NCBI GenBank assembly: GCA_943349825.1
Contig: CALQZQ010000002.1
Span: 124,001 to 188,000, forward strand
DNA: 64,000 nt
From: Candidatus Peribacteria bacterium
Lineage (GTDB): Bacteria > Patescibacteriota > Gracilibacteria > UBA1369 > 2-02-FULL-48-14
Reading direction: 5' to 3'
Part shown: piece by piece, positions 1 to 64,000 of the stretch
How positions within the stretch are numbered: position 1 is the stretch's first letter
How the letters are laid out: each line of letters begins with the position of its first letter
Program-made: the position numbers and the translations under genes
Notes under the pieces: generated by a model
What the model was told of the DNA's origin: nothing
The model's database searches: none
The model's input: the letters and a program-made list of their open reading frames with translations, nothing else

Positions 1-521
1 CCAAATTGAACCAGGACAAAGGCCACGATGAAAATGGAAAAATGCATAAATGCAACGCGACCGTAGACTTTGGTCATTTGTGTAACAGGATCTACACGCT
101 TCCATTCGCCGCCTTCAATGAAGTTTTTTTGGAAGGAAACTCCATGCGTGAAAAACGTCATGAAAAGTGAAATGAGGAAAGAGTGGGAGGAACTCAGCAG
201 CACCGTGAAAAAATCGGGATGCTTAAGGAAAATAAGAATATTCAGAAAAATAAAGTGACCAAACATAAACATTCCAAAATGGAAGATGAAGAAAAGTACG
301 AGGCCCACTTTGCTTGGATTGAGCTGACCCCATTTACGACGAACAGCATCCGGAACCTTGAGCTGACCATTCGCCTTGATGATCTTAAGCACATTATAAA
401 ATCCTAAAATAGCCGTTTCACACCAGTAAGCCAGCATCATAACGCCCACGTCCCAACCAAAAAATAAGGCCCCCACAATGGGCATCAAGTTCGAAAGAAG
501 AAGCAGGAAAATAGTGGTCAT
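1..521 (-). CDS. DUF6498-like multi-pass membrane protein, C-terminus cut by window edge
   Basis: This reading frame is open to the left edge and so is absent from the ORF track. Read on the minus strand it begins MTTIFLLLLSNLMPIVGAL and continues with WCETAILGFYNVLKII, wording I associate with the DUF6498 family of integral membrane proteins of unknown function. At least four hydrophobic segments are visible, separated by short basic loops. The ATG at 521 lies 2 nt after the stop of the exonuclease III gene, so the two are probably co-transcribed. About 173 codons are visible and the C-terminus is missing. The family assignment rests on recalled motif similarity, not on a search. Confidence 0.72.
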   Translation of the reverse strand, partial: MTTIFLLLLSNLMPIVGALFFGWDVGVMMLAYWCETAILGFYNVLKIIKANGQLKVPDAVRRKWGQLNPSKVGLVLFFIFHFGMFMFGHFIFLNILIFLKHPDFFTVLLSSSHSFLISLFMTFFTHGVSFQKNFIEGGEWKRVDPVTQMTKVYGRVAFMHFSIFIVAFVLVQF

Positions 522-523
522 CT

Positions 524-1312
524 TTAAGCGTTAAGTTCCAAGCCAATGGGACAATGATCACTGCCTTCCACGTCGCTCAAAATCCACGAGCGTTTCACGT
601 ATGGCAATAATTCTTGCGGCACAAAAAAGTAATCGATCCTCCAACCAACATTTCGTTGTCGTGCGGCCGAGCGGTAGCTCCACCACGTGTAAGCCTCCGT
701 CAGCCCCGGATTCGCATCCCGAAACGTGTCCACATAGCCGGCCGCCACAAACTTATCCAGCCACGCGCGTTCCACCGGCAAAAATCCGGTGATGCCTTCA
801 TTGGCTTTGGGATTGGCCAGATCAATTTCCGTGTGCGCGGTATTGAAATCCCCACAAATCACCAGGTTCTTCCCAGCCTTCCGCAGCTTCTCCAAAAAAT
901 CGAGCAGCTCGTCGTAATAATCCAATTTAAAGGCAATGCGGTGATCACCCTGCCCCCCATTGGGAATGTACAAGTTCACCACGGTCACGGTTCCACCGGG
1001 AAGCCCGGGAGCCGCAAGTTCCGTGAGCACCATTCGCCCCTCGCCATCGTGACGGCCGTTGCCCAGTTCTTTTTGCACGGTCATCGGTTTCTGCTTCGAA
1101 AAAGTCGTTACCCCACTATAACCCGGCCGCTCGGCACAAGCCCACTGGCTATAATAATCCAGCGGATTTTGTAGTTCTTGAGTGAGCTGCCCCGGCTGAA
1201 TTTTATTTTCCTGCACACACAGTACGTCCGGATTTTCTCTTTCCATGAATTCCACGAATCCCTTGTTCCACACCGCGCGGATGCCGTTCACATTGAAGCA
1301 AAGCAGTTTCAT
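524..1312 (-). CDS. xth: Exodeoxyribonuclease III (AP endonuclease)
   Basis: A 262-aa protein of the normal length for the ExoIII/ExoA family of Mg2+-dependent AP endonucleases, which cut DNA 5' of abasic sites and trim 3' ends during base excision repair. Visible family motifs are NVNGIRA near the N-terminus, the metal-binding Glu in CVQENK, NLYIPNG, CGDFNTAH with the catalytic Asp and Asn, WRIDYFF, and SDHCPI with the catalytic His at the C-terminus. All expected catalytic residues are present. The start is an ATG preceded at exactly 6 nt by a -10-like TAAACT, so the mRNA may be leaderless. The DUF6498-like gene follows after 2 nt. Confidence 0.95.
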   Translation of the reverse strand: MKLLCFNVNGIRAVWNKGFVEFMERENPDVLCVQENKIQPGQLTQELQNPLDYYSQWACAERPGYSGVTTFSKQKPMTVQKELGNGRHDGEGRMVLTELAAPGLPGGTVTVVNLYIPNGGQGDHRIAFKLDYYDELLDFLEKLRKAGKNLVICGDFNTAHTEIDLANPKANEGITGFLPVERAWLDKFVAAGYVDTFRDANPGLTEAYTWWSYRSAARQRNVGWRIDYFFVPQELLPYVKRSWILSDVEGSDHCPIGLELNA

Positions 1313-1318
1313 GGCTAT

Positions 1319-1324
1319 AGTTTA
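1319..1324 (-). promoter_or_regulatory. -10 box of a leaderless promoter for xth
   Basis: On the minus strand TAAACT is followed by 6 nt (ATAGCC) and then the ATG of xth. With a standard -10 to +1 distance, transcription would start at or next to the A of the start codon. No clear Shine-Dalgarno sequence is present. The same 6-nt geometry recurs at other genes in this window. Confidence 0.5.
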
Positions 1325-1346
1325 ACCAAGCTTTATCCCACGCGCT

Positions 1347-2048
1347 ATGAAAAAAATACGCTACAACTGGCTACCCGATTTTGTTTATGGTGGCATCGAT
1401 GGGGCAGTCACCACCTTCGCCATAGTAGCAGGTGTAGTGGGAGCCAATTTATCGACTCCCGTGATCCTCATCATGGGCTTCGCCAACCTCTTTGCCGACG
1501 GCTTTTCCATGGCCACGGGAAAATACCTCAGCGACAAGGCCGAACTCGACCGCATCAATCAAATCCGTGAGTCCGAGGAACAGTCCATCATCGAAAAACC
1601 CAAAGAAGAAAAAAGTGAAATCCGTGAAATTTTGCGCAGTTTCGGTTTTAAAGGCAACGATCTGGCCCGTGCCGCCAAAGTCATCACCAGCAAACCTAAA
1701 ATCTGGGTAAAACTGATGCTCACTCACGAATTCAACGTCATCGAAGAGAACATCAACCCGGTCAGAGGAGCTTGGGCCACCTTTTTAGCCTTCAATACAG
1801 TCGGACTCATTCCACTTTTAGCCTACGTGGTTCAGGCCATCATGGGCTGGACGGACACTCGTGCGGTCTTTTGGGTCACCAGTATAGCCACTTTGGCCGC
1901 CCTCTTCCTGGTAGGAACGGTCAAAAGCCGCTTTTCCAACCGTCATTGGTTCATTGCGGGTACGGAAACAGCCGTTCTAGGGGGTTTTGCAGCCTCTACC
2001 GCGTTCTTTATAGGAGAGATGCTCTCGAAACTACTTAATGTTGGCTAG
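1347..2048 (+). CDS. VIT1/CCC1-family transporter (Fe2+/Mn2+ transport)
   Basis: A 233-aa membrane protein with the VIT1/CCC1 signature near its N-terminus (FVYGGIDGAVTTFAIVAG) followed by GFANLFADGFSMATGKYLS. In the family these Asp, Glu and Met residues line the metal path. A charged, helical cytoplasmic stretch (about residues 70-145, rich in Glu and Lys) separates the first two membrane helices from three C-terminal ones, as in other family members. By family knowledge it moves iron or manganese; which metal cannot be read from the sequence. The 3' end overlaps the convergent L33-like gene by 18 nt. Confidence 0.88.
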   Translation: MKKIRYNWLPDFVYGGIDGAVTTFAIVAGVVGANLSTPVILIMGFANLFADGFSMATGKYLSDKAELDRINQIRESEEQSIIEKPKEEKSEIREILRSFGFKGNDLARAAKVITSKPKIWVKLMLTHEFNVIEENINPVRGAWATFLAFNTVGLIPLLAYVVQAIMGWTDTRAVFWVTSIATLAALFLVGTVKSRFSNRHWFIAGTETAVLGGFAASTAFFIGEMLSKLLNVG

Positions 2049-2234
2049 AGCCTTTGTTCCTCCCTTCTTCACAGGTTTAGCAATATGAGCGGTCATTTTG
2101 CGTACCTTGGAGCAGTACTTCTGACGCTTCATCTCCTTGAGTTTGTCTCGTTGAGCCCAACCTGATCCACCAATGTGGCCATGCTCAGATTCCTGGCAGA
2201 TCCAAACGTACGGTACTGATTTTCCTTTAGCCAT
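2031..2234 (-). CDS. rpmG: Divergent ribosomal protein bL33
   Basis: A 67-aa basic protein starting MAKGK and containing LKEMKRQKYCSKVRKMTAHIAK. This matches the second half of bacterial L33 (ELKKYCPKCRKHTLHKE type). The usual zinc CxxC pairs are reduced to single cysteines (ICQE and KYCSKV), so it probably does not bind zinc in the ordinary way. The C-terminus carries a short extra KKGG-containing tail. A TATACT -10 box at 2258-2263 on the minus strand could drive it. The assignment is based on size, charge and the one conserved stretch, so some doubt remains. Confidence 0.6.
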   Translation of the reverse strand: MAKGKSVPYVWICQESEHGHIGGSGWAQRDKLKEMKRQKYCSKVRKMTAHIAKPVKKGGTKALANIK

Positions 2235-2337
2235 AGTATTGTCAAAAGCGGAGGGAGTATAATTGGGTTTAAATGAATCTGCAAGTCATTTTTAACTTCT
2301 CTTGCCATTGGCATAAAATTCACTACACTAGACCCGT

Positions 2338-2412
2338 GCCGCGGTAGCTCAGTGGTAGAGCAGAGGATTGAAAATCCTCGTGTCGATGGTTCAATTCCGT
2401 CTCGCGGCACCA
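2338..2412 (+). tRNA. tRNA-Phe (GAA)
   Basis: The acceptor stem GCCGCGG pairs with TCGCGGC (last pair G-U). The D arm GCTC...GAGC, an anticodon stem GAGGA/TCCTC with loop TTGAAAA (anticodon GAA) and a T arm with GGTTCAATTCC are all present. The 3' CCA is encoded. The gene sits directly before the free-standing aminoacyl-tRNA deacylase. Confidence 0.95.
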
Positions 2413-2422
2413 ACCCTTTTCT

Positions 2423-2905
2423 ATGCCAGACCTCTTCGCTCTCTTAAACGACCTCCAAATCTCATTCGAGCGGCACGACCACCCGGCTTTTTTCACCATC
2501 GACGACAGCGAAGCCTACCTGAAGGAGCACCCGATTCCCGGTGCAAAGGCCAAAAGCCTTTTTTTACGCGACCGCAGCGGCAATCAGCACTATTTGGTCG
2601 TGATCGAAGGTCACAAACGCCTCGACATGAAGGCCCTGGGCGACACTTTGAACGAAAAACTCTCCTTTGCTTCGCCCGAGCGCCTGATGACTCATCTTAA
2701 ACTCACCCCCGGTTCTGTGAGCCCGCTCGCCTTGATCAATGACGAGGCGAAACACAGCAAAGTCCTCCTGGATAAAGATGTTTTCGACCAAGAACTCGTC
2801 CAATTCCACCCACTCATCAACACTGCCACACTACTCTTGGCGCCCAAAGACGTGCTCAAATTCATTGAGGCGACGGGGCATGAGTACACAATTATTTCCC
2901 TATAA
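2423..2905 (+). CDS. YbaK/ProX-type aminoacyl-tRNA deacylase (trans-editing)
   Basis: A 160-aa single-domain protein of the YbaK/ProRS-INS superfamily, closest in style to ProXp (PrdX). It has the typical HDHPAFFTIDDSEAY opening, AKSLFLRD with the conserved Lys, and GSVSPLALIND near residue 97. These enzymes hydrolyse mischarged tRNA, usually Ala-tRNA-Pro. The ProRS in this window (36910-38340) appears to be the archaeal/eukaryal type without an inserted editing domain, so this protein may supply editing in trans; that link is inference. The start ATG lies 10 nt after the tRNA-Phe CCA, so it may share the tRNA transcript. Confidence 0.88.
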   Translation: MPDLFALLNDLQISFERHDHPAFFTIDDSEAYLKEHPIPGAKAKSLFLRDRSGNQHYLVVIEGHKRLDMKALGDTLNEKLSFASPERLMTHLKLTPGSVSPLALINDEAKHSKVLLDKDVFDQELVQFHPLINTATLLLAPKDVLKFIEATGHEYTIISL

Positions 2906-2918
2906 AATCACTAAAACT

Positions 2919-3566
2919 ATGAAATACTATCTATTAAATTTAAGCCTTTTCTCACTACTCCTATCTGCTTGTGGTGCCCCTGTTCAAACCCAAATCTACC
3001 CGCACCTGCTCAGTTTGCAGAGTAGTGATGCAGGATTCGAAACTCTGCCAGTCAAACCACGGAATTTTACTATAGAATACCCGGATTCCGGTGAGTTGAA
3101 CCAATATGGATCAGTTTCCGACCTACTGTTTTATTTGTCAGTTCAAGAAACAGTAGACGGACACATGTCTGAACAATTAGCCTTAACCAATGTGATGATT
3201 CCGGCTTATCCAGGGGCGGAAGATGAGTTAGATGATAATGTAGCCAATGCTTTAGTCATCGCCCTAGACGCTTGGATGCAAGATGAAGAACTGACCGGTG
3301 TTATCACCAGTCAGCAGCTGGTCACTTGGCACGGTTTACCAACTTTAGAAATCCAAGCGACAGCCGACCCCATAACGGCTGATCTAACAGATGGAGGGGA
3401 TGCCTATCTGGTACGTGCTCTGGCAGTCTATCCCGAAGACCTACAATCGGATAATGGTTTGATTATTTTGATGCTGACTGACCCCACCTACTCCGACATT
3501 GATAGCTTTGCCGATTTTGACCAGAGTGGCACCATCAGCAAAATATTGTCTACGATTAGTTTTTAG
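2919..3566 (+). CDS. Lipoprotein of unknown function
   Basis: I chose the ATG at 2919, not the ORF-track start at 2739, because it begins a clear lipoprotein signal: MKYYLLNLSLFSLLLSAC, with lipobox LSAC and Cys18 as the lipidated residue. The mature part of about 198 aa is acidic and has no motif I recognise. It includes the stretches EYPDSGELNQYGS and LADFDQSGTISK-like text near the end (the latter resembling a single EF-hand-type Asp-rich loop, weakly). The longer ORF upstream merely overlaps the deacylase gene in another frame. The protein is probably anchored on the outer face of the cytoplasmic membrane. Confidence 0.75.
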   Translation: MKYYLLNLSLFSLLLSACGAPVQTQIYPHLLSLQSSDAGFETLPVKPRNFTIEYPDSGELNQYGSVSDLLFYLSVQETVDGHMSEQLALTNVMIPAYPGAEDELDDNVANALVIALDAWMQDEELTGVITSQQLVTWHGLPTLEIQATADPITADLTDGGDAYLVRALAVYPEDLQSDNGLIILMLTDPTYSDIDSFADFDQSGTISKILSTISF

Positions 3567-3619
3567 CCAGCGCTCCATCGAAGCCACTGGACACTCTTAC
3601 CAGTTGGTGGTGCTTTAAG

Positions 3620-3633
3620 TTTGCACGTGCAAA
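3620..3633. promoter_or_regulatory. Perfect 14-bp palindrome upstream of the PemK/MazF gene
   Basis: TTTGCACGTGCAAA is a perfect palindrome 56 bp before the toxin ATG. It could be an operator, since toxin-antitoxin systems are usually autoregulated, or part of the end of the lipoprotein transcript. No U-tract follows, so terminator function is less likely. Confidence 0.35.
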
Positions 3634-3670
3634 GATCACAAAAACATGTCAGGGATTTGTCAGGATTTTT

Positions 3671-3688
3671 TTTGTTAGACTTGTTTTT
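3671..3688 (+). promoter_or_regulatory. Extended -10 element of the PemK/MazF-like gene
   Basis: TGT-TAGACT is followed by 7 nt and the ATG at 3689, so the predicted transcript has essentially no leader. No Shine-Dalgarno motif is visible in the T-rich stretch before the start. Confidence 0.4.
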
Positions 3689-4084
3689 ATGCAAGCAAAA
3701 AACTTCGACACCTGGAACCACGAAAAGAAGGATATCGATGCGCTTCCTTACGAGCGCTTTCATTTTCATGAACGGGAAATCTGGTGGGCCTCTCTGGGAC
3801 TGAATGTAGGGGATGAACAAGACGGTAAAAATGAGCTCTTTGAACGTCCAGTTTTGATTCTAAAGAAGTTCAACAACAAAGTAGTGGTAGTAGTTCCTCT
3901 CACGAGCCATCTAAAGGAAGGAAAATTCTATAAAACGATCAAGTATGGTGCAAAAACTTCGACAGTGATTCTTTCTCAGGTTCGTCTATTGAGTGTGAAG
4001 CGGTTCAGACGATTTGTGAGAAAAATATCGTACGATCAATTTGCAGCCGTACAAGAAAAACTCCAGAATTTACTCTTTGGGTAA
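3689..4084 (+). CDS. PemK/MazF-family protein, no antitoxin gene visible
   Basis: A 131-aa protein with a PemK/MazF fold signature: REIWWASLGLNVGDEQDGK, then FERPVLILKKF, VVVVPLTSH and TVILSQVRLLSVKRF. The family members are usually sequence-specific endoribonuclease toxins. The GxExxGK..RPV-type loop is present. The N-terminus of about 25 residues is longer than in classical MazF. No small antitoxin ORF lies directly upstream or downstream, so it may be a solitary toxin or a housekeeping ribonuclease. It is preceded by a 14-bp palindrome. Confidence 0.8.
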   Translation: MQAKNFDTWNHEKKDIDALPYERFHFHEREIWWASLGLNVGDEQDGKNELFERPVLILKKFNNKVVVVVPLTSHLKEGKFYKTIKYGAKTSTVILSQVRLLSVKRFRRFVRKISYDQFAAVQEKLQNLLFG

Positions 4085-4174
4085 ATTTAAACGGAGCCTC
4101 CTTTCGGAAGCTCCTCGGGGGCCTAGTGGCCATTTATGATCAAATTCTAGCAAGAGCCCCACCCAAGTTCAAGT

Positions 4175-4873
4175 CTAAAGCGTCGTAAACTGCTCCAAAT
4201 GGATGTCCAACTTCGGCACGCCCTTTTCGTCCATCAGGGTTTTCACCGTTTTCACCATGTCGCCGTTTCCACAGATGTAAACTTGCACGGCCTGCGGATC
4301 AAAATTGCCCAAATGGTCGGTCACACGACCTTTTTCACCCGTCCACGAATCTGTGGGCTGCGATAAAGTCACAATCGCCTTAAAATTTGCATGCGCTTTT
4401 TCCCACTCGCGGAGCTGGTCCACGTAGAATAAATCCTCCTCGTGGCGCACGCCAAAAATCAGCGTCACTTTCCCTGCAAATCCACGTTCAAACACGGCAG
4501 GAACCATGCTGATGAAAGGCGCGAGGCCCGTTCCGGTAGAAATCATAAGCATATCTTTGGGCGAATCGACCAACACAAAATGTCCAAATGCAGCCATAAA
4601 ATTCGCGGTGCCTCCTATCGGTAAGTCGCGCAGCAACTTGGATCCTCGTCCATCCGGCAGCAGCTTCACACAGAGCGAAAATCCCTCCTTGTAGCTCGGC
4701 GTTGAAGACACCGAATACGAACGATTGACCTTGCCGGCCTCATCCACCACTTCCATCATAAAAAATTGCCCGGCTTTGAAGTCCACCGGTTTCTCACCCC
4801 AGCCAAAATCAAACTGATATACATCCGCCGTGAGGGCAGTTTTGCGCAGGAGCGGGGCAGAGAACTTTTCCAT
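4175..4873 (-). CDS. FAD/NAD(P)-binding ferredoxin reductase-like oxidoreductase
   Basis: A 232-aa protein with the two-domain FNR layout. The FAD-binding half has RSYSVSSTP (flavin motif RxYS) and GSKLLRDLPIG. The nucleotide-binding half has ISTGTGLAPFISM, FGVRHEEDLFY and the C-terminal VYICGNGDMV. In this family electrons pass between NAD(P)H and a flavin or iron-sulfur partner. No [2Fe-2S] domain is fused and the partner is not evident nearby. It diverges from the small unknown gene at 4916 with 42 bp between them. Confidence 0.88.
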   Translation of the reverse strand: MEKFSAPLLRKTALTADVYQFDFGWGEKPVDFKAGQFFMMEVVDEAGKVNRSYSVSSTPSYKEGFSLCVKLLPDGRGSKLLRDLPIGGTANFMAAFGHFVLVDSPKDMLMISTGTGLAPFISMVPAVFERGFAGKVTLIFGVRHEEDLFYVDQLREWEKAHANFKAIVTLSQPTDSWTGEKGRVTDHLGNFDPQAVQVYICGNGDMVKTVKTLMDEKGVPKLDIHLEQFTTL

Positions 4874-4915
4874 AGCGTTGGCTTTTACGAGGGCTTTACT
4901 TTAGCATTGAGCGCG

Positions 4916-5224
4916 ATGACTGAAAAGCGCGTTCTAAAACTTCATCCAGAAACCTTTCTCCTCCTGGTGAAACAGCTCCGCAAACACAAAGATGAAGCCG
5001 ATATTTTTGAAGTCGACCTCGACAATATGAAAGTGAAGGGCGATCTGAAAGTGATACAAAACTCTTTCGACAAACCGATCATCGGCTGCACCTCCACACT
5101 GGACATGGCCAAACGCGCCGCGAAAGCCACACTTCCTTACGTCAAAATTCCAAAAGACTTGGAACTGGACGATGAATTCCTGACCTTGGTGAGCAATAAA
5201 GGCACGCACTTGCTCTTTTTTTAG
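4916..5224 (+). CDS. Small protein of unknown function
   Basis: I place the start at ATG 4916 (MTEKRVLKLHPE), giving 102 aa. The track start at 4766 would run antisense through the neighbouring oxidoreductase gene. The protein is charged, lacks a signal peptide or membrane segment, and ends GTHLLFF. No domain was recognised. Its close divergent pairing with the oxidoreductase suggests a shared promoter region. Confidence 0.6.
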   Translation: MTEKRVLKLHPETFLLLVKQLRKHKDEADIFEVDLDNMKVKGDLKVIQNSFDKPIIGCTSTLDMAKRAAKATLPYVKIPKDLELDDEFLTLVSNKGTHLLFF

Positions 5225-5245
5225 GCTTATTGTAAGGTGTCACCT

Positions 5246-5539
5246 ATGCTCAATTTAAGGCTTAGTCCAGAGGGGAATTCGTTCCAGGGGGAACACGCAG
5301 ACCATGCCTTACGATTGGGTCTAGTAGATTTTCTTGAAGTGGAGGAGGGAGACAAGGTGGTGAGTTTTGCAGTAAACACTTTCCTGGGAGCAGCGAGGCA
5401 GGCCGTGGATGACGTCCCTTTCGCTCTGAATCAAAATGAATTTTTGGCAGCACTCCACGCGGGAGAAATCCAGCCCAACCACATCGTGGACTTGGCGCGC
5501 CAGCTCAAAGTTTCTACTATTATTTCTGTAAAAGCTTGA
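5246..5539 (+). CDS. Small protein of unknown function
   Basis: I prefer ATG 5246 (MLNLRLSPEG) because AAGGTG at 5234-5239 then serves as a Shine-Dalgarno sequence at 6-nt spacing. The track start at GTG 5237 overlaps that site. The 97-aa product is soluble and mildly acidic, with no family I recognise. It lies 21 nt after the previous small gene in the same direction, so the pair may be an operon. Confidence 0.6.
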   Translation: MLNLRLSPEGNSFQGEHADHALRLGLVDFLEVEEGDKVVSFAVNTFLGAARQAVDDVPFALNQNEFLAALHAGEIQPNHIVDLARQLKVSTIISVKA

Positions 5540-5585
5540 GAAATCAGGGAGGCTTGAGTAAACTGCCAGGGCTTTAGGCCTTTTT

Positions 5586-6677
5586 ATGAACATTCAAATC
5601 GCCATCGTCGGACTCCCCAATGTAGGGAAATCAACTCTCTTCAACGCGTTGACCAAAAGTCAGGCGGCTCAAGCGGCGAATTATCCGTTCTGCACCATCG
5701 ATCCCAATGTGGGCGTGGTGGAAGTTCCCGATGAACGACTTCAAGCGCTAGCTAAAATCACGAACCCCAAGAAAATCATTCCCGCGATTGTGGAATTTGT
5801 GGACGTGGCCGGACTCGTGAAAGGCGCCAGCCAAGGCGAAGGACTCGGCAATCAATTTTTGTCACACATCCGCGAGTGCCATGCGGTGGCTCAAGTGGTC
5901 CGTCACTTCAAAGAAAAAGACATCACCCACGTGCACGACAGCGTGGATCCCAAACGCGACCGTGAAATCATCGAATCCGAACTCATGCTCGCGGATCTGC
6001 AAACCCTCGAAAAAAGAATGCACAAGGCTGCCAGCGAAGCCCGTGGAGGAGCCAAAGAAAAAGTGATTTACAACGAACTGCTCGAACGAATCAAACCCCA
6101 GCTTGAATCTGGAAAGTGGCTCAGCACGCTCGAATGGACCGACGAGGACCGTGAACTGCTGCGCGACCTGCACCTCATCACCATGAAGCCCCTGATGTAC
6201 ATCGTGAATGTGAGTGAAAACGACGTCGCCACCATTTCCGAAGACACTCTCCGCAACGATCTCGGACTCCCCACAGGCACCGCCGTGATCCCGATTTCCG
6301 CGAAAGTGGAATCGGAACTCATCGCATTTTCAGAAGAAGAAGCCAAAGATTTCCTGCAAGAACTGGGACTCAAAGAAACGGGCCTTCGCCGCGTGATCCG
6401 CGAAGCCTACGATCTGCTGGGCCTCCAAACCTACTTCACCGCCGGAGAAATGGAAGTGCGAGCGTGGACGGTGCGAAAAGGAGCCAAAGGGCCGGAAGCA
6501 GCCGGCGTGATCCACACCGATTTTGAAAAAGGCTTCATCAAAGCGGAAGTCATCGACTGGAAAGATTATGTGGCCTGCAACGGCGAATCTGGCGCGCGCG
6601 AAAAAGGCTTGCTCCGCATTGAAGGGAAAGACTACCTTGTTCGTGACGGCGACGTCATGCATTTCCGCTTTAACTGA
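5586..6677 (+). CDS. ychF: YchF/OLA1-type ATPase
   Basis: At 363 aa it has the usual length for YchF, an Obg-like P-loop ATPase that associates with ribosomes. Visible are the Walker A GLPNVGKSTLFNALT, the G2/G3 region VEFVDVAGLVKGASQGEGLGN, and NVSEND in place of the G-protein NKxD motif, which explains the ATP preference of the family. The C-terminal TGS domain (LQTYFTAGEMEVRAWTVRKG to the end) is complete. The stop overlaps the next ATG at position 6677, so translation is probably coupled to the HisA-like gene. Confidence 0.95.
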   Translation: MNIQIAIVGLPNVGKSTLFNALTKSQAAQAANYPFCTIDPNVGVVEVPDERLQALAKITNPKKIIPAIVEFVDVAGLVKGASQGEGLGNQFLSHIRECHAVAQVVRHFKEKDITHVHDSVDPKRDREIIESELMLADLQTLEKRMHKAASEARGGAKEKVIYNELLERIKPQLESGKWLSTLEWTDEDRELLRDLHLITMKPLMYIVNVSENDVATISEDTLRNDLGLPTGTAVIPISAKVESELIAFSEEEAKDFLQELGLKETGLRRVIREAYDLLGLQTYFTAGEMEVRAWTVRKGAKGPEAAGVIHTDFEKGFIKAEVIDWKDYVACNGESGAREKGLLRIEGKDYLVRDGDVMHFRFN

Positions 6678-7339
6678 TGCGTATAATTCCGAATCTCTTT
6701 CTAGACGGCAAGCATGCGGTTTCCTTGTACCGCGGCACCGAAAACGATCAGAAAAAAATCTATCCCAAAGCCCCTAAAAGCTACGCCGCTCATTTTGCTG
6801 AACAAGGCGCAGACGCACTTTTTGTGGTGGACTTAAAAGGCACGGAAAGAGCACGCCTCCCCGAACTCAAAGCAGCTTTCGAAGGAGAGCTCTGGTGGGC
6901 GGGCCAAGTCCGAGATTTAGAAGCTCTGGAGTGGCTTTTTGCAAATGGAGCAGACCGCGTGGTCCTGGGCCAAGGAGCAGAAGCTATTTTTCCTGCCGCC
7001 CTCGAAAAATTCAGCCCAGACAAACTCCTCGCCGGCCTTCAAGTTTCTCATTACGACGAAGCCCCTGCTGTCTGTGAACGCTACGTAAAAATGGGCTTCA
7101 AAGACATCGTGGTGAAGGACATGAATGCCGAAGGAACATTATTTCATCCCAACTTCGACCTGATTGAAAAATGCCGTTATTTTTCAGGGGCCCATATTTA
7201 TGCTTCCGGTGGCATAAGCGAAGAACATCACGTCAAACTACTGCAAGACGCAGGAGCCGCTGGAGTTCTTATTGGACGCGCTTTTTTTGAACGTCGTCTA
7301 AACTTAGCGGGATTGAAAGCTCGTTTTGAACACGAGTGA
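6677..7339 (+). CDS. Orphan HisA/HisF-like TIM-barrel protein
   Basis: A 220-aa (beta/alpha)8-barrel protein resembling HisA. The first strand reads IIPNLFLDGKHAVSLYRG, where HisA has IPAIDLKDGKVVRLYKG; the catalytic first Asp is therefore replaced. The second catalytic region survives as VVKDMNAEGT (compare TDIxRDGT), and the phosphate-binding SGGIS and GVLIGRAFFE are present. No other histidine genes are in the window. It may act on a different phosphoribosyl-type ligand. It is coupled to ychF by a 1-nt overlap and its 3' end overlaps relA convergently by 71 nt. Confidence 0.75.
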   Translation: MRIIPNLFLDGKHAVSLYRGTENDQKKIYPKAPKSYAAHFAEQGADALFVVDLKGTERARLPELKAAFEGELWWAGQVRDLEALEWLFANGADRVVLGQGAEAIFPAALEKFSPDKLLAGLQVSHYDEAPAVCERYVKMGFKDIVVKDMNAEGTLFHPNFDLIEKCRYFSGAHIYASGGISEEHHVKLLQDAGAAGVLIGRAFFERRLNLAGLKARFEHE

Positions 7340-9302
7340 TGGAGACCACTCCATCCACTTTGCGAAGCGACCGCAGGGTGCGCTCGTATTCTTTCACGTC
7401 AAAAATTTCCAAAATAAATTCCATCCGGGAAAGGCTGGAATTGGGACGAGGCAAGGATTGAATGGCGATGATATTGATCCCCAAATTCGCCAATTCATTG
7501 GAGAGATCACGGAGCAGTCCAACACGATTTTGACTTTCGATCACCAACTCGACACGGTGCACTTTTTGTATGGATTCGGATTTCAAACGGCGCGCCTGAT
7601 GACGGTCGTAAACATGAACATCGAGAAGATCGGTCTCCGATCCTATGAGGTCACTTTCGTTGAACAAGCAACCCAAAAGTTCCGATAAATCTACATTGCC
7701 TTTCCCGAGTTCGTACAAAAGTTCTTCCCAGGTTTCAATGCCAAAATGTTCCATGGCCACTACTTTTTGAAGGGGAGTGAGAGCAGTCATGCCGGCCAGT
7801 CCGAGCACCTGCAACTTGTGATCCAAAACTTCCTCTGCGTCATCGAGCACAGTGGTACGATCTTGTTCTTTCAAAAATTCACGTATACGAGTTTTCGCCA
7901 AGTGTGTGTGTACATGGTCGAGCCACTCCATTTGAGGTCCGTCGGATTCTTCGCTCGTCACCACATGCACGGTATCTCCGCTGGAAAGTTGAGTGGTGAG
8001 AGGCGCCGGCTTCCCATTGATTTGTGCAGAAACGGCGAGCATCCCGAGGTCGCTGTGAATGTGATAAGCCAGGTCAATCACGTTGGCACCACGCGGCAAA
8101 TCCACCACGTCGCCCTTTGGGGTGAAAACGAAAATTCGGTCTTCAAAAATATCCAACTTGAGATGTTCGAGGAATTTTCGATTGGAAGAAATATTGCGTT
8201 GAAGGTCCAAAATCTTTTGTACCCATTTGTATTTCTTCTTCACATCTTTTTTAAGAGTGGTTTGTTTTTTGTTGCTGTAAAAATAATGTGCGGCGATTCC
8301 ATATTCATTCTCCAAATGCATCTCTTGCGTACGGATTTGGAACTCCGTCACAATTCCATTCATTCCAAATACAGTGGTGTGAATGCTTTGATAACCGTTG
8401 CTTTTGGGAATGGCGATATAATCTTTTAAACGCCCAATTTTTGGAGTGAAATGTTGGTGTAAAATTCCCAGCGTTTGATAACAAGTCCCAATGTCTTCCA
8501 CCACGATACGTACGCCCAGCAGATCGTAAATTTCGTGAAAACTCTTTCCGCTGCGGAGCATTTTTTTATAAATGCTGTAGAGGTTTTTTTGACGCCCTTC
8601 GATAGCTACGAACGGAACTTTTTTAGCGCGCAAGAGTCGAGTCACGGCTTGAATCGTTTTTTTGCGAACGCTCTCCCGCTCTTTTTCAGAAGCCTCCACC
8701 AGACGAATCATTTCAGCATATTCTCGGGGCAACAAAACGCGGAAACAAGCATCCTCCAGCTGATTTTTGACTTCCCAGATTCCAAGCAAGTTCGCAATCG
8801 GCACATAAATTTCCAAAGTTTCTTTCGCAATACGGTGGCGTTTTTCGGGCTTGGGCACCGCTTCAATCGTTTGCATATTGTGCAAGCGATCCGCCAATTT
8901 AATGATGATGATACGAGGATCCTGCGCACTGTGGATGAAGAGTTTTTTCAGCGATTCAATTTGGCGCGCTTCCATGTCGTCACGGTAGTGGACTTTGGAA
9001 AGTTTGGTGATTCCATCTACTAAAAAACGCACCTTGTCTCCGAATCGCTCTTCAATATCGTCGAGGGTGCGCTCTGTGTCTTCCGGCACATCGTGGAGGA
9101 GACAAGCAATCAGGGTGTCTTCATCCACGCGGAGCCCGGTCAGAATAATGGCCGCGCTCACCGGATGGGTGATGTAGGGAGTGCCGTCCTTGCGCAACTG
9201 GCCTTCGTGAGCAGCTCGCGCAAACTCAAAAGCATCGCGAAGCCGAGCTTCATTCAAGTCAGGAAGATAAGACCGTGCCGTGCTGATGAGCCGTTCGATC
9301 AT
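7269..9302 (-). CDS. RelA/SpoT bifunctional (p)ppGpp synthetase/hydrolase
   Basis: A 677-aa long RSH protein that makes and breaks the stringent-response alarmone (p)ppGpp. The N-terminal HD hydrolase domain has LLHDVPEDT and LADRLHNMQT. The synthetase domain has RIVVEDIGTCYQTLG and GRLKDYIAIPKSNGYQSIHT; RxKD is the charge pattern of bifunctional enzymes. A TGS domain (FVFTPKGDVVDLPRGAN) follows near residue 390 and an ACT domain closes the protein. An extended -10-like TGTTTTAGT ends 7 nt before the ATG. The final 23 codons overlap the convergent HisA-like gene. Confidence 0.95.
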   Translation of the reverse strand: MIERLISTARSYLPDLNEARLRDAFEFARAAHEGQLRKDGTPYITHPVSAAIILTGLRVDEDTLIACLLHDVPEDTERTLDDIEERFGDKVRFLVDGITKLSKVHYRDDMEARQIESLKKLFIHSAQDPRIIIIKLADRLHNMQTIEAVPKPEKRHRIAKETLEIYVPIANLLGIWEVKNQLEDACFRVLLPREYAEMIRLVEASEKERESVRKKTIQAVTRLLRAKKVPFVAIEGRQKNLYSIYKKMLRSGKSFHEIYDLLGVRIVVEDIGTCYQTLGILHQHFTPKIGRLKDYIAIPKSNGYQSIHTTVFGMNGIVTEFQIRTQEMHLENEYGIAAHYFYSNKKQTTLKKDVKKKYKWVQKILDLQRNISSNRKFLEHLKLDIFEDRIFVFTPKGDVVDLPRGANVIDLAYHIHSDLGMLAVSAQINGKPAPLTTQLSSGDTVHVVTSEESDGPQMEWLDHVHTHLAKTRIREFLKEQDRTTVLDDAEEVLDHKLQVLGLAGMTALTPLQKVVAMEHFGIETWEELLYELGKGNVDLSELLGCLFNESDLIGSETDLLDVHVYDRHQARRLKSESIQKVHRVELVIESQNRVGLLRDLSNELANLGINIIAIQSLPRPNSSLSRMEFILEIFDVKEYERTLRSLRKVDGVVSITRVQNELSIPLSLDDVQKKRVQ

Positions 9303-9361
9303 GAGTTTGACTAAAACAGATTCCTATTTTATATTAACCAAGCGCTTTGGCGCAAGATCAT

Positions 9362-10456
9362 ATGAATAAAAAAGTACTAGTGGGGATGTCCGGCGGAGTG
9401 GATTCTTCCGTGACCGCCGCTCTTTTGCAGCAGCAAGGCTACGACGTGGTCGGGGTTTACATGAATTTGTGGGCCGATCCCACCGTTTTTGATCTGGATG
9501 ACCGCAAAAAATTCCCTCAAAACAAATGTTGCTCCATCGGCTCACTGATGGCCGCTCGCTCCATCTGTCAGCAGCTGGGCATTCCATTCTACTCGATCAA
9601 TTTCGAAGACGCTTTCAAAGACAACGTGGTGGAATTCTTCCTCGAGGGCTTCCGGGAGGGTGAAACCCCCAATCCCTGCGTGCGTTGCAACAAAACGGTG
9701 AAGTTCGGTTTACTCTTCAAAAAAATGGAAGAACTCGGCTGCGATTTTCTGGCCACCGGGCACTACGCCCGCCTCACGCGCGACGACGACGGCACAGTGC
9801 ACCTCCACCGAGGTTTGGACGCGGCCAAAGACCAAACCTATTTTCTCTACAATCTCACTCAGGACAAACTCCAAAAAATCATCTTCCCGCTGGGCGATTA
9901 CGACAAGCCAGCCGTCAAAAAAATGGCCACCGAGTTCGGGCTCAAAAAACTCGAAACCCAAAAAGAGAGCCAAGGAGTCTGTTTTTACCCCGAAAAAACC
10001 TACTTTGAATTTTTGAAACGCTACCTCAAACCCGGCCAAGACTTCAAACCCGGTGAAATCAAAAACTCCGCCGGCGAAGTGGTGGGCGAGCACCAAGGCC
10101 TGCCTTTTTACACCATGGGCCAGCGCAAAGGCATCGGCATTGGCGGAGGTTCGGCCCTTTACGTGAACAAAGTCGACACCCTCAAAAATACGCTCATCGT
10201 CGGGAACGAAGACGAACTGTTCGCCAAAGAAATCGAACTGCGCGACGTGAACTTCCTTTCCGAATTGCCTCCTGAAGACGAACTCCTGGAAGTAAAAGTC
10301 CGCAGCCAAGGCCATTTCTCTAAGGCACGAGTCACCCAAACCGGCGATCGCACCATCGTCACCTTCGAAAAACCCGAACGCGCCATCATGGCCGGCCAAT
10401 CGCTGGTCCTTTACCGCGGCACCGAACTGGTGGGCGGCGGAATCATGACGTGGTAA
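9362..10456 (+). CDS. mnmA: tRNA-specific 2-thiouridylase MnmA
   Basis: I start at ATG 9362 (MNKKVLVGMSGGVDSS), not at the track's TTG 9347; the PP-loop motif SGGVDSS then falls at the usual place. The 364-aa enzyme adds sulfur to U34 of Lys, Glu and Gln tRNAs using a persulfide on its catalytic cysteines. Both are visible: PNPCVRCN and QGVCFYPE. The central ATGHYARL and the C-terminal beta-barrel region (GQSLVLY) are complete. The sulfur source is likely SufS encoded at 50242. It diverges from relA. Confidence 0.95.
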   Translation: MNKKVLVGMSGGVDSSVTAALLQQQGYDVVGVYMNLWADPTVFDLDDRKKFPQNKCCSIGSLMAARSICQQLGIPFYSINFEDAFKDNVVEFFLEGFREGETPNPCVRCNKTVKFGLLFKKMEELGCDFLATGHYARLTRDDDGTVHLHRGLDAAKDQTYFLYNLTQDKLQKIIFPLGDYDKPAVKKMATEFGLKKLETQKESQGVCFYPEKTYFEFLKRYLKPGQDFKPGEIKNSAGEVVGEHQGLPFYTMGQRKGIGIGGGSALYVNKVDTLKNTLIVGNEDELFAKEIELRDVNFLSELPPEDELLEVKVRSQGHFSKARVTQTGDRTIVTFEKPERAIMAGQSLVLYRGTELVGGGIMTW

Positions 10457-10466
10457 AACTCTCTGT

Positions 10467-10859
10467 ATGTCCAAAGCCCTCATCGAATTCGATCTCCAGC
10501 TCGGAGAACAAAAAAAATTCACCGGTAAAAAAGGTGAAACCTACAGCATCTCGGCTACGCTTTTTAGCGAGCACGACCACCGGTCAAAACCATTGTATTA
10601 TTACCATCCAGAAAAAATCAGCGAAAACGATCCCAAGCAAGTGGTGCTTTGTGTCGAAGATGATCTGGAAGACGCAAACTACACGAGCCCGTACTCAGGC
10701 ACTATTGAAGGTACTTTTGATGTCTTCCGAAAAGACTATATTTTTGGCTGTGATCTGACGGCAGACCGTATCGTCCACGTCCGAGTGTGCGAACGGAGCG
10801 ACGATCGAGAGGTTTATTCTTCCAAGAACAGAAAAATAACCTGGCCCTTCGGCTCTTGA
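10467..10859 (+). CDS. Small acidic protein of unknown function
   Basis: A 130-aa protein starting 10 nt after the mnmA stop, so probably co-transcribed or read from the TAAAAC -10-like site that ends 7 nt before the ATG. It contains three cysteines (LCVEDD, GCDLT, RVCERS) and a predicted beta-rich core. It has no signal peptide and no family I recognise. Confidence 0.6.
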   Translation: MSKALIEFDLQLGEQKKFTGKKGETYSISATLFSEHDHRSKPLYYYHPEKISENDPKQVVLCVEDDLEDANYTSPYSGTIEGTFDVFRKDYIFGCDLTADRIVHVRVCERSDDREVYSSKNRKITWPFGS

Positions 10860-11007
10860 CAGACGAATTCCGTCGCCTCCCTAGGGAAGGTTCTAACCTG
10901 TAAGATCCGTACTGGTACGGCGACTTAACCTGCAAAGTTAGACCATAATTCCAAGCAACATTCTCGTAATAGGTCAAAGCCTCCTCCTCCAAAAACACCG
11001 GGTTTTG
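10860..11007. other. Intergenic stretch with several short hairpins
   Basis: The 148 bases between the small acidic gene and the sortase promoter hold no convincing ORF. They contain compact inverted repeats: GACGAATTCCGTC, CCTCCCTAGGGAAGG (imperfect) and CCGTACTGGTACGG. None is followed by a T-run, so none is a standard terminator. They could be a structured 3' UTR or processed RNA; nothing more can be said. Confidence 0.35.
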
Positions 11008-11016
11008 TGGTATAAT
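11008..11016 (+). promoter_or_regulatory. Extended -10 promoter of a leaderless sortase gene
   Basis: TGG-TATAAT is a consensus extended -10 element and is followed by exactly 6 nt and the ATG at 11023. Transcription would begin at or next to the start codon. No -35 box is obvious, as expected for extended -10 promoters. Confidence 0.7.
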
Positions 11017-11022
11017 GATCTG

Positions 11023-11901
11023 ATGACTCAGAACCCTCTCATCCGCCAACTGGCCCTGCAAGTGGACCGCCGCATCCTCCACACCGAGGACGCCGACTAC
11101 GTGCGCATGGACATTTCCGCCCACGAACACCTGATGGCCGCCGCCGTCACGCTGGTGCGCCCCACCAACACTTGGGAAGGAGTCAAAAGCTTCGCCATCG
11201 CGAGCCTGGTGATTTACCTAGGCCTTTTCAGCATCACCAATGCCGCCGCCTACAGCAAAATCGCCCTCTCGAGCGTGCAAGACGCCGTCCAAAACTATGA
11301 AGCGAACATCCCGGTACAAAGCGCCGCCGCGCTCACCCTGGACCCCTGGACGCAAAAAATCCTCAGTACCACGACAGCCAAAAACCCTACCACGACCCAA
11401 CCCGCCGACGATCTCGCCGCCCTGCTCCCGACTCCGGCCAGCAGCAACGACCGCATCGTGATTCCCAGCCTCAAAGTGAACGCTCCGGTGATTGAGCCCA
11501 GCCTGGGCCTCGAGGCCCTCAAAGCCCAAGATTTCACCACGCTGGAAGATCAAATCCACGAAACTCTGCTTCAAGGTGTGGTGCACTACCCCGGCACCGC
11601 CGAGCCCGGCCAAAAAGGCAATGCTTTCCTCACGGGCCATAGCTCCAATGTATTTTGGGAACTCAGCGATTACAACACGGTCTTTGCACTTCTGCCCAAA
11701 ATCAAAGTGGGGGACGACATTTACGTCACCAACAATCTCACCGAATACCACTACCGCGTCGTCGACAAAAAAGAGGTCCAACCGACCGATGTGAGCGCTC
11801 TACAGCAAGGCGACGATTACAAACTCACCCTCGTGACTTGCACGCCGGTGGGAACGACTTTCCGCCGCTTAGTAGTGACCGCGCTGCTCGTTAAGGATTA
11901 G
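11023..11901 (+). CDS. Sortase-family transpeptidase
   Basis: I use ATG 11023 (MTQNPLIRQL), which the promoter position supports, giving 292 aa. An N-terminal cytoplasmic stretch is followed by one membrane anchor (SFAIASLVIYLGLFSITNAA) and an extracellular sortase domain. The catalytic triad is visible: His in FLTGHSSN, Cys in LTLVTCTPVG and Arg in FRRL. Sortases link secreted proteins to the envelope or polymerise pili in monoderm bacteria. No LPxTG-type substrate was noticed in the window. The 3' end overlaps the convergent 156-aa gene by 11 nt. Confidence 0.9.
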   Translation: MTQNPLIRQLALQVDRRILHTEDADYVRMDISAHEHLMAAAVTLVRPTNTWEGVKSFAIASLVIYLGLFSITNAAAYSKIALSSVQDAVQNYEANIPVQSAAALTLDPWTQKILSTTTAKNPTTTQPADDLAALLPTPASSNDRIVIPSLKVNAPVIEPSLGLEALKAQDFTTLEDQIHETLLQGVVHYPGTAEPGQKGNAFLTGHSSNVFWELSDYNTVFALLPKIKVGDDIYVTNNLTEYHYRVVDKKEVQPTDVSALQQGDDYKLTLVTCTPVGTTFRRLVVTALLVKD

Positions 11902-12361
11902 TCGCCGTTGGCGCACTAGGATCCACTTGATCGAGCTGCTTCAAAAGCTGTTCTTGAGTCTGAGCTTCGGTCGCCTTTTCCGCTTCTTCAGCCTTTTGCA
12001 GCTGCACACGTTCTTGCTTGTGTTGGAAGGCATTCCATTCCTCCAAATGCTTCTTGTTGAGCTTGGAAAGTTCGTCCTGATATTGATCATCCAGCTTGGC
12101 CAATTGATTGGTTTCTTCCTGCAAAATGGTCTTGAGTCGCCCCACTTGTTCTTCGGTCATGATCGGCAAAATCTGGAACCAATAATTGCGTTCATCGTCC
12201 GACATCGATTCGGTCTTTTTGATGAGCTCCACCAAGTCCGGATACTTATCCAAAACCACTTGGGGAACCGTATATTGTTTACCCGAAGCGCTTGCCGTAG
12301 TCACTGGAGCGACTGCTGCGGGCGTTGTAGCGGCTGGATTGATAGGCGTAGTAGGATCCAT
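11891..12361 (-). CDS. Pro/Ala-rich protein with charged helical domain, paralogue of the 36194 gene
   Basis: A 156-aa protein. The first 30 residues are low-complexity Pro, Ala and Thr. Residues about 50-145 form a charged, probably coiled-coil domain. This domain aligns with the C-terminal half of the 239-aa protein at 36194: DERNYWFQILPIMTEEQV against DEKKKIVESIPKLRQEQV, then both continue with EE, L, KL, H and W at matching spacing. No signal peptide or membrane helix is present. It has its own extended -10 (TGTTATAAT) 8 nt before the ATG, and it follows the 939-aa gene in the same direction. Function unknown. Confidence 0.7.
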   Translation of the reverse strand: MDPTTPINPAATTPAAVAPVTTASASGKQYTVPQVVLDKYPDLVELIKKTESMSDDERNYWFQILPIMTEEQVGRLKTILQEETNQLAKLDDQYQDELSKLNKKHLEEWNAFQHKQERVQLQKAEEAEKATEAQTQEQLLKQLDQVDPSAPTATNP

Positions 12362-12369
12362 ACAAAACT

Positions 12370-12378
12370 ATTATAACA
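12370..12378 (-). promoter_or_regulatory. Extended -10 promoter for the 156-aa gene
   Basis: On the minus strand TGT-TATAAT lies 8 nt before the ATG at 12361, giving at most a few untranslated bases. It falls in the 19-nt gap after the 939-aa gene, so the downstream gene can be transcribed on its own. Confidence 0.65.
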
Positions 12379-12380
12379 GA

Positions 12381-15200
12381 TTAAGTAGTGGCGGGGGAAG
12401 AGGGAGTTACGAGCTCACCTATAGATATATTATGAAACCCTGGAGCTGCTGCGTCTTGGCTCGGCAGCTGGTAAACCGCTCCATCCTCACTGTTCACCCA
12501 TTGTTTTTGAGCCGAATCGTATTTGATGGATCCGTCGTTAGTGTAAAAAGTGAACTGTCTGTAACCATCATCACTGTTTAACGCTGCGAGCCCGGCAGTA
12601 TCCAGGCTTCCATCCTTAATAATTCCAGGCACCAGGGCGTGGAAGAGGGAGTCGGGATCCAGTTTTTGGCTGAGGTCCACAAAGCCATTTTTATCATGAG
12701 GAACGTACCAAAATGTTCCGTCCTCGCGCTGAACTCCGTAACGCTGTAAGTTCTTAAGGACGTCCGCGTCGTAGTCATCGATTCCTCCTGAGGGTAAATC
12801 ACGTACATTATTTTTCTCGATGGCAGCAGCCAAAGCTTGGTTTCCTTCGACATCACGTTTGGCAGCAATCTCAGCATCCAAATACTCAGCAATGGAAGTT
12901 CCTTTTTGAACCGCAGTGGCGAAAGATTCAGATACACCAAAGCTCTGCGCTTTTTGAGGATCCTTGAGCGTGGCCATAACAACCTGAATATTTGCAGGAG
13001 TATTCAGCAGGGTTTGAGCTGCAGGGAGAGCCATGAGGCGGGCCACCATTTCAGGGGTTGGTTTAGCTTCACCGTCGGAGTAAGCCTGCCAGTCTACTTT
13101 GTCTGCAAGCGAAAGATCAGAAGCATCCACTAGAGCCGCCAGAGCTGTGCGTTCTGCAGAGTCTGTACTTTGAACGAGAATCATTTCTAAAGCTTGGGTC
13201 TGCGCATCGCCACCCGGTTTGCTAAACAATTTAGGAAGTAGCTTTTGAGTAAAGTCTCCAATCGGACTCAGTGGGTCCAAATCAGTGGCATTTTTGACAT
13301 AATCCATCGCGACGTCATAAAATTTATTACTACCTTGAATGTGCTCAAGACCTCCATCTACCTTTTCGGCAACAGGTTCAGGCTTAGCAACGGCGGTCTC
13401 CGTCAATTCAGGCGCATTCGCCGCTAGCGCTGCGCTGAGTTTTGCAGCAGCCGCCTTACCCTCTGCGCCAGCATGTTTTTCCATAGCAGCAACGGCCGCA
13501 CCCAACTTCCGGTCACCTTTAGGACCGATAGCCGTTTCTAATGCACCGACAAGCGCGCCTTCAAGGGCAGTTTTGTCTTCTGGGGTCCAGTCTTTAGGAT
13601 CTTTTGCAAGTAGCGCGTCGTCTTCAAGCGTGGGGATCATGCCATTCACACGAATCACGTCAGCCACTGTTTGTGGAGCCTTCTCCATCACAGCTTTAGC
13701 ATAAGCCGATCTACCTTCAGGGGTTTGAATCAGGGCAGGATCCAAAGCTTGTCCGGTCTCATCAGCAATATAAGCCAGACTGAGGTCTCGCATAGAAGTT
13801 TCTGCAGTAAAACCTTCCTCTTCGATGACACCGACTAATTTATCGGTATCTGCAGCATTGAGAGTCGCTTCAGAAACTTCAGGGCTTTCTGCTTCCTTCG
13901 CACTATCCTTAATCCCCAGCAAATAGCCTCTCTTGGAAATAGCTTCAAAAAATGGATCGGTATCCTTGGCGCCGACTTTGTTAGGGTCCATTAAATCTGT
14001 CAGAAGGGTCTGTAGTTTGACATCATCGGGGTTCGAAGACCCGGCAATCGAAGCGGCCACCTCTTTGATAGTGGGCGTTCCATTGGACAGTTTGCAGACC
14101 CGTTCGTAGGGCTCCATCCAAGTCATGGCATCAAAGTAGTGAGTGAACACATCCTGGGTAGTATTGTCTGGAGCCGTGAATTCTTTGTCGGGGGGAACCT
14201 GTTCAATTTTGAACCTTTTCTGGGGAGGGGTGTCCGTGGTCTCTCCATTGTCTGTGATTTTCATCCCCACCACTTTCACGAGCATCTGTTTTTCTGGTTC
14301 GGTCAGCTTCTCACACCAGCTGTTATTTTCATCGCCCGTCAGCATCATCGATGTGGTGAGCATAAAATATTTCACTTGAGTGGTCATTTTCTCCCAACCT
14401 GTTTTAGGAGGATTATTAGCAATTTGTTGAGCTATACCGAGTTTGAATCCATCCACACGGCTCTCAAAACTTTTCTGCTGCTCATTGCTCAGACTAGGAG
14501 CATTGGCATGCTTATCGCCAGTGGATTTATCGGCGCCTTCAGCTTCTTCAGCTTCTGGGGTTTCGGCGGGCACGGCAGGAGTAACTTCACCGGCCGCCAA
14601 ATCGAGTGCCAGTTTGGCATCGGGGTTTTCTTCCGCCCGTAACTTAGCTTCTTCAGCCTTATAGCGTGCAGCCTCTTCCATAGCATGATCCCGTCCTTCC
14701 TTAGCTTCCAAACGATCCAACTGGCCTTGAGTTTTTTCACGATCTTTGTGAGCTTCTTTCTTCTGTTCCACAGTCTTGGGGTCCGTGCTGTCGATGATCG
14801 CTGTTGCATCGGCCAAAGCAGTTTCCAATTCACCCTTAGTCTCCTCACGTTTTGCACCTTTTTTTGCTTTAGCATCCAAACGATCCGCCACTTTTTCACG
14901 TTTGCTATCAGCGTCATCGGAAGCCGTCTTCTTAGCCTCTTCCAACTCTTGCATTCGGGCCTGAACTTTCTCAATTTCATCCAAAAACCTTACTGCATCT
15001 TTGTCGTTATGGTCAAAATTAGCCTCCTCGTATTTACCTTGAAGATCTTCCAAAGTGGTGTTGAGTCTGCGGATTTTACCTTGCAGCTCAGCTTTGGTGT
15101 CGCCTTCTTCTTGTTTGATCTCCTGCAAATCCTGCTCAGCGGCTTCCACCACAGGATCTGCCTGTTGTGCTTCCGGTTGGTTGGGAGTTGCTTCAGCCAT
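12381..15200 (-). CDS. Large acidic helical protein of unknown function (939 aa)
   Basis: The first 220 residues are Glu-, Lys- and Ala-rich and look like coiled coil (ELQGKIRRLNTTLEDLQGK, EKVQARMQELEEAKK). A Pro/Glu linker (VPAETPEAEEAEG) follows, then a mixed region with short helices to the end. No signal peptide, membrane segment or enzyme motif was found. The start ATG is 3 nt after the stop of the 130-aa gene, so they form an operon. Three consecutive unknown genes, with the sortase convergent at the far end, suggest a lineage-specific cytosolic assembly. I do not recognise the family. Confidence 0.7.
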   Translation of the reverse strand: MAEATPNQPEAQQADPVVEAAEQDLQEIKQEEGDTKAELQGKIRRLNTTLEDLQGKYEEANFDHNDKDAVRFLDEIEKVQARMQELEEAKKTASDDADSKREKVADRLDAKAKKGAKREETKGELETALADATAIIDSTDPKTVEQKKEAHKDREKTQGQLDRLEAKEGRDHAMEEAARYKAEEAKLRAEENPDAKLALDLAAGEVTPAVPAETPEAEEAEGADKSTGDKHANAPSLSNEQQKSFESRVDGFKLGIAQQIANNPPKTGWEKMTTQVKYFMLTTSMMLTGDENNSWCEKLTEPEKQMLVKVVGMKITDNGETTDTPPQKRFKIEQVPPDKEFTAPDNTTQDVFTHYFDAMTWMEPYERVCKLSNGTPTIKEVAASIAGSSNPDDVKLQTLLTDLMDPNKVGAKDTDPFFEAISKRGYLLGIKDSAKEAESPEVSEATLNAADTDKLVGVIEEEGFTAETSMRDLSLAYIADETGQALDPALIQTPEGRSAYAKAVMEKAPQTVADVIRVNGMIPTLEDDALLAKDPKDWTPEDKTALEGALVGALETAIGPKGDRKLGAAVAAMEKHAGAEGKAAAAKLSAALAANAPELTETAVAKPEPVAEKVDGGLEHIQGSNKFYDVAMDYVKNATDLDPLSPIGDFTQKLLPKLFSKPGGDAQTQALEMILVQSTDSAERTALAALVDASDLSLADKVDWQAYSDGEAKPTPEMVARLMALPAAQTLLNTPANIQVVMATLKDPQKAQSFGVSESFATAVQKGTSIAEYLDAEIAAKRDVEGNQALAAAIEKNNVRDLPSGGIDDYDADVLKNLQRYGVQREDGTFWYVPHDKNGFVDLSQKLDPDSLFHALVPGIIKDGSLDTAGLAALNSDDGYRQFTFYTNDGSIKYDSAQKQWVNSEDGAVYQLPSQDAAAPGFHNISIGELVTPSSPATT

Positions 15201-15203
15201 CGT

Positions 15204-15596
15204 TTAGATTATGAAAATATCACCGTGTTCTTCGAGGCGTTGCTTCGTTTGAAATAGAGAATCTACGAGGTTTTTAACCTGATAGGTGGCTTCACGAGAA
15301 ATTTGCATCAAATTGTAGATTTCGCGCACTTTGGTGAGCAGCAAAAACGCATTTTGATCCGCAAGGCCCTTGGCTTCCGTGGGCAGCGCGTCGTAAACCG
15401 GCGTATTGAGCAGGGAACTAGGCGAGTACAAGTTGATCGTTTTATCTTCGATTTTAGCCATCAGCAGGTTCAAAAAAGCCTCTTCCTCAGCGCTAAAAGC
15501 CTGGGCTTTCATGGGTTGATTGAGCATTTGCTGGGTAGCCGGATCAATAGCGGCATTGTCGGTAGCCGGATCGTAAAGAGGGTTCAGGTCTGCCAT
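15204..15596 (-). CDS. Small protein of unknown function heading a three-gene operon
   Basis: A 130-aa protein with an Asp/Ala-rich N-terminus (LYDPATDNAAIDPATQQ) followed by amphipathic helices (EEEAFLNLLMAKIED and later LVDSLFQTKQRLEEHG). No signal peptide or known domain. TGC-TATAAT at about 15617-15625 on the minus strand is a good extended -10, giving a leader of about 15 nt. The 939-aa gene starts 3 nt after its stop. Confidence 0.65.
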   Translation of the reverse strand: MADLNPLYDPATDNAAIDPATQQMLNQPMKAQAFSAEEEAFLNLLMAKIEDKTINLYSPSSLLNTPVYDALPTEAKGLADQNAFLLLTKVREIYNLMQISREATYQVKNLVDSLFQTKQRLEEHGDIFII

Positions 15597-15642
15597 ACGT
15601 GTAATTAAATCTATAAATTATAGCAGAAATCGGCTAAATTAG

Positions 15643-19570
<3,928 letters not shown>

Positions 19571-19634
19571 AAAATGTGGAATAGTTTTACGTCAAAAGAC
19601 AAGAACAGTCAACAGGCTACGAAAGGCTTAGGAT

Positions 19635-19934
19635 TCAGTCTTTATGGTCCAAACGGTCCAATCTCAAGAGCTTGAAACCCATGTACACCACAAAGGCGAG
19701 TACGAAAAAATCAATGAGGTTCACTAGAAAATCGCCCCATTTGATTTCTGCCTCTCCAATCTTAAAACTGGAAGCAGATAAATCTTTGGTGAAGCCCAAA
19801 ACTAAACCAAGGAGGGGATTGACCAAATCATTCACGAAAGCGGTGACCACCTTAGTCACGCTGCCTCCCACAATGAACCCCGTGGCAAAACCGACAATGC
19901 CCTGTTTGCGAATGAAGCTGATGAAACCTTTCAT
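19635..19934 (-). CDS. mscL: Large-conductance mechanosensitive channel MscL
   Basis: A compact 99-aa MscL that opens under membrane tension to release osmolytes. The first helix is preceded by the amphipathic MKGFISFIRKQG and carries the Gly-rich packing motif GFATGFIVGGSVTKVVTAFVNDLV. The second helix is LIDFFVLAFVVYMGFKLL. The periplasmic loop (GLVLGFTKDLSASSFKIG) is short, and the C-terminal helical bundle of E. coli MscL (136 aa) is almost absent. The start is 2 nt after the folC stop. Confidence 0.95.
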   Translation of the reverse strand: MKGFISFIRKQGIVGFATGFIVGGSVTKVVTAFVNDLVNPLLGLVLGFTKDLSASSFKIGEAEIKWGDFLVNLIDFFVLAFVVYMGFKLLRLDRLDHKD

Positions 19935-19936
19935 GT

Positions 19937-21019
19937 TTAAAAGTCAAAGTGCCGCGATTCTAACACACGTTTGACCTCTGCGACCAACTTGAAAGAACCC
20001 GCAAAAACCCAAAGCTGCGCTTCTTTTTCGCGCGCTAAATCTTCCAACAAGTCCAGCACTGCCGCAGACCCGATTGCGGCAGGTTTTACTCCAGCCCTCT
20101 CGTCACTCAAAGGCACCCACACGGTGCGCGCTTGCGGAAACAGTTTCCAGAGTTCGGGGGCTTTGTCTTTCAAAATGTGAATCGCAAAAAATGGCTCCGG
20201 CAAAAGATGCTCGCGTTGGCATTCTTGCACACGCAGCAAAAAATAACTCAGACTGTCGAAAGTGTGAGCGCCTTCGAGCAGCAGTGTGTGCGGTCCAAAC
20301 GGTACAAATTCAAAACGTCCCGGCAGCACTAGGGCCGCCACGCCTTCCTGCACCACGGAATCCATGGAGTATCCCAGCAAATCCGCCGCCATCACCGCGA
20401 GCCCCACGCTTTCCGGATGATGGTGACCCAGCTCCTGAGCGGGAGCCAAAACCGGTACAAGGCCCTCTCGAGTCAGCTCCTCAAAAACTTCCTGGCTTTG
20501 CGTAGCCACTGTGAGCAGCGGCACTCCGGGCCGGCAAATGCCCAATTTATTTCGCGCGATTTCACCGAGTGTCGAACCCAAAATTTCAGTGTGCTCCAAC
20601 TCCACGTGCGTCAAAATCGTCAGGGCTTTTTTATCGACCACATTGGTCGCATCGGTGCGTCCACCCCAGCCACATTCCAACACCACCATGTCGCAGGCAC
20701 GCTCTTCAAAATACTGCAGCGCAGCCAGCGTGAGCACTTCAAATTCCGTGAGAGTTTCATCTACGGCGCGCACGCGCTCACTCAGTCGTTCCAAATCTTC
20801 GCTCGCAATCATTTCTCCATTCACTTGGATCATTTCTTCATTTCGTAAAATCGCCGGCGACGTGAACAGCCCCACGGTGTCTCCATTCATTTGAATGATT
20901 TTCGCCAACACTGTGGCCGTGGTGCCTTTCCCCTTGGATCCGGCAATATGAACCACGGGGACACTCAGGCCTCCCAACTGTTCAAACGCACGGCGAACGT
21001 TTTCAATATTGTCGATCAT
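19937..21019 (-). CDS. folC: Folylpolyglutamate/dihydrofolate synthase family protein
   Basis: I use ATG 21019, which overlaps the dnaX stop as ATGA; the track start at 21046 would run further into dnaX. The 360-aa product has the Mur-ligase-like P loop HIAGSKGKGTTA, LFTSPA, VVLECGWGGRTDATNVV and THVELEHTEILG. It adds glutamate to folates. It is shorter than typical FolC (about 420 aa), mainly in the C-terminal domain. Whether it retains both dihydrofolate synthase and polyglutamylation activity cannot be told. It belongs to the dnaX-folC-mscL operon. Confidence 0.9.
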   Translation of the reverse strand: MIDNIENVRRAFEQLGGLSVPVVHIAGSKGKGTTATVLAKIIQMNGDTVGLFTSPAILRNEEMIQVNGEMIASEDLERLSERVRAVDETLTEFEVLTLAALQYFEERACDMVVLECGWGGRTDATNVVDKKALTILTHVELEHTEILGSTLGEIARNKLGICRPGVPLLTVATQSQEVFEELTREGLVPVLAPAQELGHHHPESVGLAVMAADLLGYSMDSVVQEGVAALVLPGRFEFVPFGPHTLLLEGAHTFDSLSYFLLRVQECQREHLLPEPFFAIHILKDKAPELWKLFPQARTVWVPLSDERAGVKPAAIGSAAVLDLLEDLAREKEAQLWVFAGSFKLVAEVKRVLESRHFDF

Positions 21020-22428
21020 GGTAGAGGTTCTTCCACAGTTTCCCAACCCAAAGATTCTACCAGAGGCGCCTCCATTTCAAAGAACACTTTGATCTCCTCT
21101 CCAAGAACTTTTTTCAGAGCCTCCTCCACCAGCACCAGCGCTCCTAAATCCTGTACCTTATTGAAGTGAAAATCAGAACTAAAGCAAAACTTGAGGTTCT
21201 TGCCGTTCACTTCCTTAAGATGTCCCGTTTGAAACGAAGCACGCACGGATGGATTACTCAGCAAGCCATAAACTTTGGGAAGTTGTTTTTGCACTGCGTC
21301 CATTTGAAGGAGGCCCACCGCCACTGCGGAGGCCGGAACGGACGGAGCAGCCACCGCCGTTTGCGCGAGTCGCTCTGGCCTTTCCGTTTGAGGCTCTACC
21401 GCCTGCATTTCCAAACTTTGTGTCCCACGAATCACCGCAATTTCCAGAGGCAGCGTCGCAATGCTGGCACGCTTGAGTTTCATCCAAGCGTCGTCAAAAA
21501 GTTCTATCCATTGCAGTAATTTGGGGATCACGCCCGTTTTTTTTGCAGCCACCGCCTCATGAAGTTTTCCTCGCAGCAGTCCCAAAAAACTCGTAGTGAA
21601 TTGTTGTAAATCGTGACCTTCACGGTGCGCCTCTTCCACCACACTCAGGCCTTTTTGAGTGTCCGCCGTGCCCAGCGCCACGTACAAGGCTTCGCAGGAT
21701 TGATCGTTGGTGAGTCCCAGTCGTTCGCGCACCAGCTGCACGGTCAATTTCTCATTCGACAACTGCTCAAACAAAGAAATCGCATCCCGCATCCCGCCAT
21801 CCGCCGCCTTCGCCAAAAGTTCCAGCGCTGCCGGTTCCACTTCACGGCTTTCTTTTTCCGCAATCGCAGTGAGTTGCGTTACGATATCTGCATCGGAAAT
21901 ACGTTTGAATTCGTAACGCTGGCAGCGCGATAAAATCGTCTCAGGCACCTTGTGAATTTCGGTGGTCGCCAGAATAAAATAGACATGCGCAGGAGGTTCT
22001 TCCAGGCTTTTCAAAAGCGCATTGAACGCCTCCTTGGTGAGCATGTGCACCTCGTCGATGATGTAGACTTTGGCCTTGGCGCGCGTGGGCGCATAACGAA
22101 TTTTTTCTCGTAAATCCCGAATTTCGTCGATCCCGCGGTTGGACGCCGCGTCGATCTCAATCAAGTCCACCAATTCACCTCGTCCCACCGACTGGCAAAT
22201 ATCACATTCATTGCAGGGTTCTCCCGTCACCATCCTATTTTCACACAAAATAGCCTTGGCAATCAGGCGCGCCGTAGACGTTTTCCCCGTTCCTCGCGGC
22301 CCGGAAAACAAATACGCATGCACCAAACGGTCCTGTTTTAAGGCTTGGAGCAGGGTAGTCCGGATGGGCGCTTGGCCCACCAAGTCCTCAAAACTCTGCG
22401 GTCGATATTTTCTGTAAAGGGCAGTCAT
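21016..22428 (-). CDS. dnaX: DNA polymerase III subunit gamma/tau
   Basis: A 470-aa AAA+ clamp-loader subunit. It begins MTALYRKYRPQSFEDLVGQ, followed by Walker A GPRGTGKTSTARLIA, a four-cysteine zinc site (C-x8-C-x2-C-x2-C around CNECDIC), Walker B VYIIDEVHML and sensor 1 FILATTEIHKVP. The C-terminal part is short, so a long tau-specific tail is lacking. I saw no obvious A-AAA-AAG slippage site. A TATTAT -10-like site lies about 24 nt upstream of the start. Confidence 0.95.
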   Translation of the reverse strand: MTALYRKYRPQSFEDLVGQAPIRTTLLQALKQDRLVHAYLFSGPRGTGKTSTARLIAKAILCENRMVTGEPCNECDICQSVGRGELVDLIEIDAASNRGIDEIRDLREKIRYAPTRAKAKVYIIDEVHMLTKEAFNALLKSLEEPPAHVYFILATTEIHKVPETILSRCQRYEFKRISDADIVTQLTAIAEKESREVEPAALELLAKAADGGMRDAISLFEQLSNEKLTVQLVRERLGLTNDQSCEALYVALGTADTQKGLSVVEEAHREGHDLQQFTTSFLGLLRGKLHEAVAAKKTGVIPKLLQWIELFDDAWMKLKRASIATLPLEIAVIRGTQSLEMQAVEPQTERPERLAQTAVAAPSVPASAVAVGLLQMDAVQKQLPKVYGLLSNPSVRASFQTGHLKEVNGKNLKFCFSSDFHFNKVQDLGALVLVEEALKKVLGEEIKVFFEMEAPLVESLGWETVEEPLP

Positions 22429-22490
22429 AAATTTCAGCTTTTGGAAGCCAATAATACCCTAATGGTACAGGGGGGCAAGGCTTATAGGAG

Positions 22491-22536
22491 TGTACTGTTA
22501 AATGTACATTCCTGCCCGGGCAAAGATTTTTACAGA
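22491..22536 (+). repeat. 46-bp intergenic repeat, copy 1
   Basis: This block matches 45488-45533 without gaps at 37 of 46 positions. Both copies share AATGTACA, the 10-bp palindrome TGCCCGGGCA and the 3' block ATTTTTACAGA. Here it lies between the divergent side of dnaX and the 3' end of a glycosyltransferase gene. An ATGAAA follows 3 bases after it but opens only six codons. Confidence 0.6.
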
Positions 22537-22561
22537 TAGATGAAAAACCGAAATGCTTAGT

Positions 22562-23653
22562 TCACTGTACAGTCTCAATCACCTCCCGCATCGCCTTCTC
22601 AAAAGCCTTCACGCTGTAATTTTGCGCGTGCTTGGCGATCACAGCCGGTTTGTAGCCTTTTTCGTGGATCAGCAGCTGCGTGAGCCCGGCCTCCATGCTC
22701 TCCAGAGTTTGCTCTTCAAAAAACTCGCCAGTCACGCCTTCCACCATGGTTTCGGTGAGGCCGCCCTTTCGCAAACCCAAAACAGGCTTTCCACACGCCA
22801 TCGCCTCCACCGGCGCGATTCCAAAATCGTCTTCCCCCGGGAAAATAAAAGCGCGGCAATTTTCCATGTATTCTTTCACCACTTCATCGGACTTGAAGCC
22901 CAAAAAGTCCACATTCCCGGCGGCCATGCGCCTCAGTTTGCGCTCTTCTGGGCCCGTTCCGATCACCACCAATCTTTTCCCGAGCATGTTGAAGAGTTCC
23001 ACCGCCAAATCAATGCGCTTGTAGTGCGAGAGCTGCGATACGATCAAAAAATAACCTTCATTTTTAGGATGCGGTTCGAAGCGCTCGGTGTCCACCGGCG
23101 GATGAATGATGGTGGATTCCTGACGATAATATTTTCGAATGCGATTCTGCACGGTCTTTGAATTCGCAAGAGCTTCGTCCACACGCTGGGCCGCCAAAAA
23201 ATCCCACTCGCGCACTTTGTGCAAAGCCCGACCCACAAAAAGTTCACCAAAGATTCCCAGCTGCTGCTCTTTCACATACTCGTGCGTGTAGTCCCACGCG
23301 TAGCGCATGGGGGAATGGTAGTAACAGATGTGACGCGTTTCCAAATTGGTCACAATGCCATGCGAATAAGCCCCGGAGCTGGACACGACTACATCGAAAC
23401 CTGAAAGATCGAACTGCTCCACGGCGCCCGGCATGAAGGGAAAAAGAAACTTGTGCATGCCCGGCAAGAAGCGGGGAAATTTCTGCAACGAAGAAGTCTT
23501 CACGCGTTCTTTCGGAAAAACTTTCCCGACTTTTTTTTCATCGTAGAGCAGTGTGTACACGGGCGCTTCCGGATACATGTCCATCAGCACTTTGAGCACG
23601 CGCTCAGCGCCGCCCAGCCGGAGTAGGAAATCGTGAACAAAAGCAATTTTCAT
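22562..23653 (-). CDS. Glycosyltransferase, GT4 family
   Basis: A 363-aa GT-B enzyme. The N-terminal domain starts MKIAFVHDFLLRLGGAERVL with the glycine-rich acceptor loop. The C-terminal domain has SQLSHYKRIDLAVELF, VVIGTGPEERKLRRMA and the EX7E nucleotide-sugar motif in FGIAPVEAMACGKPV. It likely transfers a hexose from a nucleotide sugar to a lipid or polysaccharide acceptor; substrate unknown. It overlaps the upstream glycosyltransferase by 1 nt, in an operon with comF. Confidence 0.92.
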   Translation of the reverse strand: MKIAFVHDFLLRLGGAERVLKVLMDMYPEAPVYTLLYDEKKVGKVFPKERVKTSSLQKFPRFLPGMHKFLFPFMPGAVEQFDLSGFDVVVSSSGAYSHGIVTNLETRHICYYHSPMRYAWDYTHEYVKEQQLGIFGELFVGRALHKVREWDFLAAQRVDEALANSKTVQNRIRKYYRQESTIIHPPVDTERFEPHPKNEGYFLIVSQLSHYKRIDLAVELFNMLGKRLVVIGTGPEERKLRRMAAGNVDFLGFKSDEVVKEYMENCRAFIFPGEDDFGIAPVEAMACGKPVLGLRKGGLTETMVEGVTGEFFEEQTLESMEAGLTQLLIHEKGYKPAVIAKHAQNYSVKAFEKAMREVIETVQ

Positions 23654-24738
23654 CAGGAGGAGTGTACGTCAGATTTTTTAAACACGGAAGTCAAAGCCTG
23701 TGCCGCTTTCTTCCACGAAAACTGTTTGAGTCGCTTCTGCCCGCGGGCCACCAATTCTTCTCGCAGTCTTGCATCGCTCGCCAAGCGTCGCATGGCGTCT
23801 GCAAAACCGGTGGCATCCAGAGGGTCCACATATAGCGCCGCATCTCCGCCCACTTCTCGCAGCGCAGGAATATCCGAACAAATCACCGGGCACTGGGCCT
23901 CAAAAGCTTGCAGCAAGGGAAACCCAAAACCTTCCTCCAGAGAAGGAAAAACCAGTGCAGTGGAAGTATGAAAAAGCCGGCTGGCCTCTTTTTCATCCAC
24001 ATAACCCAGGAGGTCCACATTTTCCACAGCGGGCAAACTATAGCCACGCACGGTCTTTCCGGCCAGAATCAAATGGCCCACGTTTTCACGGGAGTAAATA
24101 CTCCAGGCTTCAAGCAATGTAGTGATGTTTTTTTTCGCCTCCAAACGTCCTAAAAAGAAAAACAGCGGATCCGGAGAACGCTTCACTTGAATTGATGGCA
24201 AACTCAGTGGCCCATGCGGCACCACGGTCACACGCTTCGCCCCATAAAACTTTAGCAAATCCACAGCCACCGCTTCGCTCGGCACGAAAATCATCTCACA
24301 CTTCCGCACAGCCCGTCTCGTGCTCCAATTCAAATACCAGCGCGCCCTCCATCCGTAAGCCGAAGGGATTTTTCTAAACGCCACATCGTGCACGGTCACA
24401 AACGAACGCTTGGGCGCAAAAAACGGCAACACATGAGCCGGTACGAACAAAAGATCCGGCTTATGCCAGAGCATTTCCCAAGAAAGTCGCACCAGCGACC
24501 ACAGCCGCGGAAACCACAAAATCTTTTGCAGCTTGCGTGGAAACCCTTCAATCACTTTCGGCGTGTATAGACGCACTTCAAAACCCTCCAATTCCGGCAA
24601 CAGCGCGCGCAAAATTTCGCTGCTGTAGCGCTCGACCCCCGTGGGACAAGAACGCGTGCTGCGTGAGGCATCAATGCCAAGCTTAGGCGGGTGCAGCGGT
24701 CTGGGGGAGACGCTGCCAAGGAGTAGGGGGTGCTTCAT
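23653..24738 (-). CDS. Glycosyltransferase, GT4/GT1-like family
   Basis: A 361-aa GT-B glycosyltransferase. Motifs are GIDASRSTRSCPTGVERYS near the N-terminus, FVTVHDVAF, FVPSEAVAVDLLKFYG, FFLGRLEAKKNITTLL and the C-terminal EEGFGFPLLQAFEAQCPV (EX7E). The family includes mannosyl- and rhamnosyltransferases of surface polysaccharides. The ATG at 24738 makes it overlap the end of comF by 56 nt; no later ATG, GTG or TTG fits before the conserved GIDASR. Together with the next gene it suggests envelope glycan synthesis. Confidence 0.9.
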   Translation of the reverse strand: MKHPLLLGSVSPRPLHPPKLGIDASRSTRSCPTGVERYSSEILRALLPELEGFEVRLYTPKVIEGFPRKLQKILWFPRLWSLVRLSWEMLWHKPDLLFVPAHVLPFFAPKRSFVTVHDVAFRKIPSAYGWRARWYLNWSTRRAVRKCEMIFVPSEAVAVDLLKFYGAKRVTVVPHGPLSLPSIQVKRSPDPLFFFLGRLEAKKNITTLLEAWSIYSRENVGHLILAGKTVRGYSLPAVENVDLLGYVDEKEASRLFHTSTALVFPSLEEGFGFPLLQAFEAQCPVICSDIPALREVGGDAALYVDPLDATGFADAMRRLASDARLREELVARGQKRLKQFSWKKAAQALTSVFKKSDVHSS

Positions 24739-25369
24739 TGCGATCAGCCAGAGTTAAAGCCACAATATTTTCCGCTCCCGCCGCCCTTAGCGCCTCTGCG
24801 CACGCGAGCAAGGTGGAGCCGGTGGTCACTATATCATCCACCAGAACGATTTGACCACCCGCCGGAATCCGCCCAAGCACTTCAAAGGCCCCGGCCAAAT
24901 TCCCGAGCCGCTCCACTCGTCCACCCACTTTCACCTGGCTCTCCGTCTCCCGCACGCGCCTCAGCAAACTCAGCACGGGCGCCCCAATAGCCCGACCCAC
25001 GCCCTCAGCCAAAAGCTCAGACTGATTGTAACCGCGCTCCAACTCACGCTTCTTATGCAGCGGCACCGGCACCAAAATCACCTGAGAAGGCTCCAACAAA
25101 AGTTTCAACGCTTCTCGGAGTGGTGGCAGCAAAAACCGCACCACATCGGCCTGATGCGAGTACTTCAAAGGATAAATCAGCCGCTCGAGCAGATCGCCCT
25201 CCTCAAAATACAGCGCCGAACCGACCTTCAAACCTTCTAACGAGCGTACATGCGGATAAAACCCCAGCCTGTCCCGGCACCGCGAGCAGAGCGCCTCGCC
25301 CAAATACCCGCACGAAACGCAGGGCACCGGGAACATAAACCTGACGACAGTATGTAAAAGCTTCAACAT
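24683..25369 (-). CDS. comF: ComF-family phosphoribosyltransferase-like protein
   Basis: I take ATG 25369 (MLKLLHTVVRF) over the TTG at 25399. The 228-aa protein has a ComF zinc finger (CVSCGYLGEALCSRCRD) followed by a type I PRTase domain with VPVPLHKKRELERGYNQSELLA and the PRPP motif IVLVDDIVTTGSTL. ComF homologues take part in DNA uptake or processing of imported DNA. The -10 box TGT-TATGCT lies exactly 6 nt before the ATG, predicting a leaderless transcript that continues into two glycosyltransferase genes. Confidence 0.9.
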   Translation of the reverse strand: MLKLLHTVVRFMFPVPCVSCGYLGEALCSRCRDRLGFYPHVRSLEGLKVGSALYFEEGDLLERLIYPLKYSHQADVVRFLLPPLREALKLLLEPSQVILVPVPLHKKRELERGYNQSELLAEGVGRAIGAPVLSLLRRVRETESQVKVGGRVERLGNLAGAFEVLGRIPAGGQIVLVDDIVTTGSTLLACAEALRAAGAENIVALTLADRNEAPPTPWQRLPQTAAPA

Positions 25370-25375
25370 AGCTAC

Positions 25376-25384
25376 AGCATAACA
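25376..25384 (-). promoter_or_regulatory. Extended -10 promoter of leaderless comF
   Basis: On the minus strand TGT-TATGCT is followed by 6 nt (GTAGCT) and ATG. There is no room for a Shine-Dalgarno sequence. This supports the ATG start over the upstream TTG. Confidence 0.6.
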
Positions 25385-25460
25385 AAAAAGTCCTGACAAA
25401 AAGCTGACTTGTTTGGAGCCGCAGAGGAAAGCGATATAATCATTACTTATCCAACAAATA

Positions 25461-26120
25461 ATGAGCGCTCCACGATTACTTTTTGGAACTCAGCAGCCTC
25501 TTCGAGATAAAGGCGTAATTTTAGAGCAGACTGTGGACGCAGCCTGTGACGATTTATGTCTCGACATAGATCCAAGATTTAGGAAATGGGTACGTGCACT
25601 CATCGAATCTGCCCTGGATAGGAAAGAGGGGGAGGGTTTTGACTTTCTAGACAGACGCGAAACAGTTGCAGAACTATTCAACGGAGCCTTTCAACAGCCC
25701 AGCCCTCGAGTAAGGGCTCACTACCTGGCAACTGCGGGTAGGAAAGCACTGTTGATGTCGGGTGGCATTGGAATCAGGAGCGTCATCAGCGGGCAAAAGG
25801 CGGTGAGCCATTATCGGGAGATGGCGGCTTTATCGCTATCCATGGCAGCGGGGGCAGACCCCACGATCGATGCTCATTATGCCTACGGGGAAGGGGAGCT
25901 AATCACTGACGAGGAAGAATTACAACGTATCAAATGGGCTTTGCAAAGAATGGGCACGCGCTTGAGCACTCCGTGGCTGGCAAGAGTCGCTCGAAAAGTC
26001 CCCGATCTCTCCGGGGTGATTCAGTGGGCGGGCAGTGCACTCATGGGACGAGATTACACTAGGATGACTGCTGTGCCAGGCCTAACCCCTCTGCTCGAAG
26101 TGGGTAAACCTGAAAATTAA
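25461..26120 (+). CDS. Protein of unknown function (219 aa)
   Basis: A soluble, predominantly helical protein with no signal peptide. A Gly/Ser-rich stretch (LLMSGGIGIRSVISGQKAV) lies in the middle, and the C-terminal part is basic. A -10-like GATATAAT lies about 20 nt before the ATG. The gene diverges from comF, leaving about 90 bp for two back-to-back promoters. No domain was recognised. Confidence 0.6.
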   Translation: MSAPRLLFGTQQPLRDKGVILEQTVDAACDDLCLDIDPRFRKWVRALIESALDRKEGEGFDFLDRRETVAELFNGAFQQPSPRVRAHYLATAGRKALLMSGGIGIRSVISGQKAVSHYREMAALSLSMAAGADPTIDAHYAYGEGELITDEEELQRIKWALQRMGTRLSTPWLARVARKVPDLSGVIQWAGSALMGRDYTRMTAVPGLTPLLEVGKPEN

Positions 26121-26151
26121 TTCCCACTCGCCCTCGACCCGGCCGCCGTGC

Positions 26152-26157
26152 TACACT
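26152..26157 (+). promoter_or_regulatory. Extended -10 promoter of the NUDIX gene
   Basis: TGC-TACACT ends 9 nt before the ATG at 26167, predicting a leader of only two or three bases. No Shine-Dalgarno motif is visible. Confidence 0.45.
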
Positions 26158-26166
26158 GGACGCAAT

Positions 26167-26682
26167 ATGAACGATCAATTTCACGATTCTAAAAAATCCT
26201 CAGAAAAGGGGAGGGGAAGCCGTTCGGGAAGGCCTGCAGGCCGCTCTCGACGCCGTGACGTGCACGAAAAATCCTGCGGGGTGCTGGTGTACCGCCGCGA
26301 CGAATCCGGCATCAAGTTCTTGCTCCTGCATTACCCGGGCGGCCATTGGGATTTTGCCAAAGGCCATGTGGAAAAGCGCGACGCCTCGGAAACCGCCACG
26401 GCCCTGCGCGAACTCACCGAAGAAACTGGCATCACTCAGGTGGAATTCAACGAAGGCTACAAGCACTCCATGTATTACGAATTCAATCGAGGCCCCCGTG
26501 AACGGGTGAAGAAAATAGTCGTCTACTTTCTGGCTGAAACCCCGGAGGAAGTGGTGAAGATTTCCTTCGAGCACCAAAACTTCATCTGGCTGCCCTACGA
26601 AGAAGCCCTGGAACGCCTGACCTACGAGAACGCCAAAGAACTCCTGCGTAAAGCCCTTCCGCACCTGCAATATGAGCTTTGA
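26167..26682 (+). CDS. NUDIX hydrolase
   Basis: A 171-aa protein. The first 35 residues are basic and disordered (SRSGRPAGRSRRRD), followed by a NUDIX domain starting SCGVLVYRR. The NUDIX box reads GHVEKRDASETATALREL then TEETGI. Compared with GX5EX7REUXEEXGU it has Asp for the first Glu and one extra residue before RE; the metal-binding REL..EE core is intact. The overall form resembles diadenosine tetraphosphate hydrolases. Its stop overlaps the helicase start by 11 nt, so translation is probably coupled. Confidence 0.9.
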   Translation: MNDQFHDSKKSSEKGRGSRSGRPAGRSRRRDVHEKSCGVLVYRRDESGIKFLLLHYPGGHWDFAKGHVEKRDASETATALRELTEETGITQVEFNEGYKHSMYYEFNRGPRERVKKIVVYFLAETPEEVVKISFEHQNFIWLPYEEALERLTYENAKELLRKALPHLQYEL

Positions 26683-29600
26683 TGCTGCCTTTGCAAAACT
26701 GAACGAAGAGCAAAAAGCTGCCGCTTCTCACATCGACGGTCCCATGATGGTGCTCGCCGGACCAGGCACGGGAAAGACTCAAATCATCGCGCTGCGCATC
26801 GCCAAAATTCTGAAGGAAACGCAGCTTGAGCCGCACAACATCCTTTGTCTGACTTTTACCGAATCCGGCGTGGCCGCCATGCGCCGTCGCCTCCTCGAAT
26901 TCATCGGAACAGCCGCTTACGCCGTGCGTGTCTGCACTTTTCACGCGTTTTGCAACGACGTGATCAAAGAAAATCCTGAAAAATTCCTCTTCGCCCGCGA
27001 ATTAGAACCCCTCACGGAAATCGAACGCATCCAACTGTTCCGCGCTCTGCTCGATGATCTTCCCGACGGCAGCCCCCTCCGCCCCTTCGCCGATCCTTAT
27101 TTCTATCAGCGCGACCTCATTGGAACACTGCAAAATCTCAAGCGAGAGGACATCACACCGGACGCCCTGGCCGAGCTCCTCACGAGCATTGAAAAAACAC
27201 TCGCTCAGCACGAAAGCGCCATCGAAACCTTCATCGCCATTCACGGCGGCAGCCTCAAGGCTGAAGAGCTTTTCGCCATGCAAAAAGAACTCGAAGGCAC
27301 TTTCCTTGCCGCCGCTTTCCTCGGCCTGGACTTGGACGACAAAAAGTCCCGCACCCTCGCCAAAAACAATCTCAAAACCGCCTACCAAGACGCCAAGTCC
27401 CACCTGCCCAAGCAGAGAGCACTCACGGAGTTTTACCGCTCCTACCAAGCCGCGCTCAAACTAAGAGGCCGCTACGACTACGAAGACATGATTCTCTTCA
27501 CGGTGGACAAACTCAAAGCCGACAAAGAGCTGCTCGCGCGTCTCCAGGAACAATATCAATACATTCTCGTGGACGAGTACCAAGACACCAACGGCGCTCA
27601 AAACGAAGTCGTGCGTCTGCTCGGTTCCTACTACGAAAATCCCAACATTTTTGTGGTGGGGGACGACAAGCAATCCATCTACCGTTTCCAAGGCGCTTCG
27701 CTGGAAAACATGCTCGAATTTTACCGCGCCTACAAATCCTCCATCGAGCTCGTGACCCTGCAAAGCAATTACCGCAGCCAACAAACCGTGCTCGACGCCG
27801 CCAGTAGCCTCATTCGTAACAACGAGCAGGGCCTGGAAAATCTCATTCCGGAACTGAAGCAAAATCTCACTGCTGCCACAGCGCTGCCGCCGCAAAAACT
27901 CTCCGTGGCCGAACTGCCCACGCCCGACACCGAACGCTACTTCCTCTCGCGCCAAGTGCAAGCCCTCATCGCCGCCGGCACCGACCCTTCCGAAATCGCC
28001 ATCTTCTACCGCAACAACCGGGACAGTGAAGCCCTCGCCGAACTCTTCCTCCGCCTTAAAATTCCGTTTCATCTTTACTCCGGAAAAAACCTGCTCGAAG
28101 ACAAGGAACTCCAAAAACTCATCGGCCTTTTTGAGTGGCTCGCCGACCCCGTGCACGACCGCCAACTCTTTTTCATTCTCAATTACGATTTCCTCCACTT
28201 CGATGCGCTGGAAATCCTCAAACTCACGCGCCGTGCCGCCGACCAAAAAACTGGCCTTTGGGAGCAACTGGAAACCGCCTCACAGCCGCTGCAAAATTTC
28301 CGTCAAAAAACCGCCGATTGGATCTCTGCCAGCGTCAACAGCACCTTTGTGGAGTTCTTCGAACTCGTGTTAAATGACTCTGGCTACCTCCAAAACATCC
28401 TCAAAAAACCGGACCACCTCGAGCACCTCAATCGCTTGAATACATTTTTTGATCAAGTGAAGCAGTGGAACAAGGCCAATCCCCGACTTCAGCTCAAGGA
28501 ATTCATCGACTATTTGAACCTGCTCCGTGAGAATAAAATCGCCTTGCCCGAAGCGGAACTTTCCACGCAAAAAAAAGCCGTCGCCCTCATGACCGCGCAC
28601 CGCTCCAAGGGCCTCGAATTCGAACATGTTTTCATCATGCAGTGCGTGGACAAACACTGGGGCAACAATCCCAGCCGCGCGAAAATAAAACTCCCCGCGG
28701 GTCTGCTCAAAACCCTGGACACCCTGCACAAAGAAAAGAACGAAGACGAACGCCGCTTGTTTTACGTGGCCCTCACTCGTGCGAAAAAATCCCTCACGCT
28801 GTCGCACGCCAAACTCAGCGAAACCGGCAGGGAAGAAATGCCCTCACTTTTCCTTGCGGAACTCGACCCAGCCACCACGCAAAACCTGGACACCAGCCAG
28901 CTCGAAGCCGAACCCGAAGAGCGACTGCAGGCCAATTTTTATCCACTCGTAAAAACCGCCACGGCCGACGAAACCGCTTTTGTGAAAGGCTTGCTGCAGA
29001 ACTACACCATGAGCGTCACTCACCTCAACAACTACCTCACATGTCCACGACTTTTTTACTACAACAATTTGCTCCGTGTGCCCCGCGCCAAGACTAAACA
29101 AGAAGCCTTCGGGACCGCCATCCACGAAGCCCTCAAGGACCTGCTGCTGCAAGCCAAGCCGGACGAAAAACTCCTACTCGACAGTTTTGAACGTCATCTC
29201 AAGCGGGAAATCCTCGTGGACCGTGATCACCGTGGCATCCTCACTTTTGGACGCGAAACCTTGCAGAACTATTTCGATCACTATCAAAACGAGTTCAACC
29301 CCAAGGTTCTGCTGGAATACAACTTCGCCCCGCACAACGTTCACCTCGAAAACGTGCCCATCACCGGCAAACTCGATAAGATCCAAATCTTGAGCGAAAC
29401 CGAAAAAACCGTCCACACCGTCGACTACAAAACCGGCAATCCGGACAGCAAATCTCCCGAACTCGGCCCAGATGGCAGCTACCGTCGCCAAATCATTTTC
29501 TACCAATTGCTTTGCGACAACTCCACCCAGTTTCCCTACAAAATGGTTTCCGGCGAAATCGACTTCATTCAAAAAAGTTCCAAAGAGCACACCTTTGTGC

Positions 29601-29746
29601 GCCGTCGTTTTGAAGTGACTCCCGAAGAAAAACAGAAACTCACCACCATCATCAAAGATGTTTACGCCGACATTCTAGATCTCAAATTCCTCCATCCCGA
29701 CGAATGGATCACTTGCGGAGAATGCGACTACTGCAAACTTTACTGA
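26672..29746 (+). CDS. UvrD/Rep-family DNA helicase with C-terminal PD-(D/E)XK nuclease
   Basis: A 1024-aa superfamily 1A helicase fused to a nuclease domain, in the style of AddA/AddB or PcrA-like recombination helicases. Helicase motifs in order are GPGTGKTQI (Walker A), CTFHAFC, VDEYQDTNGAQ (Walker B), VVGDDKQSIYRFQGA, NYRS and VALMTAHRSKGLEFEHVF, then LFYVALTRAKK. From about residue 780 a nuclease domain follows: CPRLFYY, FGTAIHEAL, GKLDKI and VDYKTGNP. The closing CGECDYC plus the earlier CPRLFYY give the four-cysteine pattern of AddB-type [4Fe-4S] nuclease domains. It likely resects broken DNA ends. It is coupled to the NUDIX gene. Confidence 0.93.
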   Translation: MSFDAAFAKLNEEQKAAASHIDGPMMVLAGPGTGKTQIIALRIAKILKETQLEPHNILCLTFTESGVAAMRRRLLEFIGTAAYAVRVCTFHAFCNDVIKENPEKFLFARELEPLTEIERIQLFRALLDDLPDGSPLRPFADPYFYQRDLIGTLQNLKREDITPDALAELLTSIEKTLAQHESAIETFIAIHGGSLKAEELFAMQKELEGTFLAAAFLGLDLDDKKSRTLAKNNLKTAYQDAKSHLPKQRALTEFYRSYQAALKLRGRYDYEDMILFTVDKLKADKELLARLQEQYQYILVDEYQDTNGAQNEVVRLLGSYYENPNIFVVGDDKQSIYRFQGASLENMLEFYRAYKSSIELVTLQSNYRSQQTVLDAASSLIRNNEQGLENLIPELKQNLTAATALPPQKLSVAELPTPDTERYFLSRQVQALIAAGTDPSEIAIFYRNNRDSEALAELFLRLKIPFHLYSGKNLLEDKELQKLIGLFEWLADPVHDRQLFFILNYDFLHFDALEILKLTRRAADQKTGLWEQLETASQPLQNFRQKTADWISASVNSTFVEFFELVLNDSGYLQNILKKPDHLEHLNRLNTFFDQVKQWNKANPRLQLKEFIDYLNLLRENKIALPEAELSTQKKAVALMTAHRSKGLEFEHVFIMQCVDKHWGNNPSRAKIKLPAGLLKTLDTLHKEKNEDERRLFYVALTRAKKSLTLSHAKLSETGREEMPSLFLAELDPATTQNLDTSQLEAEPEERLQANFYPLVKTATADETAFVKGLLQNYTMSVTHLNNYLTCPRLFYYNNLLRVPRAKTKQEAFGTAIHEALKDLLLQAKPDEKLLLDSFERHLKREILVDRDHRGILTFGRETLQNYFDHYQNEFNPKVLLEYNFAPHNVHLENVPITGKLDKIQILSETEKTVHTVDYKTGNPDSKSPELGPDGSYRRQIIFYQLLCDNSTQFPYKMVSGEIDFIQKSSKEHTFVRRRFEVTPEEKQKLTTIIKDVYADILDLKFLHPDEWITCGECDYCKLY

Positions 29747-30504
29747 CCGAAGTGCACGAAGTTCGCCTTCATGTTGCCGGGCTTTTTAAAGCCACCCGGT
29801 TGACCCAAAATGTAGAGGCGATCGCCCTTCTGGATCACTTCTTTCTCGGCCAAAACCGACAGCGGCACCTCCACAGTTTTTTCCGTGCCATCCGGTAGCA
29901 AAATCGTGACCTCAACGGTGTCTGCATCCACATTCTCCACTTGAGTCACTTCCCCAGAAGAGCTGTATTGGTAGTCGCTGGATTTCGTCACCACGGGGTT
30001 GAATAAAACCGAGCTCGCATCGGCCGTACTCGTACCACTTTGGGTCGCTCCCACCGCAATCCCTCCCACAAAAGATCCCGCGGCCACCACCACAAAGAGC
30101 CCTGCCATCACGCTGGAGAGTTTCCTGGCTCGCACGCCACGAATCATCAAATGGCGGATGCTATAGACCAAGCCCGCGAAGAAAATCAAAGCGGAAAGCA
30201 CCGGAACTTGTTCAAGGAGCGCCCGTGCACCTTCGTAAGTCAAAAGCACAGAAGGGTCCTCGTTCACCACACCCAAATAGCTCGACAAATCGCTGTTCAG
30301 CAGGTTCAAAACCACAGCCGTGAATCCATAGATCAGAGCAGTCACTCCAAAAGCCAACTTCAAGGAAGACCAAAAGACTTGGCGTCGTTCCAGCACCGCG
30401 GCTTTTTTGTCCACGGCTTGCATGATGCGGGCAGCGAGCCCAGCAGGCACGGCCACGTCAGGCTTCAGAGTTTTCAGCAATGGTTCGAGAGAGTCACTTT
30501 TCAT
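29740..30504 (-). CDS. Three-helix membrane protein, probable anti-sigma factor
   Basis: A 254-aa protein with a cytoplasmic N-terminal stretch of about 40 residues and three membrane segments (roughly 42-68, 98-118 and 127-150). A C-terminal extracytoplasmic domain contains VEVTILLPDGTEKTVEVPL and GDRLYILGQPG. The ATG overlaps the sigma-factor stop as ATGA. In many bacteria the gene after an ECF sigma factor encodes its membrane-bound inhibitor, and this layout fits. No zinc-anti-sigma HxxxCxxC motif is visible, so the role is inferred from position. The 3' end overlaps the helicase gene by 7 nt. Confidence 0.65.
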   Translation of the reverse strand: MKSDSLEPLLKTLKPDVAVPAGLAARIMQAVDKKAAVLERRQVFWSSLKLAFGVTALIYGFTAVVLNLLNSDLSSYLGVVNEDPSVLLTYEGARALLEQVPVLSALIFFAGLVYSIRHLMIRGVRARKLSSVMAGLFVVVAAGSFVGGIAVGATQSGTSTADASSVLFNPVVTKSSDYQYSSSGEVTQVENVDADTVEVTILLPDGTEKTVEVPLSVLAEKEVIQKGDRLYILGQPGGFKKPGNMKANFVHFGQ

Positions 30505-31067
30505 AGAGGGGCTAAATAAGATTTCAAAGTTTTTTTTGCGCGATTCAGGTGCACTTTCACGGTGTTCAGAGGGATTCGCAGCACCTCCGCAATCTCTTCA
30601 TAGGACAGGTCTTGAATGTAGCGCAGCTGCACCACCACCTGATATTTTTTCGGCAGCTTTTGGACCGCCGTTTGCACCTCCTCAACCACTTCGTGCTGAG
30701 CCGCTTTTTCCCGCGGGTTCAATTCTTTCCCCTGCACCCGTTCCACGAAGGAATCTTCCTCTTCTTCGCGTTCCAAGTCTGAGAAATTGAAGTTTTTTTT
30801 CTTCTTCGCCAGGTTGCGGCAGAGGTTCACGCAGATCGTCATCAGCCAGGGCTTCAGCAGGATTTCCCGATCGCTGTTCTTCATCAGCGATTCGTAGGCC
30901 CGGACGAAAGTTTCTTGAGCCACGTCCTGCGCATCTTCACTGTTGTGGGTGAATTTGTAGGCCAACCAGTATACGGGGCGATGGTATTTCTCAACGATCG
31001 CCGCAAACGCCGCTGATTCACCGGAGAGGAGGAATTCCTGGAGCAGAATGCTGTCTGGATCACGCAT
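30501..31067 (-). CDS. ECF-type RNA polymerase sigma factor
   Basis: A 188-aa sigma-70 family protein with only regions 2 and 4. Region 2 is EKYHRPVYWLAYKFTHNSEDAQDVAQETFVRAYESL, including the -10 recognition helix. Region 4 has LPKKYQVVVQLRYIQDLSYEEIAEVLRIPLNTVKVHLNRAKK, a typical helix-turn-helix for the -35. The linker between them is unusually acidic (DLEREEEEDSF). It is translationally coupled to the probable anti-sigma gene. A consensus TATAAT at 31079-31084 lies 11 nt before the ATG. Confidence 0.95.
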   Translation of the reverse strand: MRDPDSILLQEFLLSGESAAFAAIVEKYHRPVYWLAYKFTHNSEDAQDVAQETFVRAYESLMKNSDREILLKPWLMTICVNLCRNLAKKKKNFNFSDLEREEEEDSFVERVQGKELNPREKAAQHEVVEEVQTAVQKLPKKYQVVVQLRYIQDLSYEEIAEVLRIPLNTVKVHLNRAKKTLKSYLAPL

Positions 31068-31111
31068 GGTTTCATACTATTATACAATCGGGAAAAGAAA
31101 AAGTTTCGTGA

Positions 31112-31135
31112 AACAATTGGCGCCGCCTAATTGTT
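31112..31135. promoter_or_regulatory. Inverted repeat between the sigma factor and the secreted-protein gene
   Basis: AACAATT and AATTGTT form a perfect 7-bp inverted repeat with a 10-bp GC-rich spacer, in the divergent intergenic region. A nearby TGAAAC resembles -35 elements of ECF promoters. It may be an operator, or part of a promoter read by the neighbouring sigma factor; both are guesses. Confidence 0.35.
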
Positions 31136-31168
31136 TAAGCCACTGTCTTCACTCTTTAACCCTATTTT

Positions 31169-31600
31169 ATGAAGAACTTCATTTTTACTTCCCTCCTCAC
31201 AACCCTCCTCCTTGTAGTCCTGGTCCCTGCGGCTTCCGCCTCGAGCATCGGCACTAGCCCTCTGCTCAGCAACCCGGACAAGCTCGCGGAAATCGCCACA
31301 GCTTTCGGTATTTCCACAGAAACCCTCACCACGGAATTGGAAGAAGGCAACACTCTCAAGCAAATCGCCATGGAATACAAAGTACCCAAAGAAACAGCGA
31401 GTACTTACATCAAAAACCACTTCAAGCGTCTCACCGACGATCAACTCCAGCAAATCGCCACGGAACTGAACATCACCACGGACGAAGTAAAGGCGGCACT
31501 CAAAGATAAAACTTTAAAGACGCTCTTCGATGCCCAAGGCACCGACATCAAAATCTTCATGGAAAGCATTGGCGCACCAAAGCCTAAGCACAAACAGTAG
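31169..31600 (+). CDS. Secreted small helical protein, divergent from the ECF sigma operon
   Basis: A 143-aa protein with a signal peptide (MKNFIFTSLLTTLLLVVLVP, cleavage likely after ASA). The mature part holds two similar helical modules: DKLAEIATAFGISTETLTTEL and DDQLQQIATELNITTDEVKAAL, each followed by LK. These modules look like helix-turn-helix-type repeats, as in some secreted CPR proteins. No enzyme motif is present. Its divergent position next to the ECF sigma factor makes it a candidate target of that regulator. Confidence 0.7.
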   Translation: MKNFIFTSLLTTLLLVVLVPAASASSIGTSPLLSNPDKLAEIATAFGISTETLTTELEEGNTLKQIAMEYKVPKETASTYIKNHFKRLTDDQLQQIATELNITTDEVKAALKDKTLKTLFDAQGTDIKIFMESIGAPKPKHKQ

Positions 31601-32806
31601 TCACAAATACTTCGCTATGCCGTGTGACAACGCATAAGTCACCGGCGTAGTGAGGAGGGTTTGGGCGCAAGGTCCAATGGCAAAATGGCGTTCAGGCGAA
31701 AAGTCCCGGTCGAATTCTTTGCGTCCGATCAAGATTTTTTCTGCCGCATACACCCCGAGTGCCGCCGCCCAAGGCAGCCCAGTGGCGGCGCCCACATACC
31801 AAATCTTTTTATTGTTTTTGTCCGGCCCCATGATGGGGAGCAAATCCTTACTCACACCCAGCATGCCGGGCCACACGGTATCTATTTCAAAGTCGAGAGC
31901 AGGGAACTTCCCGTGGATGTAATTCTTGAGTCGCCGTTCAAAGTGCGCGACATTATTACTGAGCTGCCGCGCGTAAGTATACAAAAGATCACCCCCACCA
32001 ATGAGTAGGCGCTGGTCCCCGGTGACTCTAAAATAGTTGTAGACAAGGTCCGTGTCCCACACCATCATTTCTCCGTCCGGGAATATCTTTTTGATCTGAA
32101 GACTAGACAAAGGTTTTGTGATGCCCAGAAAAGTCTGCACATGATAAACCTCCTTTTTCAGAGCGCCCATGTCGGGGATAAACCGGTCCCCACAGACGAT
32201 GATGTGCTCCACAGAAATCTGCCCGCCTGCCGTAAAAACCGTGGCCCCCTCAATCCGCTCGCAGGCAGTGCCTTCATAAATAGGAACCCCGGCAGCGACC
32301 AGCGCGTCGCGCAATGCCTGGCAATACAAATAACTGTTGATCCCAAAAGTTTCTGGGTAGCGCACGGCTCCAAAGTAGTCACCTGAGCCCAACACCTCCT
32401 CCAACTCCTCTTTTTCATACAAAGTGCTTGCATAACCGAGCTGCCTCCGCGCCTCGTGCTCTTTTTTAATACTCTCAAAACCAGAGCTATTGTTGGCCAC
32501 AAACAAAGAATCCTGCACTTGAATATCGCAAGAAATCTTATAACGTTTGATGTTTTCACGAATACCGTCGACCCCTGAACGCACAAATTCCCAAATCTCC
32601 TTGGCTTTCTTGGAGCCATACGTTTTCAAAAGAGAGCTGAGCTCAATTTCCGAGTCAGGAGTAATAAAGCCGGAGGTTTTGCCGCTTGCCCCAGCTCCAC
32701 AAAACTCTTTCTCAATCAGCACCACCGGCACGCCAGCTGCATGCAGCCTCTGGGCACAGGAAAGTCCTGCCATTCCACCTCCCACCACCACTACAGTCGT
32801 TTCCAT
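31601..32806 (-). CDS. FAD-dependent amine/amino-acid oxidoreductase (DAO family)
   Basis: A 401-aa flavoprotein. The N-terminal Rossmann motif is TVVVVGGGMAGLSCAQRL with IEKEFCGAGASGKTSGF as the second FAD segment. Later come RLLIGGGDLLYTYA and a C-terminal YVGAATGLPWAAALG that closes the FAD site. The layout matches the DadA / glycine oxidase / gamma-glutamylputrescine oxidase group. The substrate cannot be inferred from this context. It is convergent with the secreted-protein gene, directly adjacent. Confidence 0.88.
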   Translation of the reverse strand: METTVVVVGGGMAGLSCAQRLHAAGVPVVLIEKEFCGAGASGKTSGFITPDSEIELSSLLKTYGSKKAKEIWEFVRSGVDGIRENIKRYKISCDIQVQDSLFVANNSSGFESIKKEHEARRQLGYASTLYEKEELEEVLGSGDYFGAVRYPETFGINSYLYCQALRDALVAAGVPIYEGTACERIEGATVFTAGGQISVEHIIVCGDRFIPDMGALKKEVYHVQTFLGITKPLSSLQIKKIFPDGEMMVWDTDLVYNYFRVTGDQRLLIGGGDLLYTYARQLSNNVAHFERRLKNYIHGKFPALDFEIDTVWPGMLGVSKDLLPIMGPDKNNKKIWYVGAATGLPWAAALGVYAAEKILIGRKEFDRDFSPERHFAIGPCAQTLLTTPVTYALSHGIAKYL

Positions 32807-32947
32807 TTCACCTGAAAAAAACGCCGTCGGCTGAGGCTTCTTTTCACGATACCAATAGACGTGTGAAGGCGTTTGTATGACCCCAGGATCGCATTAACTT
32901 TACCCTAATACAAGGGCCAAAAATGGCTTTCAAAATCGCCACCTGGC

Positions 32948-34651
32948 TTAAAGCTCGAAAGGAAGGGCTAAAACATCGCCTTTGCGCAAGTCTGCAGCGG
33001 CTGCTCTTCCAATACGATTGTAATCCCAGAAGACTCGATCGAAGCTCAGGTCCTTATGTTGTTTCTGTATTCGCGTAAGTATTTCACCGGCAGAATCACC
33101 CTTTCTTACAGTATACAAAGCCACCTTTTTCGGACTAGTGGCAAGATAAGCTTTTGCCAATTCAAGTTTGTCCTGAGGCACCCACAACTGAACAGTTCCT
33201 GCATTATAGTCTTGATCCCGTGGATCCCCATAATAAGCTCCTGCTCGCACAAACGCGGCATTCCTTCCCAGCAAACGAAACTCCTCAGGGGTCAATCCCA
33301 AGTGTTCAGCAAACTGAACAAGGTCTAAGCCGACAGGAACCTCCATGCTTGGGGTGTGGGCAAGCTCTGCAACAAAATCCTGCACAGGAGTTTGAGGCTT
33401 TACCAGAGAATACGTCTTCCCTTTGAATTCAAGTTCCATCGTCCCTCCAGCCTCAAGTGCATGCCATTGATCCATAAGTTCCTTGAATGCAAAAGCCTGC
33501 CATAAATAAGTTTGTCGTTCAGTTTTCGCCCCCTCGCTGTCGCTGGTTCTGAGCGCGTGCCCCATGTCCATATCGAAAGAAGTGACCAAATTCAAAGAAA
33601 ACAGAGAAACTCCATCTTCATTGACAATGTCTTTTCCTTCCACTGTGGCTTCTAAGAAATTCGTAAATACAAGTTTCGCTACACCGGCCGCACCCATGTT
33701 GTAGGAGTGGATGGCAAAGCCTTCGGGATCCGCAATTTTTACAGGTTCGGAAGGAATGGTCTTCGCGACTATGGACGCATAGCGATCTTGATAACGAGCC
33801 CTTGGAGTTTTAGGAATACTCAAGCGCTCTTCAAAGGCATCCAGCCTGGTTTGATGCGTAGTGGAATTCACTTCAGCTTCAAGCCATTGTTGAATCGAGC
33901 CGGAATACTTCTCCAAAAGCCCCTGGATGGTTTCAGGAAACTTGTCGCCCAGCAGTTTTAGGTAAGCTAAACCATAGAGGATCCCATACAAAGGATCGTA
34001 GCGCAGGTCGTACCAAGCATTCATCTTTTTAGAATCAATACCAAGCTCATCAGGCTTCATCTCTGGGTAGGCACGCAGCAAAACAGAACGGGTGTCACTC
34101 ACGGCATCTTTACCAATTTGTCCCAGACCTGAGTAACCGGAAGGGGACCGTTTAAGCGGATTGAATCCGGCCTCTATGCCGAAATAAGCAAGCACATCGG
34201 GATCCAGACCAACAGATTGAGCGTGGTCTTGAATCAAGGTTTCATACCTTCCCATTCGAAGCAAAACTCCATGAAAATCCTCCTCAATCGCCCGTTTCCA
34301 ATAATCCTCATTGAGCTCACCTTTTTTGCGGGCGCTGAACTTCAACAACAAATGTTGAAGCGCTTTTTCATGCATTTCTTTGAACCTAACTTCGTCTAGG
34401 ATCTCAATGCTATGGCCTAAAAATTTAATCTGTGGACGCCCCGGCTCAACTTCAACAGGTTCAACTGGCGCCACAGGAGCGGGCTCTACTATTTCCTCCG
34501 TACATCCGCCCACACCAGGGATGCTAGCCATACCCAGCACCGCAGCTAAGCCGCCCAGAAAAGATCGACGGTCCACATCAAGTTCCTGAGACCTCAAAGG
34601 CGCCTCAGTTAAGTCCTCACTGCCATCCTGGATTTCACCGCCAAGCTTCAT
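32948..34651 (-). CDS. Lytic transglycosylase-like lipoprotein with LysM domain
   Basis: A 567-aa protein. The N-terminus has a twin-arginine-like signal (DRRSFLGGLAAVLGMAS) ending in a lipobox with GVGGC, so it may be exported folded and then lipidated. The catalytic region resembles SLT transglycosylases: YFGIEAGFNPLKRSPSGYSG with the conserved Glu, followed by GLGQIGKDA. The C-terminal 55 residues (LYTVRKGDSAGEILTRI ... LRKGDVLALP) form a LysM-type peptidoglycan-binding domain. It likely cleaves peptidoglycan glycan strands at the membrane surface. A leaderless promoter precedes the ATG. Confidence 0.85.
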   Translation of the reverse strand: MKLGGEIQDGSEDLTEAPLRSQELDVDRRSFLGGLAAVLGMASIPGVGGCTEEIVEPAPVAPVEPVEVEPGRPQIKFLGHSIEILDEVRFKEMHEKALQHLLLKFSARKKGELNEDYWKRAIEEDFHGVLLRMGRYETLIQDHAQSVGLDPDVLAYFGIEAGFNPLKRSPSGYSGLGQIGKDAVSDTRSVLLRAYPEMKPDELGIDSKKMNAWYDLRYDPLYGILYGLAYLKLLGDKFPETIQGLLEKYSGSIQQWLEAEVNSTTHQTRLDAFEERLSIPKTPRARYQDRYASIVAKTIPSEPVKIADPEGFAIHSYNMGAAGVAKLVFTNFLEATVEGKDIVNEDGVSLFSLNLVTSFDMDMGHALRTSDSEGAKTERQTYLWQAFAFKELMDQWHALEAGGTMELEFKGKTYSLVKPQTPVQDFVAELAHTPSMEVPVGLDLVQFAEHLGLTPEEFRLLGRNAAFVRAGAYYGDPRDQDYNAGTVQLWVPQDKLELAKAYLATSPKKVALYTVRKGDSAGEILTRIQKQHKDLSFDRVFWDYNRIGRAAAADLRKGDVLALPFEL

Positions 34652-34657
34652 GCCCGA

Positions 34658-34666
34658 ACAATAACA
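34658..34666 (-). promoter_or_regulatory. Extended -10 promoter of the leaderless transglycosylase gene
   Basis: On the minus strand TGT-TATTGT is followed by exactly 6 nt (TCGGGC) and ATG at 34651. Confidence 0.55.
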
Positions 34667-34687
34667 TTATTTAGAATAATGTCAATC

Positions 34688-34764
34688 TGGTGGGCGATAG
34701 TGGATTCGAACCACCGACCTCCACAATGTCAATGTGGCGCTCTAACCAACTGAGCTAACCGCCC
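34688..34764 (-). tRNA. tRNA-Val (GAC)
   Basis: On the minus strand the acceptor GGGCGGT pairs with ATCGCCC. The D arm, an anticodon stem CCACA/TGTGG with loop TTGACAT (anticodon GAC) and a T arm with GGTTCGAATCC are normal. The 3' CCA is encoded. Confidence 0.95.
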
Positions 34765-34792
34765 ACGGTAGCCTTAGGAAAGCCCGCACATT

Positions 34793-35986
34793 CTACTGAA
34801 CGATGGGCGTTCCTGCAAGAGTGCCATCGGGAATCTGCTCAGCGCCGCTTTCCAGAGCGTCGAGGACTTCTTGAAAAGTCAGGTCAGGATTCTCCATAAG
34901 CAATCGAGCCACGGCCGCGCTCACAATCGCTGTGGCCTGGGAAGTCCCACTCTTATAGCCGTATTCATTGTGGGGCAGGGAAGAGCGCACATGATAGCCG
35001 TAAGCCGCCACATCCACCCACACTCCGTAATTGGAACTGGGCAACTTGTGCCCCGTGGCATCGGTGCTGGCCACCGCAATGGTTTGAGCATAGTGCCCAG
35101 GGTAAAATCCGGTATCGGCACCATTGTTACCCGCCGCCGCCACCACAAGCACGCCCTGCGCGTAAGCTGTGCTCACCAATGCTTCCAGAGCGTAAGAAGG
35201 AGAAGGTACCCCAAAACTGGAATTGATCAGATCCACATCGTCATCCAGAGCCTTGGAATACGCTTCGAGCACATTAGAGAGCTTACCGCCGCTGGCTCCC
35301 ACTATCTTATACGGCACGATTTCCACACCCGGCGCGTAAGTCGCAATGATGCCCGCAATATGCGTGCCATGCCCCACGTCGTCGTACATGCTGTCGTCGT
35401 CGTCCACGGTGTTCCAACCGGTTTGCACCGTAGTGCTTGCAAAAATTTCATGCGTTTCATCCATCCCGCTATCGATCACTGCCACTTTCACCGGAGAATC
35501 CACTTCCGAAGACAACTCTACAGGGGGGAGTTCCGGCGCAGCGCCCTGGAGCCTCCAAGTGAAAACAGGGCTTTCTAAACTCAAAATCTGGTCGCTCTCC
35601 ACATGTTCAAACTCAGGAACGCTAGCAGCATAGTCCGCCGCCGCGGCCGCCAAAGCCTCCGGACTCAAAGGAGTCGTGGGTTGAATCAGCAACATAGATT
35701 CGCCTCCATCCAGCGTCGCCACTAGGCCGAGTGCATTGGGATCAGCCTGTTCCAAGGGGAGCAGGGCATCAGCTTGGTAGAGTTGAGTCATCACGGGCGA
35801 ATCCGAAGTCCCGGAAAGGTCCTCCATAGACATGCCATAGCTGTGATTGAGCAGACTGAGTTGTTTCAGAGAATCGCTGGAGAAAGCCGAAAAATGAGGG
35901 TGCAGCTGAGCGTCGATCGTAGCGAGCGTCAAAGCCACCGCAATGGCCAAGGTCACCGGTACATAAGAGAGCCATTTTCGGTTCAT
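34793..35986 (-). CDS. Subtilisin-like serine protease (S8 family), exported
   Basis: I use ATG 35986 (MNRKWLSYVPVTLAIAVALT), which opens with a signal peptide or anchor; the track start at 36094 is far upstream with no support. The 397-aa protein has a prodomain-like region to about residue 150, then the S8 catalytic domain. The triad is visible: Asp in VAVIDSGMD, His in GHGTHIAGI and Ser in SGTSQATAI, with the oxyanion Asn in AAAGNNGA. It probably degrades or matures extracellular proteins. No C-terminal anchor is present. Confidence 0.92.
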   Translation of the reverse strand: MNRKWLSYVPVTLAIAVALTLATIDAQLHPHFSAFSSDSLKQLSLLNHSYGMSMEDLSGTSDSPVMTQLYQADALLPLEQADPNALGLVATLDGGESMLLIQPTTPLSPEALAAAAADYAASVPEFEHVESDQILSLESPVFTWRLQGAAPELPPVELSSEVDSPVKVAVIDSGMDETHEIFASTTVQTGWNTVDDDDSMYDDVGHGTHIAGIIATYAPGVEIVPYKIVGASGGKLSNVLEAYSKALDDDVDLINSSFGVPSPSYALEALVSTAYAQGVLVVAAAGNNGADTGFYPGHYAQTIAVASTDATGHKLPSSNYGVWVDVAAYGYHVRSSLPHNEYGYKSGTSQATAIVSAAVARLLMENPDLTFQEVLDALESGAEQIPDGTLAGTPIVQ

Positions 35987-36040
35987 GGGGCATGAAATTA
36001 ACCTGTTAAAGTAACAATCCCACAAATCCCACAAAAAGAC

Positions 36041-36069
36041 TAGACAAGATTCCCGGGATTGTATATAAT
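36041..36069 (+). promoter_or_regulatory. Strong promoter of a small-RNA candidate
   Basis: TAGACA (-35), a 17-bp spacer and consensus TATAAT (-10) at 36064-36069 predict transcription from about 36076. No gene starts within the next 100 bases apart from a 16-codon ORF, and a terminator follows. Confidence 0.65.
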
Positions 36070-36075
36070 GAACAC

Positions 36076-36163
36076 TTGTTTGACACTTAGTCAAATAAGG
36101 AGAATAAATTTAATTACGGTTGGAGAGGGCTCTTCATGGCGTGGAGGGGGCCCTCTTTTGTTT
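36076..36163 (+). ncRNA. Candidate small RNA or attenuated leader (about 88 nt)
   Basis: The predicted transcript opens with a hairpin TTTGAC-ACTTA-GTCAAA (36079-36095), followed by AAGGAG. It ends with a terminator whose arms AGAGGGC and GCCCTCT (36124-36156) are followed by TTTTGTTT. The 239-aa gene at 36194 has its own -10 box after the terminator, so this RNA looks like an independent unit. An attenuator leader for that gene is the alternative. No known RNA family was recognised. Confidence 0.5.
36124..36163 (+). terminator. Rho-independent terminator of the small-RNA candidate
   Basis: A 7-bp perfect stem (AGAGGGC with GCCCTCT) is directly followed by a T-rich run TTTTGTTT. Confidence 0.6.
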
Positions 36164-36175
36164 CCGCTGAATTTA

Positions 36176-36184
36176 TGTTAAAAT
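36176..36184 (+). promoter_or_regulatory. Extended -10 promoter for the 239-aa gene
   Basis: TGT-TAAAAT ends 9 nt before the ATG at 36194, predicting a leader of about three bases. Confidence 0.5.
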
Positions 36185-36193
36185 AGAGACGCA

Positions 36194-36913
36194 ATGGACG
36201 ATCAAAACAACCAGAATCAAGGGGGCGGGTACATGGGAGGCTTCTCGTTTGGTACGGGAGGTTCTCAACCAACCCCACCACCACCTCCTCCGGTGCAACA
36301 ACCCGTGCAGCCTGTTCAACCTGCGTATCAGCAGCCTGTTTACAATCAACCGGCGGCTCAGCCCGTGTACGAGCAACCGGCCTACCAACAACCTGTTGCA
36401 CCCCAGCCTTACCAAGCCCCGCAGCCTGCTTATCAAGCCCCTCAACCGGCTTATCAGGCTCCTGCTCCGCAAGCCCCCATGGGTGGCGGAATGATGGGCG
36501 ACGACCAAGGTGCTGGTGGCCAGCCTCCTTTCGATCCCAACTACCGTTTTGGAGATCGAATGAAGAACTTCACCACGAGCATCGCGTGTCCCGCGCACAG
36601 CCTCAAGTTCGACGAAGCCTACTTCATCAATCTCTTAGCCGGCTCCATTTCACTGAGCAAGGACGAAAAGAAAAAAATCGTCGAATCCATTCCCAAACTC
36701 CGCCAAGAACAAGTGGACGAACTCATTCGCATCTTTGAAGAAGAACGCGCCAAGTTCGTGGAACTTTCCGCCAAGCACGGAGCCCAACTCAAAAAACTCG
36801 AAGACCAACACGCTGCCGACTGGCGCGACCTCGAAATCGAACAAAAAGCCGTCGCCCAAAAAGCCGACGAACAAAACAAGGCAGATGATATTAGAAAGCA
36901 GTTGGGGATTTAG
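36194..36913 (+). CDS. Pro/Gln/Tyr-rich protein with charged helical domain, paralogue of the 11891 gene
   Basis: A 239-aa protein. Residues about 25-110 are low complexity with a repeating YQAPQPA / QPVYEQPA unit. After a Gly/Met linker, residues about 120-239 form a charged helical domain: DEAYFINLLAGSISLSKDEK, SIPKLRQEQVDELIRIFEEE, then KKLEDQHAADWRDLE. That domain is clearly related to the one in the 156-aa protein at 11891. No signal peptide is present. The low-complexity part suggests a flexible or scaffold role, but the function is unknown. It overlaps the convergent proS by 4 nt. Confidence 0.75.
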   Translation: MDDQNNQNQGGGYMGGFSFGTGGSQPTPPPPPPVQQPVQPVQPAYQQPVYNQPAAQPVYEQPAYQQPVAPQPYQAPQPAYQAPQPAYQAPAPQAPMGGGMMGDDQGAGGQPPFDPNYRFGDRMKNFTTSIACPAHSLKFDEAYFINLLAGSISLSKDEKKKIVESIPKLRQEQVDELIRIFEEERAKFVELSAKHGAQLKKLEDQHAADWRDLEIEQKAVAQKADEQNKADDIRKQLGI

Positions 36914-38340
36914 TACGCCCTCGCGAACAGCACCAGAGTGTCGGTGTCTTTGCCGGTGAGGACACACTTCGAACCCGCGGGTGCTTTTTCTTCGCAAAGC
37001 ACGCGGATGGTGGCCTTGGTTTTTTCCTGCATCTTTTTTTCGTCTTCTTCGCTGCCACCCCAGGGCGCTTTCACAAAGCCGCCGGTCTCATCGAGAATCT
37101 TGATCAAGTCTTCCAAAGTAGAAGCCTCAGACATATGGGCTTTCAAATTTTCCTGAGCGCGAGCCAGCATGCCACTTTGAATGTCTTCCAAAAGCGCAGG
37201 AATTTTCCCTACGATTTCGCTGAGCGCCATCGGCATCTTTTCGCTGGTGTCGCGGCGAGCCACAATCGCTTCTTGTTTTTCCAAATCGCGTGGGCCCACT
37301 TCAATGCGCAGCGGCACCCCCTTCAGTTCCCATTCGTTGAACTTGAAGCCGGGAGTCACGGTGTCACGCGCATCAAAATGCACACGAATTCCAGCCGCCT
37401 TCAAGTTCAATTTCAGCGTTTCCAAAGCAGCGAGCACAGCCTTTTGTCCGGCCTCATCTTTATAAATGGGAATCAAAACCACATGGTAGGGAGCCACCTT
37501 GGGAGGAAGCACCAAGCCTTTTTCGTCGCCATGACACACGATCAAAGTTCCGATGATACGAGTGGAGAGTCCCCAAGAAGTTTGCCACGCGAATTGCATT
37601 TCGCCTTTTTCATCCTGAAATTTAATACCGAAGGTTTTTGCAAAAGTCTGCCCGAGCAAATGCGACGTTCCCGCCTGTATCACTTTCCCATCTTTAGCCA
37701 GCGCTTCTGTGGTGCGAGTGTAATCCGCTCCGGCAAAAGTTTCCTTGTTGGATTTGGTCCCGGTCACTACGGGCAGCGCCAAAAAGTCGCGGTCAAAATC
37801 TTCGTACATCTTTAGAGCGCGATCCACTTCTATGGCAGCTTCCTCACGAGTGGCATGAGCCGTGTGCCCTTCTTGCCACAAGAATTCCGTGGTCCTCAAA
37901 AAAGGACGCGTACGCATTTCCCAACGCACCACGTTGCACCATTGGTTGATCTTCAGGGGCAAATCGCGGTAGCTGTGGATCCAATCGGCAAAAGAATCGT
38001 ACATGATGGTTTCGGAAGTCGGTCGCACAATCAGTGGTTCACCCAGTTCCTTTCCTCCGCCATGGGTCACCACGGCGCATTCGGGCGCAAAACCTTCCAA
38101 GTGATCTTTTTCTTTGGTCAACAAACTCTGGGGAATGAAAAGAGGGAAGTACATGTTCTGCACGTCCGCTTCTTTGATTCGTCGGTCGAGCTCCTTTTGA
38201 ACGTTTTCCCAAATCGCATAACCGTAAGGACGAATGATCATGCAACCCTTCACTTTGCTGTGTTGAGCCATGTCCGCCTTATCGACGACGTCTTGATACC
38301 ATTGTGGAAAGTCCTGAGCTTGAGAAGCGATTTTTGCCAT
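36910..38340 (-). CDS. proS: Prolyl-tRNA synthetase, archaeal/eukaryal type
   Basis: I start at ATG 38340 (MAKIASQAQDFPQWYQD), which fits this ProRS type; the track start at 38388 adds 16 unsupported residues. The 476-aa class II enzyme has motif 2 FLRTTEFLWQEGHTAH and motif 3 QTSWGLSTRIIGTL, plus the C-terminal zinc-like domain ending in ARAY. It lacks the inserted editing domain of bacterial ProRS. The separate YbaK/ProX protein at 2423 may compensate. The -10-like TACTTT lies 9 nt before the ATG. Confidence 0.95.
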   Translation of the reverse strand: MAKIASQAQDFPQWYQDVVDKADMAQHSKVKGCMIIRPYGYAIWENVQKELDRRIKEADVQNMYFPLFIPQSLLTKEKDHLEGFAPECAVVTHGGGKELGEPLIVRPTSETIMYDSFADWIHSYRDLPLKINQWCNVVRWEMRTRPFLRTTEFLWQEGHTAHATREEAAIEVDRALKMYEDFDRDFLALPVVTGTKSNKETFAGADYTRTTEALAKDGKVIQAGTSHLLGQTFAKTFGIKFQDEKGEMQFAWQTSWGLSTRIIGTLIVCHGDEKGLVLPPKVAPYHVVLIPIYKDEAGQKAVLAALETLKLNLKAAGIRVHFDARDTVTPGFKFNEWELKGVPLRIEVGPRDLEKQEAIVARRDTSEKMPMALSEIVGKIPALLEDIQSGMLARAQENLKAHMSEASTLEDLIKILDETGGFVKAPWGGSEEDEKKMQEKTKATIRVLCEEKAPAGSKCVLTGKDTDTLVLFARAY

Positions 38341-38409
38341 GAGTTCGGTAAAGTAGGCCCATTCTAAGGCATTTCTCCCTAATCTCAAAAGCCAGAGCTC
38401 GGGAAACTT

Positions 38410-38437
38410 TTGACAAAAGATTAAAATATATTAGAAT
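38410..38437 (+). promoter_or_regulatory. Consensus promoter of a leaderless gene
   Basis: TTGACA at 38410-38415, a 16-bp spacer and TAGAAT at 38432-38437 are followed by exactly 6 nt and the ATG at 38444. The A of the start codon is the predicted +1. This is the clearest leaderless promoter in the window because both boxes are present. Confidence 0.75.
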
Positions 38438-38443
38438 ATAGGC

Positions 38444-39058
38444 ATGATTAAATCAGTGGATTACACTCAGTGGGGTAGAAACGGCATGGAAAGGAGTCGC
38501 TTCCAGGGTGCGCGCTACCAGCTAGACAATCTGGAAGACATGTTTACTGTTCGTAAAGAACTTCTAGCTATCTTGGAAGAAAGTCATTCTAGCCTAGAAC
38601 AAAGGATTTACGACACAAATGCAGTGGCTTTCACCGAAATACCGAGAGCCCCAAGAGCGGAACCTTTTCTCTTGGATACCTGGAAAGGAGTAACTAGACA
38701 CGCTATACCTTCAGAATTGGAAGAGGCGATGAAAACCCTAAGAAGAGGGGCCACGGTGGCAAGAGTAGTCCCGGGCATGGGCGCATTCCTTCGCTACAAC
38801 GCTACAGCTGAACAAAAGCAAACAGTTCATGCACTCACACAAAAGGAAATCGACACGGTGGGAATGGATTTTGTCTTTAGAGGGGAAACGAAGCTAGGCA
38901 CCACAGTAAAAGAGTTCTTAGAGAGTTTGGGTATAGTTCAAAAAAATCCAAAGGGAGAAAGCCCTGCAGATACTTACTCAATAAGCGCTCCGTTCAACAG
39001 AACTCGTGAAGAAGAGGGCCACTACAGGAACTTACTGCTCCAACCCCTCCTCAACTAA
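38444..39058 (+). CDS. Protein of unknown function (204 aa)
   Basis: A soluble protein with a basic N-terminal part (QWGRNGMERSRFQGARYQ) and no signal peptide or recognised domain. It is convergent with the large membrane protein gene and overlaps its end by 4 nt. The consensus leaderless promoter suggests strong expression. Confidence 0.6.
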   Translation: MIKSVDYTQWGRNGMERSRFQGARYQLDNLEDMFTVRKELLAILEESHSSLEQRIYDTNAVAFTEIPRAPRAEPFLLDTWKGVTRHAIPSELEEAMKTLRRGATVARVVPGMGAFLRYNATAEQKQTVHALTQKEIDTVGMDFVFRGETKLGTTVKEFLESLGIVQKNPKGESPADTYSISAPFNRTREEEGHYRNLLLQPLLN

Positions 39059-40785
39059 AGCCTCACCCCCTCCGACAAGGATTTGATTTTGATATTGTCC
39101 GGCAGGCTGGGAATCGTGGGAGACCATACGGGCCAGACGCTCACAGTGACGCTGTTCACTTCGGGCAGATTTTGGATGTAATCTTCGGCCTCTTGAATGG
39201 TTTTTCCGGCGATGTGTTCTTTGATTTTCTTAGACAGTTCTGCGCCTCCTTCCAAATCCGGATCAATTTGATATTCCTCTACTCCTTGAATTTGCGCGGT
39301 CACTTTGTAGGTGTCGTTCGCAGGGTCGGCATTCAGCACTTGCAGGCTGATGGAATCACGATCGATGGACACGAGCTGTTTCCCGGGCGTCTGCACGGAA
39401 ACGATTTCCGTTTTCAAAATGGAATAAAGCCCTTCGCTGTCGTAACCCACGCCACTCAGATGGACGCTGCCTGTCACCTCAAAGGAATCCTGCTCTTGGC
39501 CCACCAAATTGTAGGGCAAAGAAATATTGGGACTACCGAAGCTCAGCGTTTCCGAATCTTCCAGCAGTTTCAAAGTGGAGCCCACACTGTTTCCTTCGCT
39601 CAGAATTTCTTTGCGCAAATCCGCCAAAGCCATATCTTTGAGTTGGTTTTCCAATTCCACTTGAGCCGCTTTCAAATCGTCTTCCGTGATATGCATCACA
39701 ATTTCGGAAGTTCCGCCGCTCATGGCCACACTGCTCTGGCCGTACAGCGTCGCGCGGCTGTCTTCTTTGAGCCCGGGCAGGAAGAAGTTTGTGGGATCAA
39801 CATTGCCACGCACCCCGACAGGGCTGCCATTCGCATCCACGGTATCCGCCACCACCGCCACGTCCACCGTTGCGGGAGCCGCCTCCGTTCCCGAAGGCAC
39901 CGTCACATCATTTTGAATCCGGAACACAATGCCATCTTCCGTTTGAAAACGCGTCGTCGCAATCAGCGTGCGTTCGGTTCCGCTCTTGTTCACAATCGTA
40001 ATGGTTCCACTGGAGTTGGTGCCGTTGTTCACCGCTCCACTCGCGGAGTGAGTCACCGTCACATTCACATCGGTCTCCACGGGGTAGGCCTTGAGCTCAC
40101 GTTCATCGTCCGGCTGGGGAATAAAAATCACATTCACCGTTTTGGTCACCACGTCGGAAGACGGTTCAATGGAAACCGTGGCACCGGGCAAAGCCACGTA
40201 CACAATCACAAAAAAGATCGCCGCACTGGCGAGCAAAAAAGTCACCACCCAACGTTTTTTCCCAGGGCTGAGTTGCACACTCTGGCGTTCCAGACGATTT
40301 TTTTTGAGGTCAGACATGTACTTGCGCAGCGAAAATCCTTTGTCTTTGTTTTTCAAATGCCGCACCACATCAAAAATCGAGGATTTCTTTTTGGGAAGTC
40401 GTGAAGGCAGTTCTTCATCCACTTCATTTTGAGTGGCAGCGATGGGCTTCAAAAGCGCCGATTCCGGATCCCGTTCTTCCTTCGCATTCGGCGTGTCGGA
40501 GTCCACATTCCATTCGTCAAACACTTTGATTTCGGCCTGCAAAGCGAGCTTCATTCCGTTCACGTCGTTGGTGATGATGGCCATGGTTTTTTCCACCTCT
40601 TCCATTTTTTGTTTCAAAATTTTCAAGTTCACCACGCTTTGCAAAAGCACCGCGCGGCGAGGCACCACCAAATAAATTTCTTTGTAGGGCAGCGTGGCCA
40701 CGCGTTCAAAAATACTCGTGAGCTCTTCGTCAATTTGCACGAAGATCATTTTCTTTTTCGAAACCTTTTTTATGGAGTCGCTCAT
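39055..40785 (-). CDS. Large single-pass membrane protein next to a PilM/FtsA-like gene
   Basis: A 576-aa protein. The cytoplasmic part of about 177 residues includes a charged helix (LKQKMEEVEKTMAIITNDV). One membrane segment spans about 178-199 (WVVTFLLASAAIFFVIVYVA), followed by a large extracellular beta-rich domain with many Thr, Ser and Val residues. The C-terminal part (KTIQEAEDYIQNLPEVNSVTVSVWP) resembles what is often annotated as baseplate J-like in CPR genomes; I give that only as a possibility. It follows the PilM/FtsA-like gene by 26 nt. The pair may form a membrane complex for a pilus or envelope structure. Confidence 0.65.
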   Translation of the reverse strand: MSDSIKKVSKKKMIFVQIDEELTSIFERVATLPYKEIYLVVPRRAVLLQSVVNLKILKQKMEEVEKTMAIITNDVNGMKLALQAEIKVFDEWNVDSDTPNAKEERDPESALLKPIAATQNEVDEELPSRLPKKKSSIFDVVRHLKNKDKGFSLRKYMSDLKKNRLERQSVQLSPGKKRWVVTFLLASAAIFFVIVYVALPGATVSIEPSSDVVTKTVNVIFIPQPDDERELKAYPVETDVNVTVTHSASGAVNNGTNSSGTITIVNKSGTERTLIATTRFQTEDGIVFRIQNDVTVPSGTEAAPATVDVAVVADTVDANGSPVGVRGNVDPTNFFLPGLKEDSRATLYGQSSVAMSGGTSEIVMHITEDDLKAAQVELENQLKDMALADLRKEILSEGNSVGSTLKLLEDSETLSFGSPNISLPYNLVGQEQDSFEVTGSVHLSGVGYDSEGLYSILKTEIVSVQTPGKQLVSIDRDSISLQVLNADPANDTYKVTAQIQGVEEYQIDPDLEGGAELSKKIKEHIAGKTIQEAEDYIQNLPEVNSVTVSVWPVWSPTIPSLPDNIKIKSLSEGVRL

Positions 40786-40811
40786 GGGGGCGTGGAGAGC
40801 TTAGCGGAGGA

Positions 40812-42065
40812 TTAAACTTGCATGAGTCGCACGACTTTCTGCAGCATTTTGGTGAGGATTTTTTCTTCGGTCAGAATTTCCATACCGATGCTCGCCAGAG
40901 CAATGGCCGGAATATCCTGAGGAGATTCGAGGAGCTTGGTTTCATCCTTCACGTGCGAAATGTTTTTCGGCAGGAGGTATTTGATCTGCGGTTTGCGAGG
41001 AAACTTGAGTTTCTTGTGCCACTCAGAACCTTCCAAACCGTCTTTCAAAAGGGGAAGCAAAGATCCACCGCCACAAAGATAAACGGTTGGAGGCAGGGAA
41101 TCAATGTCGATGCACTCTTGGAGTGAAAAATAAATACCGGAGAGCCAAATGTCGGTGTCGCTCTGCAGCGCCTTCGCCACAATGGAATAGGACTGGTGCT
41201 CCAGCTGCCCGGTGGAAAAAGCGATCTTCACTTCCTCCGCTTCCTCCTGCGAAATGTTGAGCGATTGAGCGAGCCGCTTGGTGAAGGCACGTCCTCCCAA
41301 ATTGAACATCTTGGTGGCCACCACACTGCCATCCTGCACAATCGTGATGTCCGTAGTGCTGCCGCCAATGTCCAAAAAGATTCCGCTGTAGCCTTGCAGC
41401 TCTGTGCCGCCGAGCAAGCGTCCTACCGAATACGGCTCGGCCATGATGGCGAGCAGTTCTTTATCGAGCTCGGCCGAAATCGTTTGCAGCGCCCCAAAAT
41501 GCACGATGGGCGAAAAGGCATTGAACACACTCATGGTCACTTCGCGGCCTTGGAAGCCAATGGGGTTGGACACTTTGTAGCCGTCGATGCGCGTGTCCAC
41601 AATGGCCGCGTGCACCAGTTTCACGTCGATTTCGTTGAAGCCCGTTTCAAAAGCCAAATCGCCGCGCACTTTTTCAAAGGCTTTCCACTGCACTTTGTGC
41701 ACAATATTTTTGAGTTCCTCTTGATGAATCTTAGAACCGGGATCGCGACGCTTGTACGAAATCGTAGAAGTCGCGCCCTTAATGAGTTCACCGGAAACAC
41801 CGAGCACCAGCTGCCCGGGGCTCACCCCAGCCATCCGTTCGGCTTCGCGCATCGCCGCATGGCAGTGCTCAATCACACCGGCAATATCGGTGATCGTGCC
41901 GGATTCCATCTCTCCGGGGTTCTGCCGCTTCATGCCGCGGCCCAAAATGTGCACCTCTTTGCCCTGTTCCAAGCACACGAGAGCCTTCACGTTTTCTGTA
42001 CCTATGTCTAGGACGGTGAACAGGCGTTCGCGCTTAGGAGCAAGCGGATTTTTGATTCCAAACAT
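40812..42065 (-). CDS. PilM/FtsA-like actin-fold ATPase
   Basis: A 417-aa protein of the actin/Hsp70 superfamily. The phosphate-1 motif is LFTVLDIGTENVKALV, phosphate-2 is IFLDIGGSTTDITIV, and the adenosine motif is VYLCGGGSLLP. A 1C/SHS2-like insert follows the first motif, as in FtsA and PilM. FtsA tethers FtsZ to the membrane and PilM is the cytoplasmic part of the type IV pilus alignment complex. The single-pass partner downstream favours a PilM-like role, but FtsA cannot be excluded. The promoter is leaderless. Confidence 0.8.
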   Translation of the reverse strand: MFGIKNPLAPKRERLFTVLDIGTENVKALVCLEQGKEVHILGRGMKRQNPGEMESGTITDIAGVIEHCHAAMREAERMAGVSPGQLVLGVSGELIKGATSTISYKRRDPGSKIHQEELKNIVHKVQWKAFEKVRGDLAFETGFNEIDVKLVHAAIVDTRIDGYKVSNPIGFQGREVTMSVFNAFSPIVHFGALQTISAELDKELLAIMAEPYSVGRLLGGTELQGYSGIFLDIGGSTTDITIVQDGSVVATKMFNLGGRAFTKRLAQSLNISQEEAEEVKIAFSTGQLEHQSYSIVAKALQSDTDIWLSGIYFSLQECIDIDSLPPTVYLCGGGSLLPLLKDGLEGSEWHKKLKFPRKPQIKYLLPKNISHVKDETKLLESPQDIPAIALASIGMEILTEEKILTKMLQKVVRLMQV

Positions 42066-42071
42066 GGCGCC

Positions 42072-42077
42072 AGTGTA
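42072..42077 (-). promoter_or_regulatory. -10 box of the leaderless PilM/FtsA-like gene
   Basis: On the minus strand TACACT is followed by exactly 6 nt (GGCGCC) and ATG at 42065. Confidence 0.55.
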
Positions 42078-42147
42078 ACGAAAAATCCCGAAAGATGAAA
42101 CAAAAATGCGTATCTGCTGTTACAATCACTATACTAACCCATTTCGT

Positions 42148-43797
42148 ATGAAGCGATATCTCCCCATACTCGCGATGCTTGCCCTACTGGTGAGTGCGCA
42201 GCCAGCCTTTGCTCTCTCCACCGGAACCCAAGTTTCCGGTTCCAGCGAAGTGAACGCCTACCCGGACTCCGTTTTGACCTACCTTATAGGTTACAGCGAC
42301 TACACCGCCGAAGCCGCCGATTCCACCGCAGACGATATAGGTGTGGGCAGTCTCCCCACCGTTTACATCGGTTCCAACAGCGCTTTTGATCAAATCCTCT
42401 TCGACATCACGACCGCAGGATCCAGCACCCGTTCGACCATGAGCTGTCCGATGTTCGTGGAGTGCCACCATTTTGATCTGGAATACTACAACGGACTCAC
42501 CGCCACTTGGGATGCTCTTACCTATACAGACAACACCGGCAGCTTTCAAATCGCAGGTGCCAATACCTGGGAATTCGATCTTCCGGACGCTTGGGACGAC
42601 GACTCCAACACCAAAGAAACCATCGAAGGAGAAACCCTCTATTGGGTGCGCATCACTTTGAACAGCAACACCTCCAGCGCGAGCACGGCTTACGTGGGTG
42701 AAATTGCACTCCGCAGCTACAACGTAGAAATGACGGTAGAAAATGAACTGGGCAGCTCCATCGACAGCTTGGTTTCCGAAGACTTCAGCATTTCCGGTGG
42801 AACCTCCAACAGCCTGGCCGGTTGGAGAGACATGGGCAGCGGAGTCTACCAATTGGCTCTCGATGCAGATTTGACCGATAGCAACTACAACATTTCCGCA
42901 GGGGAATCCGGCTACGTAGACAGCAGCACAGACAGCGGAGTGCTTTCCACCATACAAAAGGCCCTGAGCCTCACCATGGACTACACTCACCGCATCAACG
43001 TAACGAATGAATCCGGCGCAGCGCTCACTCCCTCCGCAGTCAGCATCGACGGCAATGCGTGCACCCTTTCCGGCACCAGCGCTTACTGCGCCGTGAGCAC
43101 GTCCACCGACGGCACTTCCGGTTCTGTGGCCGACGTCACCGTGACCGCTTCTGGCTACGAAACCAAGACCCAAGAACTCTCAGGCCAACGCGACAGCAAC
43201 TCTGACGCTCAAGTCGTGACCACGGTGGCCCTCAGCGCCATCTCTTGTGACGTGCCCTTCGTGGACATCTACGGACACTGGGCCGAAGGTTACATCGATG
43301 AACTCTTCTGCAACGGAGCCGTGAACGGTCGTGATGCCACGCATTACGTGCCCAACGACAACGTGACTCGCGCTGAATTCTTAAAGATCGCCCTTTTGAA
43401 CGCCGGCTTCACGGTCGACGGTTCTACGGGTGCCGACTTCTCCGACGTGGACTCCGGTGACTGGTTCTATGAATACGTTTCTTACGGCGCTGACGAAGGC
43501 TACATCGAAGGTTACGACGACGGAACTTTCCTTCCCAACGCTTCCATCAACCGTGCCGAAGCCCTGGTCATCCTCATGCGCATCGCGGGTGAAAGCTCCT
43601 CCAGCGTTTCCAGCACTTGGGCCGAATTCTCAGACGTGGATTCCACAGATTGGTTCGCCTACGCTGTGAAAATCGCTGCCGATGAAGGCATTGTAGAAGG
43701 TTACGACGATGGCAGTTTCAGACCCGGCCACGACATCACTCGTGCCGAAGTCGCCGCCATGGCTGTGCGCACCTACGACACCTACTACGCTCCCTGA
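42148..43797 (+). CDS. SLH-domain surface protein
   Basis: I use ATG 42148 (MKRYLPILAMLALLVSAQPAFA), which starts a signal peptide with an AFA cleavage site. The track start at 42106 adds 14 residues and lacks support. The 549-aa protein has a beta-rich, Ser/Thr/Asp-rich region, then three SLH modules at the C-terminus: VDIYGHWAEGYIDELFCNG, SDVDSGDWFYEYVSYGADEG with IEGYDDGTFLP, and SDVDSTDWFAYAVKIAADEG with VEGYDDGSFRP. SLH modules bind pyruvylated wall polymers, so it is probably an S-layer or surface protein. A strong terminator follows. Confidence 0.92.
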   Translation: MKRYLPILAMLALLVSAQPAFALSTGTQVSGSSEVNAYPDSVLTYLIGYSDYTAEAADSTADDIGVGSLPTVYIGSNSAFDQILFDITTAGSSTRSTMSCPMFVECHHFDLEYYNGLTATWDALTYTDNTGSFQIAGANTWEFDLPDAWDDDSNTKETIEGETLYWVRITLNSNTSSASTAYVGEIALRSYNVEMTVENELGSSIDSLVSEDFSISGGTSNSLAGWRDMGSGVYQLALDADLTDSNYNISAGESGYVDSSTDSGVLSTIQKALSLTMDYTHRINVTNESGAALTPSAVSIDGNACTLSGTSAYCAVSTSTDGTSGSVADVTVTASGYETKTQELSGQRDSNSDAQVVTTVALSAISCDVPFVDIYGHWAEGYIDELFCNGAVNGRDATHYVPNDNVTRAEFLKIALLNAGFTVDGSTGADFSDVDSGDWFYEYVSYGADEGYIEGYDDGTFLPNASINRAEALVILMRIAGESSSSVSSTWAEFSDVDSTDWFAYAVKIAADEGIVEGYDDGSFRPGHDITRAEVAAMAVRTYDTYYAP

Positions 43798-43825
43798 GCG
43801 TAGAGCTTGGCTCTGGACAAAAGCT

Positions 43826-43862
43826 GAAAAAGTTCCTAGGCTAAGCGCTTAGGAACTTTTTC
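43826..43862 (+). terminator. Rho-independent terminator after the SLH protein
   Basis: A 13-bp perfect stem (GAAAAAGTTCCTA with TAGGAACTTTTTC) encloses an 11-nt loop and ends in TTTTT. The symmetry makes it potentially bidirectional. The next gene starts 6 nt later, so that gene needs a promoter inside the hairpin region or read-through. Confidence 0.85.
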
Positions 43863-43868
43863 TTCATT

Positions 43869-44291
43869 ATGCCAAAAGATGTGACCCCAGACCTCGCCGC
43901 ATTTGCCGATTATGACGAACCCGAGTGTACGGATCCCAAAATCCAAATGGAGGCCGAAGCATTCATGGAGGCAACCCGCAGCCGAAACTCCACGGTGCCC
44001 GGAGTACTCATGATGGTGAGGGAAGGCCTGGCTTTCAAGTTATTGGGGACTACGCTACCGAACAAAGGATGGGGCGATCAAGGAAAGGAATATAGAGAAA
44101 TCACAGCTCCCCAAGGCTACACAATGCTAATCTTGCCGCACGCCACCTATGAGGTTGTTTACGAGGGGGGCCAAGCGAACAGGATCTCAATCGACATGGA
44201 TAGGGAGCAGCACGGGTTCACCATCAGTGCAGATCAAATGCGGATGATCCTGGCCTACAATCAAAACGTCAGTTGGTACCATCGCAATTGA
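43869..44291 (+). CDS. Protein of unknown function (140 aa)
   Basis: A soluble acidic protein with no signal peptide. A compact beta-rich core is suggested by EITAPQGYTMLILPHATYEVVYEGG. No domain was recognised. Its ATG lies immediately after the terminator of the SLH gene. Confidence 0.6.
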   Translation: MPKDVTPDLAAFADYDEPECTDPKIQMEAEAFMEATRSRNSTVPGVLMMVREGLAFKLLGTTLPNKGWGDQGKEYREITAPQGYTMLILPHATYEVVYEGGQANRISIDMDREQHGFTISADQMRMILAYNQNVSWYHRN

Positions 44292-44336
44292 AGCTCTGCT
44301 CGAGTTGTGGCATACTAAAAGCCCTTAAAATTTCTC

Positions 44337-44807
44337 GTGAGCGCTCAAAACCTTAAAATTTCCAAACTCTATTACGCCGTCGATGGAACTCGCGAGCCTT
44401 TCGAAGCGCTCTTTCCAGCGGACGATTTTGTGGCCTTGCCTCTCACCGGGCCCATCGCGGTGAAAGGCGAGCTCATGCGTGTGGAAGAAGGCATCATGCT
44501 CCTGATGCACGAGCTGGAGGCCACTCAAATGGGAAACTGCGGTTTCTGCGAAAAGCCTTTGAAACAAGCCCTCCAATTCCATCCCTCCGAGTGGCTCTAC
44601 CATGAAGAAAAACCTCTGGACTACGACGATTCCGACGAAGCCTTGTTTCTCGATAAAAAACAGCTGGAACTCGATCCCTACGAACCTGTTCGCCAGGAAC
44701 TCATCCTTCACATCGATCCGGCGCCGCATTGTCCCAAAACCTGCAAAGAATTCGCTGAACCGGAAAGAGGGGTGAAGGCTCTCTCTAAGCTCAAAGAAAT
44801 TCTATGA
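44337..44807 (+). CDS. YceD/DUF177-family protein
   Basis: A 156-aa protein that starts with GTG. It has the DUF177 pattern: GNCGFCEKPLKQAL, an acidic stretch (DYDDSDEALFLDKKQLELD) and PVRQELILHIDPAPHCPKTC. Members bind or assist 23S rRNA maturation and are often linked with L32. Here rpmF (L32) lies about 1.7 kb downstream with AlkD, the SanA-like gene and a mobile element in between, so the usual yceD-rpmF pair seems to have been separated. It overlaps the next gene by 4 nt. Confidence 0.8.
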   Translation: MSAQNLKISKLYYAVDGTREPFEALFPADDFVALPLTGPIAVKGELMRVEEGIMLLMHELEATQMGNCGFCEKPLKQALQFHPSEWLYHEEKPLDYDDSDEALFLDKKQLELDPYEPVRQELILHIDPAPHCPKTCKEFAEPERGVKALSKLKEIL

Positions 44808-45499
44808 CGCTTCCTGAGCTCCGCGCCCACTTGAGCAGCCTCGCCACTCCAGAACGCGCCGAAAGCTCGCAGCGTTTTTTCAAGACTGGCCCCGGTCAGT
44901 ATGGGGAAGGAGACGTGTTCATCGGCATCACCGTGCCGGTGCTGCGCGCGGCAGCCAAGCAAGCTCGTGATCTTTCCCTGCAAGACCTCCGACCCCTCCT
45001 CAAGTCCAAAATCCACGAAGAGCGTCTCGTCGCTTTGCTCATCCTCGATTCGCAATACGCAAAATCCAAAGACCCAAAAATCGTTGATTTCTACCTAAAC
45101 AACACTGATTGCATCAACAACTGGGATTTGGTGGACGGCTCCGCGCCCTACATCCTCGGCGCGCATCTCCTCACTCACGATCCCAAAATCCTCTACACGC
45201 TTGTGAAGTCCAAGAATCTTTGGGAACGCCGCATCGCCATCATCAGCACCCTCGCGTTCATTCGCGCCGGCCAATTTGAGCACACCCTTGCGCTCTCCGA
45301 AGCACTGCTCACGGACACCCACGACCTCATGCACAAAGCGGTGGGCTGGATGCTGCGTGAAGTGGGAAAGCGGGACCAAGCCACTCTGGAAAAGTTCCTC
45401 CGCGCACACGCGACTCACATGCCGCGTACGGCACTACGTTACGCCATTGAAAGATTTCCGGAACCTCTGCGTCAGCAGTATTTGAAACGTACAGTCTAA
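44804..45499 (+). CDS. DNA alkylation repair enzyme, AlkD family
   Basis: A 231-aa all-helical HEAT-like repeat protein of the AlkC/AlkD glycosylase group, which removes alkylated bases. Family motifs are FFKTGPGQYGEGDVFIGITVP, INNWDLVDGSAPYILG (with the Trp and Asp used for catalysis), RRIAIISTLAFIR and HDLMHKAVGWMLREVGK. The start overlaps the YceD stop by 4 nt, so the two are co-translated. Confidence 0.92.
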   Translation: MTLPELRAHLSSLATPERAESSQRFFKTGPGQYGEGDVFIGITVPVLRAAAKQARDLSLQDLRPLLKSKIHEERLVALLILDSQYAKSKDPKIVDFYLNNTDCINNWDLVDGSAPYILGAHLLTHDPKILYTLVKSKNLWERRIAIISTLAFIRAGQFEHTLALSEALLTDTHDLMHKAVGWMLREVGKRDQATLEKFLRAHATHMPRTALRYAIERFPEPLRQQYLKRTV

Positions 45500-45533
45500 T
45501 GTACACTCTTGCCCGGGCAGGAATTTTTACAGA
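45488..45533 (+). repeat. 46-bp intergenic repeat, copy 2
   Basis: Matches 22491-22536 at 37 of 46 ungapped positions, with the shared palindrome TGCCCGGGCA and the block ATTTTTACAGA. Its first 12 bases are the end of the AlkD gene. The SanA-like ATG follows 7 nt after the repeat, so the TACAGA block may serve as its -10 region. Confidence 0.6.
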
Positions 45534-45540
45534 ATAGTAT

Positions 45541-46161
45541 ATGAAACTCTCCAAGAAAAAAATCGCGTTTTTCATAGTCACCACGGCGGTCATCCTCGCG
45601 TTGAGCCCCTTCCTGGTCCAATCCCTCGCCAAAATCTACACCGTCGAAGACGTGCCTGCCGAAACCGTAGCCATCGTCTTTGGAGCAGGCCTCGGGAAAG
45701 CGGGTGGCCCCAGTGATGTGCTTTACGATCGGCTCACCGTAGCCTCCCAGCTCTACAAAGCCGGAAAAGTGCAAAAAATCCTCGTGTCCGGGGACAATTC
45801 TTACGAAAACTACAACGAACCCGAAGTCATGACCACCACCCTCATCGACGCCTTTGCCATTCCCGCCGCCGACATCGGCCAAGATTTTGCTGGTCGCCGC
45901 ACCTACGACACCTGCATCCGCGCCAAAGAAGTTTTTGGCATCGAACAGGCCATTCTCGTCACCCAAGATTTTCACTTGCCGCGTGCCCTCTACACCTGTA
46001 ATTCGCTGGGTATCGAAAGCGTGGGAGTCTCCGCCTCGCTGCAGCCCTATATTTTGGAAGATTATTACGCTTTTCGAGAGTATCCTGCCACCCTCGCTAT
46101 GTTCATGGATCTTTACCTGTGGTCGCCCGATTATATTGAAGGGGAAAAGGAAGAATGGTAG
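45541..46161 (+). CDS. SanA/YdcF-like membrane protein (DUF218)
   Basis: A 206-aa protein with one N-terminal membrane segment (IAFFIVTTAVILALSPFLV) and an outside DUF218 domain: AIVFGAGLGKAGGPSDVLYDRL, KILVSGDNSYENYNEPEVM, DFAGRRTYDTCIRAKEVF and ILVTQDFHLPRALYTC. SanA-type proteins influence envelope barrier function; the biochemical activity is not settled. The TAG stop lies inside the left target-site duplication of a mobile element. Confidence 0.88.
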   Translation: MKLSKKKIAFFIVTTAVILALSPFLVQSLAKIYTVEDVPAETVAIVFGAGLGKAGGPSDVLYDRLTVASQLYKAGKVQKILVSGDNSYENYNEPEVMTTTLIDAFAIPAADIGQDFAGRRTYDTCIRAKEVFGIEQAILVTQDFHLPRALYTCNSLGIESVGVSASLQPYILEDYYAFREYPATLAMFMDLYLWSPDYIEGEKEEW

Positions 46162-46163
46162 TT

Positions 46164-46470
46164 GACGTGAATCTTGAAACTCCCTTTTGCTTGTTAAGGG
46201 ACCTACTCACTTTTTGAAGCGGGGAGCGAAGGTACTCGGATGCATGATCCTCCTACCTTCTTCCTTAAGGTTTATGCTTCAGAAAGTGAGTAGGTCCCAA
46301 ACCGAAAGAGAGTTTGAAATTCCATAACAGATAGAAGTTCGTGTACCTTTTGGGAAGCATTAACCCTGAAGGAAGCGGAGAGAAAGTTCATGAACTTTCT
46401 CGGAGCGTTCCATGCTGAGTAAAAGGCACACGAACTTCTCTTCTTGGGTTTGGAGTTTCAAGATTCACGT
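46164..46470 (+). mobile_element. Foldback element of about 306 bp, copy A
   Basis: A noncoding element flanked by the direct repeat TAGTT (46159-46163 and 46471-46475). The terminal inverted repeats are ACGTGAATCTTGAAACTC at 46165-46182 and its complement at 46453-46470. Hairpin 1 has 23-nt arms at 46198-46220 and 46276-46298 with a nested hairpin (GAAGGTA/TACCTTC) inside. Hairpin 2 has 19-nt arms at 46333-46351 and 46421-46439 and encloses a perfect 22-bp palindrome at 46380-46401. A degenerate terminal-repeat copy (GAGAGTTTGAAATTC) separates the hairpins at 46308. It is the reverse complement of copy B. No ORF is present, so mobilisation would have to be in trans. Family unknown to me. Confidence 0.85.
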
Positions 46471-46479
46471 TAGTTTCCC

Positions 46480-46507
46480 TTGCAATCCTGTTAAAATCCT
46501 CTAAAAT
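46480..46507 (+). promoter_or_regulatory. Promoter of rpmF
   Basis: TTGCAA at 46480-46485, a 16-bp spacer and TAAAAT at 46502-46507 predict a start near 46514 and a leader of about 37 nt. The -35 box begins 5 bp after the right target-site duplication of element A. Confidence 0.6.
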
Positions 46508-46550
46508 ACGCAAGCTAGGCCCAAGCGGCCAACCTTAAAGTCTACCGAAT

Positions 46551-46793
46551 ATGGCAAAACATGCAGTCCCGAAACAGAAGCAGTCGAAAGGACGTTCCAG
46601 TCGTCGTTACAAAACTTTTGTAGGTAAAACTCAAAAGAAATTGGCCAACGCCGCTGTAACCGTGATTTGCCCAAAATGCAGCGCTCCTGTGAAAATGCAC
46701 AATGTGTGTAAGGCCTGCGGCTTCTATCGTGGTAAAGACATGATGGCCAAGGTGAAAAAAGCGGAAGCCAAAGTCACCAAGATCAAAGCTTAG
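46551..46793 (+). CDS. rpmF: 50S ribosomal protein L32
   Basis: An 80-aa basic protein starting MAKHAVPKQKQSKGRSSRR, the classical L32 opening (AVPKxKxSKxRR). The zinc site is CPKCSAPVKMHNVCKACGFYRG with four cysteines. The C-terminal Lys/Ala-rich tail (KVKKAEAKVTKIKA) is longer than usual. It heads a group with nusB and rnc. Confidence 0.95.
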   Translation: MAKHAVPKQKQSKGRSSRRYKTFVGKTQKKLANAAVTVICPKCSAPVKMHNVCKACGFYRGKDMMAKVKKAEAKVTKIKA

Positions 46794-46821
46794 TCAGCTG
46801 TTCTTTTAAATTCTTCTCCTC

Positions 46822-47232
46822 ATGGCCTCCAAACGCCATATTCTCCGCAGCATCGTGGTACAAGCCCTGTTTGCGTGGGAATTCCGTGGTGGAGATCCTG
46901 AGGCTATTTTGGCGTACAACCTGGTGAATGGGGCCGGCAGTGTGGACGATCAGCCTTTTGCCTTGCAGCTCCTGCAGAAGGTGATCAAAAATCACAAAAA
47001 AATAAAGTCGACCATTGAAAAATACGCTCCCGAATGGCCTTGGGAGAAAATTGCTCCCGTCGATCGTGCCATTTTACAGATCTCCGTGGCCGAATTGCTC
47101 TTCGATAAAGACATCCCCGCGCTGGTGGCGATCAACGAAGGAATCGAGCTCGCGAAGGAATATGGAACAGAAAGCTCTTCAAAATTTGTGAACGGCGTAT
47201 TAAGCTCTCTATACGATGACCGTAAAAATTAA
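46822..47232 (+). CDS. nusB: Transcription antitermination factor NusB
   Basis: A 136-aa all-helical NusB with [15 protein letters not shown] at the N-terminus and the conserved C-terminal [16 protein letters not shown] and [26 protein letters not shown]. With NusE (S10) it binds boxA RNA and assists rRNA transcription. The stop overlaps the rnc start by 17 nt. Confidence 0.92.
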
Positions 47233-47917
47233 ACAACTCGCCCAGCTTCAGGATAAGATCGACGCCCACTTCACGGACGAGACGCTCCTGACCCTCGCTT
47301 TCATTCACAAGTCCTACGTGAACGAGCACGAAAACGAAGAAGGCCACAACGAACGCCTGGAATTTTTGGGCGACGCGGTTTTGGAACTTTCTGTCACTCA
47401 CTACCTCTACAAAAACTATCCCGACCAGCCCGAAGGCCAGCTCACCAATTGGCGCAGTGCTTTGGTGAAAGGGAAGAACCTGGCTCGCGTGTCCCGCAGC
47501 CTCGAACTCGGCCAGTACTTGTTGCTCTCCCGTGGGGAAGAACTCTCCGGTGGTCGCGAAAAAGATTACATCTTGGCCAACACCATGGAGTCGCTCATCG
47601 GTGCGATTTATTTGGACAAGGGGTTTGAAATGGCCAACGAATTCATCCTCAAAAACATCGTAATCCTTCTCAAAGAAATCATCGAACAAGGGTTGAACGT
47701 GGACGCGAAATCCCACGTGCAAGAACTCGCTCAGGAAAAACTCAGTCTCACGCCCACCTACGAACTGCTCTCCGAATCCGGCCCGGACCACGACAAAGTC
47801 TTCGAAATGGGAATCTACTTCGGTGAAGAACTCGCCGGCAAAGGCAACGGTCCCTCTAAACAAGAAGCCGAACAATCCGCCGCAAAGAATGCACTGAAGG
47901 AAAAAGGATGGAATTAG
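47216..47917 (+). CDS. rnc: Ribonuclease III
   Basis: A 233-aa double-strand-specific endoribonuclease. The catalytic signature is [16 protein letters not shown] second acidic site is [15 protein letters not shown]. The C-terminal dsRNA-binding domain is [21 protein letters not shown] to [18 protein letters not shown]. All Mg2+ ligands are present. It would process rRNA precursors and possibly the long hairpins of the foldback elements nearby; the latter is speculation. It overlaps nusB by 17 nt and the convergent rsm gene by 4 nt. Confidence 0.96.
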
Positions 47918-49293
47918 GCCATCTTCGGAACCAACAATTCAGTTCGTTGTGAGCCGACTTTTAGGAGTCCGATGGGAAAGTCCAAATACTTCGAGAAATA
48001 CATGCCTTCCTTCACGCCTTTGAGCTCCAAGGGCTCATGCTTCATCGCTTTTTCCATCTGTTCTTTCGTCAGCTCAATCACATTCTTTGTGGCCATACTC
48101 GTGAAAAATACAGACCCTTCGTGGCTCGGTTTCATCTCCTCGTTTTCATAAGTTTTGAGGGCAGGCAAAGCCAGCGAAAAACCCATTGGGGGAGGAAGTC
48201 GCAGCAAATCTTTTCCGACCAAGAACAAATGATGCTCGAAGGGAACCCACTCGCAGTCCTTCACGGTGATACCAAAATGATCCTTCAAAAATACATCATA
48301 AATTTTCCGCTCGTCTTTTTTGAGCACGCGCAGGGAATTGCGTTCTTCGTGTCTTTCGCTCGGCTGCGCAGCGGTCTTGGTGATGGCGATGCAGAAGAAT
48401 CCTTTGGTCTTCGTTTTGTGCGGCCAGAAGCGGATTCCTTGCAGTCCGGCCAGCTGCACCGGCACTTTGATTTTCTTTTTCTTGAGTTCCTTCATCGCAT
48501 TCGCATCCACCGCGGCTTCCGGAGTCTTCGCCAAAAAATCTTCCACCACACCGTCATTTTCCACGGCATTCAGGGCGCACGTGGAATAGAGCAAACGCCC
48601 CCCGGGCTTGAGCATGCGGAAAGCGGAACGCAGCAGTCCAAATTGCAGTCCCGAAAAATGCTTCAGCCCCTTCTTGTTCCAGTAATTCGGTTGCCCTTCG
48701 TTCGTCACAAAAAGTCCTTCGCCGCTGCACGAGGGATCGAGCAAAATCCTATCGAAAGTTTCCGGATAAATGTCGGCCATTTTGGAAGCGCTCATGCGGC
48801 TCACATAGGCATTCACAATGCCCAGGCGACTCAAATTCGAGCGCAGCGCTTTCAGCCGATGCGTATCCATGTCGTTTGCGACCAAAACTCCGGTATTGTT
48901 CATGCGCTGCGCCATGTGTGTGGTTTTTCCCCCCGGCGCCGCCGTGAGATCCAAAACAAACTCGCCCGGCTGGGGGTCCAGCACCTCCACTGCGAACATC
49001 GAGGCTGCATCCTGCGGATACGTGAAGCCCGCGTGGTAAGGCATCTTGAGGGCCCACTCTACTCCCGCTCCGGTCAGTTCGATTCCATCGCTGGAATAGG
49101 GGCTGTCCGCCACTTCATAGCCCTGGCTTTTGAACCATTTCGTCAGCGCCTTCTTCGTGATTTTCAGAGTATTCACTCGAATGCTACGCGGCCCCATCAC
49201 TTTTTTCTCAATCGAACTAAAAAATTGTTCAGCATCCTTCTCGCCGATCAAAGTGCGGAAATAATCTTGAAATGGCGCTTTCATTTGTGTCAT
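47914..49293 (-). CDS. 16S rRNA m5C methyltransferase, RsmB/RsmF (NOL1/NOP2/Sun) family
   Basis: A 459-aa S-adenosylmethionine-dependent RNA cytosine-C5 methyltransferase. It has RSIRVNTLKI, the SAM motif FVLDLTAAPGGKTTHMAQRM, motif IV LLDPSCSGEGLF with the PCS-type cysteine (here PSC), and YSTCALNAVEND with the catalytic cysteine. The C-terminal region of about 160 residues (MKHEPLELKGVKEGMYF and neighbours) resembles the extra domain of RsmF. The substrate base cannot be assigned from sequence alone. MKAPFQDYF, three residues later, is a possible alternative start. Confidence 0.9.
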   Translation of the reverse strand: MTQMKAPFQDYFRTLIGEKDAEQFFSSIEKKVMGPRSIRVNTLKITKKALTKWFKSQGYEVADSPYSSDGIELTGAGVEWALKMPYHAGFTYPQDAASMFAVEVLDPQPGEFVLDLTAAPGGKTTHMAQRMNNTGVLVANDMDTHRLKALRSNLSRLGIVNAYVSRMSASKMADIYPETFDRILLDPSCSGEGLFVTNEGQPNYWNKKGLKHFSGLQFGLLRSAFRMLKPGGRLLYSTCALNAVENDGVVEDFLAKTPEAAVDANAMKELKKKKIKVPVQLAGLQGIRFWPHKTKTKGFFCIAITKTAAQPSERHEERNSLRVLKKDERKIYDVFLKDHFGITVKDCEWVPFEHHLFLVGKDLLRLPPPMGFSLALPALKTYENEEMKPSHEGSVFFTSMATKNVIELTKEQMEKAMKHEPLELKGVKEGMYFSKYLDFPIGLLKVGSQRTELLVPKMA

Positions 49294-49337
49294 AACGAGA
49301 GCAGTCTAGTGGAGTTTCCATTCTTTTAAAAGTCGCC

Positions 49338-49604
49338 ATGCAAATTTTCTTCACTGCCTTCATTACCATTTTCCTCGCCGAGCTGGGAGACAAGACCCAA
49401 ATCGCCACTTTGCTCTTCGCCTCCAACAAAGACACCAGCAAGTGGGTAGTGTTCTTTGGAGCAGCATTGGCGCTCACTCTCACCAGCGCCATCGCAGTGC
49501 TTTTGGGCGGCACCATCAGCGAATACGTCAGCGAGAAGACCCTTAAACTCGTGGGAGGGATGGGTTTTATTGTCGTAGGGGTTTGGACTTTATTGGCTAA
49601 ATAA
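49338..49604 (+). CDS. Half-size GDT1/TMEM165 (UPF0016) membrane protein
   Basis: An 88-aa protein with three membrane helices and the family hallmark ELGDKTQ (E-x-G-D-K/R-T/S) in the first. Full-length members have two such halves and transport Mn2+ or Ca2+; single-half forms are thought to act as dimers. The next gene (5 nt later) is a different small membrane protein without the motif, so a homodimer is more likely than a split heterodimer. Confidence 0.85.
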   Translation: MQIFFTAFITIFLAELGDKTQIATLLFASNKDTSKWVVFFGAALALTLTSAIAVLLGGTISEYVSEKTLKLVGGMGFIVVGVWTLLAK

Positions 49605-49609
49605 ATGCC

Positions 49610-49885
49610 ATGCTTTACCAGATTATTTTGCTCACCCTCACCGTTGAACTCCTCACCATAGCGGGACGTGCTCTTTTCGGTTCCAACAAAGCACGCTTCA
49701 AAAAAAACACGTTCAAATACAAAGTTCGCATTCACCACGGTTACGTGGGGGCTGTCTTCGTCGCGCTGAATTTCCTCTTTCCTTCAGACCTTCTTTTCAT
49801 CACCGGTGCCACGCTCTTTTTCTCCGACGCCATCCACCACTTTCTTGTTTTACCGCTGTGGGTGGGAAGAACCGAGTTTCCCTAA
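49610..49885 (+). CDS. Small membrane protein of unknown function
   Basis: A 91-aa protein with two or three hydrophobic segments (ILLTLTVELLTIAG and GYVGAVFVALNFLF). It contains several histidines (IHHGYVG, AIHHFLV) that could bind metal. It starts 5 nt after the half-size GDT1 gene, so a functional link to metal transport is possible. The 3' end overlaps the convergent sufU by 36 nt. Confidence 0.6.
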   Translation: MLYQIILLTLTVELLTIAGRALFGSNKARFKKNTFKYKVRIHHGYVGAVFVALNFLFPSDLLFITGATLFFSDAIHHFLVLPLWVGRTEFP

Positions 49886-50239
49886 AAGCGCACTCTTCAG
49901 CGTTTCCAAACACAGAGTCACGCACTTCACTCGAGCCGGCCCCAAATCTGAAATCTCCAGCCACTCAAATAAATCTTTGGTGCAAAGTAGTCCGAGTTGT
50001 TTCATGGACTTTCCCTTCACCTCCTCTGTGAGCACCGAAGCCGCCGCGGTACTGATCGCGCAGCCATCGCCTTCCCACGTGGCCTCCACGACTTTCCCGT
50101 TCTTCACACGTAAATAGAGCCGCACATGATCGCCGCACGTGGTGTTCACACCACTCGCACTCAAGTCAGGCTTTTTCATCGCACCCTTATTCAGCGGATG
50201 TTTCGCCAGGTCGACAATTTGTTCGCCGTAGAGATCCAT
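49850..50239 (-). CDS. sufU: Fe-S cluster assembly scaffold SufU
   Basis: A 129-aa SufU/IscU-like protein, the last gene of the suf operon. Three cysteines of the family are visible: TTCGDH, GDGCAIS and RVKCVTLC. SufU of Gram-positive bacteria binds zinc and accepts sulfur from SufS. The order sufC-sufB-sufD-sufS-sufU keeps the Bacillus gene set. It starts 2 nt after the sufS stop. Confidence 0.92.
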   Translation of the reverse strand: MDLYGEQIVDLAKHPLNKGAMKKPDLSASGVNTTCGDHVRLYLRVKNGKVVEATWEGDGCAISTAAASVLTEEVKGKSMKQLGLLCTKDLFEWLEISDLGPARVKCVTLCLETLKSALLGKLGSSHPQR

Positions 50240-50241
50240 AA

Positions 50242-51447
50242 TTAAAGTTCAAAAATTTTAGCGACTTTTTTCAGCCCTTTCGACAGCGCTTCCACGTCTT
50301 TTGCCGTGTTGTAGAGGCCAAAACTCACGCGCACCGTAGAGACTTGGCAGAGCGCCTTCATCAGGGGCATGGTGCAGTGGTGGCCGGCCCGCACGCACAC
50401 ACCTTGATCGCCCAAAATCGCGGCCACGTCGTGAGGATGCACTCCCTTCACGTTGAAAGAAATCGAGCCGCGGTGCTGATCAAAACCCTTGGGGCCATAT
50501 ACTTCTACAAAAGAAAGTTCATTCAGCTTTTTAAAAGTATATTCCTGCATTTCTCGATCATGTTTCATCAGCGTATTTTTTCCGACTTCCATCATGAATT
50601 CCATCGCCGCTCCCATGCCGATGACTTGGGCTACGGACGGGGTGCCCGCCTCAAATTTCCAGGGGATGTCGTTCCATGTGGAAAATTCTTCACTGACTTC
50701 GCGGATCATGTCACCGCCCCCGAGCCAGGGATCCATGGTTTCCAATATCTCTCGCTTCGCATACAAAACACCGGCACCGGTAGGTCCATAAATTTTGTGT
50801 CCGGAGAACGCCAAAAAATCCACGTCGAGCTTTTGAACATCCACGCTCATGTGCGCCACGAGTTGCGCTGCATCCACACAAATTTTGGCGCCCACTTTTC
50901 GTGCCAGTCTCACGACCACCGGTAAATCAATCAAAGTTCCCAGCGTATTGGAAAGCCCCGTCACACTGATGATCTTCGTTTTCTTGGTGACGAGTTTTTC
51001 CAGCGCTTTGTAATCCAAATTTCCGGTGCTCAAAATAGGGCAGAATTTCACTCTGGCTCCTTTCTCTTTGGCAACGATTTGCCATGGAACTAGGTTGGAA
51101 TGATGTTCCAAAACGGTGAGCAGCACTTCATCTCCTTTCTTCAAAAATTTTCGTCCCCAGCCCAGCGCCACAATATTCAAACTTTCGGTAGCTCCACGTG
51201 TGAACACCACTTCGCCGTCTTTCCCGGCATGCAAAAATTTCCGTGCGATTTCACGTACCGATTCGTATTTTTCTGTGGCAGCTTCCGCCATGGGGTAGAG
51301 CCCGCGGTGCACGTTGGCATTGCTGTTCAAGTAATAATCCTGCTCGGCCTTCATGGAGCTGTCCACACGTTGAGATGTGGAAGCACTGTCCAAGTACACG
51401 AGCTTGGGATGTGTTTTGAAAATGGGAAAACGGGCGCGAAGGTTCAT
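50242..51447 (-). CDS. sufS: Cysteine desulfurase SufS
   Basis: A 401-aa PLP enzyme that takes sulfur from cysteine for Fe-S clusters and probably for MnmA. The PLP lysine lies in FSGHKIYGPTGAG and the active-site cysteine in RAGHHCTMPLM. Other markers are YLDSASTSQR near the N-terminus and TRGATESLNIVA. Length and motifs are normal for the group II (SufS) class. Its start overlaps the sufD stop by 4 nt. Confidence 0.96.
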   Translation of the reverse strand: MNLRARFPIFKTHPKLVYLDSASTSQRVDSSMKAEQDYYLNSNANVHRGLYPMAEAATEKYESVREIARKFLHAGKDGEVVFTRGATESLNIVALGWGRKFLKKGDEVLLTVLEHHSNLVPWQIVAKEKGARVKFCPILSTGNLDYKALEKLVTKKTKIISVTGLSNTLGTLIDLPVVVRLARKVGAKICVDAAQLVAHMSVDVQKLDVDFLAFSGHKIYGPTGAGVLYAKREILETMDPWLGGGDMIREVSEEFSTWNDIPWKFEAGTPSVAQVIGMGAAMEFMMEVGKNTLMKHDREMQEYTFKKLNELSFVEVYGPKGFDQHRGSISFNVKGVHPHDVAAILGDQGVCVRAGHHCTMPLMKALCQVSTVRVSFGLYNTAKDVEALSKGLKKVAKIFEL

Positions 51448-52079
51448 AGCTTTTTCAGAATAGCAGAATAATAATCCTCGCGCTGCTCTGCGGGCAACCC
51501 TTCCAAAGCTTCCCTAAAAAATCCTTCCACCAAAAGTTCCATGGCAGCGGCTTCAGTAAGCCCGCGGGACAGCAAATAAAATAATTTTTCCGCATCTACT
51601 TTTTCCAAAGTGGCAGCGTGCGAAGCTTGCACTTCATCGTGTTCGATTTCTAGGGCCGGCACGGCTTCAATGCGCGCACCCGGGGACAAAAGCAAAGAAT
51701 GTTCGTGCAAACTGCCTTCCGCTCCAATGGATCCAGGAGCCATCTTGATGAGCCCATAAAATTGACTGAGAGCTTGGTCTTTCACGGCGCCCTTGGCCAC
51801 CAAGCTAGAAACGGTTCCACGCCCCTGATGGATGTGCTCCAAACGCAAAGTCTGCTCCTGTTTTTTATCACCAAAGAACACCACGTGCGAATTCACACTG
51901 CTGTGCTCTCCCTGGAGTTCCACCACCACGTGCGTCTTGGAAGATTTCTCATCCAGCACCGGCAAAAAATAATCCAATTTTGCTCCGGCCTTCAGCACAA
52001 AACGCAGCTGCTCATTCGGCGCACCCACGTGGGCCAGCGACCGACCTTCACCAACGACAATATTTTTGAGTGTAGGCAT
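51444..52079 (-). CDS. sufD: Short SufD-like Fe-S assembly protein
   Basis: A 211-aa protein of the SufB/SufD family, about half the usual SufD length (about 420 aa). It retains the beta-helix core and the conserved C-terminal KLFYLLSRGLTEAAAMELLVEGFF, which matches EEQLFYLQSRGISEEAALAMIVNGFI in the neighbouring SufB. The N-terminal domain of normal SufD is missing. It presumably still pairs with SufB and SufC. It overlaps sufS by 4 nt and follows sufB by 2 nt. Confidence 0.88.
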   Translation of the reverse strand: MPTLKNIVVGEGRSLAHVGAPNEQLRFVLKAGAKLDYFLPVLDEKSSKTHVVVELQGEHSSVNSHVVFFGDKKQEQTLRLEHIHQGRGTVSSLVAKGAVKDQALSQFYGLIKMAPGSIGAEGSLHEHSLLLSPGARIEAVPALEIEHDEVQASHAATLEKVDAEKLFYLLSRGLTEAAAMELLVEGFFREALEGLPAEQREDYYSAILKKL

Positions 52080-52081
52080 AA

Positions 52082-53494
52082 TTAAGCGATAGCACGTTCC
52101 ATTTCCATTTCAATGAGTCGATTCATTTCCACCGCGTATTCCAGCGGCAGTGCTTTCACAATCGGCTCAATGAATCCATTCACAATCATCGCGAGCGCCG
52201 CTTCTTCGGAGATCCCGCGGCTCTGCAAATAAAAGAGTTGTTCCTCGCTGATGCGGCCCACACTGGCTTCGTGCCCAATCGAAACGTCGTCTTCTTGAAT
52301 CCGCATGGTGGGGAAGGTGTCGTTTTTGGAAAGCGCGTCCAAAATGAGTGCGTCACAACGGATTTGTGACTTCGCACCCGTCGCACCTTTGGCCACGTGC
52401 AAGAGCCCGCGATACACATTCACGCCGCCATTTTTAGAGATGCTTTTGGAAAGCACCGTGGAAGATGTGTCCGGAGCCAAATGCATCACTTTCGCGCCCG
52501 TGTCTTGAATTTGTCCGGCATTGGCAAACGCTACTCCCAAATGATCCGCACGCGCACCGCGTCCCTTCAAAATCGAGCACGGATAGAGCATCGTGCGTCC
52601 ACTGCCCAAATTTCCACCCACCCATTCCATGATGGCATTTTCTTCCACAATCGCGCGCTTGGTGTTCAAATTATAAGTGTCTTGCGACCAGTTCTCCACG
52701 CTGGAATAACGGAATTTGGCCGACGGCTTAACAAAAATTTCCACACAACCCGCATGTAGGGAAGTGCTGCCATATTTGGGAGCCGAACACCCTTCGATGT
52801 AATGCGCCTCTCCACCGCTCTCCACCACAATCAAGGTGTGTTCGAATTGCCCCATGCTCTTGGCATTCATGCGGAAGTAGGCCTGCAGTGGCGCGGTCAC
52901 TTTCACGCCCTCGGGAATATACAAAAAGGTTCCGCCACTCCACACGGCGCCATGCAGCGCAGCGAATTTATGATCGTGCAGCGGCACACACTTCATAAAA
53001 TATTTTTTCACCAAGTCCGGATACTTCTGCAGCGCAATGTCCATGTCTTCAAAAAGCACGCCCTTCGCTTCCCATTCTTCTTTCAGCTTATGATAAGCAT
53101 TCAGCGAATCGTACTGAGCTCCCGTTCCAGCCAAAACTTTTCTTTCCGCTTCCGGAATCCCGAGCCGTTCAAAGGTTTTTTTAATGTCGTCCGGCACATC
53201 CTCCCACTTCGTCGCGTAACCGCCCATTTCCGAAGGCGCCGCGTAATAAATCAAACTTTCAAAATCGATGTCAGAAAGATCCACACCAAACTTTGGCAGA
53301 GGCATTTTCAAAAACGCCGCCAAACTTTTCAGACGATGCGCCAGCATCCATTCCGGCTCTTTTTTGTCCGAAGAAATCCGACGGATCAGCGCCTCAGAAA
53401 GGCCTTTCTGAGCCTTCAGCGCGTAGCTCTGTTGATTGGCTCCATCAAAAACACTGCGGTCCAAATCCTGCAAATAATCGAGTGCGCCACTCAT
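52082..53494 (-). CDS. sufB: Fe-S cluster assembly protein SufB
   Basis: A 470-aa SufB of normal length. Typical stretches are KCVPLHDHKFAALHGAVWSGG, GEAHYIEGCSAPKYGSTSLHAG, RYSSVENWSQDTYNLNTKRA and the C-terminal RIQEDDVSIGHEASVGRISEEQ. It forms the SufBCD scaffold on which clusters are built. The start overlaps the sufC stop by 4 nt (ATGA). Confidence 0.97.
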   Translation of the reverse strand: MSGALDYLQDLDRSVFDGANQQSYALKAQKGLSEALIRRISSDKKEPEWMLAHRLKSLAAFLKMPLPKFGVDLSDIDFESLIYYAAPSEMGGYATKWEDVPDDIKKTFERLGIPEAERKVLAGTGAQYDSLNAYHKLKEEWEAKGVLFEDMDIALQKYPDLVKKYFMKCVPLHDHKFAALHGAVWSGGTFLYIPEGVKVTAPLQAYFRMNAKSMGQFEHTLIVVESGGEAHYIEGCSAPKYGSTSLHAGCVEIFVKPSAKFRYSSVENWSQDTYNLNTKRAIVEENAIMEWVGGNLGSGRTMLYPCSILKGRGARADHLGVAFANAGQIQDTGAKVMHLAPDTSSTVLSKSISKNGGVNVYRGLLHVAKGATGAKSQIRCDALILDALSKNDTFPTMRIQEDDVSIGHEASVGRISEEQLFYLQSRGISEEAALAMIVNGFIEPIVKALPLEYAVEMNRLIEMEMERAIA

Positions 53495-54270
53495 AGCATT
53501 TTAAGGGATGAAGGAATCTGCCGGCGAACATAGTCGTAGCCTTCCTTTTCCAGTTTTTTAGCGAGTTCTTTGCCGCCGCTCATCACCACACGTCCATCGA
53601 TCATGATGTGGATGAAATCCGGCTTCAAGTACTTCAGCATGCGTTCGTAGTGCGTGATCATCACAATGCTCTGCTCGGGCTTTCGCACCTCCGCAATCGC
53701 CTCACAAATCGTTTTCAGCGCATCGATGTCCAGACCCGAATCGGTCTCGTCCAGCACCGCGAGCTTCGGTTCCAAAAGAGCCATCTGTAAAATCTCCACT
53801 TTCTTTTTCTCTCCTCCTGAAAATCCTTCGTTCACATTGCGGTTCAAAAACGACAGTGGCAACTTGAGCCGCTCCATCATTTCCTGGACCTGCTTCTTAA
53901 ACGTATACAGCGGCACTGGCTTGAAGCTTTTCTTCCGAGCGCCCATCACACTGTTGTAAGCCGCTCGCAAAAACGACACCAAATTCACACCCGGAATTTC
54001 TTTGGGATATTGAAAAGCCAAAAACAGTCCCGCCGCCGCACGTTCCTCCGGTCGCATCCCCAGCAAATCCTTTGTGCCCAATTTCACACTGCCATCCGTC
54101 ACGGTGTAGCGAGGATGCCCCATGAGCGTAGAAGCCAGCGTACTTTTGCCACTTCCATTCGGCCCCATGATCGCATGCACTTCACCGGCCCCAATCTTCA
54201 AATTCAAACCGTGCAAAATCTCTTTGCTTTCGACTTTCACTTTCAGGTTGGTGATGCTCAGTAGCGCCAT
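53491..54270 (-). CDS. sufC: Fe-S assembly ATPase SufC
   Basis: A 259-aa ABC-type ATPase that drives the SufBCD complex. Walker A is GPNGSGKSTLAST, the signature is GFSGGEKKKVEIL, and Walker B is LAVLDETDSGLDID. It is the first gene of the five-gene suf operon. No IscR/SufR-type regulator gene is adjacent. Confidence 0.97.
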   Translation of the reverse strand: MALLSITNLKVKVESKEILHGLNLKIGAGEVHAIMGPNGSGKSTLASTLMGHPRYTVTDGSVKLGTKDLLGMRPEERAAAGLFLAFQYPKEIPGVNLVSFLRAAYNSVMGARKKSFKPVPLYTFKKQVQEMMERLKLPLSFLNRNVNEGFSGGEKKKVEILQMALLEPKLAVLDETDSGLDIDALKTICEAIAEVRKPEQSIVMITHYERMLKYLKPDFIHIMIDGRVVMSGGKELAKKLEKEGYDYVRRQIPSSLKML

Positions 54271-54397
54271 AGTTTTTTAAGTACGTCTAGAGTACTGGGA
54301 ATGGCCCCGAGAATCAATACCTAGGGAAGGGAGCTTAAGAATAAATTTGACTTTTGTAAAGAAATGGACAATATAAGCCTATATCTAACTTTTAAAA

Positions 54398-54598
54398 ATG
54401 CCTGAACAAATCAGATCTGCAGAAGATGATAAAATGTTCCGTGGAAAACAAATCACTCTGCGACACGGACCTGGAGAATTAGATGAAGCAATGAAAAGTT
54501 GGGCAAGAGCGGTTGGGGCAGCTGCTTTGATAGCCTACGACAAAGAGCAAGGGAAAACGGTTGCAGTCTGGACCAACGAAGATACACAAGCGGTTTAG
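54398..54598 (+). CDS. Small protein of unknown function (66 aa)
   Basis: A 66-aa soluble protein (MPEQIRSAEDDKMFRGKQITL at the N-terminus in two parts; ends NEDTQAV). A TTGACT...TATAAG promoter-like pair lies 15-50 nt upstream, and the stop is followed by the intron-split tRNA gene. No family recognised; coding status is supported mainly by promoter and position. Confidence 0.5.
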   Translation: MPEQIRSAEDDKMFRGKQITLRHGPGELDEAMKSWARAVGAAALIAYDKEQGKTVAVWTNEDTQAV

Positions 54599-54691
54599 AA
54601 TCCTTCATTGAAAAGTCTTCCAACTCCCTCTACACTAGCTCTGCCTTTAAGGCATTTGTTCTTTGTAAATGTGGGCCCGTAGCTCAGTTGG

Positions 54692-54925
54692 TTAGAGCAG
54701 GAGGCTCAAGTCGAGCGAAGCTACGTTGAGATTAGGATTATGAGTTTCTGCGTGACAATTGTTACAGAGCAGAATGCATTTTTTGAGTTCTTTTAAGATG
54801 AATTCCTCTTTTCTATTGGAAAGAGCGCGTGCATCTAAATTGAAATCTTTCTCTTTAGGGTTGAGATGGTGAAAGGCAAGGGCGGATAGATTTTTTCTAT
54901 AACCACACTTGCTGCATTTACTCAT
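54692..54925 (-). CDS. HNH homing endonuclease-like ORF, antisense inside the tRNA intron
   Basis: A 77-aa protein reading opposite to the tRNA. It has a zinc-type pair CSKCGY, then LAFHHLNPKEKDF (HH of the HNH motif) and KKCILLCNNCHAETHN (N..H with a second zinc pair). This is a compact HNH nuclease of the type often found in group I introns. The frame ends inside the tRNA 5' exon, overlapping it by about 15 nt. It occupies what would be the loop of intron helix P1. Being antisense, it can be expressed only from its own transcript. Confidence 0.82.
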   Translation of the reverse strand: MSKCSKCGYRKNLSALAFHHLNPKEKDFNLDARALSNRKEEFILKELKKCILLCNNCHAETHNPNLNVASLDLSLLL

Positions 54926-55153
54926 AACCGAATTTTATCTCAATATGCTTCCCTTGCAAGGGCTGTTGGTAGAGGAATCTACCAATGAACATTTGCCAAA
55001 TTCGGGGAACCCTTCCTGCATCATGCAGTGGCGATCCCGAGCCAAGACCTCATTGAGGTAAGGTGTAGAGACTAGACGGCAAACACCCAGAACGGGTGAA
55101 GGTATAGTCCAGCTCACGAACTCGAAAGAGGTCACGAAAGTGATAGCGAGACG
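54707..55153 (+). other. Group I intron, IC3-like (447 nt)
   Basis: The 3' half has the conserved core in order: a P2 hairpin TTGGTAGA-GGAA-TCTACCAA, CCAAATTCGGGGAACCC (P3/P4), CGAGCCAAG, AAGGTGTAGAGACTAGACGG (P7) and GAAGGTATAGTCC (J8/7-P7), close to the well-studied tRNA-Ile(CAU) intron of Azoarcus. The proposed boundaries satisfy both rules: the 5' exon ends in U and the intron ends in G. A possible guide sequence GGCT at about 54960 pairs with the exon end GGCU through a U-G pair. The exact splice sites are inferred. Confidence 0.88.
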
Positions 55154-55207
55154 CATAACTTCTTGGTCGTTGGTTCAAGTCCAACCGGGCCCACCATCCA
55201 AAAGTAC

Positions 55208-55229
55208 GAAAAGTTTGCTAAACTTTTTC
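55208..55229 (+). terminator. Rho-independent terminator after tRNA-Ile
   Basis: AAAAGTTT-GCT-AAACTTTT forms an 8-bp stem followed by T residues, 12 nt after the tRNA CCA. Confidence 0.75.
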
Positions 55230-55422
55230 TGCATTTGAATTATGGGATCTATGAAAAAACTTGAATTCCGAAGGATAACTGATGAAACTATCTATAGATT
55301 CAGTCTAGTATGATCTTGTTTGGCTATAAGTCGAAGAGCTCGTGTGACCATCCTCAACTTTGCCGAGTCCTCCTTCAAAAAAGGAGAAAAATTTGGTATA
55401 ATGATAGGGAATAAAAACAAAA

Positions 55423-55824
55423 ATGCTAGAACTAGTACCTGATCAGCCCAAAAAACTATCTGCCGATTTTTTAGAGAAAGCGGGCATTCGCTGTTTCGAA
55501 ACAAATGAATTTAAAGATTGGTACGAGGCCATCCATGCGATTTTGGGTGAATCCGGGGTGGAACTGAGTGTCGATGTAATACGGGAACTTTTTTGTGGCT
55601 TGCCGGATTCCGCAGACGACGAAATCTTTGCGCTGACCCTAATTTCTTACCTGGTCGACAACAACTTGCTCACTAAAGCTCAAGTAGAAGACGAAGGTTG
55701 GGACGCCATTTTCCCTTCAAAAGAGGAAATGGAACGGGTGCACAAAGAGACTTCAGGCACCTTAGCTGAAGGTCAACACCTACGAGCAGAGCTCGAGCGC
55801 ACGATCGATCAAATGGCAAGTTGA
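55423..55824 (+). CDS. Acidic protein of unknown function (133 aa)
   Basis: A soluble, helical and acidic protein without signal peptide; it contains AIHAILGESGVELSVDVIREL and ends in a Glu-rich helix. An extended -10 TGG-TATAAT lies about 27 nt before the ATG. No domain recognised. The 190 bases between the tRNA terminator and this gene otherwise show nothing but AT-rich sequence. Confidence 0.6.
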   Translation: MLELVPDQPKKLSADFLEKAGIRCFETNEFKDWYEAIHAILGESGVELSVDVIRELFCGLPDSADDEIFALTLISYLVDNNLLTKAQVEDEGWDAIFPSKEEMERVHKETSGTLAEGQHLRAELERTIDQMAS

Positions 55825-55855
55825 GCCTTCAAACACTGCTTTTAAAGCCCACTAT

Positions 55856-56332
55856 TTAAATGGATTCCACACTGTCCCCGGAGTCCTCTTCTTCAGATGG
55901 ATGCAGGGCTTCGTCGTACAGGGCCTGCAGCACTTCCGAGTCACAGTGGTATTCCCCGCACACGGCAGTGTCCTCCACGCACAAATCTTGGCGACTGACG
56001 ATCTGAGTGTAGACATTCAGCCACGGAATCGCAGTTTCACACCACCACTCACTGCTCACGTAGATGGTTTTTTCGTCGCGATCAAAATCCCAGTCCGTCA
56101 CCTCTGTGGATTCTTCAATGGGCAGCGTGAAATTTTTATGCCCATCCGTGTCCAAACCTTCACCGGTAGCCAATTCCAGTATGTTATAACCGATGCCAGG
56201 AAGCGTGCTGCCGTCGGAAAGAAAGTGGATGTCAAAAGTTTCCAAATCATGATCCTGCCAGGTGGCTATTTTACTGTCGTCAGCGGTACAAGCCATGGCC
56301 AAAAGCAGCGGGGCCGCCAAGACACTCCGCAT
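55856..56332 (-). CDS. Putative lipoprotein of unknown function
   Basis: The track ORF begins at 56374, but the ATG at 56332 (MRSVLAAPLLLAMAC) gives a clean lipoprotein signal with lipobox LAMAC, so I prefer it (158 aa). The mature part is strongly acidic, with paired cysteines near the end (DLCVEDTAVCGEYHC) that may form disulfides outside the cell. It ends in a Glu/Asp/Ser tail. No family recognised. Confidence 0.6.
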   Translation of the reverse strand: MRSVLAAPLLLAMACTADDSKIATWQDHDLETFDIHFLSDGSTLPGIGYNILELATGEGLDTDGHKNFTLPIEESTEVTDWDFDRDEKTIYVSSEWWCETAIPWLNVYTQIVSRQDLCVEDTAVCGEYHCDSEVLQALYDEALHPSEEEDSGDSVESI

Positions 56333-56554
56333 AGAGGATTTTATTACCGATGGAAACTCAGGAAGTCGCTCCATAGTAAATTAAAATAGGATTCATCATT
56401 GTCGCAAGACTTGACCCGTTTGAGCAAGCACGCCTCGCTCACTTGGGGCAGCGCAAAGCACACTTTTGTTTTGTACTAGCCATTCGTCAGATCTCACTTT
56501 GAAACTTGAAAAGCCCGCCAAAACCACTATACTCATCCCGCAATTCACTTATGT

Positions 56555-56631
56555 GGGCCCATAGCTCAGTTGGCTAGAGCGCTTCCATGGCATGGAAGAG
56601 GCCGTCGGTTCGAGTCCGATTGGGTCCACCA
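56555..56631 (+). tRNA. tRNA-Ala (GGC)
   Basis: The acceptor GGGCCCA pairs with TGGGTCC, with one G-U pair. The anticodon stem CTTCC/GGAAG has loop ATGGCAT (anticodon GGC). The T arm GGTTCGAGTCC and CCA are normal. A TATACT -10-like site lies at 56528-56533. Confidence 0.95.
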
Positions 56632-56685
56632 TATTGACATTTAACGTATATGTTCTATTATACGTCCTCTTCACCGTGAGCACCT

Positions 56686-57237
56686 ATGCCTAAAGATGAG
56701 AACATACCAACTGCTCCGCCGCCAAAGCCAGATCCAAGAGTTTTGGTCGCTAAACCACATCCTCGAGAAGTAAAGGGTGACGCAAATGTCGATGAGTGGA
56801 CAGCGCTTGAACAAAGCACAACAGCTTTTTTAAATGAATTGGCTACTGAATTGTTTAGATACAGGTCAGCTATCCTTGCGGGTACGTACTTTTCTGTGTT
56901 TTGTTGTGCAGTCCCAATAGTTGCGCAGTGTGGCTTCAAAATAGGTGGCATGACATCTGAAAAGACTCCAACTGGCCATACACCACATTTTACTCAGCCT
57001 GAAGAGCGCCTCGTACAAGTGGTGGGCGCTAGGGGCTCTATGCAGCTTACAGATCCCGGTTTAGCTCAGGGACAATTTATCTGTGACAAGGAGTCTTCCC
57101 ATGTAAGTGTAACAAGCTGTCAAGGAGAATACTCTGTCACGGTAGATTACCGATGTGAAGTGGGACCCAATGCAACCAACATTTACCGCACGGTGAATTA
57201 CCAATGGGACCCAAACTGCTCACTCTCTACTCAATGA
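56686..57237 (+). CDS. Single-pass membrane protein coupled to a calpain-like protease
   Basis: A 183-aa protein. The Pro-rich N-terminal part (PTAPPPKPDPRVLVAKPHPRE) is followed by a membrane segment at about 65-85 (AILAGTYFSVFCCAVPIVAQ) and an outside C-terminal domain with four cysteines (FICDKES, TSCQGEY, DYRCEVG, PNCSLS), probably disulfide-bonded. No family recognised. Its stop overlaps the protease ATG as ATGA, so the two are very likely partners. Confidence 0.65.
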   Translation: MPKDENIPTAPPPKPDPRVLVAKPHPREVKGDANVDEWTALEQSTTAFLNELATELFRYRSAILAGTYFSVFCCAVPIVAQCGFKIGGMTSEKTPTGHTPHFTQPEERLVQVVGARGSMQLTDPGLAQGQFICDKESSHVSVTSCQGEYSVTVDYRCEVGPNATNIYRTVNYQWDPNCSLSTQ

Positions 57238-58328
57238 AAAGAGACCCTAATCTTTTTGGAGAAAATTTCCTTAGGAATTTTGATTCCGCACAAGGCTTAA
57301 ATTCAGATTTAAGCGACTTGCATCGTGATTCTATGGAGTCCTTAAGGAGGTTTAGAAGTATGAAGGCGGAAGGAAACGAAGCGAGGGAACTGAAGTCCGA
57401 TTTCTTCCCCCGAGGGAGGCTCAGGGAGAATTATGTAGCCGGCGTAAATGCAGCTAGTTCTAGAAGAGTGGCTGCCGCGGCTGACGACTTGAGAGAGATG
57501 TTTTTTAGAAGAGTGCTTTTGACCACGCAAGTTTTACATGAAAGACGGGAAAACTTTACTCGCTCCAGTTTAATGATAGATCATCCGGCTCACCACGTTT
57601 GGAGTGCCGAAGACAACCGCTTAAGTACGGTGGGGATGACACAAGGAGGCTTTGGGACCTGCTACCTTTTGGGTGTGATGAGTGGGATGTCTACTCATCC
57701 AACAGGTTTTCTGCACCTACAGCGTGCAATTGATCCCACACCTTCCAATAGTCAGTGGACAGTATCTTTCGGAGATTACTCCACCGTAATCAAAGTCTCG
57801 GACTTAATAGAAATAGAGTCCGTAAGGGGGAGGGCGGGTGTGCAAGCAAACTCATGTGCGCTCGAAATTTTGGAAAGAGCCTATCTCCGCTATCAAAAAG
57901 AACAGGTAGACGCCTATATTCCAACTATTCGCAAGGAAGAAATGGAAGGAGAAGGTGATGGTAAAGGAGGTGGTGCTAAAGGTAAACGCCAAGTCTTTCA
58001 GGATTTTGTAAGGCCATCTTATTTGGAAAGTGCAAGATATGCCACACCCTCCATGGGCGTACTAAATTCACACAACTCTAGAAGAATCCTGACCGCTTGG
58101 ACTCGCCCCTCTCCTCATTGGAAACTTGAATTCGTGAGTGAGGCCCGTGGTAAAAATGTTGAGGTCATCAACCACCACGCCTATACTCTGGAACAGATAG
58201 ATCGGAGTAGGCAAAACTTGGTCATTGTAAACCCACACGACACCGAACGACTTCGCTGGCGACTGACCTTTGAAGAATTTTGCAAACGGTTCCATCATCT
58301 TTACGTGGGAACTTTCCGGGAACTATAA
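57234..58328 (+). CDS. Calpain-like cysteine protease (C2-type)
   Basis: I use ATG 57234, which overlaps the previous stop; the track start at 57204 is in the upstream gene. The 364-aa protein carries the three catalytic positions of papain-fold calpains. Cys is in TQGGFGTCYLLGVMSGM (compare QGxxGDCWLLAA), His in VINHHAYTLEQID and Asn in LVIVNPHDTERLRW. ALEILERAYLRYQKEQ matches the calpain segment before the insert. Residues 1-115 are a charged helical N-terminal region. There is no signal peptide. The call rests on motif reading and spacing. Confidence 0.7.
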   Translation: MKRDPNLFGENFLRNFDSAQGLNSDLSDLHRDSMESLRRFRSMKAEGNEARELKSDFFPRGRLRENYVAGVNAASSRRVAAAADDLREMFFRRVLLTTQVLHERRENFTRSSLMIDHPAHHVWSAEDNRLSTVGMTQGGFGTCYLLGVMSGMSTHPTGFLHLQRAIDPTPSNSQWTVSFGDYSTVIKVSDLIEIESVRGRAGVQANSCALEILERAYLRYQKEQVDAYIPTIRKEEMEGEGDGKGGGAKGKRQVFQDFVRPSYLESARYATPSMGVLNSHNSRRILTAWTRPSPHWKLEFVSEARGKNVEVINHHAYTLEQIDRSRQNLVIVNPHDTERLRWRLTFEEFCKRFHHLYVGTFREL

Positions 58329-58432
58329 AACAACCAGTTCTAAGAGCATCGCTCTTGGTCCACCAAAAACCTTTGCTGCTCCCTTCCTCCGGAGTTCGTT
58401 TTCAGGTATAATAAAAAGATTATCTACTCACT

Positions 58433-59227
58433 ATGGAGTCCTACATCCATCAACCCGACGCCGAGCCCAACCGAAAAGAGCGGACTCATAATTACGCACT
58501 GGAACAGGAAAAAATTAAATCGGCCTCCAACCAAAATCGCCAACAGCTCATGGAAGAGCTAGCCACTGAGCAAATGCGAGTTTTGGAGACAACGCTTTGT
58601 AATCGAGAACTTAAAGGGGGAGTGAAGGTGCTGAGAGACAAGGTCTACACCAGAAAGGATACCTATACACCTCCAATCACCACCCATGGATCCTTCAGCT
58701 TTTACGATGCGCATGGAAATAAAATCGGAAGCATCAGCTCAGACCTAGGTAATCCTCCCTTTAAAATTCGGTGCGGTTTAGTCAATACACTGCAAGGATT
58801 GCCGAGCAGTGAAGTCATCCCCTGCAAAAAGGTCTCTGAAGTAGAACGCTTCATGTCTACGGTGTGGCTTACCCTTGCCAAAGAGCAAAAAAACTTAGAA
58901 CGAGCAGCGGAACTCCGAGGCAACTTGGACGATCTAGTGGGAAAGCCCATCTGTGGGGGCCAACTCCAATTGGGGGAAGTGATGAGCAACGGTATTCACA
59001 TGTATGTGATTTTAGACCCAGCTGGCAAGCAAGTCGGAGAACTTACCCCTACGGTAGACACCTCCACTTGGAACGCAGGTTGGTCAATGAACCTGTATGC
59101 CGAACAGGGAGGAATACTCGCTCGTGATAAAGAGGCAGTCCGTCAATTTTTAACCAACGACCCTTTTTGGATTGAAGTGGCATCTAGAAATCTAGCAGAT
59201 CCGGCACATGTAGCTTCCAATGAATAG
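58433..59227 (+). CDS. Protein of unknown function with two similar halves (264 aa)
   Basis: A soluble protein. After a charged N-terminal helix (residues 1-60), two beta-rich segments look alike: FSFYDAHGNKIGSISSDLG and MYVILDPAGKQVGELTPTV, each followed at similar distance by a helix with VxxFM/FL and W. This suggests an internal duplication. No family recognised. TATAAT at 58409-58414 lies about 18 nt before the ATG. It may belong functionally with the calpain-like gene upstream. Confidence 0.6.
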   Translation: MESYIHQPDAEPNRKERTHNYALEQEKIKSASNQNRQQLMEELATEQMRVLETTLCNRELKGGVKVLRDKVYTRKDTYTPPITTHGSFSFYDAHGNKIGSISSDLGNPPFKIRCGLVNTLQGLPSSEVIPCKKVSEVERFMSTVWLTLAKEQKNLERAAELRGNLDDLVGKPICGGQLQLGEVMSNGIHMYVILDPAGKQVGELTPTVDTSTWNAGWSMNLYAEQGGILARDKEAVRQFLTNDPFWIEVASRNLADPAHVASNE

Positions 59228-59281
59228 AAATTGACGACGAGCAGATACATGTTATAATTCGCGAGCTTTTTTAGAAAAAAC

Positions 59282-59860
59282 ATGTCAATAGACGGCCCAA
59301 AGGGCAGAGATGAGGGCATAGAAGCGCGACGCGTGCAGCTCGGTTTGAGTGTGATCACCACTCCAGGGACCTTGGCTGAACAAGTAGCGAATTCCGCTAG
59401 AGAAATATTGGCGTTCACTGGAAAAGGGCCGGTGCTCGTCGGAGCTGTATCCGACGACCCTTACACGGAGTTTATGGACGACATGGATGAAGCTCTCTAC
59501 AGAGAAGCTTTGGCCTATGCCACTGAAGCGCTGCAAGGTATAGATCACGATCCGGCGACTCTTTTGGCGGTGATTTTAAACGAAATCCTCTTACGCGAAG
59601 AGCACTGGCTGACCCCAGAGGAGGAGCCCGAGCCCGAAGAACACGAGATAGAAGGACTTTCACAAGAAGTGGAAGGAAGTATCTACCACCTCTTCGATCC
59701 TGAGTCTGACGACTATGGAGAAGACATTGAAGCCCTGGGAGACGAGGACGAGGATGAGGAAGGCCAGGAAGTGGTTCGTCACGCTTTCAGCCTCCATGCA
59801 CCCGATGCTTTTCCGAAGCTTTGCCGGGCTATCGACGAGTATGTGGCGGACTTAAAGTAG
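59282..59860 (+). CDS. Very acidic protein of unknown function (192 aa)
   Basis: The second half is dominated by Glu and Asp (EEEPEPEEHEIEGLSQEVEG, ALGDEDEDEEGQE). The N-terminal 70 residues are mixed. No signal peptide or known domain. A TATAAT box at 59253-59258 lies about 23 nt before the ATG. Confidence 0.6.
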   Translation: MSIDGPKGRDEGIEARRVQLGLSVITTPGTLAEQVANSAREILAFTGKGPVLVGAVSDDPYTEFMDDMDEALYREALAYATEALQGIDHDPATLLAVILNEILLREEHWLTPEEEPEPEEHEIEGLSQEVEGSIYHLFDPESDDYGEDIEALGDEDEDEEGQEVVRHAFSLHAPDAFPKLCRAIDEYVADLK

Positions 59861-59894
59861 ACAAGCACCTCCACACGTGTCTTAATGCCTACAT

Positions 59895-60857
59895 ATGCAA
59901 AGCGATCTGATTAGAAAAGCCACGGAAGTCCTCCAAGGGGGAGGTCTCGTCGCTTTTCCCACCGAAACGGTTTATGGCCTCGGGGCCAACGCCTTTGAAA
60001 GTGCTGCTGTCGAAAAAATCTTCAGCATGAAGGAGCGTCCCAGTTCCAATCCGCTCATCGTACACATCGCTGAAATCAGCCAGTTAAAAGATTTGGTTGA
60101 AAAAGTAGAACCCATGGAACAGCTGCTGATTGCTGCTTTTTGGCCTGGCCCGCTCACGCTCGTGTTCCCAAAGTCCGACAAAGTACCCAAAATCGTCAGT
60201 GGCGGCTTAAAAACCGTGGCGGTGCGCATGCCGGCTCACCCGATGGCCTTGGAACTGATCAAGAGCTGTGGCTTTCCCATAGCCGCTCCTTCGGCCAATC
60301 CATCCGGCAAACCCAGCGCCACCCACCACGAGCACGTAAAAGCCTATTTTGGAGATCGCATCTTCCGCATGGAAGGAGGCGAAACCCAGCACGGCTTGGA
60401 ATCGACCGTGGTTCAGGTGAAAAACAAAGTGCCGCACATCTATCGTCTTGGCTCGGTGACTCCGGAAGACATCGAACGTGTAACAGGTGTAAAGCCCGTG
60501 ATAGACACGCGTTCACCGCATTCGCCGGGCACCCATTTCAAGCACTATTCCCCAGAAACGCAGCTCTGCGTCTTGACTAAAGAAGTCTGGAAAACCCGCA
60601 TTTACCAAGCCCTGGAGCACGGCAAGCGCGTGGGCATTTTGGCCACCACAGAAAGCGCCAGAAGTTTGAGAGGTTTCGAAGTCACCGTCTTCGATCTTGG
60701 CTCCGAATCCAACCTCATGGAAGTAGGCTCCCGCCTCTACAGTGGCTTGATTGAGCTCGATCAACAGAAGTTGAATATAATTTTTGTTCAAGAATTTCCA
60801 AAAACAGGTTTGGGACTCGCCATCATGGACAGGCTCCAACGCGCTGCCAGCCGCTAA
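59895..60857 (+). CDS. L-threonylcarbamoyladenylate synthase (Sua5/TsaC)
   Basis: A 320-aa two-domain Sua5-type enzyme that makes threonylcarbamoyl-AMP for the t6A modification at tRNA position 37. The YrdC domain has FPTETVYGLGANAF, KERPSSNPLIVHI and APSANPSGKPSATHH. The Sua5 domain (after about residue 215: SPHSPGTHFKHYSPE) is complete, so this is the longer Sua5 form. The stop TAA is shared with the left target-site duplication and first base of element B. Confidence 0.95.
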   Translation: MQSDLIRKATEVLQGGGLVAFPTETVYGLGANAFESAAVEKIFSMKERPSSNPLIVHIAEISQLKDLVEKVEPMEQLLIAAFWPGPLTLVFPKSDKVPKIVSGGLKTVAVRMPAHPMALELIKSCGFPIAAPSANPSGKPSATHHEHVKAYFGDRIFRMEGGETQHGLESTVVQVKNKVPHIYRLGSVTPEDIERVTGVKPVIDTRSPHSPGTHFKHYSPETQLCVLTKEVWKTRIYQALEHGKRVGILATTESARSLRGFEVTVFDLGSESNLMEVGSRLYSGLIELDQQKLNIIFVQEFPKTGLGLAIMDRLQRAASR

Positions 60858-61161
60858 CGTGAATCTTGAAACTCCAAAGCCAAGAAGAGATGTTTGTGCG
60901 CCTTCTGCTGAGCATGGAGCGCTCTGAGAAAGTTCATGAACTTTCTCTCCGCTTCCTTTCATGCTTGATGCTTCCCAAAAGGCGCACAAACATCTACCTG
61001 TTATGGAATTTCAAACTCTCTTTCGGTTTGGGACATACTCACTTTCTGAAGCACAAACCTTAAGGAAGAAGGTGCGAGGATCATGCATCCGAGTACCTTC
61101 GCTCCCGCTTCAGAAAGTGAGTATGTCCCTTAGAGCGGGAAGAGAGTTTCAAGATTCACCT
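60857..61161 (-). mobile_element. Foldback element of about 305 bp, copy B
   Basis: It is flanked by the direct repeat CGCTA (60852-60856 and 61162-61166). The terminal repeats are ACGTGAATCTTGAAACTC at 60857-60874 and GAGTTTCAAGATTCACCT at 61144-61161. The copy is the reverse complement of copy A in order and sequence. The hairpin with 19-nt arms is at 60888-60906 and 60977-60995, holding the same 22-bp palindrome at 60926-60947. The hairpin with perfect 23-bp arms is at 61030-61052 and 61107-61129. The central degenerate terminal repeat is GAATTTCAAACTCTC at 61006. Noncoding. Confidence 0.85.
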
Positions 61162-61169
61162 CGCTAAGC

Positions 61170-61198
61170 TTGCAAACAGATCGGTTTCATTTTAGAAT
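61170..61198 (+). promoter_or_regulatory. Promoter of the C39-like peptidase gene
   Basis: TTGCAA at 61170-61175, a 17-bp spacer and TAGAAT at 61193-61198 give a start near 61205, about 5 nt before the ATG at 61210. The -35 box begins 4 bp after the right target-site duplication of element B. Confidence 0.6.
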
Positions 61199-61209
61199 CA
61201 TAGTCCACA

Positions 61210-61947
61210 ATGAAAACCGACCTCAAAAACAAGACTCTCTTCCTCGTCATCGTCCTGATTGCTTTTCTGGACGGCATGTTGGTGATGCAGCACGTTTCGG
61301 AGAGCGCCCCCGTCAGCACGGCGAATCAGGTGCGTGTGCTTCAGGATTCCCTCAGTTCTAAAACAGCACCGGCAGCACTCACCGAAGTCATCGCCACAGA
61401 GCCCGAAGCCAAATCCGTCCCTTTCACAACTCAAGCGCCTCTGGGCTACTGGACCACAAAACCTTGGGCCGATTTTGCCGAAGAAGCCTGCGTCTACATG
61501 GCCTACAAGTGGGGAACGGATTCGGAAATGCCAGGCACCGCCGAAACCGCCACCAATCTGGAAGCCATCGGCCAGTGGGAAACGGAACATCTGGGCAGCT
61601 CTGCCCTCACCGACATTTCGCAAACCCTGCAAATCCTCAACCAAGCTCTGGGTTACGCCAAGGCTACGATCAGCACAGACACATCTGTTGCGAACCTAAA
61701 AACCCTGCTCGATAGTGGCGCCATCCTCATTGTGCCCGTGAACGGGCAAATCCTCGATAACCGTTACTATGGAGACCCTGCGCCGGAGTACCACATGATT
61801 GTGCTCTACGACTACAATGCCGAGGGCTTCCTGGCCAACGACCCTGGTACTTCTCGTGGAAAGGGAGCGCTTTACCCAGAAACAAAAATCCTGGAGAGTC
61901 TCCAGGATTTGAATGGTGAGAAAAGAATGATCGTCGTGACCCGTTAA
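61210..61947 (+). CDS. C39-like peptidase domain protein, membrane-anchored
   Basis: A 245-aa protein with an N-terminal signal or anchor (TLFLVIVLIAFLDGMLVM) and an outside papain-like C39_2 domain. The expected catalytic residues are visible: Cys in FAEEACVYMAYKW, His in EYHMIVLYDYN and Asp in LANDPGT. It begins PFTTQAPLGYW, as is usual for this family. It is probably a secreted cysteine peptidase or peptidoglycan amidase-like enzyme. The 3' end overlaps rpsT by 4 nt. Confidence 0.85.
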   Translation: MKTDLKNKTLFLVIVLIAFLDGMLVMQHVSESAPVSTANQVRVLQDSLSSKTAPAALTEVIATEPEAKSVPFTTQAPLGYWTTKPWADFAEEACVYMAYKWGTDSEMPGTAETATNLEAIGQWETEHLGSSALTDISQTLQILNQALGYAKATISTDTSVANLKTLLDSGAILIVPVNGQILDNRYYGDPAPEYHMIVLYDYNAEGFLANDPGTSRGKGALYPETKILESLQDLNGEKRMIVVTR

Positions 61948-62273
61948 GCAGCCTTTTTCTTTGTGGGCTTGGCCTTCTTGGGAGCAGTAGCTTCTACTTT
62001 TTTCTTAGGGGTTTCAGCGGCAGCAATGCTGCGAGCGAGCAAAGATTTGCGACGGTCAGCGGTGTTGCTAGCGAGTATGCGTTTTTTTGCAGCGGTGTCG
62101 ATCAACTTATAAGCGGCAGGGAGCAATTTTTCAGCCTTAGACTTGTCGCCATCCTTGCAGGCATCCATCACTTCACGAATAGCCTTACGCAGTGCGGTGC
62201 GCACATTGTAGTTGCGAGCCTGTCGTACGAGAGATTGTCGAGCGCGTTTCTTGGCAGATTTGATGATTGGCAT
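61944..62273 (-). CDS. rpsT: 30S ribosomal protein S20
   Basis: A 109-aa S20 starting MPIIKSAKKRARQS, with RQARNYNVRTALRKAIREV and AYKLIDTAAKKRILASNTADRRKSLLARSI. The C-terminus has an added Lys/Pro/Ala tail (PKKAKPTKKKAA) not seen in most S20. Unlike the leaderless genes here, AAGGA lies directly before the ATG. It diverges from the maf gene. Confidence 0.95.
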   Translation of the reverse strand: MPIIKSAKKRARQSLVRQARNYNVRTALRKAIREVMDACKDGDKSKAEKLLPAAYKLIDTAAKKRILASNTADRRKSLLARSIAAAETPKKKVEATAPKKAKPTKKKAA

Positions 62274-62336
62274 TCCTTGCGATTTAGAAAATTACCCGTA
62301 GAATATAGGGACTGTATCTGATCTTGTCAAAGGAAA

Positions 62337-62918
62337 ATGGCAAAACCCCTCATCCTTGCTTCCGGAAGTCCTCGCCGAAAAGAGCTGCTCACCATGCTTG
62401 GCCTGCCGTTCACCGTGGATCTCCCCAGCGATTTTGCCGAGTTTACAGGTTCACAAGTAACAGATCCCGCCGAACTTGTGCTCAAAAACAGCCAGGGAAA
62501 AGTTCAAACCGTGTCTCTGCGCCATCCCGACGCCCTTGTTCTCGGCGTGGACACGGTGGTCTTTCACGGGGACCAGATCCTGGAAAAACCTAAAAACGCC
62601 GAGGACGCCTTCCGCATGCTGAAGCTCCTTCAAGGCAACATGCACACCGTTTTCACGGCTCAAGTGCTCTTGGACACCGAAACTCAGCGCCAGCTCGAAT
62701 CCGTAGAGCAAACCGCCGTCACTTTTCTGCCCATGACCGACGAGCAAATCCGCACCTACATCGCCACAGGCGAGCCCATGGACAAGGCCGGAGCCTACGC
62801 GGCGCAGGGCATTGGGGCACAGTTCATCCAAAAAATCGACGGCGATTTTTTCAACGTGGTGGGCCTGTCGGTCTCTCGTTTTATGGAGCTCTACACCCAG
62901 CTTGACCAATCTGTCTAA
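62337..62918 (+). CDS. maf: Maf-family nucleoside triphosphate pyrophosphatase
   Basis: A 193-aa Maf protein with the N-terminal LILASGSPRRKELLTMLG, VLGVDTVVFHGDQILEKP, GNMHTVFTAQVLL and the C-terminal DKAGAYAAQGIGAQFIQKIDGDFFNVVGL. These house-cleaning enzymes hydrolyse modified or canonical NTPs such as dTTP and UTP. The AAAGGA before the ATG is very close to it (2-4 nt). Confidence 0.95.
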   Translation: MAKPLILASGSPRRKELLTMLGLPFTVDLPSDFAEFTGSQVTDPAELVLKNSQGKVQTVSLRHPDALVLGVDTVVFHGDQILEKPKNAEDAFRMLKLLQGNMHTVFTAQVLLDTETQRQLESVEQTAVTFLPMTDEQIRTYIATGEPMDKAGAYAAQGIGAQFIQKIDGDFFNVVGLSVSRFMELYTQLDQSV

Positions 62919-62953
62919 AGCCCCTAAAGTGGAACCAATCCTAACCCAACGCC

Positions 62954-63427
62954 ATGGGAAATAAAGCTGGTAAAATTGCACTCGGACTGGGCCTCATCAC
63001 CGGAGCCGTCACCGGCTTCCTTTTCGCTCCTGAAGAAGGAAAGAAAATCCGTCAGAAACTCGCCAAAGGCGACACGAAAGGTCTGCTCAAAGATCTCGAA
63101 GCCGTGGGCGGAGAAATCAGAGACATGATCGTGGACCTCGGCAAAATGCCTCCTGTGAAGGAAGCTTTGGAAAAAGCCAAAGACAAGGCCGCCGATGTAG
63201 CCAACATGAAGCGTGAAGAGCTCGATACTCTCCTCAAAACAGCCTCTAAAAAGGCAGATCAGTTCAAGAAAAAACTGAGCGACTATGTTAAAGAACAGAA
63301 ATCGGTTTTAGAAGAACACCTCGATGTAAAAGGGAAGCCTTCAAAGAAAAAAGCCGCTCCTAAAAAGAAGCTCATCGCCAAAAAGCCCGCCGCTAAGAAA
63401 CCTTCCACAAAGAAGCGCAAAAAATAG
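62954..63427 (+). CDS. YtxH-domain protein with Lys-rich tail
   Basis: A 157-aa protein. It starts with a Gly-rich hydrophobic segment and YtxH motif (ALGLGLITGAVTGFLFAPEEGKKIR), continues with amphipathic helices, and ends in an H1-like Lys/Pro/Ala tail (KKKAAPKKKLIAKKPAAKKP). The YtxH family is a general stress-related membrane group of unknown biochemical role; the basic tail may bind nucleic acid. A strong terminator lies about 65 nt downstream. Confidence 0.8.
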   Translation: MGNKAGKIALGLGLITGAVTGFLFAPEEGKKIRQKLAKGDTKGLLKDLEAVGGEIRDMIVDLGKMPPVKEALEKAKDKAADVANMKREELDTLLKTASKKADQFKKKLSDYVKEQKSVLEEHLDVKGKPSKKKAAPKKKLIAKKPAAKKPSTKKRKK

Positions 63428-63467
63428 GCCCATTGCCTAGTCGCCACTCTAGGATTAAAATAGAGGA

Positions 63468-63483
63468 GACGAGTCTCGGAAGG
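63468..63483 (+). repeat. Short duplicate of a segment of the tRNA-like gene
   Basis: GACGAGTCTCGGAAGG matches GACGAGTCTCAGAAGG at 63575-63590 inside the tRNA-like sequence at 15 of 16 positions. It lies just before the terminator, 107 bp from the other copy in the same orientation. Confidence 0.4.
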
Positions 63484-63493
63484 CTATACGCAA

Positions 63494-63521
63494 AAGAAAA
63501 CCCCCAAACGGGGGTTTTCTT
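63494..63521. terminator. Strong bidirectional terminator
   Basis: A 12-bp perfect stem AAGAAAACCCCC/GGGGGTTTTCTT with loop AAAC. It has T-runs on both strands, so it can end the YtxH gene on the plus strand and the tRNA-like gene on the minus strand. Confidence 0.9.
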
Positions 63522-63537
63522 CGTCTATTCAGGCGGG

Positions 63538-63607
63538 TGGACCGCAGGGGATTCGAACCCCTCTTCTTGAGAGTGACGAGTCTCAGAAGGTGACCAACAC
63601 GCGGCCC
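63538..63607 (-). tRNA. Atypical tRNA-like RNA or degenerate tRNA
   Basis: On the minus strand the acceptor GGGCCGC pairs with GCGGTCC and the T arm AGGGG-TTCGAAT-CCCCT is perfect. The D region is only GTG-TTGGT-CAC. The anticodon arm is unusual: TGAGA/TCTCA with an 8-nt loop CTCGTCAC, extended by CTTC/GAAG. The discriminator A is followed by CCC, not CCA. The overall length of 70 nt is near normal and a terminator follows, so it is probably transcribed. It may be a decayed tRNA or a functional mimic. No amino acid is assigned. Confidence 0.4.
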
Positions 63608-63734
63608 GTGTCTGAACAAACACATCCTAAAACACCGACCTTACAAAACACCTGACTTTTTTCTTTCATTCCGCTGACAAAAACCTGACACGATCACGCA
63701 CAGTTGAACAACTTGTGTATTTAAAAGTGCACAA
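63608..63734. other. AT-rich intergenic stretch
   Basis: Between the tRNA-like gene and the GIY-YIG gene no ORF is convincing. The minus strand carries TTGTCAG-containing repeats (CTGACA occurs three times on the plus strand side) that may include the promoter of the tRNA-like gene. Nothing else was seen. Confidence 0.3.
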
Positions 63735-63980
63735 CTAATTCCCCAAGAGCAACAATTTCTTCGCCCTCTTCAACTTCTTCAGCGCGCACTCCCGCTTCAG
63801 CGCCGCACTCCAAGTTTCACACTCTTCGGAATACGCCAACTCAACAGGTCGCCGGGCTTTGGTGTAACGCGCGCCCTGCTTAGAATTATTGTGTTCCCGA
63901 ATGCGCCGCTCTAAATCCTTCGTGGAACCCAAGTAAAAAGTTCCATCCGAGCAGCGCAACATGTAAACGTGGAAGCTCAT
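63735..63980 (-). CDS. GIY-YIG nuclease-domain protein
   Basis: An 81-aa protein with the UvrC-like GIY-YIG domain: HVYMLRCSDGTFYLGSTKDLERRIREHN, where YML and YLG replace GIY and YIG, then ARYTKARRPVELAYSEEC and the catalytic Glu region. Small stand-alone members (YhbQ/URI type) are common in bacteria and have DNA-processing or unknown roles. The ATG at 63980 is 20 nt from the window edge, so the upstream context is not visible. Confidence 0.9.
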   Translation of the reverse strand: MSFHVYMLRCSDGTFYLGSTKDLERRIREHNNSKQGARYTKARRPVELAYSEECETWSAALKRECALKKLKRAKKLLLLGN

Positions 63981-64000
63981 TTTTGAGGCATGCTTTTTAA

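Follow-up and report, generated by a model that had tools for sequence, protein, structure and literature searches.

Sigma-70-type promoters predicted to give leaderless mRNAs in a CPR order without detectable Shine-Dalgarno use

In a lineage of the CPR/Patescibacteria, an order without detectable use of Shine-Dalgarno (SD) sites, a -10 hexamer is found exactly 6 nt before the start codon ATG far more often than expected. Based on an analysis of the DNA sequences, we assign a probability of about 85% to the reading that sigma-70-type promoters give leaderless mRNAs in this order, that other genes carry short leaders, and that the anti-SD core of the 16S rRNA is drifting. Ordinary promoters would be placed such that the A of the ATG is the first transcribed nucleotide; the 5' ends of the mRNAs would then coincide with this A, and initiation would be driven by 70S ribosomes and fMet-tRNA.

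Promoters at a fixed distance from the start codon

The stretch of DNA under study (the window, 64,000 nt) belongs to an assembly of 1.25 Mb in 12 contigs. According to a comparison of YchF sequences, the closest named relatives are Peregrinibacteria/Peribacteria (CPR), with at most 59% identity. TGA is the stop codon of 104 out of 379 called genes, hence the standard bacterial code applies. As a single window offers low statistical power, the sample was extended by another 400 kb of the same genome and by 400 kb from a genus-mate; the own-genus sample thus consists of 464 kb (window included) plus 400 kb, and samples comprised 140-464 kb per genome. Genes were called by means of a simple in-house coding model, which is blind to upstream sequence. 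In the following, d6 denotes a TAnnnT exactly 6 nt before an ATG, and background rates are means over spacings of 13-34 nt.

The initial annotation had named six genes with a -10 hexamer, six bases and an ATG, and a check of the window sequence bore this out for every one of them (Table 1). A search for ORFs of at least 60 aa that begin with the ATG of a TAnnnT-N6-ATG recovers these six starts plus two more on the minus strand (31067 and 54925), along with antisense and internal chance matches. The site at 31067, which had not been listed before, precedes the gene of an ECF sigma factor. The site at 54925 (TAAAAT-N6-ATG) is the start of a 77-aa HNH-like ORF (54925-54692, minus), which lies inside a group I intron (Rfam RF00028 match at 54941-55134); this intron apparently splits a tRNA gene with the anticodon CAU (54675-55197). 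Among the genes said to have their -10 box at 7-9 nt, those at 12361, 26167 and 36194 were correctly placed, whereas relA was not.

Table 1. Promoter elements and predicted leader classes of start sites in the window.
Gene	Position	Strand	Elements	Predicted class	Family match
xth	1312..1324	-	-10 TAAACT (1319-1324), 6 nt, ATG 1312	leaderless	TIGR00633
sortase gene	11008..11025	+	extended -10 TGGTATAAT, 6 nt, ATG 11023; TGG-TATAAT-GATCTG-ATG, as initially annotated	leaderless	PF04203
comF-like gene	25369..25381	-	-10 TATGCT (25376-25381), 6 nt, ATG 25369	leaderless	Pribosyltran (PF00156)
ECF sigma factor gene	31067..31079	-	-10 TAGTAT (31074-31079), 6 nt, ATG 31067	leaderless	PF08281/PF04542
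gene initially called transglycosylase	34651..34663	-	TTGACA upstream; -10 TATTGT (34658-34663), 6 nt, ATG 34651	leaderless	no match in Pfam search
gene 38444	38410..38446	+	TTGACA, 16 nt, TAGAAT (38432-38437), 6 nt, ATG	leaderless	
PilM-like gene	42065..42077	-	-10 TACACT (42072-42077), 6 nt, ATG 42065	leaderless	PF14450/PF11104
gene 12361	12361..12375	-	TATAAT, 8 nt, ATG	near-leaderless, leader ~2 nt	
NUDIX gene	26152..26169	+	TACACT, 9 nt, ATG 26167	leader ~3 nt	PF00293
gene 36194	36179..36196	+	TAAAAT, 9 nt, ATG	leader ~3 nt	
relA	9302..9331	-	TAAAAT, 23 nt, ATG 9302; no SD	short leader, ~17 nt; not leaderless	
ychF	5559..5588	+	TAAACT, 21 nt, ATG 5586	short leader	PF06071

In the own-genus sample, d6 sites precede 69 (16.0%) of the 431 promoter-proximal genes that start with ATG, whereas each of the other TAnnnT spacings from 0 to 19 nt accounts for 0.7-5.8% and the background mean is 3.8% (binomial p ~8e-24). 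Outside the window, 64 of 393 promoter-proximal genes have such a site. The value drops to 3.6% for operon-internal genes (6/166; p 7e-6 versus promoter-proximal ATG genes), to 2.9% for GTG/TTG starts (2/70; p 0.001 versus ATG), and to 0.5% for internal in-frame ATGs; Bacilli treated with the same caller gave 1.4% and no peak. When gene calls were ignored, TATAAT-N6-ATG was counted 19 times in the whole genome, as compared with one occurrence of the reversed pattern. About one quarter of the TAnnnT d6 sites are to be expected by chance. Many d6 gene starts align with their orthologues at residue 1; the d6 geometry itself is poorly kept gene by gene (two of six in the genus-mate, one of six in G004), and its enrichment is merely weak in two genomes of the order, G011 and G020. 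In a set of 286 CPR genomes, the leaderless pattern occurs commonly but unevenly, as exemplified by 124 occurrences versus 10 of the reversed pattern in G141 and by 16 versus 52 in G105. Within the phylum sample, TATAAT-N6-ATG was most frequent in family f26 (G141, G187 and G310), with counts of 113-124 versus 8-14; G310 has both SD and leaderless genes.

Further promoter elements accompany the d6 sites. The triplet TTG starts at -35 in 13 and at -34 in 9 of them (22/69), and at any other tested position in 0-3. An extended -10 TG at -15/-14 is present in 14/69 d6 sites versus 10/362 other promoter-proximal genes. Position -1 is C or T in 62/69 cases, as against 105/166 operon genes; because the same holds for 277 of the 362 other promoter-proximal genes, this preference is supportive but not specific. 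As judged from these features, the d6 sites are laid out like classical sigma-70 promoters whose predicted +1 is the A of the ATG. The exact spacing, the -35 TTG, the extended -10 TG and the pyrimidine at -1 together argue that this A is very probably +1 in d6 genes, and that their mRNAs are hence leaderless; the prediction that leaderless initiation is a widespread mode is strongly supported, also by the confinement of the signal to ATG starts and to promoter-proximal genes and by clean negative controls.

Two other origins of the d6 signal have to be weighed. Start regions are G-poor and TAnnnT is a weak pattern, so that the hexamers might not be promoters and might simply reflect start regions that are unstructured and AT-rich, or else starts that were called wrongly. 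We regard this as very unlikely, since it is countered by the exact spacing with its matched -35 and TG elements, by the near absence of d6 sites at operon genes, internal ATGs and GTG/TTG starts, and by the peakless Bacilli; moreover, the xth start in the window corresponds to residue 1 of its family model (TIGR00633, model position 1). Somewhat less remote, but still improbable, is the idea that the d6 sites are real promoters which give leaders of 1-4 nt instead of none. The choice of the start by sigma-70 varies by 1-2 nt, and the spacing distribution has a shoulder at 7-9 nt; the maximum at 6 nt is sharp, however, and with this spacing +1 would be the A of the ATG, in front of which stands a C or T.

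Short leaders and the absence of Shine-Dalgarno sites

Leaderless initiation had initially been proposed as a main mode of this organism. It is indeed predicted to be widespread, but "main" goes too far: the strict excess at 6 nt over background amounts to 12.2% of promoter-proximal genes (95% CI 8.9-15.6), and promoters of short-leader genes are about twice as common. A relaxed count (TA alone, 5-8 nt) gave an excess of 28% (23-34). Excess counts were used because an EM mixture, which we had tried for determining the leaderless fraction, picked up the general G-depletion and not promoters. With a stricter promoter pattern, namely TAnnnT together with either TTG at proper spacing or TGn, the distances to the ATG are bimodal: a peak at 6-9 nt and a trough at 10-19 nt are followed by a second peak at 20-28 nt, which corresponds to predicted leaders of about 14-22 nt. 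For the 431 genes, 61 of these promoters are located at 5-9 nt (leaderless class) versus 126 at 19-29 nt (short-leader class). Neither Bacilli nor internal ATGs show this bimodality. A short-leader peak stands out clearly in the own family and in several families of the order, but not in the class family f18 or in G028. Promoter-proximal genes would accordingly fall into two groups, being either leaderless with the -10 box at 6 nt or equipped with an SD-less leader of ~14-20 nt, and intermediate lengths would be rare.

SD sites were searched as AGGA, GGAG or GAGG in SD position, using the same pipeline for all genomes. Since the ATG/GTA imbalance makes a reversed-pattern control useless, we relied on spacing-window controls. 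SD-like sites were found in 1.3% of promoter-proximal genes versus 4.5% in the control window. The earlier statement that only a few genes show an SD-like site was consequently correct and even too cautious, as sites of the kind seen at rpsT, maf and the gene at 5246 are no commoner than chance. Across the ten genomes examined from the order and class, SD sites precede 0-5% of the genes, which is at or below the control windows in nearly all cases; the positive controls reached 50% (Bacilli), 53-56% (CPR genome G151) and 33-52% (G310). SD sites are missing even from G004, G005 and G011, where the CCUCC core is intact. By this search, SD use is undetectable throughout the sampled order and class. 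The prfB genes of nearly all relatives are full-length open frames without stops, which is consistent with a loss of the SD-dependent frameshift, though not specific for it.

With respect to the translation machinery, IF3 was found in 20/20 relatives and an S1-like protein in most of them; the latter is represented in the own genome by a 423-aa open frame, whose match is below the family cut-off. A search for S21 (TIGR00030) gave no match in 17/20 relatives, including the own genome, and a match in 3/20, which makes an anti-SD sequestration of the bS21 type unlikely here. The window also encodes YchF, for which PMC12641178 cites a link to leaderless translation.

The 16S 3' end and a YTAACC element

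The 16S tail of the own genome and of the genus-mate is GGACCAUCUCCUUUUAAGGAG, with a core UCUCC where CCUCC is canonical. Other members of the class have the cores CUUCC, UUUCC, CCUCU, UCUCU, UUCCC or CCGCC; most other CPR have kept CCUCC. The variant cores still complement the sequence directly downstream, the pairs being CUCC with GGAG, CUCU with AGAG, UUCC with GGAA or GGGAA, and UUCCC with GGGGAA; at two core positions, a joint change from C-G to U-A was found in four genomes each. Because MAFFT misaligned the 3' arm, an alignment of the 16S tail was abandoned in favor of folding native and swapped arms. When downstream arms were exchanged at random between genomes, the mean fold was weaker in 2000/2000 trials of this test, which ignores relatedness. 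The hairpin is also present in most CPR with intact cores, and Firmicutes possess a similar sequence downstream of 16S; it is therefore probably a general feature of 16S 3' maturation. In the genomes with drifted cores, it seems to be the constraint remaining on the core. Freedom from SD pairing would have allowed the core to drift, and the hairpin between core and downstream precursor would have been retained, probably for 3'-end maturation.

It is extremely unlikely that the anti-SD changes are assembly errors of MAGs or pseudogenes and that SD sites are merely rare. The genomes are uncultivated and usually offer one 16S copy per assembly, but the variants are found repeatedly, in several genera and families, along with compensatory downstream changes that match them; SD sites, too, are missing from the mRNAs even where CCUCC is intact. 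Era was considered as an explanation of anti-SD conservation and set aside, as most matches comprised a pair of GTPase domains within a single frame of ~450-500 aa, which fits Der/EngA. The two genomes of the order whose S21 match exceeds the cut-off (G006 and G011) have fully canonical 16S tails, GAUCACCUCC; a link between retention of the anti-SD and S21 is possible.

Leadered genes of the own family (G000, G001, G004 and G005) are enriched in a YTAACC element. For k-mers starting at -16 to -11, TAACC was counted 58 times (2.8 expected), TAACCC 31 times (1.0), CTAACC 22 times (1.2) and TTAACC 23 times (1.8). A scan in the own genus that does not depend on gene calls gave a peak at N7-N10, and at a moderate score ~20% of leadered genes lie above control. 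In other families of the order, the element is less pronounced; according to k-mer counts, it is absent from the class family f18, from Bacilli and from SD-using CPR. In leadered and operon genes it is located roughly at the SD position, and it is probably a translation signal, which may help to position the ribosome. A transcription-start or upstream-stop feature is a less plausible, rather unlikely explanation, in favor of which one may note that in short-leader genes the element is near the predicted mRNA 5' end, and that the TAA within YTAACC is a stop codon. Yet the distance of the element to the ATG is nearly constant (sd 1.35 nt), unlike that to the -10 box (sd 6.9), a comparison biased by the 6-position motif window in which the former value was determined. 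Divergent genes, too, are preceded by the element (33 occurrences versus 3.5 expected), as are close operon genes in which the upstream stop is nearer to the start than the element is (21 occurrences versus 3.5 expected).

Whether the order has replaced SD by a YUAACC ribosome-positioning element near the SD position, alongside leaderless initiation, is in our estimate an even bet. The loop of 16S helix 37, GGUUAAG in this order, is complementary to CUUAACC over 7 nt. As the chance of some 7-nt match in 1.45 kb of rRNA is ~9%, this complementarity is merely a lead, and we consider the loop an improbable partner of the element. The class family f18, from which YTAACC is absent, has a helix 37 with a different stem; in family f15, which has a variant helix 37, one gene still carries CTAACC. 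The helix-37 loop of L116 and L126 of this family is GGUUCAG and not GGUUAAG.

Relation to known systems and significance

Actinobacteria genomes with TA-led genes also retain SD-led genes. In such TA-led genes, TANNNT lies ~12 nt before the start, and they make up >20% in Actinobacteria and Deinococcus-Thermus according to the available text of a survey (PMC3160421), which does not mention CPR there; a sizeable proportion of genes preceded by TANNNT is a trait shared with the present lineage. In Deinococcus-Thermus, TANNNT precedes the ORF by 6-7 nt in nearly one third of the genes; it functions there as the -10 box of sigma-70 promoters, and the resulting mRNA is leaderless (PMC12340547). 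As judged from sequence, a fixed distance (6 nt here) is common to both systems. In contrast, Deinococcus also has an RBS motif (GGAG), whereas SD sites are absent from the present lineage; many of its d6 sites have a -35 TTG, and the consensus resembles TAAAAT, as compared with TACACT in Deinococcus-Thermus (PMC12340547). Loss of CCUCC together with loss of SD sites, as seen here, has been described for Flavobacteria, hemotropic Mycoplasma and insect symbionts; these known cases belong to other phyla, and CPR are not mentioned in the available parts of the sources (PMC3522020, PMC6107228). Anti-SD loss accompanied by SD loss was also reported for other phyla in PMC10783764. In Bacteroidia, the anti-SD is sequestered by bS21/bS18/bS6 (PMC9976891); these resemble the order in that SD is unused although an anti-SD may be present, and differ in that S21 was not detected in most of the relatives examined here.

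In the open-licence literature, we found no paper on leaderless or SD-dependent initiation in Patescibacteria/CPR, although an earlier description is possible; the YTAACC element and the compensatory downstream hairpin were likewise not found described in the papers searched. Leaderless genes as such are known already, but for CPR, which constitute a large share of bacterial diversity, the literature found holds no description. Programs for gene finding, as well as expression designs, will put starts in the wrong place in these genomes if they presuppose an RBS. A clade without SD sites, with a drifting anti-SD, a retained hairpin and a new element in leadered genes would offer a natural test of what a bacterial ribosome requires for finding the start.

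Follow-up and report, generated by a model that had tools for sequence, protein, structure and literature searches.

A MITE-like foldback element in a Peregrinibacteria genome lies mostly between stop codons and predicted promoters

The stretch of 64,000 nt analysed here (the window) contains two copies, A and B, of an element ~306 bp in length, both bounded by 18-bp terminal inverted repeats (TIRs; ACGTGAATCTTGAAACTC / GAGTTTCAAGATTCACGT). Copy A, which runs ACGTGAATC...GATTCACGT, separates a DUF218 (SanA-like) gene from the ribosomal protein gene rpmF, and copy B separates a tsaC-like gene from a gene for a weakly C39-peptidase-like protein (Table 1). The two copies are inverted with respect to each other, lie ~14 kb apart in the window and are 89–90% identical across 306 bp. 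The original prediction held that the element sits between a stop codon and the −35 box of the next gene, with the stop kept or rebuilt at the left junction, and this is what is found at both loci. The TAG of the DUF218 gene lies inside the target-site duplication (TSD) and copy A begins 3 nt after it, while the TAA of the tsaC-like gene (60855–60857) is made of the TA of the left TSD and the first base (A) of copy B. The distances between the right TSD and TTGCAA, given before as 5 and 4 nt, had to be corrected to 4 nt for A and 3 nt for B.

Table 1. Features at the loci of copies A and B, in window coordinates
Feature	Position	Strand	Remark
Upstream gene of A, DUF218 (SanA-like)	45541..46161	+	
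Left TSD of A, TAGTT	46159..46163	+	Includes the TAG stop (46159–46161) of the DUF218/SanA-like gene
Copy A	46165..46470	+	306 bp; TIRs enclosing two long hairpins
Hairpin module a of A	46199..46300	+	Loop GGATGCATGATCC; approximate bounds
Hairpin module b of A	46332..46440	-	Inverted relative of a; inner loop GTTCATGAAC; approximate bounds
Right TSD of A, TAGTT	46471..46475	+	
rpmF promoter	46480..46507	+	TTGCAA (46480–46485), 16 nt, TAAAAT (46502–46507); predicted from sequence
Downstream gene of A, rpmF (ribosomal protein L32)	46551..46793	+	
Upstream gene of B, tsaC-like threonylcarbamoyl-AMP synthase (Sua5)	59895..60857	+	
Left TSD of B, CGCTA	60852..60856	+	Read on the + strand
Copy B	60857..61161	-	Opposite orientation to A
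Right TSD of B, CGCTA	61162..61166	+	
Predicted promoter beside B	61170..61198	+	TTGCAA (61170–61175), 17 nt, TAGAAT (61193–61198)
Downstream gene of B, weakly C39-peptidase-like protein	61210..61947	+	E 3e-4, below the Pfam cut-off

Searching the complete assembly (1.25 Mb, 12 contigs) recovered 12 copies of the family at 12 places on 6 contigs (L001–L012, where L001 is A and L002 is B) and, in the same Peregrinibacteria genome (G000), one extra relative with a single hairpin module, L123. All matches of a genome-wide TIR search allowing up to two mismatches belong to known copies, and the TIRs are intact at the expected ends of copies. TSDs of 5–7 bp are present in L001, L002, L004, L008 and L011, the duplicated sequences being TAGTT, TAGCG, TATTT(T), CTAAA and TTTTAAG, and a recognisable TSD is absent at L003 and L005. 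Five copies (L006, L007, L009, L010 and L012) are eroded, each being truncated on the side of the stop codon. The only open reading frames listed at the loci, on either strand, overlap the edges of the element, and none resembles an element gene. The family is thus short, carries TIRs, duplicates its target and occurs in several dispersed copies, and we regard it as MITE-like because of the TSDs seen in five of them. L003 and L006 are only ~2 kb apart on one contig (G000:C5:35829-38429), one in a divergent and the other in a convergent gap.

The two hairpin modules, a and b, are inverted to each other and share a common plan, comprising an outer stem that varies, a conserved GGAGCG/CTTCC internal loop and, innermost, a short hairpin whose loop contains CATGA; in both modules GGAGCG stands at the foot of the inner hairpin. 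The fold of A and B is very strong (z about −12), and the stems covary strongly across copies (0 of 500 shuffles, with slid controls far lower). In the alignments of the hairpins of L001–L012 (A1 and A2), many pairs have changed on both sides, almost never via G–U. Covariation with hardly any G–U is what template-switch homogenisation of inverted-repeat arms would give, which suggests such a process; homogenisation of repeat arms by template switching is documented (PMC8604942). RNA selection, by contrast, would be expected to leave more G–U pairs, and the pattern cautions that upkeep of palindromes at the DNA level can give rise to what looks like RNA covariation. A known Rfam RNA family was rejected, there being no match at gathering score: the scan of the window gave nothing over A or B, and that of five loci gave only sub-threshold miRNA and sRNA matches.

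The same hairpins could be seen as a putative insulator, a role also among the original suggestions: copies would be kept where transcription from upstream meets a promoter or an opposing gene, having been exapted to stop or process the incoming transcript and thereby shield the promoter. The strength of the fold and the preserved pairing would suit this role, as would the location of most copies between a stop and a promoter and of L006, L010 and a relative in genome G003 in convergent gaps. Yet the sequence after the hairpins lacks the U-tract of an intrinsic terminator, the rarity of G–U intermediates fits palindrome repair better than RNA selection, five copies have been eroded, and relatives do without the element at the same sites. 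We consider an insulating function improbable.

Searches for a mobilising enzyme in the element's own genome found neither a Y1 transposase (PF01797) nor a DDE_Tnp_1 transposase, and the latter was rejected as the mover on that ground. Y1 transposases occur in some relatives, and the models of the two hairpins gave nothing above noise near these genes; Y1 (IS200/RAYT) enzymes, being absent from the genome and unconvincingly linked to the hairpins elsewhere, were likewise discarded. These results bear on a likeness to REP/BIME elements, which are also extragenic and consist of an inverted hairpin pair with a GGAG-like tag; a REP-associated tyrosine transposase would then have moved the two inverted, GGAG-tagged modules. 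The GGAGCG shared by both modules and the Y1 genes of some relatives agree with this proposal, but the lack of such a gene in the own genome and the negative hairpin searches do not. Moreover, the element has TIRs and TSDs, and Y1 transposition is not expected to give target duplications. A BIME-like origin therefore appears very improbable. A TIR search of IMG/VR returned a single match (L149), which was taken as chance, since the sequence around it looks coding and a partner TIR is missing. An autonomous partner with a matching TIR was not found among the Y1 and DDE_Tnp_1 transposases searched for in G000 or among the IMG/VR TIR matches.

Mapping of all genomic copies, a check proposed with the original prediction, revealed a strong positional rule. 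No copy out of 12 lies inside a gene, and 10 touch a stop codon; the other two, L003 and L008, are located between divergent genes, where there is no stop. The stop overlaps the TSD in L001, L002, L004 and L011. It is retained within the duplication in A and L011, whereas in B and L004 the element's first base turns the TA left at the junction into TAA or TAG. In L005 the stop is 2 nt from the element edge, and L006, L007, L009, L010 and L012 touch or supply it on their truncated side. L006 and L010 occupy convergent gaps, where there is no promoter, and none is clear at L012. Against the 10 of 12 copies at stops, null models built on the 64-kb window put only ~5% of random intergenic points at 5 nt or less from a stop, and this figure holds with or without excluding up to 55 nt before starts and with or without a TA requirement. 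Preference for TA alone was rejected as the cause of stop adjacency, since intergenic points next to a TA are no closer to stops (4–6%). If each of the five intact junctions on the stop side is placed uniformly within its own gap, with gap lengths measured by hand, the probabilities multiply to 9e-7, rising to 1e-3 if 45 nt are set aside for the promoter. Target selectivity for gene ends, one of the explanations put forward earlier, is in keeping with these 10 copies but not with L003 and L008, which without a stop still end 9–11 nt from a TTG. Stop codons are therefore probably not the primary landmark, and the stop as sole landmark was dropped in view of these two copies and of relatives in genome G005 described below.

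The promoter is a tighter landmark. The distance from the element edge to the start of the −35 TTG is 9 nt in L001, L003, L007 and L011, 8 nt in L002, 10 nt in L004 and 11 nt in L008, i.e. 8–11 nt for seven of the eight intact ends that face a promoter, all promoters being predicted by sequence only; the eighth, L005, ends at 2 nt. A −10-like hexamer follows 16–18 nt past each TTG and is poor in the divergent-gap copies L003 and L008. In intact copies ~3–4 nt separate the end of the TSD from the −35 box that follows, and the site usually falls on the stop of the preceding gene. In the window, a TTG-type promoter is found at 8–11 nt from 2.7% of random intergenic points and from 6% of positions at stops. 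The probability of seven out of eight arising by chance is about 1e-8 with either edge allowed and 2e-6 when conditioned on sitting at a stop, for an 8–11 nt range that was chosen after seeing the data. Most intact copies fit a rule of ending one helical turn before the −35 box. A TAR motif ahead of the −35 is only mildly informative, because it is already present in about a third of window promoters (7 of 22).

Selection for harmless sites, also suggested originally, could in principle produce such a pattern unaided: insertion would be random in TA-rich DNA, and survivors would be confined to the few bases from a stop to a promoter or between convergent stops. Indeed, no gene is interrupted, and many promoters in this genome begin within 3–22 nt of the preceding gene. 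However, even placement over the free DNA between the upstream gene and the −35 box, as expected of neutral insertion, would yield the 8–11 nt spacing in just 4.6%, roomier gaps exist and are unused, and L003 and L008 keep the spacing in divergent gaps. Under the most lenient null, in which each gap is given equal weight, 30% is expected and p is a modest 0.0014, and the stop-adjacency product is a similarly modest 1e-3 once the promoter is excluded. The neutral model is thus disfavoured, and purifying selection as the only cause seems to us a reasonable minority possibility.

Relatives of the host provide empty sites. At L004, G001, a member of the same genus, is without the element, and its sequence matches the joined flanks over their full length, TAA-GG-TTGAC...TATACT included. 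G001 and G003, both of which lack the element beside rpmF, retain the promoter of that gene, with TTGCAA and a −10-like hexamer. Since element-free relatives keep them, the promoters at A and L004 predate the insertion. Covariance models of both hairpins found relatives of the element only within the same family of the order, namely L123 in the own genome, two places each in G004 and G005 and one in G003. In G005, from a sister genus, the relatives have a single hairpin; one copy ends 8 nt upstream of the −35 box of rplC (TTGACA-17-TAACAT), with the preceding stop ~27 nt away, and the other ends ~5 nt upstream of the −35 box of gapA. L123 ends 2 nt before TTGGGA, the G003 relative fills a convergent gap, and of the two G004 copies one carries the stop of the preceding gene and the other lies in a divergent gap. 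Separately, the distant Peregrinibacterium G044 carries a hairpin that shares the TCGGATRCATGATCCTC loop, in six copies (L054, L056, L057, L065, L067 and L069).

We favour, with a probability of about one half, the interpretation of a MITE-like, non-autonomous foldback transposon that inserts preferentially into DNA upstream of promoters and whose surviving copies have been sieved by selection in a compact genome. The mobilising transposase would come from elsewhere and would now be either missing or undetected, and its targets would be 5-mers containing TA that lie roughly one helical turn before a pre-existing promoter of the sigma-70 type. Any insertion that disrupts a gene or a promoter would be lost, and in so compact a genome the tolerated spot would often coincide with the stop codon of the preceding gene, which would survive either inside the duplication, as in A and L011, or as TA plus the first base of the element, as in B and L004. 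Where a truncated copy touches a stop on its eroded side, the simplest account would be a later deletion that reached the stop. Promoter targeting alone would leave unexplained that the chosen promoters are mostly those directly behind a stop. By analogy, the bias might go further, the family integrating about one helical turn upstream of active sigma-70 −35 boxes under the guidance of RNA polymerase or promoter DNA structure. This idea is tentative and rather unlikely.

The element resembles bacterial MITEs such as Correia elements, ERIC and RUP in being short, apparently gene-less, intergenic and strongly structured, with TIRs and duplication of TA sites. It differs from them in its two inverted hairpin modules, with stems that change freely yet remain paired, in its tight spacing to the −35 box and in that the searches for Y1 and DDE_Tnp_1 enzymes gave no partner transposase. 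A behavioural analogy only, insertion at a set distance from promoters, links it to yeast retrotransposons of the Ty3/Ty1 type, some of which are guided in their integration by RNA polymerase III; mechanism, host and element class are different, and no integrase is known here. Pneumococcal BOX elements are similar in that a repeat at the 3′ end of a gene supplies the stop codon: 36 of 58 overlapping coding sequences obtain their stop in this way, often at the extreme 3′ end (PMC3049150). BOX elements are, however, built of modular boxA/B/C units of unrelated sequence, and fixed promoter spacing is not reported for them in the passages cited (PMC3049150). The literature searched yielded no papers on small mobile elements in Peregrinibacteria or in the CPR as a whole. 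Should the spacing be due to targeting, the family would be a bacterial example of promoter-guided integration and a natural marker of promoters in unculturable organisms; should it be due to selection alone, it would measure how little free DNA such compact genomes hold.

Between the two copies, the window also contains a tRNA gene (exons 54673–55196) interrupted by a group I intron (RF00028, 61.7 bits, match 54941–55134), and ARAGORN with introns allowed reports one split tRNA at 54673–55196. A 77-aa ORF that by eye looks like an HNH endonuclease (54692–54925) lies on the strand opposite to the split tRNA. Further along, a 374-aa ORF (57204–58328) with a GGFGTCYLLG motif resembles, again by eye, a calpain-type cysteine protease.

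Follow-up and report, generated by a model that had tools for sequence, protein, structure and literature searches.

A MITE-type element with two inverted hairpin modules in a Candidatus Peribacteria genome

The stretch of DNA analysed here (64,000 nucleotides of a Candidatus Peribacteria bacterium, hereafter the window) carries two copies of a non-autonomous, MITE-type transposable element with two inverted hairpin modules, which we have seen only in this species. This assignment follows from its conserved terminal repeats, its target duplications, the lack of a plausible gene and its unrelated insertion sites. Most likely, as judged by sequence comparison, one module of each of two subtypes was enclosed head to head in a single transposable unit in this lineage, because an apex motif is common to the two hairpins and related genera contain independent singles of either subtype. 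The explanation which accounts best for the whole, and in which we place moderate confidence, is a composite MITE-type element whose arms would undergo template switching and whose folded apex would be read by a putative protein. The features of the two copies, in window coordinates, are:

46159..46163, target-site duplication TAGTT, left copy, of copy A; it shares bases with the upstream gene's stop codon TAG
46167..46468, plus strand, composite element copy A, 302 bp, comprising in this order the left terminal repeat, hairpin 1, the centre, hairpin 2 and the right terminal repeat
46167..46182, plus strand, left terminal inverted repeat of copy A, GTGAATCTTGAAACTC
46198..46298, plus strand, hairpin 1 of copy A, module of subtype a
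46308..46322, plus strand, central quasi-palindrome of copy A, GAGAGTTTGAAATTC, weakly like both terminal repeats
46333..46439, minus strand, hairpin 2 of copy A, a subtype b module facing the other way from hairpin 1
46380..46401, 22-bp palindrome at the tip of copy A's hairpin 2
46453..46468, minus strand, right terminal inverted repeat of copy A, GAGTTTCAAGATTCAC
46471..46475, target-site duplication TAGTT, right copy, of copy A
60852..60857, target-site duplication of copy B, one side (TTAGCG in element orientation)
60859..61159, minus strand, composite element copy B, 301 bp, oriented opposite to copy A
60888..60995, plus strand (module orientation), hairpin 2 of copy B
60926..60947, 22-bp palindrome at the tip of copy B's hairpin 2
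61030..61129, minus strand, hairpin 1 of copy B
61162..61167, target-site duplication of copy B, other side (TTAGCG in element orientation)

Copies A and B, 89% identical in a pairwise alignment, are two of 12 full or truncated copies on six contigs of the organism's own 1.25-Mb genome (G000, a draft of 12 contigs), all of which are intergenic and many of which lie a few bases from a stop codon. Their 16-bp terminal inverted repeats have a mean pairwise identity of 0.95-0.97 among complete ends, and the longest open reading frame inside the element encodes 46 amino acids and is not a plausible gene. Direct repeats of 5-6 bp (TAGTT, TTAGCG, TATTTT and CTAAA) were found at near-constant offsets just beyond the terminal repeats in four of the six copies having both ends, and are absent from the other two. 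Flanks mixed between copies, which served as a control, share at most 4 bp at those offsets, and four duplications were reached in none of 20,000 shuffled sets (P < 5e-5). A blastn comparison of the element with plasmids and phages gave no match. Among the traits of MITEs that were considered, terminal inverted repeats, target duplication, small size without a transposase gene and dispersed copies are all present, and an autonomous element with the same ends was found neither in the 12-contig draft nor in 116 other genomes of the class or 18 contig ends. This result counts against the explanation, but autonomous partners are often missing for known MITEs, so that it is compatible with membership. 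As no such partner was found, we infer a putative transposase, probably of the DDE type, that would have moved the composite in trans via its terminal repeats.

In the congener (G001), the intergenic site matching copy B carries no element; intergenic divergence from this genome is too high for empty sites to be defined to the base. The gene upstream of copy A (window 45541-46161), which by eye we take to be YdcF/DUF218-like, is not syntenic in the congener and has a relative on another contig (C6:4293-4741), and copy A borders a segment whose gene order differs between the two genomes. The window also contains a tRNA-Ala(GGC) gene (56555-56631), which explains several strong matches of this stretch in the congener. 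Two further copies of the element (35830-36133 and 38140-38470, in G000:C5:32000-42000) lie in opposite orientation about 2 kb apart and flank two genes; the two copies of the window are likewise oppositely oriented, 14.4 kb apart. Such pairs could act as composite units or promote inversion.

The sequence-only reading had seen in the centre, GAGAGTTTGAAATTC, a degenerate terminal repeat framing each hairpin, as if two single-hairpin modules had fused, and it had placed this centre (46308-46322) and the tip palindromes correctly. The likeness to the right terminal repeat is real and modest, with a shuffle P of about 0.005 in both window copies and of 0.04-0.46 in three other copies. The centre is itself a quasi-palindrome, GAGTTTGAAAYTC, and therefore also resembles the left terminal repeat; it base-pairs, in the folds predicted for several copies, with the inner half of each end, which creates a three-way junction. 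The central repeat was rejected as proof of module fusion, its likeness being too weak alone, and the composite's terminal repeats are found in none of nine single modules (see below). What stands of the proposal is that there are two modules and that single modules exist, and the evidence for their fusion comes from a shared apex motif rather than from the centre.

Folding and alignment reveal one common plan for hairpin 1 and the reverse complement of hairpin 2, in which an outer stem of roughly 20-30 bp is followed by a 5' GGAGC(G/A) pairing with a 3' TTCC and by an inner stem closed by CATG, with a one-sided 3' bulge, usually of 10-11 nt, that resembles TTnAGGnTTR. This apex motif (GGAGC...CATG...TTCCT plus the 3' bulge) has opposite orientation in the two hairpins; when hairpin 1 is compared directly with reverse-complemented hairpin 2, the similarity is weak alone (P 0.015). 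Searching with a covariance model of hairpin 2 turned up single modules in G002, G003 and G004, which represent three other genera of this family, as well as one in the own genome; three more, two of them in the own genome and one in G003, came from a pattern search. By local alignment these nine singles split into four of subtype a, nearer to hairpin 1 (G003:C1:38048, G004:C11:111559, own C1:95686 and own C1:145668), and five of subtype b, nearer to the reverse complement of hairpin 2 (G003:C1:84634, G002:C26:5140, own C3:189220 and, less clearly, two on C4 and C1 of G004); the three of G004 lie close to the dividing line and are not clearly of one subtype. Local scores against hairpin 1 and hairpin 2 were 41 vs 14 for G003:C1:38048; against hairpin 2 and hairpin 1 they were 52 vs 12 for G003:C1:84634 and 53 vs 26 for G002:C26:5140. 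The outer stems of the singles have no common sequence and most are paired across 20-30 bp, those of G003:C1:84634 and G002:C26:5140 being poorly paired or broken. No module was found with the covariance model in the other 83 genomes of the order or in G001 and G005 of the family. Class-wide pattern matches outside the family were chance-like (about 0.4 per genome), and those that were read had no palindromic arms. Neither the exact pattern of the hairpin 1 apex in genome and viral contig collections nor the degenerate module pattern in the viral contig collection gave a match.

Four copies of the composite retain a single hairpin, namely hairpin 1 in C2:44839-45005 and hairpin 2 in C3:107345, C11:7439 and C1:256095. 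We read these as probable deletion derivatives and not as ancestors; in C2:44839-45005 the join lies at GTTTG, common to the centre and the right end. As deletions they answer the search for single-module relatives only trivially, and the actual support for that expectation is provided by the nine independent singles, with subtype a matching hairpin 1 and subtype b matching hairpin 2. Genes that by eye look like YerC/YecD, which we assume to belong to the TrpR-type repressor family, occur near a hairpin copy in two genera (G000:C2:45008-45319 and G004:C1:163638-163925), once directly adjacent to the copy and once about 740 bp away, which may be chance.

An identical tip on drifting stems had been noticed from the two window copies, whose 22-bp tip palindrome (46380-46401 and 60926-60947) reads GAGAAAGTTCATGAACTTTCTC, and the genome-wide comparison agrees. 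Allowing up to three mismatches, nine copies of the palindrome were found, seven of them exact, and a reversed-pattern control gave none. Instead of varying freely, the two altered palindromes are symmetric and still paired (GAAAAAG...CTTTTTC and GGGAAAG...CTTTCCC), and none of the nine departs from the centre AAAGTTCATGAACTTT; in one further hairpin 2, the tenth (C4:63688), a deletion has removed half of the palindrome. Mean pairwise identity between copies is 0.63-0.74 for the arms and 0.89-0.90 for the apices, values which, together with those of the terminal repeats, establish the invariant tip on a drifting stem as real. Despite their low identity between copies, the arms are nearly perfectly Watson-Crick paired. 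Changes on both sides were counted in 14 and 13 of 38 pairs, neither value being reached in any of 500 shuffles. Stem lengths co-vary as well (the arms of hairpin 1 are both 17, 18 or 19 bases long in most copies), and positions unpaired in the consensus are now paired in three copies (C5:38140, C5:83309 and C11:7439).

Selection for folding is able to yield such two-sided changes, and it is possible that it maintains the stems, alone or together with template switching. We propose that template switching between the arms keeps them complementary: during replication the polymerase would switch template in the folded-back strand and copy one arm from the other, and a mutation in one arm would thus spread to the partner arm or be erased. 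A mechanism at the level of DNA is preferred since homogenisation of inverted-repeat arms by template switching is documented (PMC7202029, PMC8604942); in REPINs, conserved ends are accompanied by compensatory changes in the spacer (PMC3116915). That CATG, GGAGC/TTCC and the bulge are kept across genera while the rest changes argues, at the level of sequence, for protein recognition or an RNA motif. The constant apex (GGAGC/TTCC closing pairs, CATG tip and one-sided bulge of about 11 nt) would, as we propose, be recognised by a putative protein reading the extruded hairpin or single-stranded DNA, in a REP/REPIN-like manner but by another enzyme. The sequence-only reading had suggested a protein-binding or recombination site, and the apex may be either.

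The very strong covariation and the asymmetric conserved internal bulge and tip, which are like those of functional RNAs, would also suit a structured non-coding RNA or a processed mRNA hairpin spread by transposition, whose stems covary for folding of the transcript and whose apex is an RNA-protein or catalytic motif. We regard this as unlikely, though as a serious candidate. Selection on a one-stranded RNA is expected to favour G-U over A-C, but G-U pairs are few, and in the outer stems on the module strand we counted 5 G-T against 13 A-C among about 670 aligned positions, small counts that reveal no preference for G-U. Moreover, the composite has one module in each orientation and its copies face either way relative to neighbouring genes, and none of three composite and nine single-module loci matched Rfam 15 at the gathering score. 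On the other side, stable folding has been predicted for the transcripts of other MITEs in bacteria (PMC10969869). A somewhat more doubtful possibility is that the single hairpin module represents the minimal mobile unit, of which the tip of about 55 nt would move alone while the outer stem would be made at each site by back-copying of flanking host DNA, which would explain why the singles share the apex and differ in their stems.

It appears quite improbable that a dimeric DNA-binding protein uses the apex palindrome as its operator in double-stranded form, with the hairpins merely carrying it. AAAGNTCATGANCTTT is a dyad of operator size with an invariant centre and several single modules lie between divergent genes, but the tips of subtype a differ from the palindrome, the outer stems are paired without common sequence, which an operator would not need, and the sites adjoin unrelated genes. 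Least credible is that the hairpins are REP/REPIN sequences mobilised by a TnpA-REP (RAYT) enzyme: inverted pairs of small intergenic palindromes with compensatory changes and an unpaired bulge, as matters in E. coli REPs, are reminiscent of them (PMC3116915, PMC8266576), but no Y1_Tnp match was found in the own genome, G002 or G004, while G001 has one yet no modules, no conserved GTAG or CGTC tag marks the stem base in the arms compared, and the composite bears terminal repeats as well as target duplications. REP/RAYT membership was therefore rejected, RAYT (Y1_Tnp, PF01797) having no match in G000 and its presence within the bacterial family not following that of the module. An IS200/IS605-derived element was likewise rejected, as the composite has terminal inverted repeats and target duplications.

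On the reading that we prefer, a MITE-type composite with template-switching arms and a putative protein at the folded apex, both the building blocks (the two single-hairpin subtypes) and the composite are visible within one bacterial family, which is rare for miniature elements. The stems, variable from copy to copy and yet paired, form a natural record of palindrome change, with which one can test what keeps hairpin repeats of bacteria folded: correction of one arm by the other, or selection. In this uncharacterised lineage of small genomes, the constant tip suggests a function exerted by a protein or an RNA.

Among known systems, the pneumococcal BOX elements are modular intergenic repeats of sub-units able to fold; they differ in module arrangement and sequence, the element described here being an inverted pair of two module subtypes. 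With prokaryotic MITEs (e.g., QMITE2, PMC10969869) it has in common the small size, terminal inverted repeats, target duplications, the absence of a gene, the intergenic position and the stable folding predicted for transcripts. It differs from them in that its core is a hairpin module present twice in inverted arrangement and also dispersed independently, and that the parent insertion sequence was not found in the genomes searched. REP/BIME/REPIN sequences (PMC3116915, PMC8266576) likewise pair two small inverted hairpins that have a conserved part, a variable stem with compensatory changes and a stem bulge, but here the conserved part is located at the tip and not at the base, the GTAG/CGTC tag is absent and the genome has no RAYT. 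In quasipalindrome correction (PMC7202029, PMC8604942), the arms of inverted repeats become identical complements by copying; this is a mutational process and not an element, whereas here its long-term action on a mobile family is proposed.
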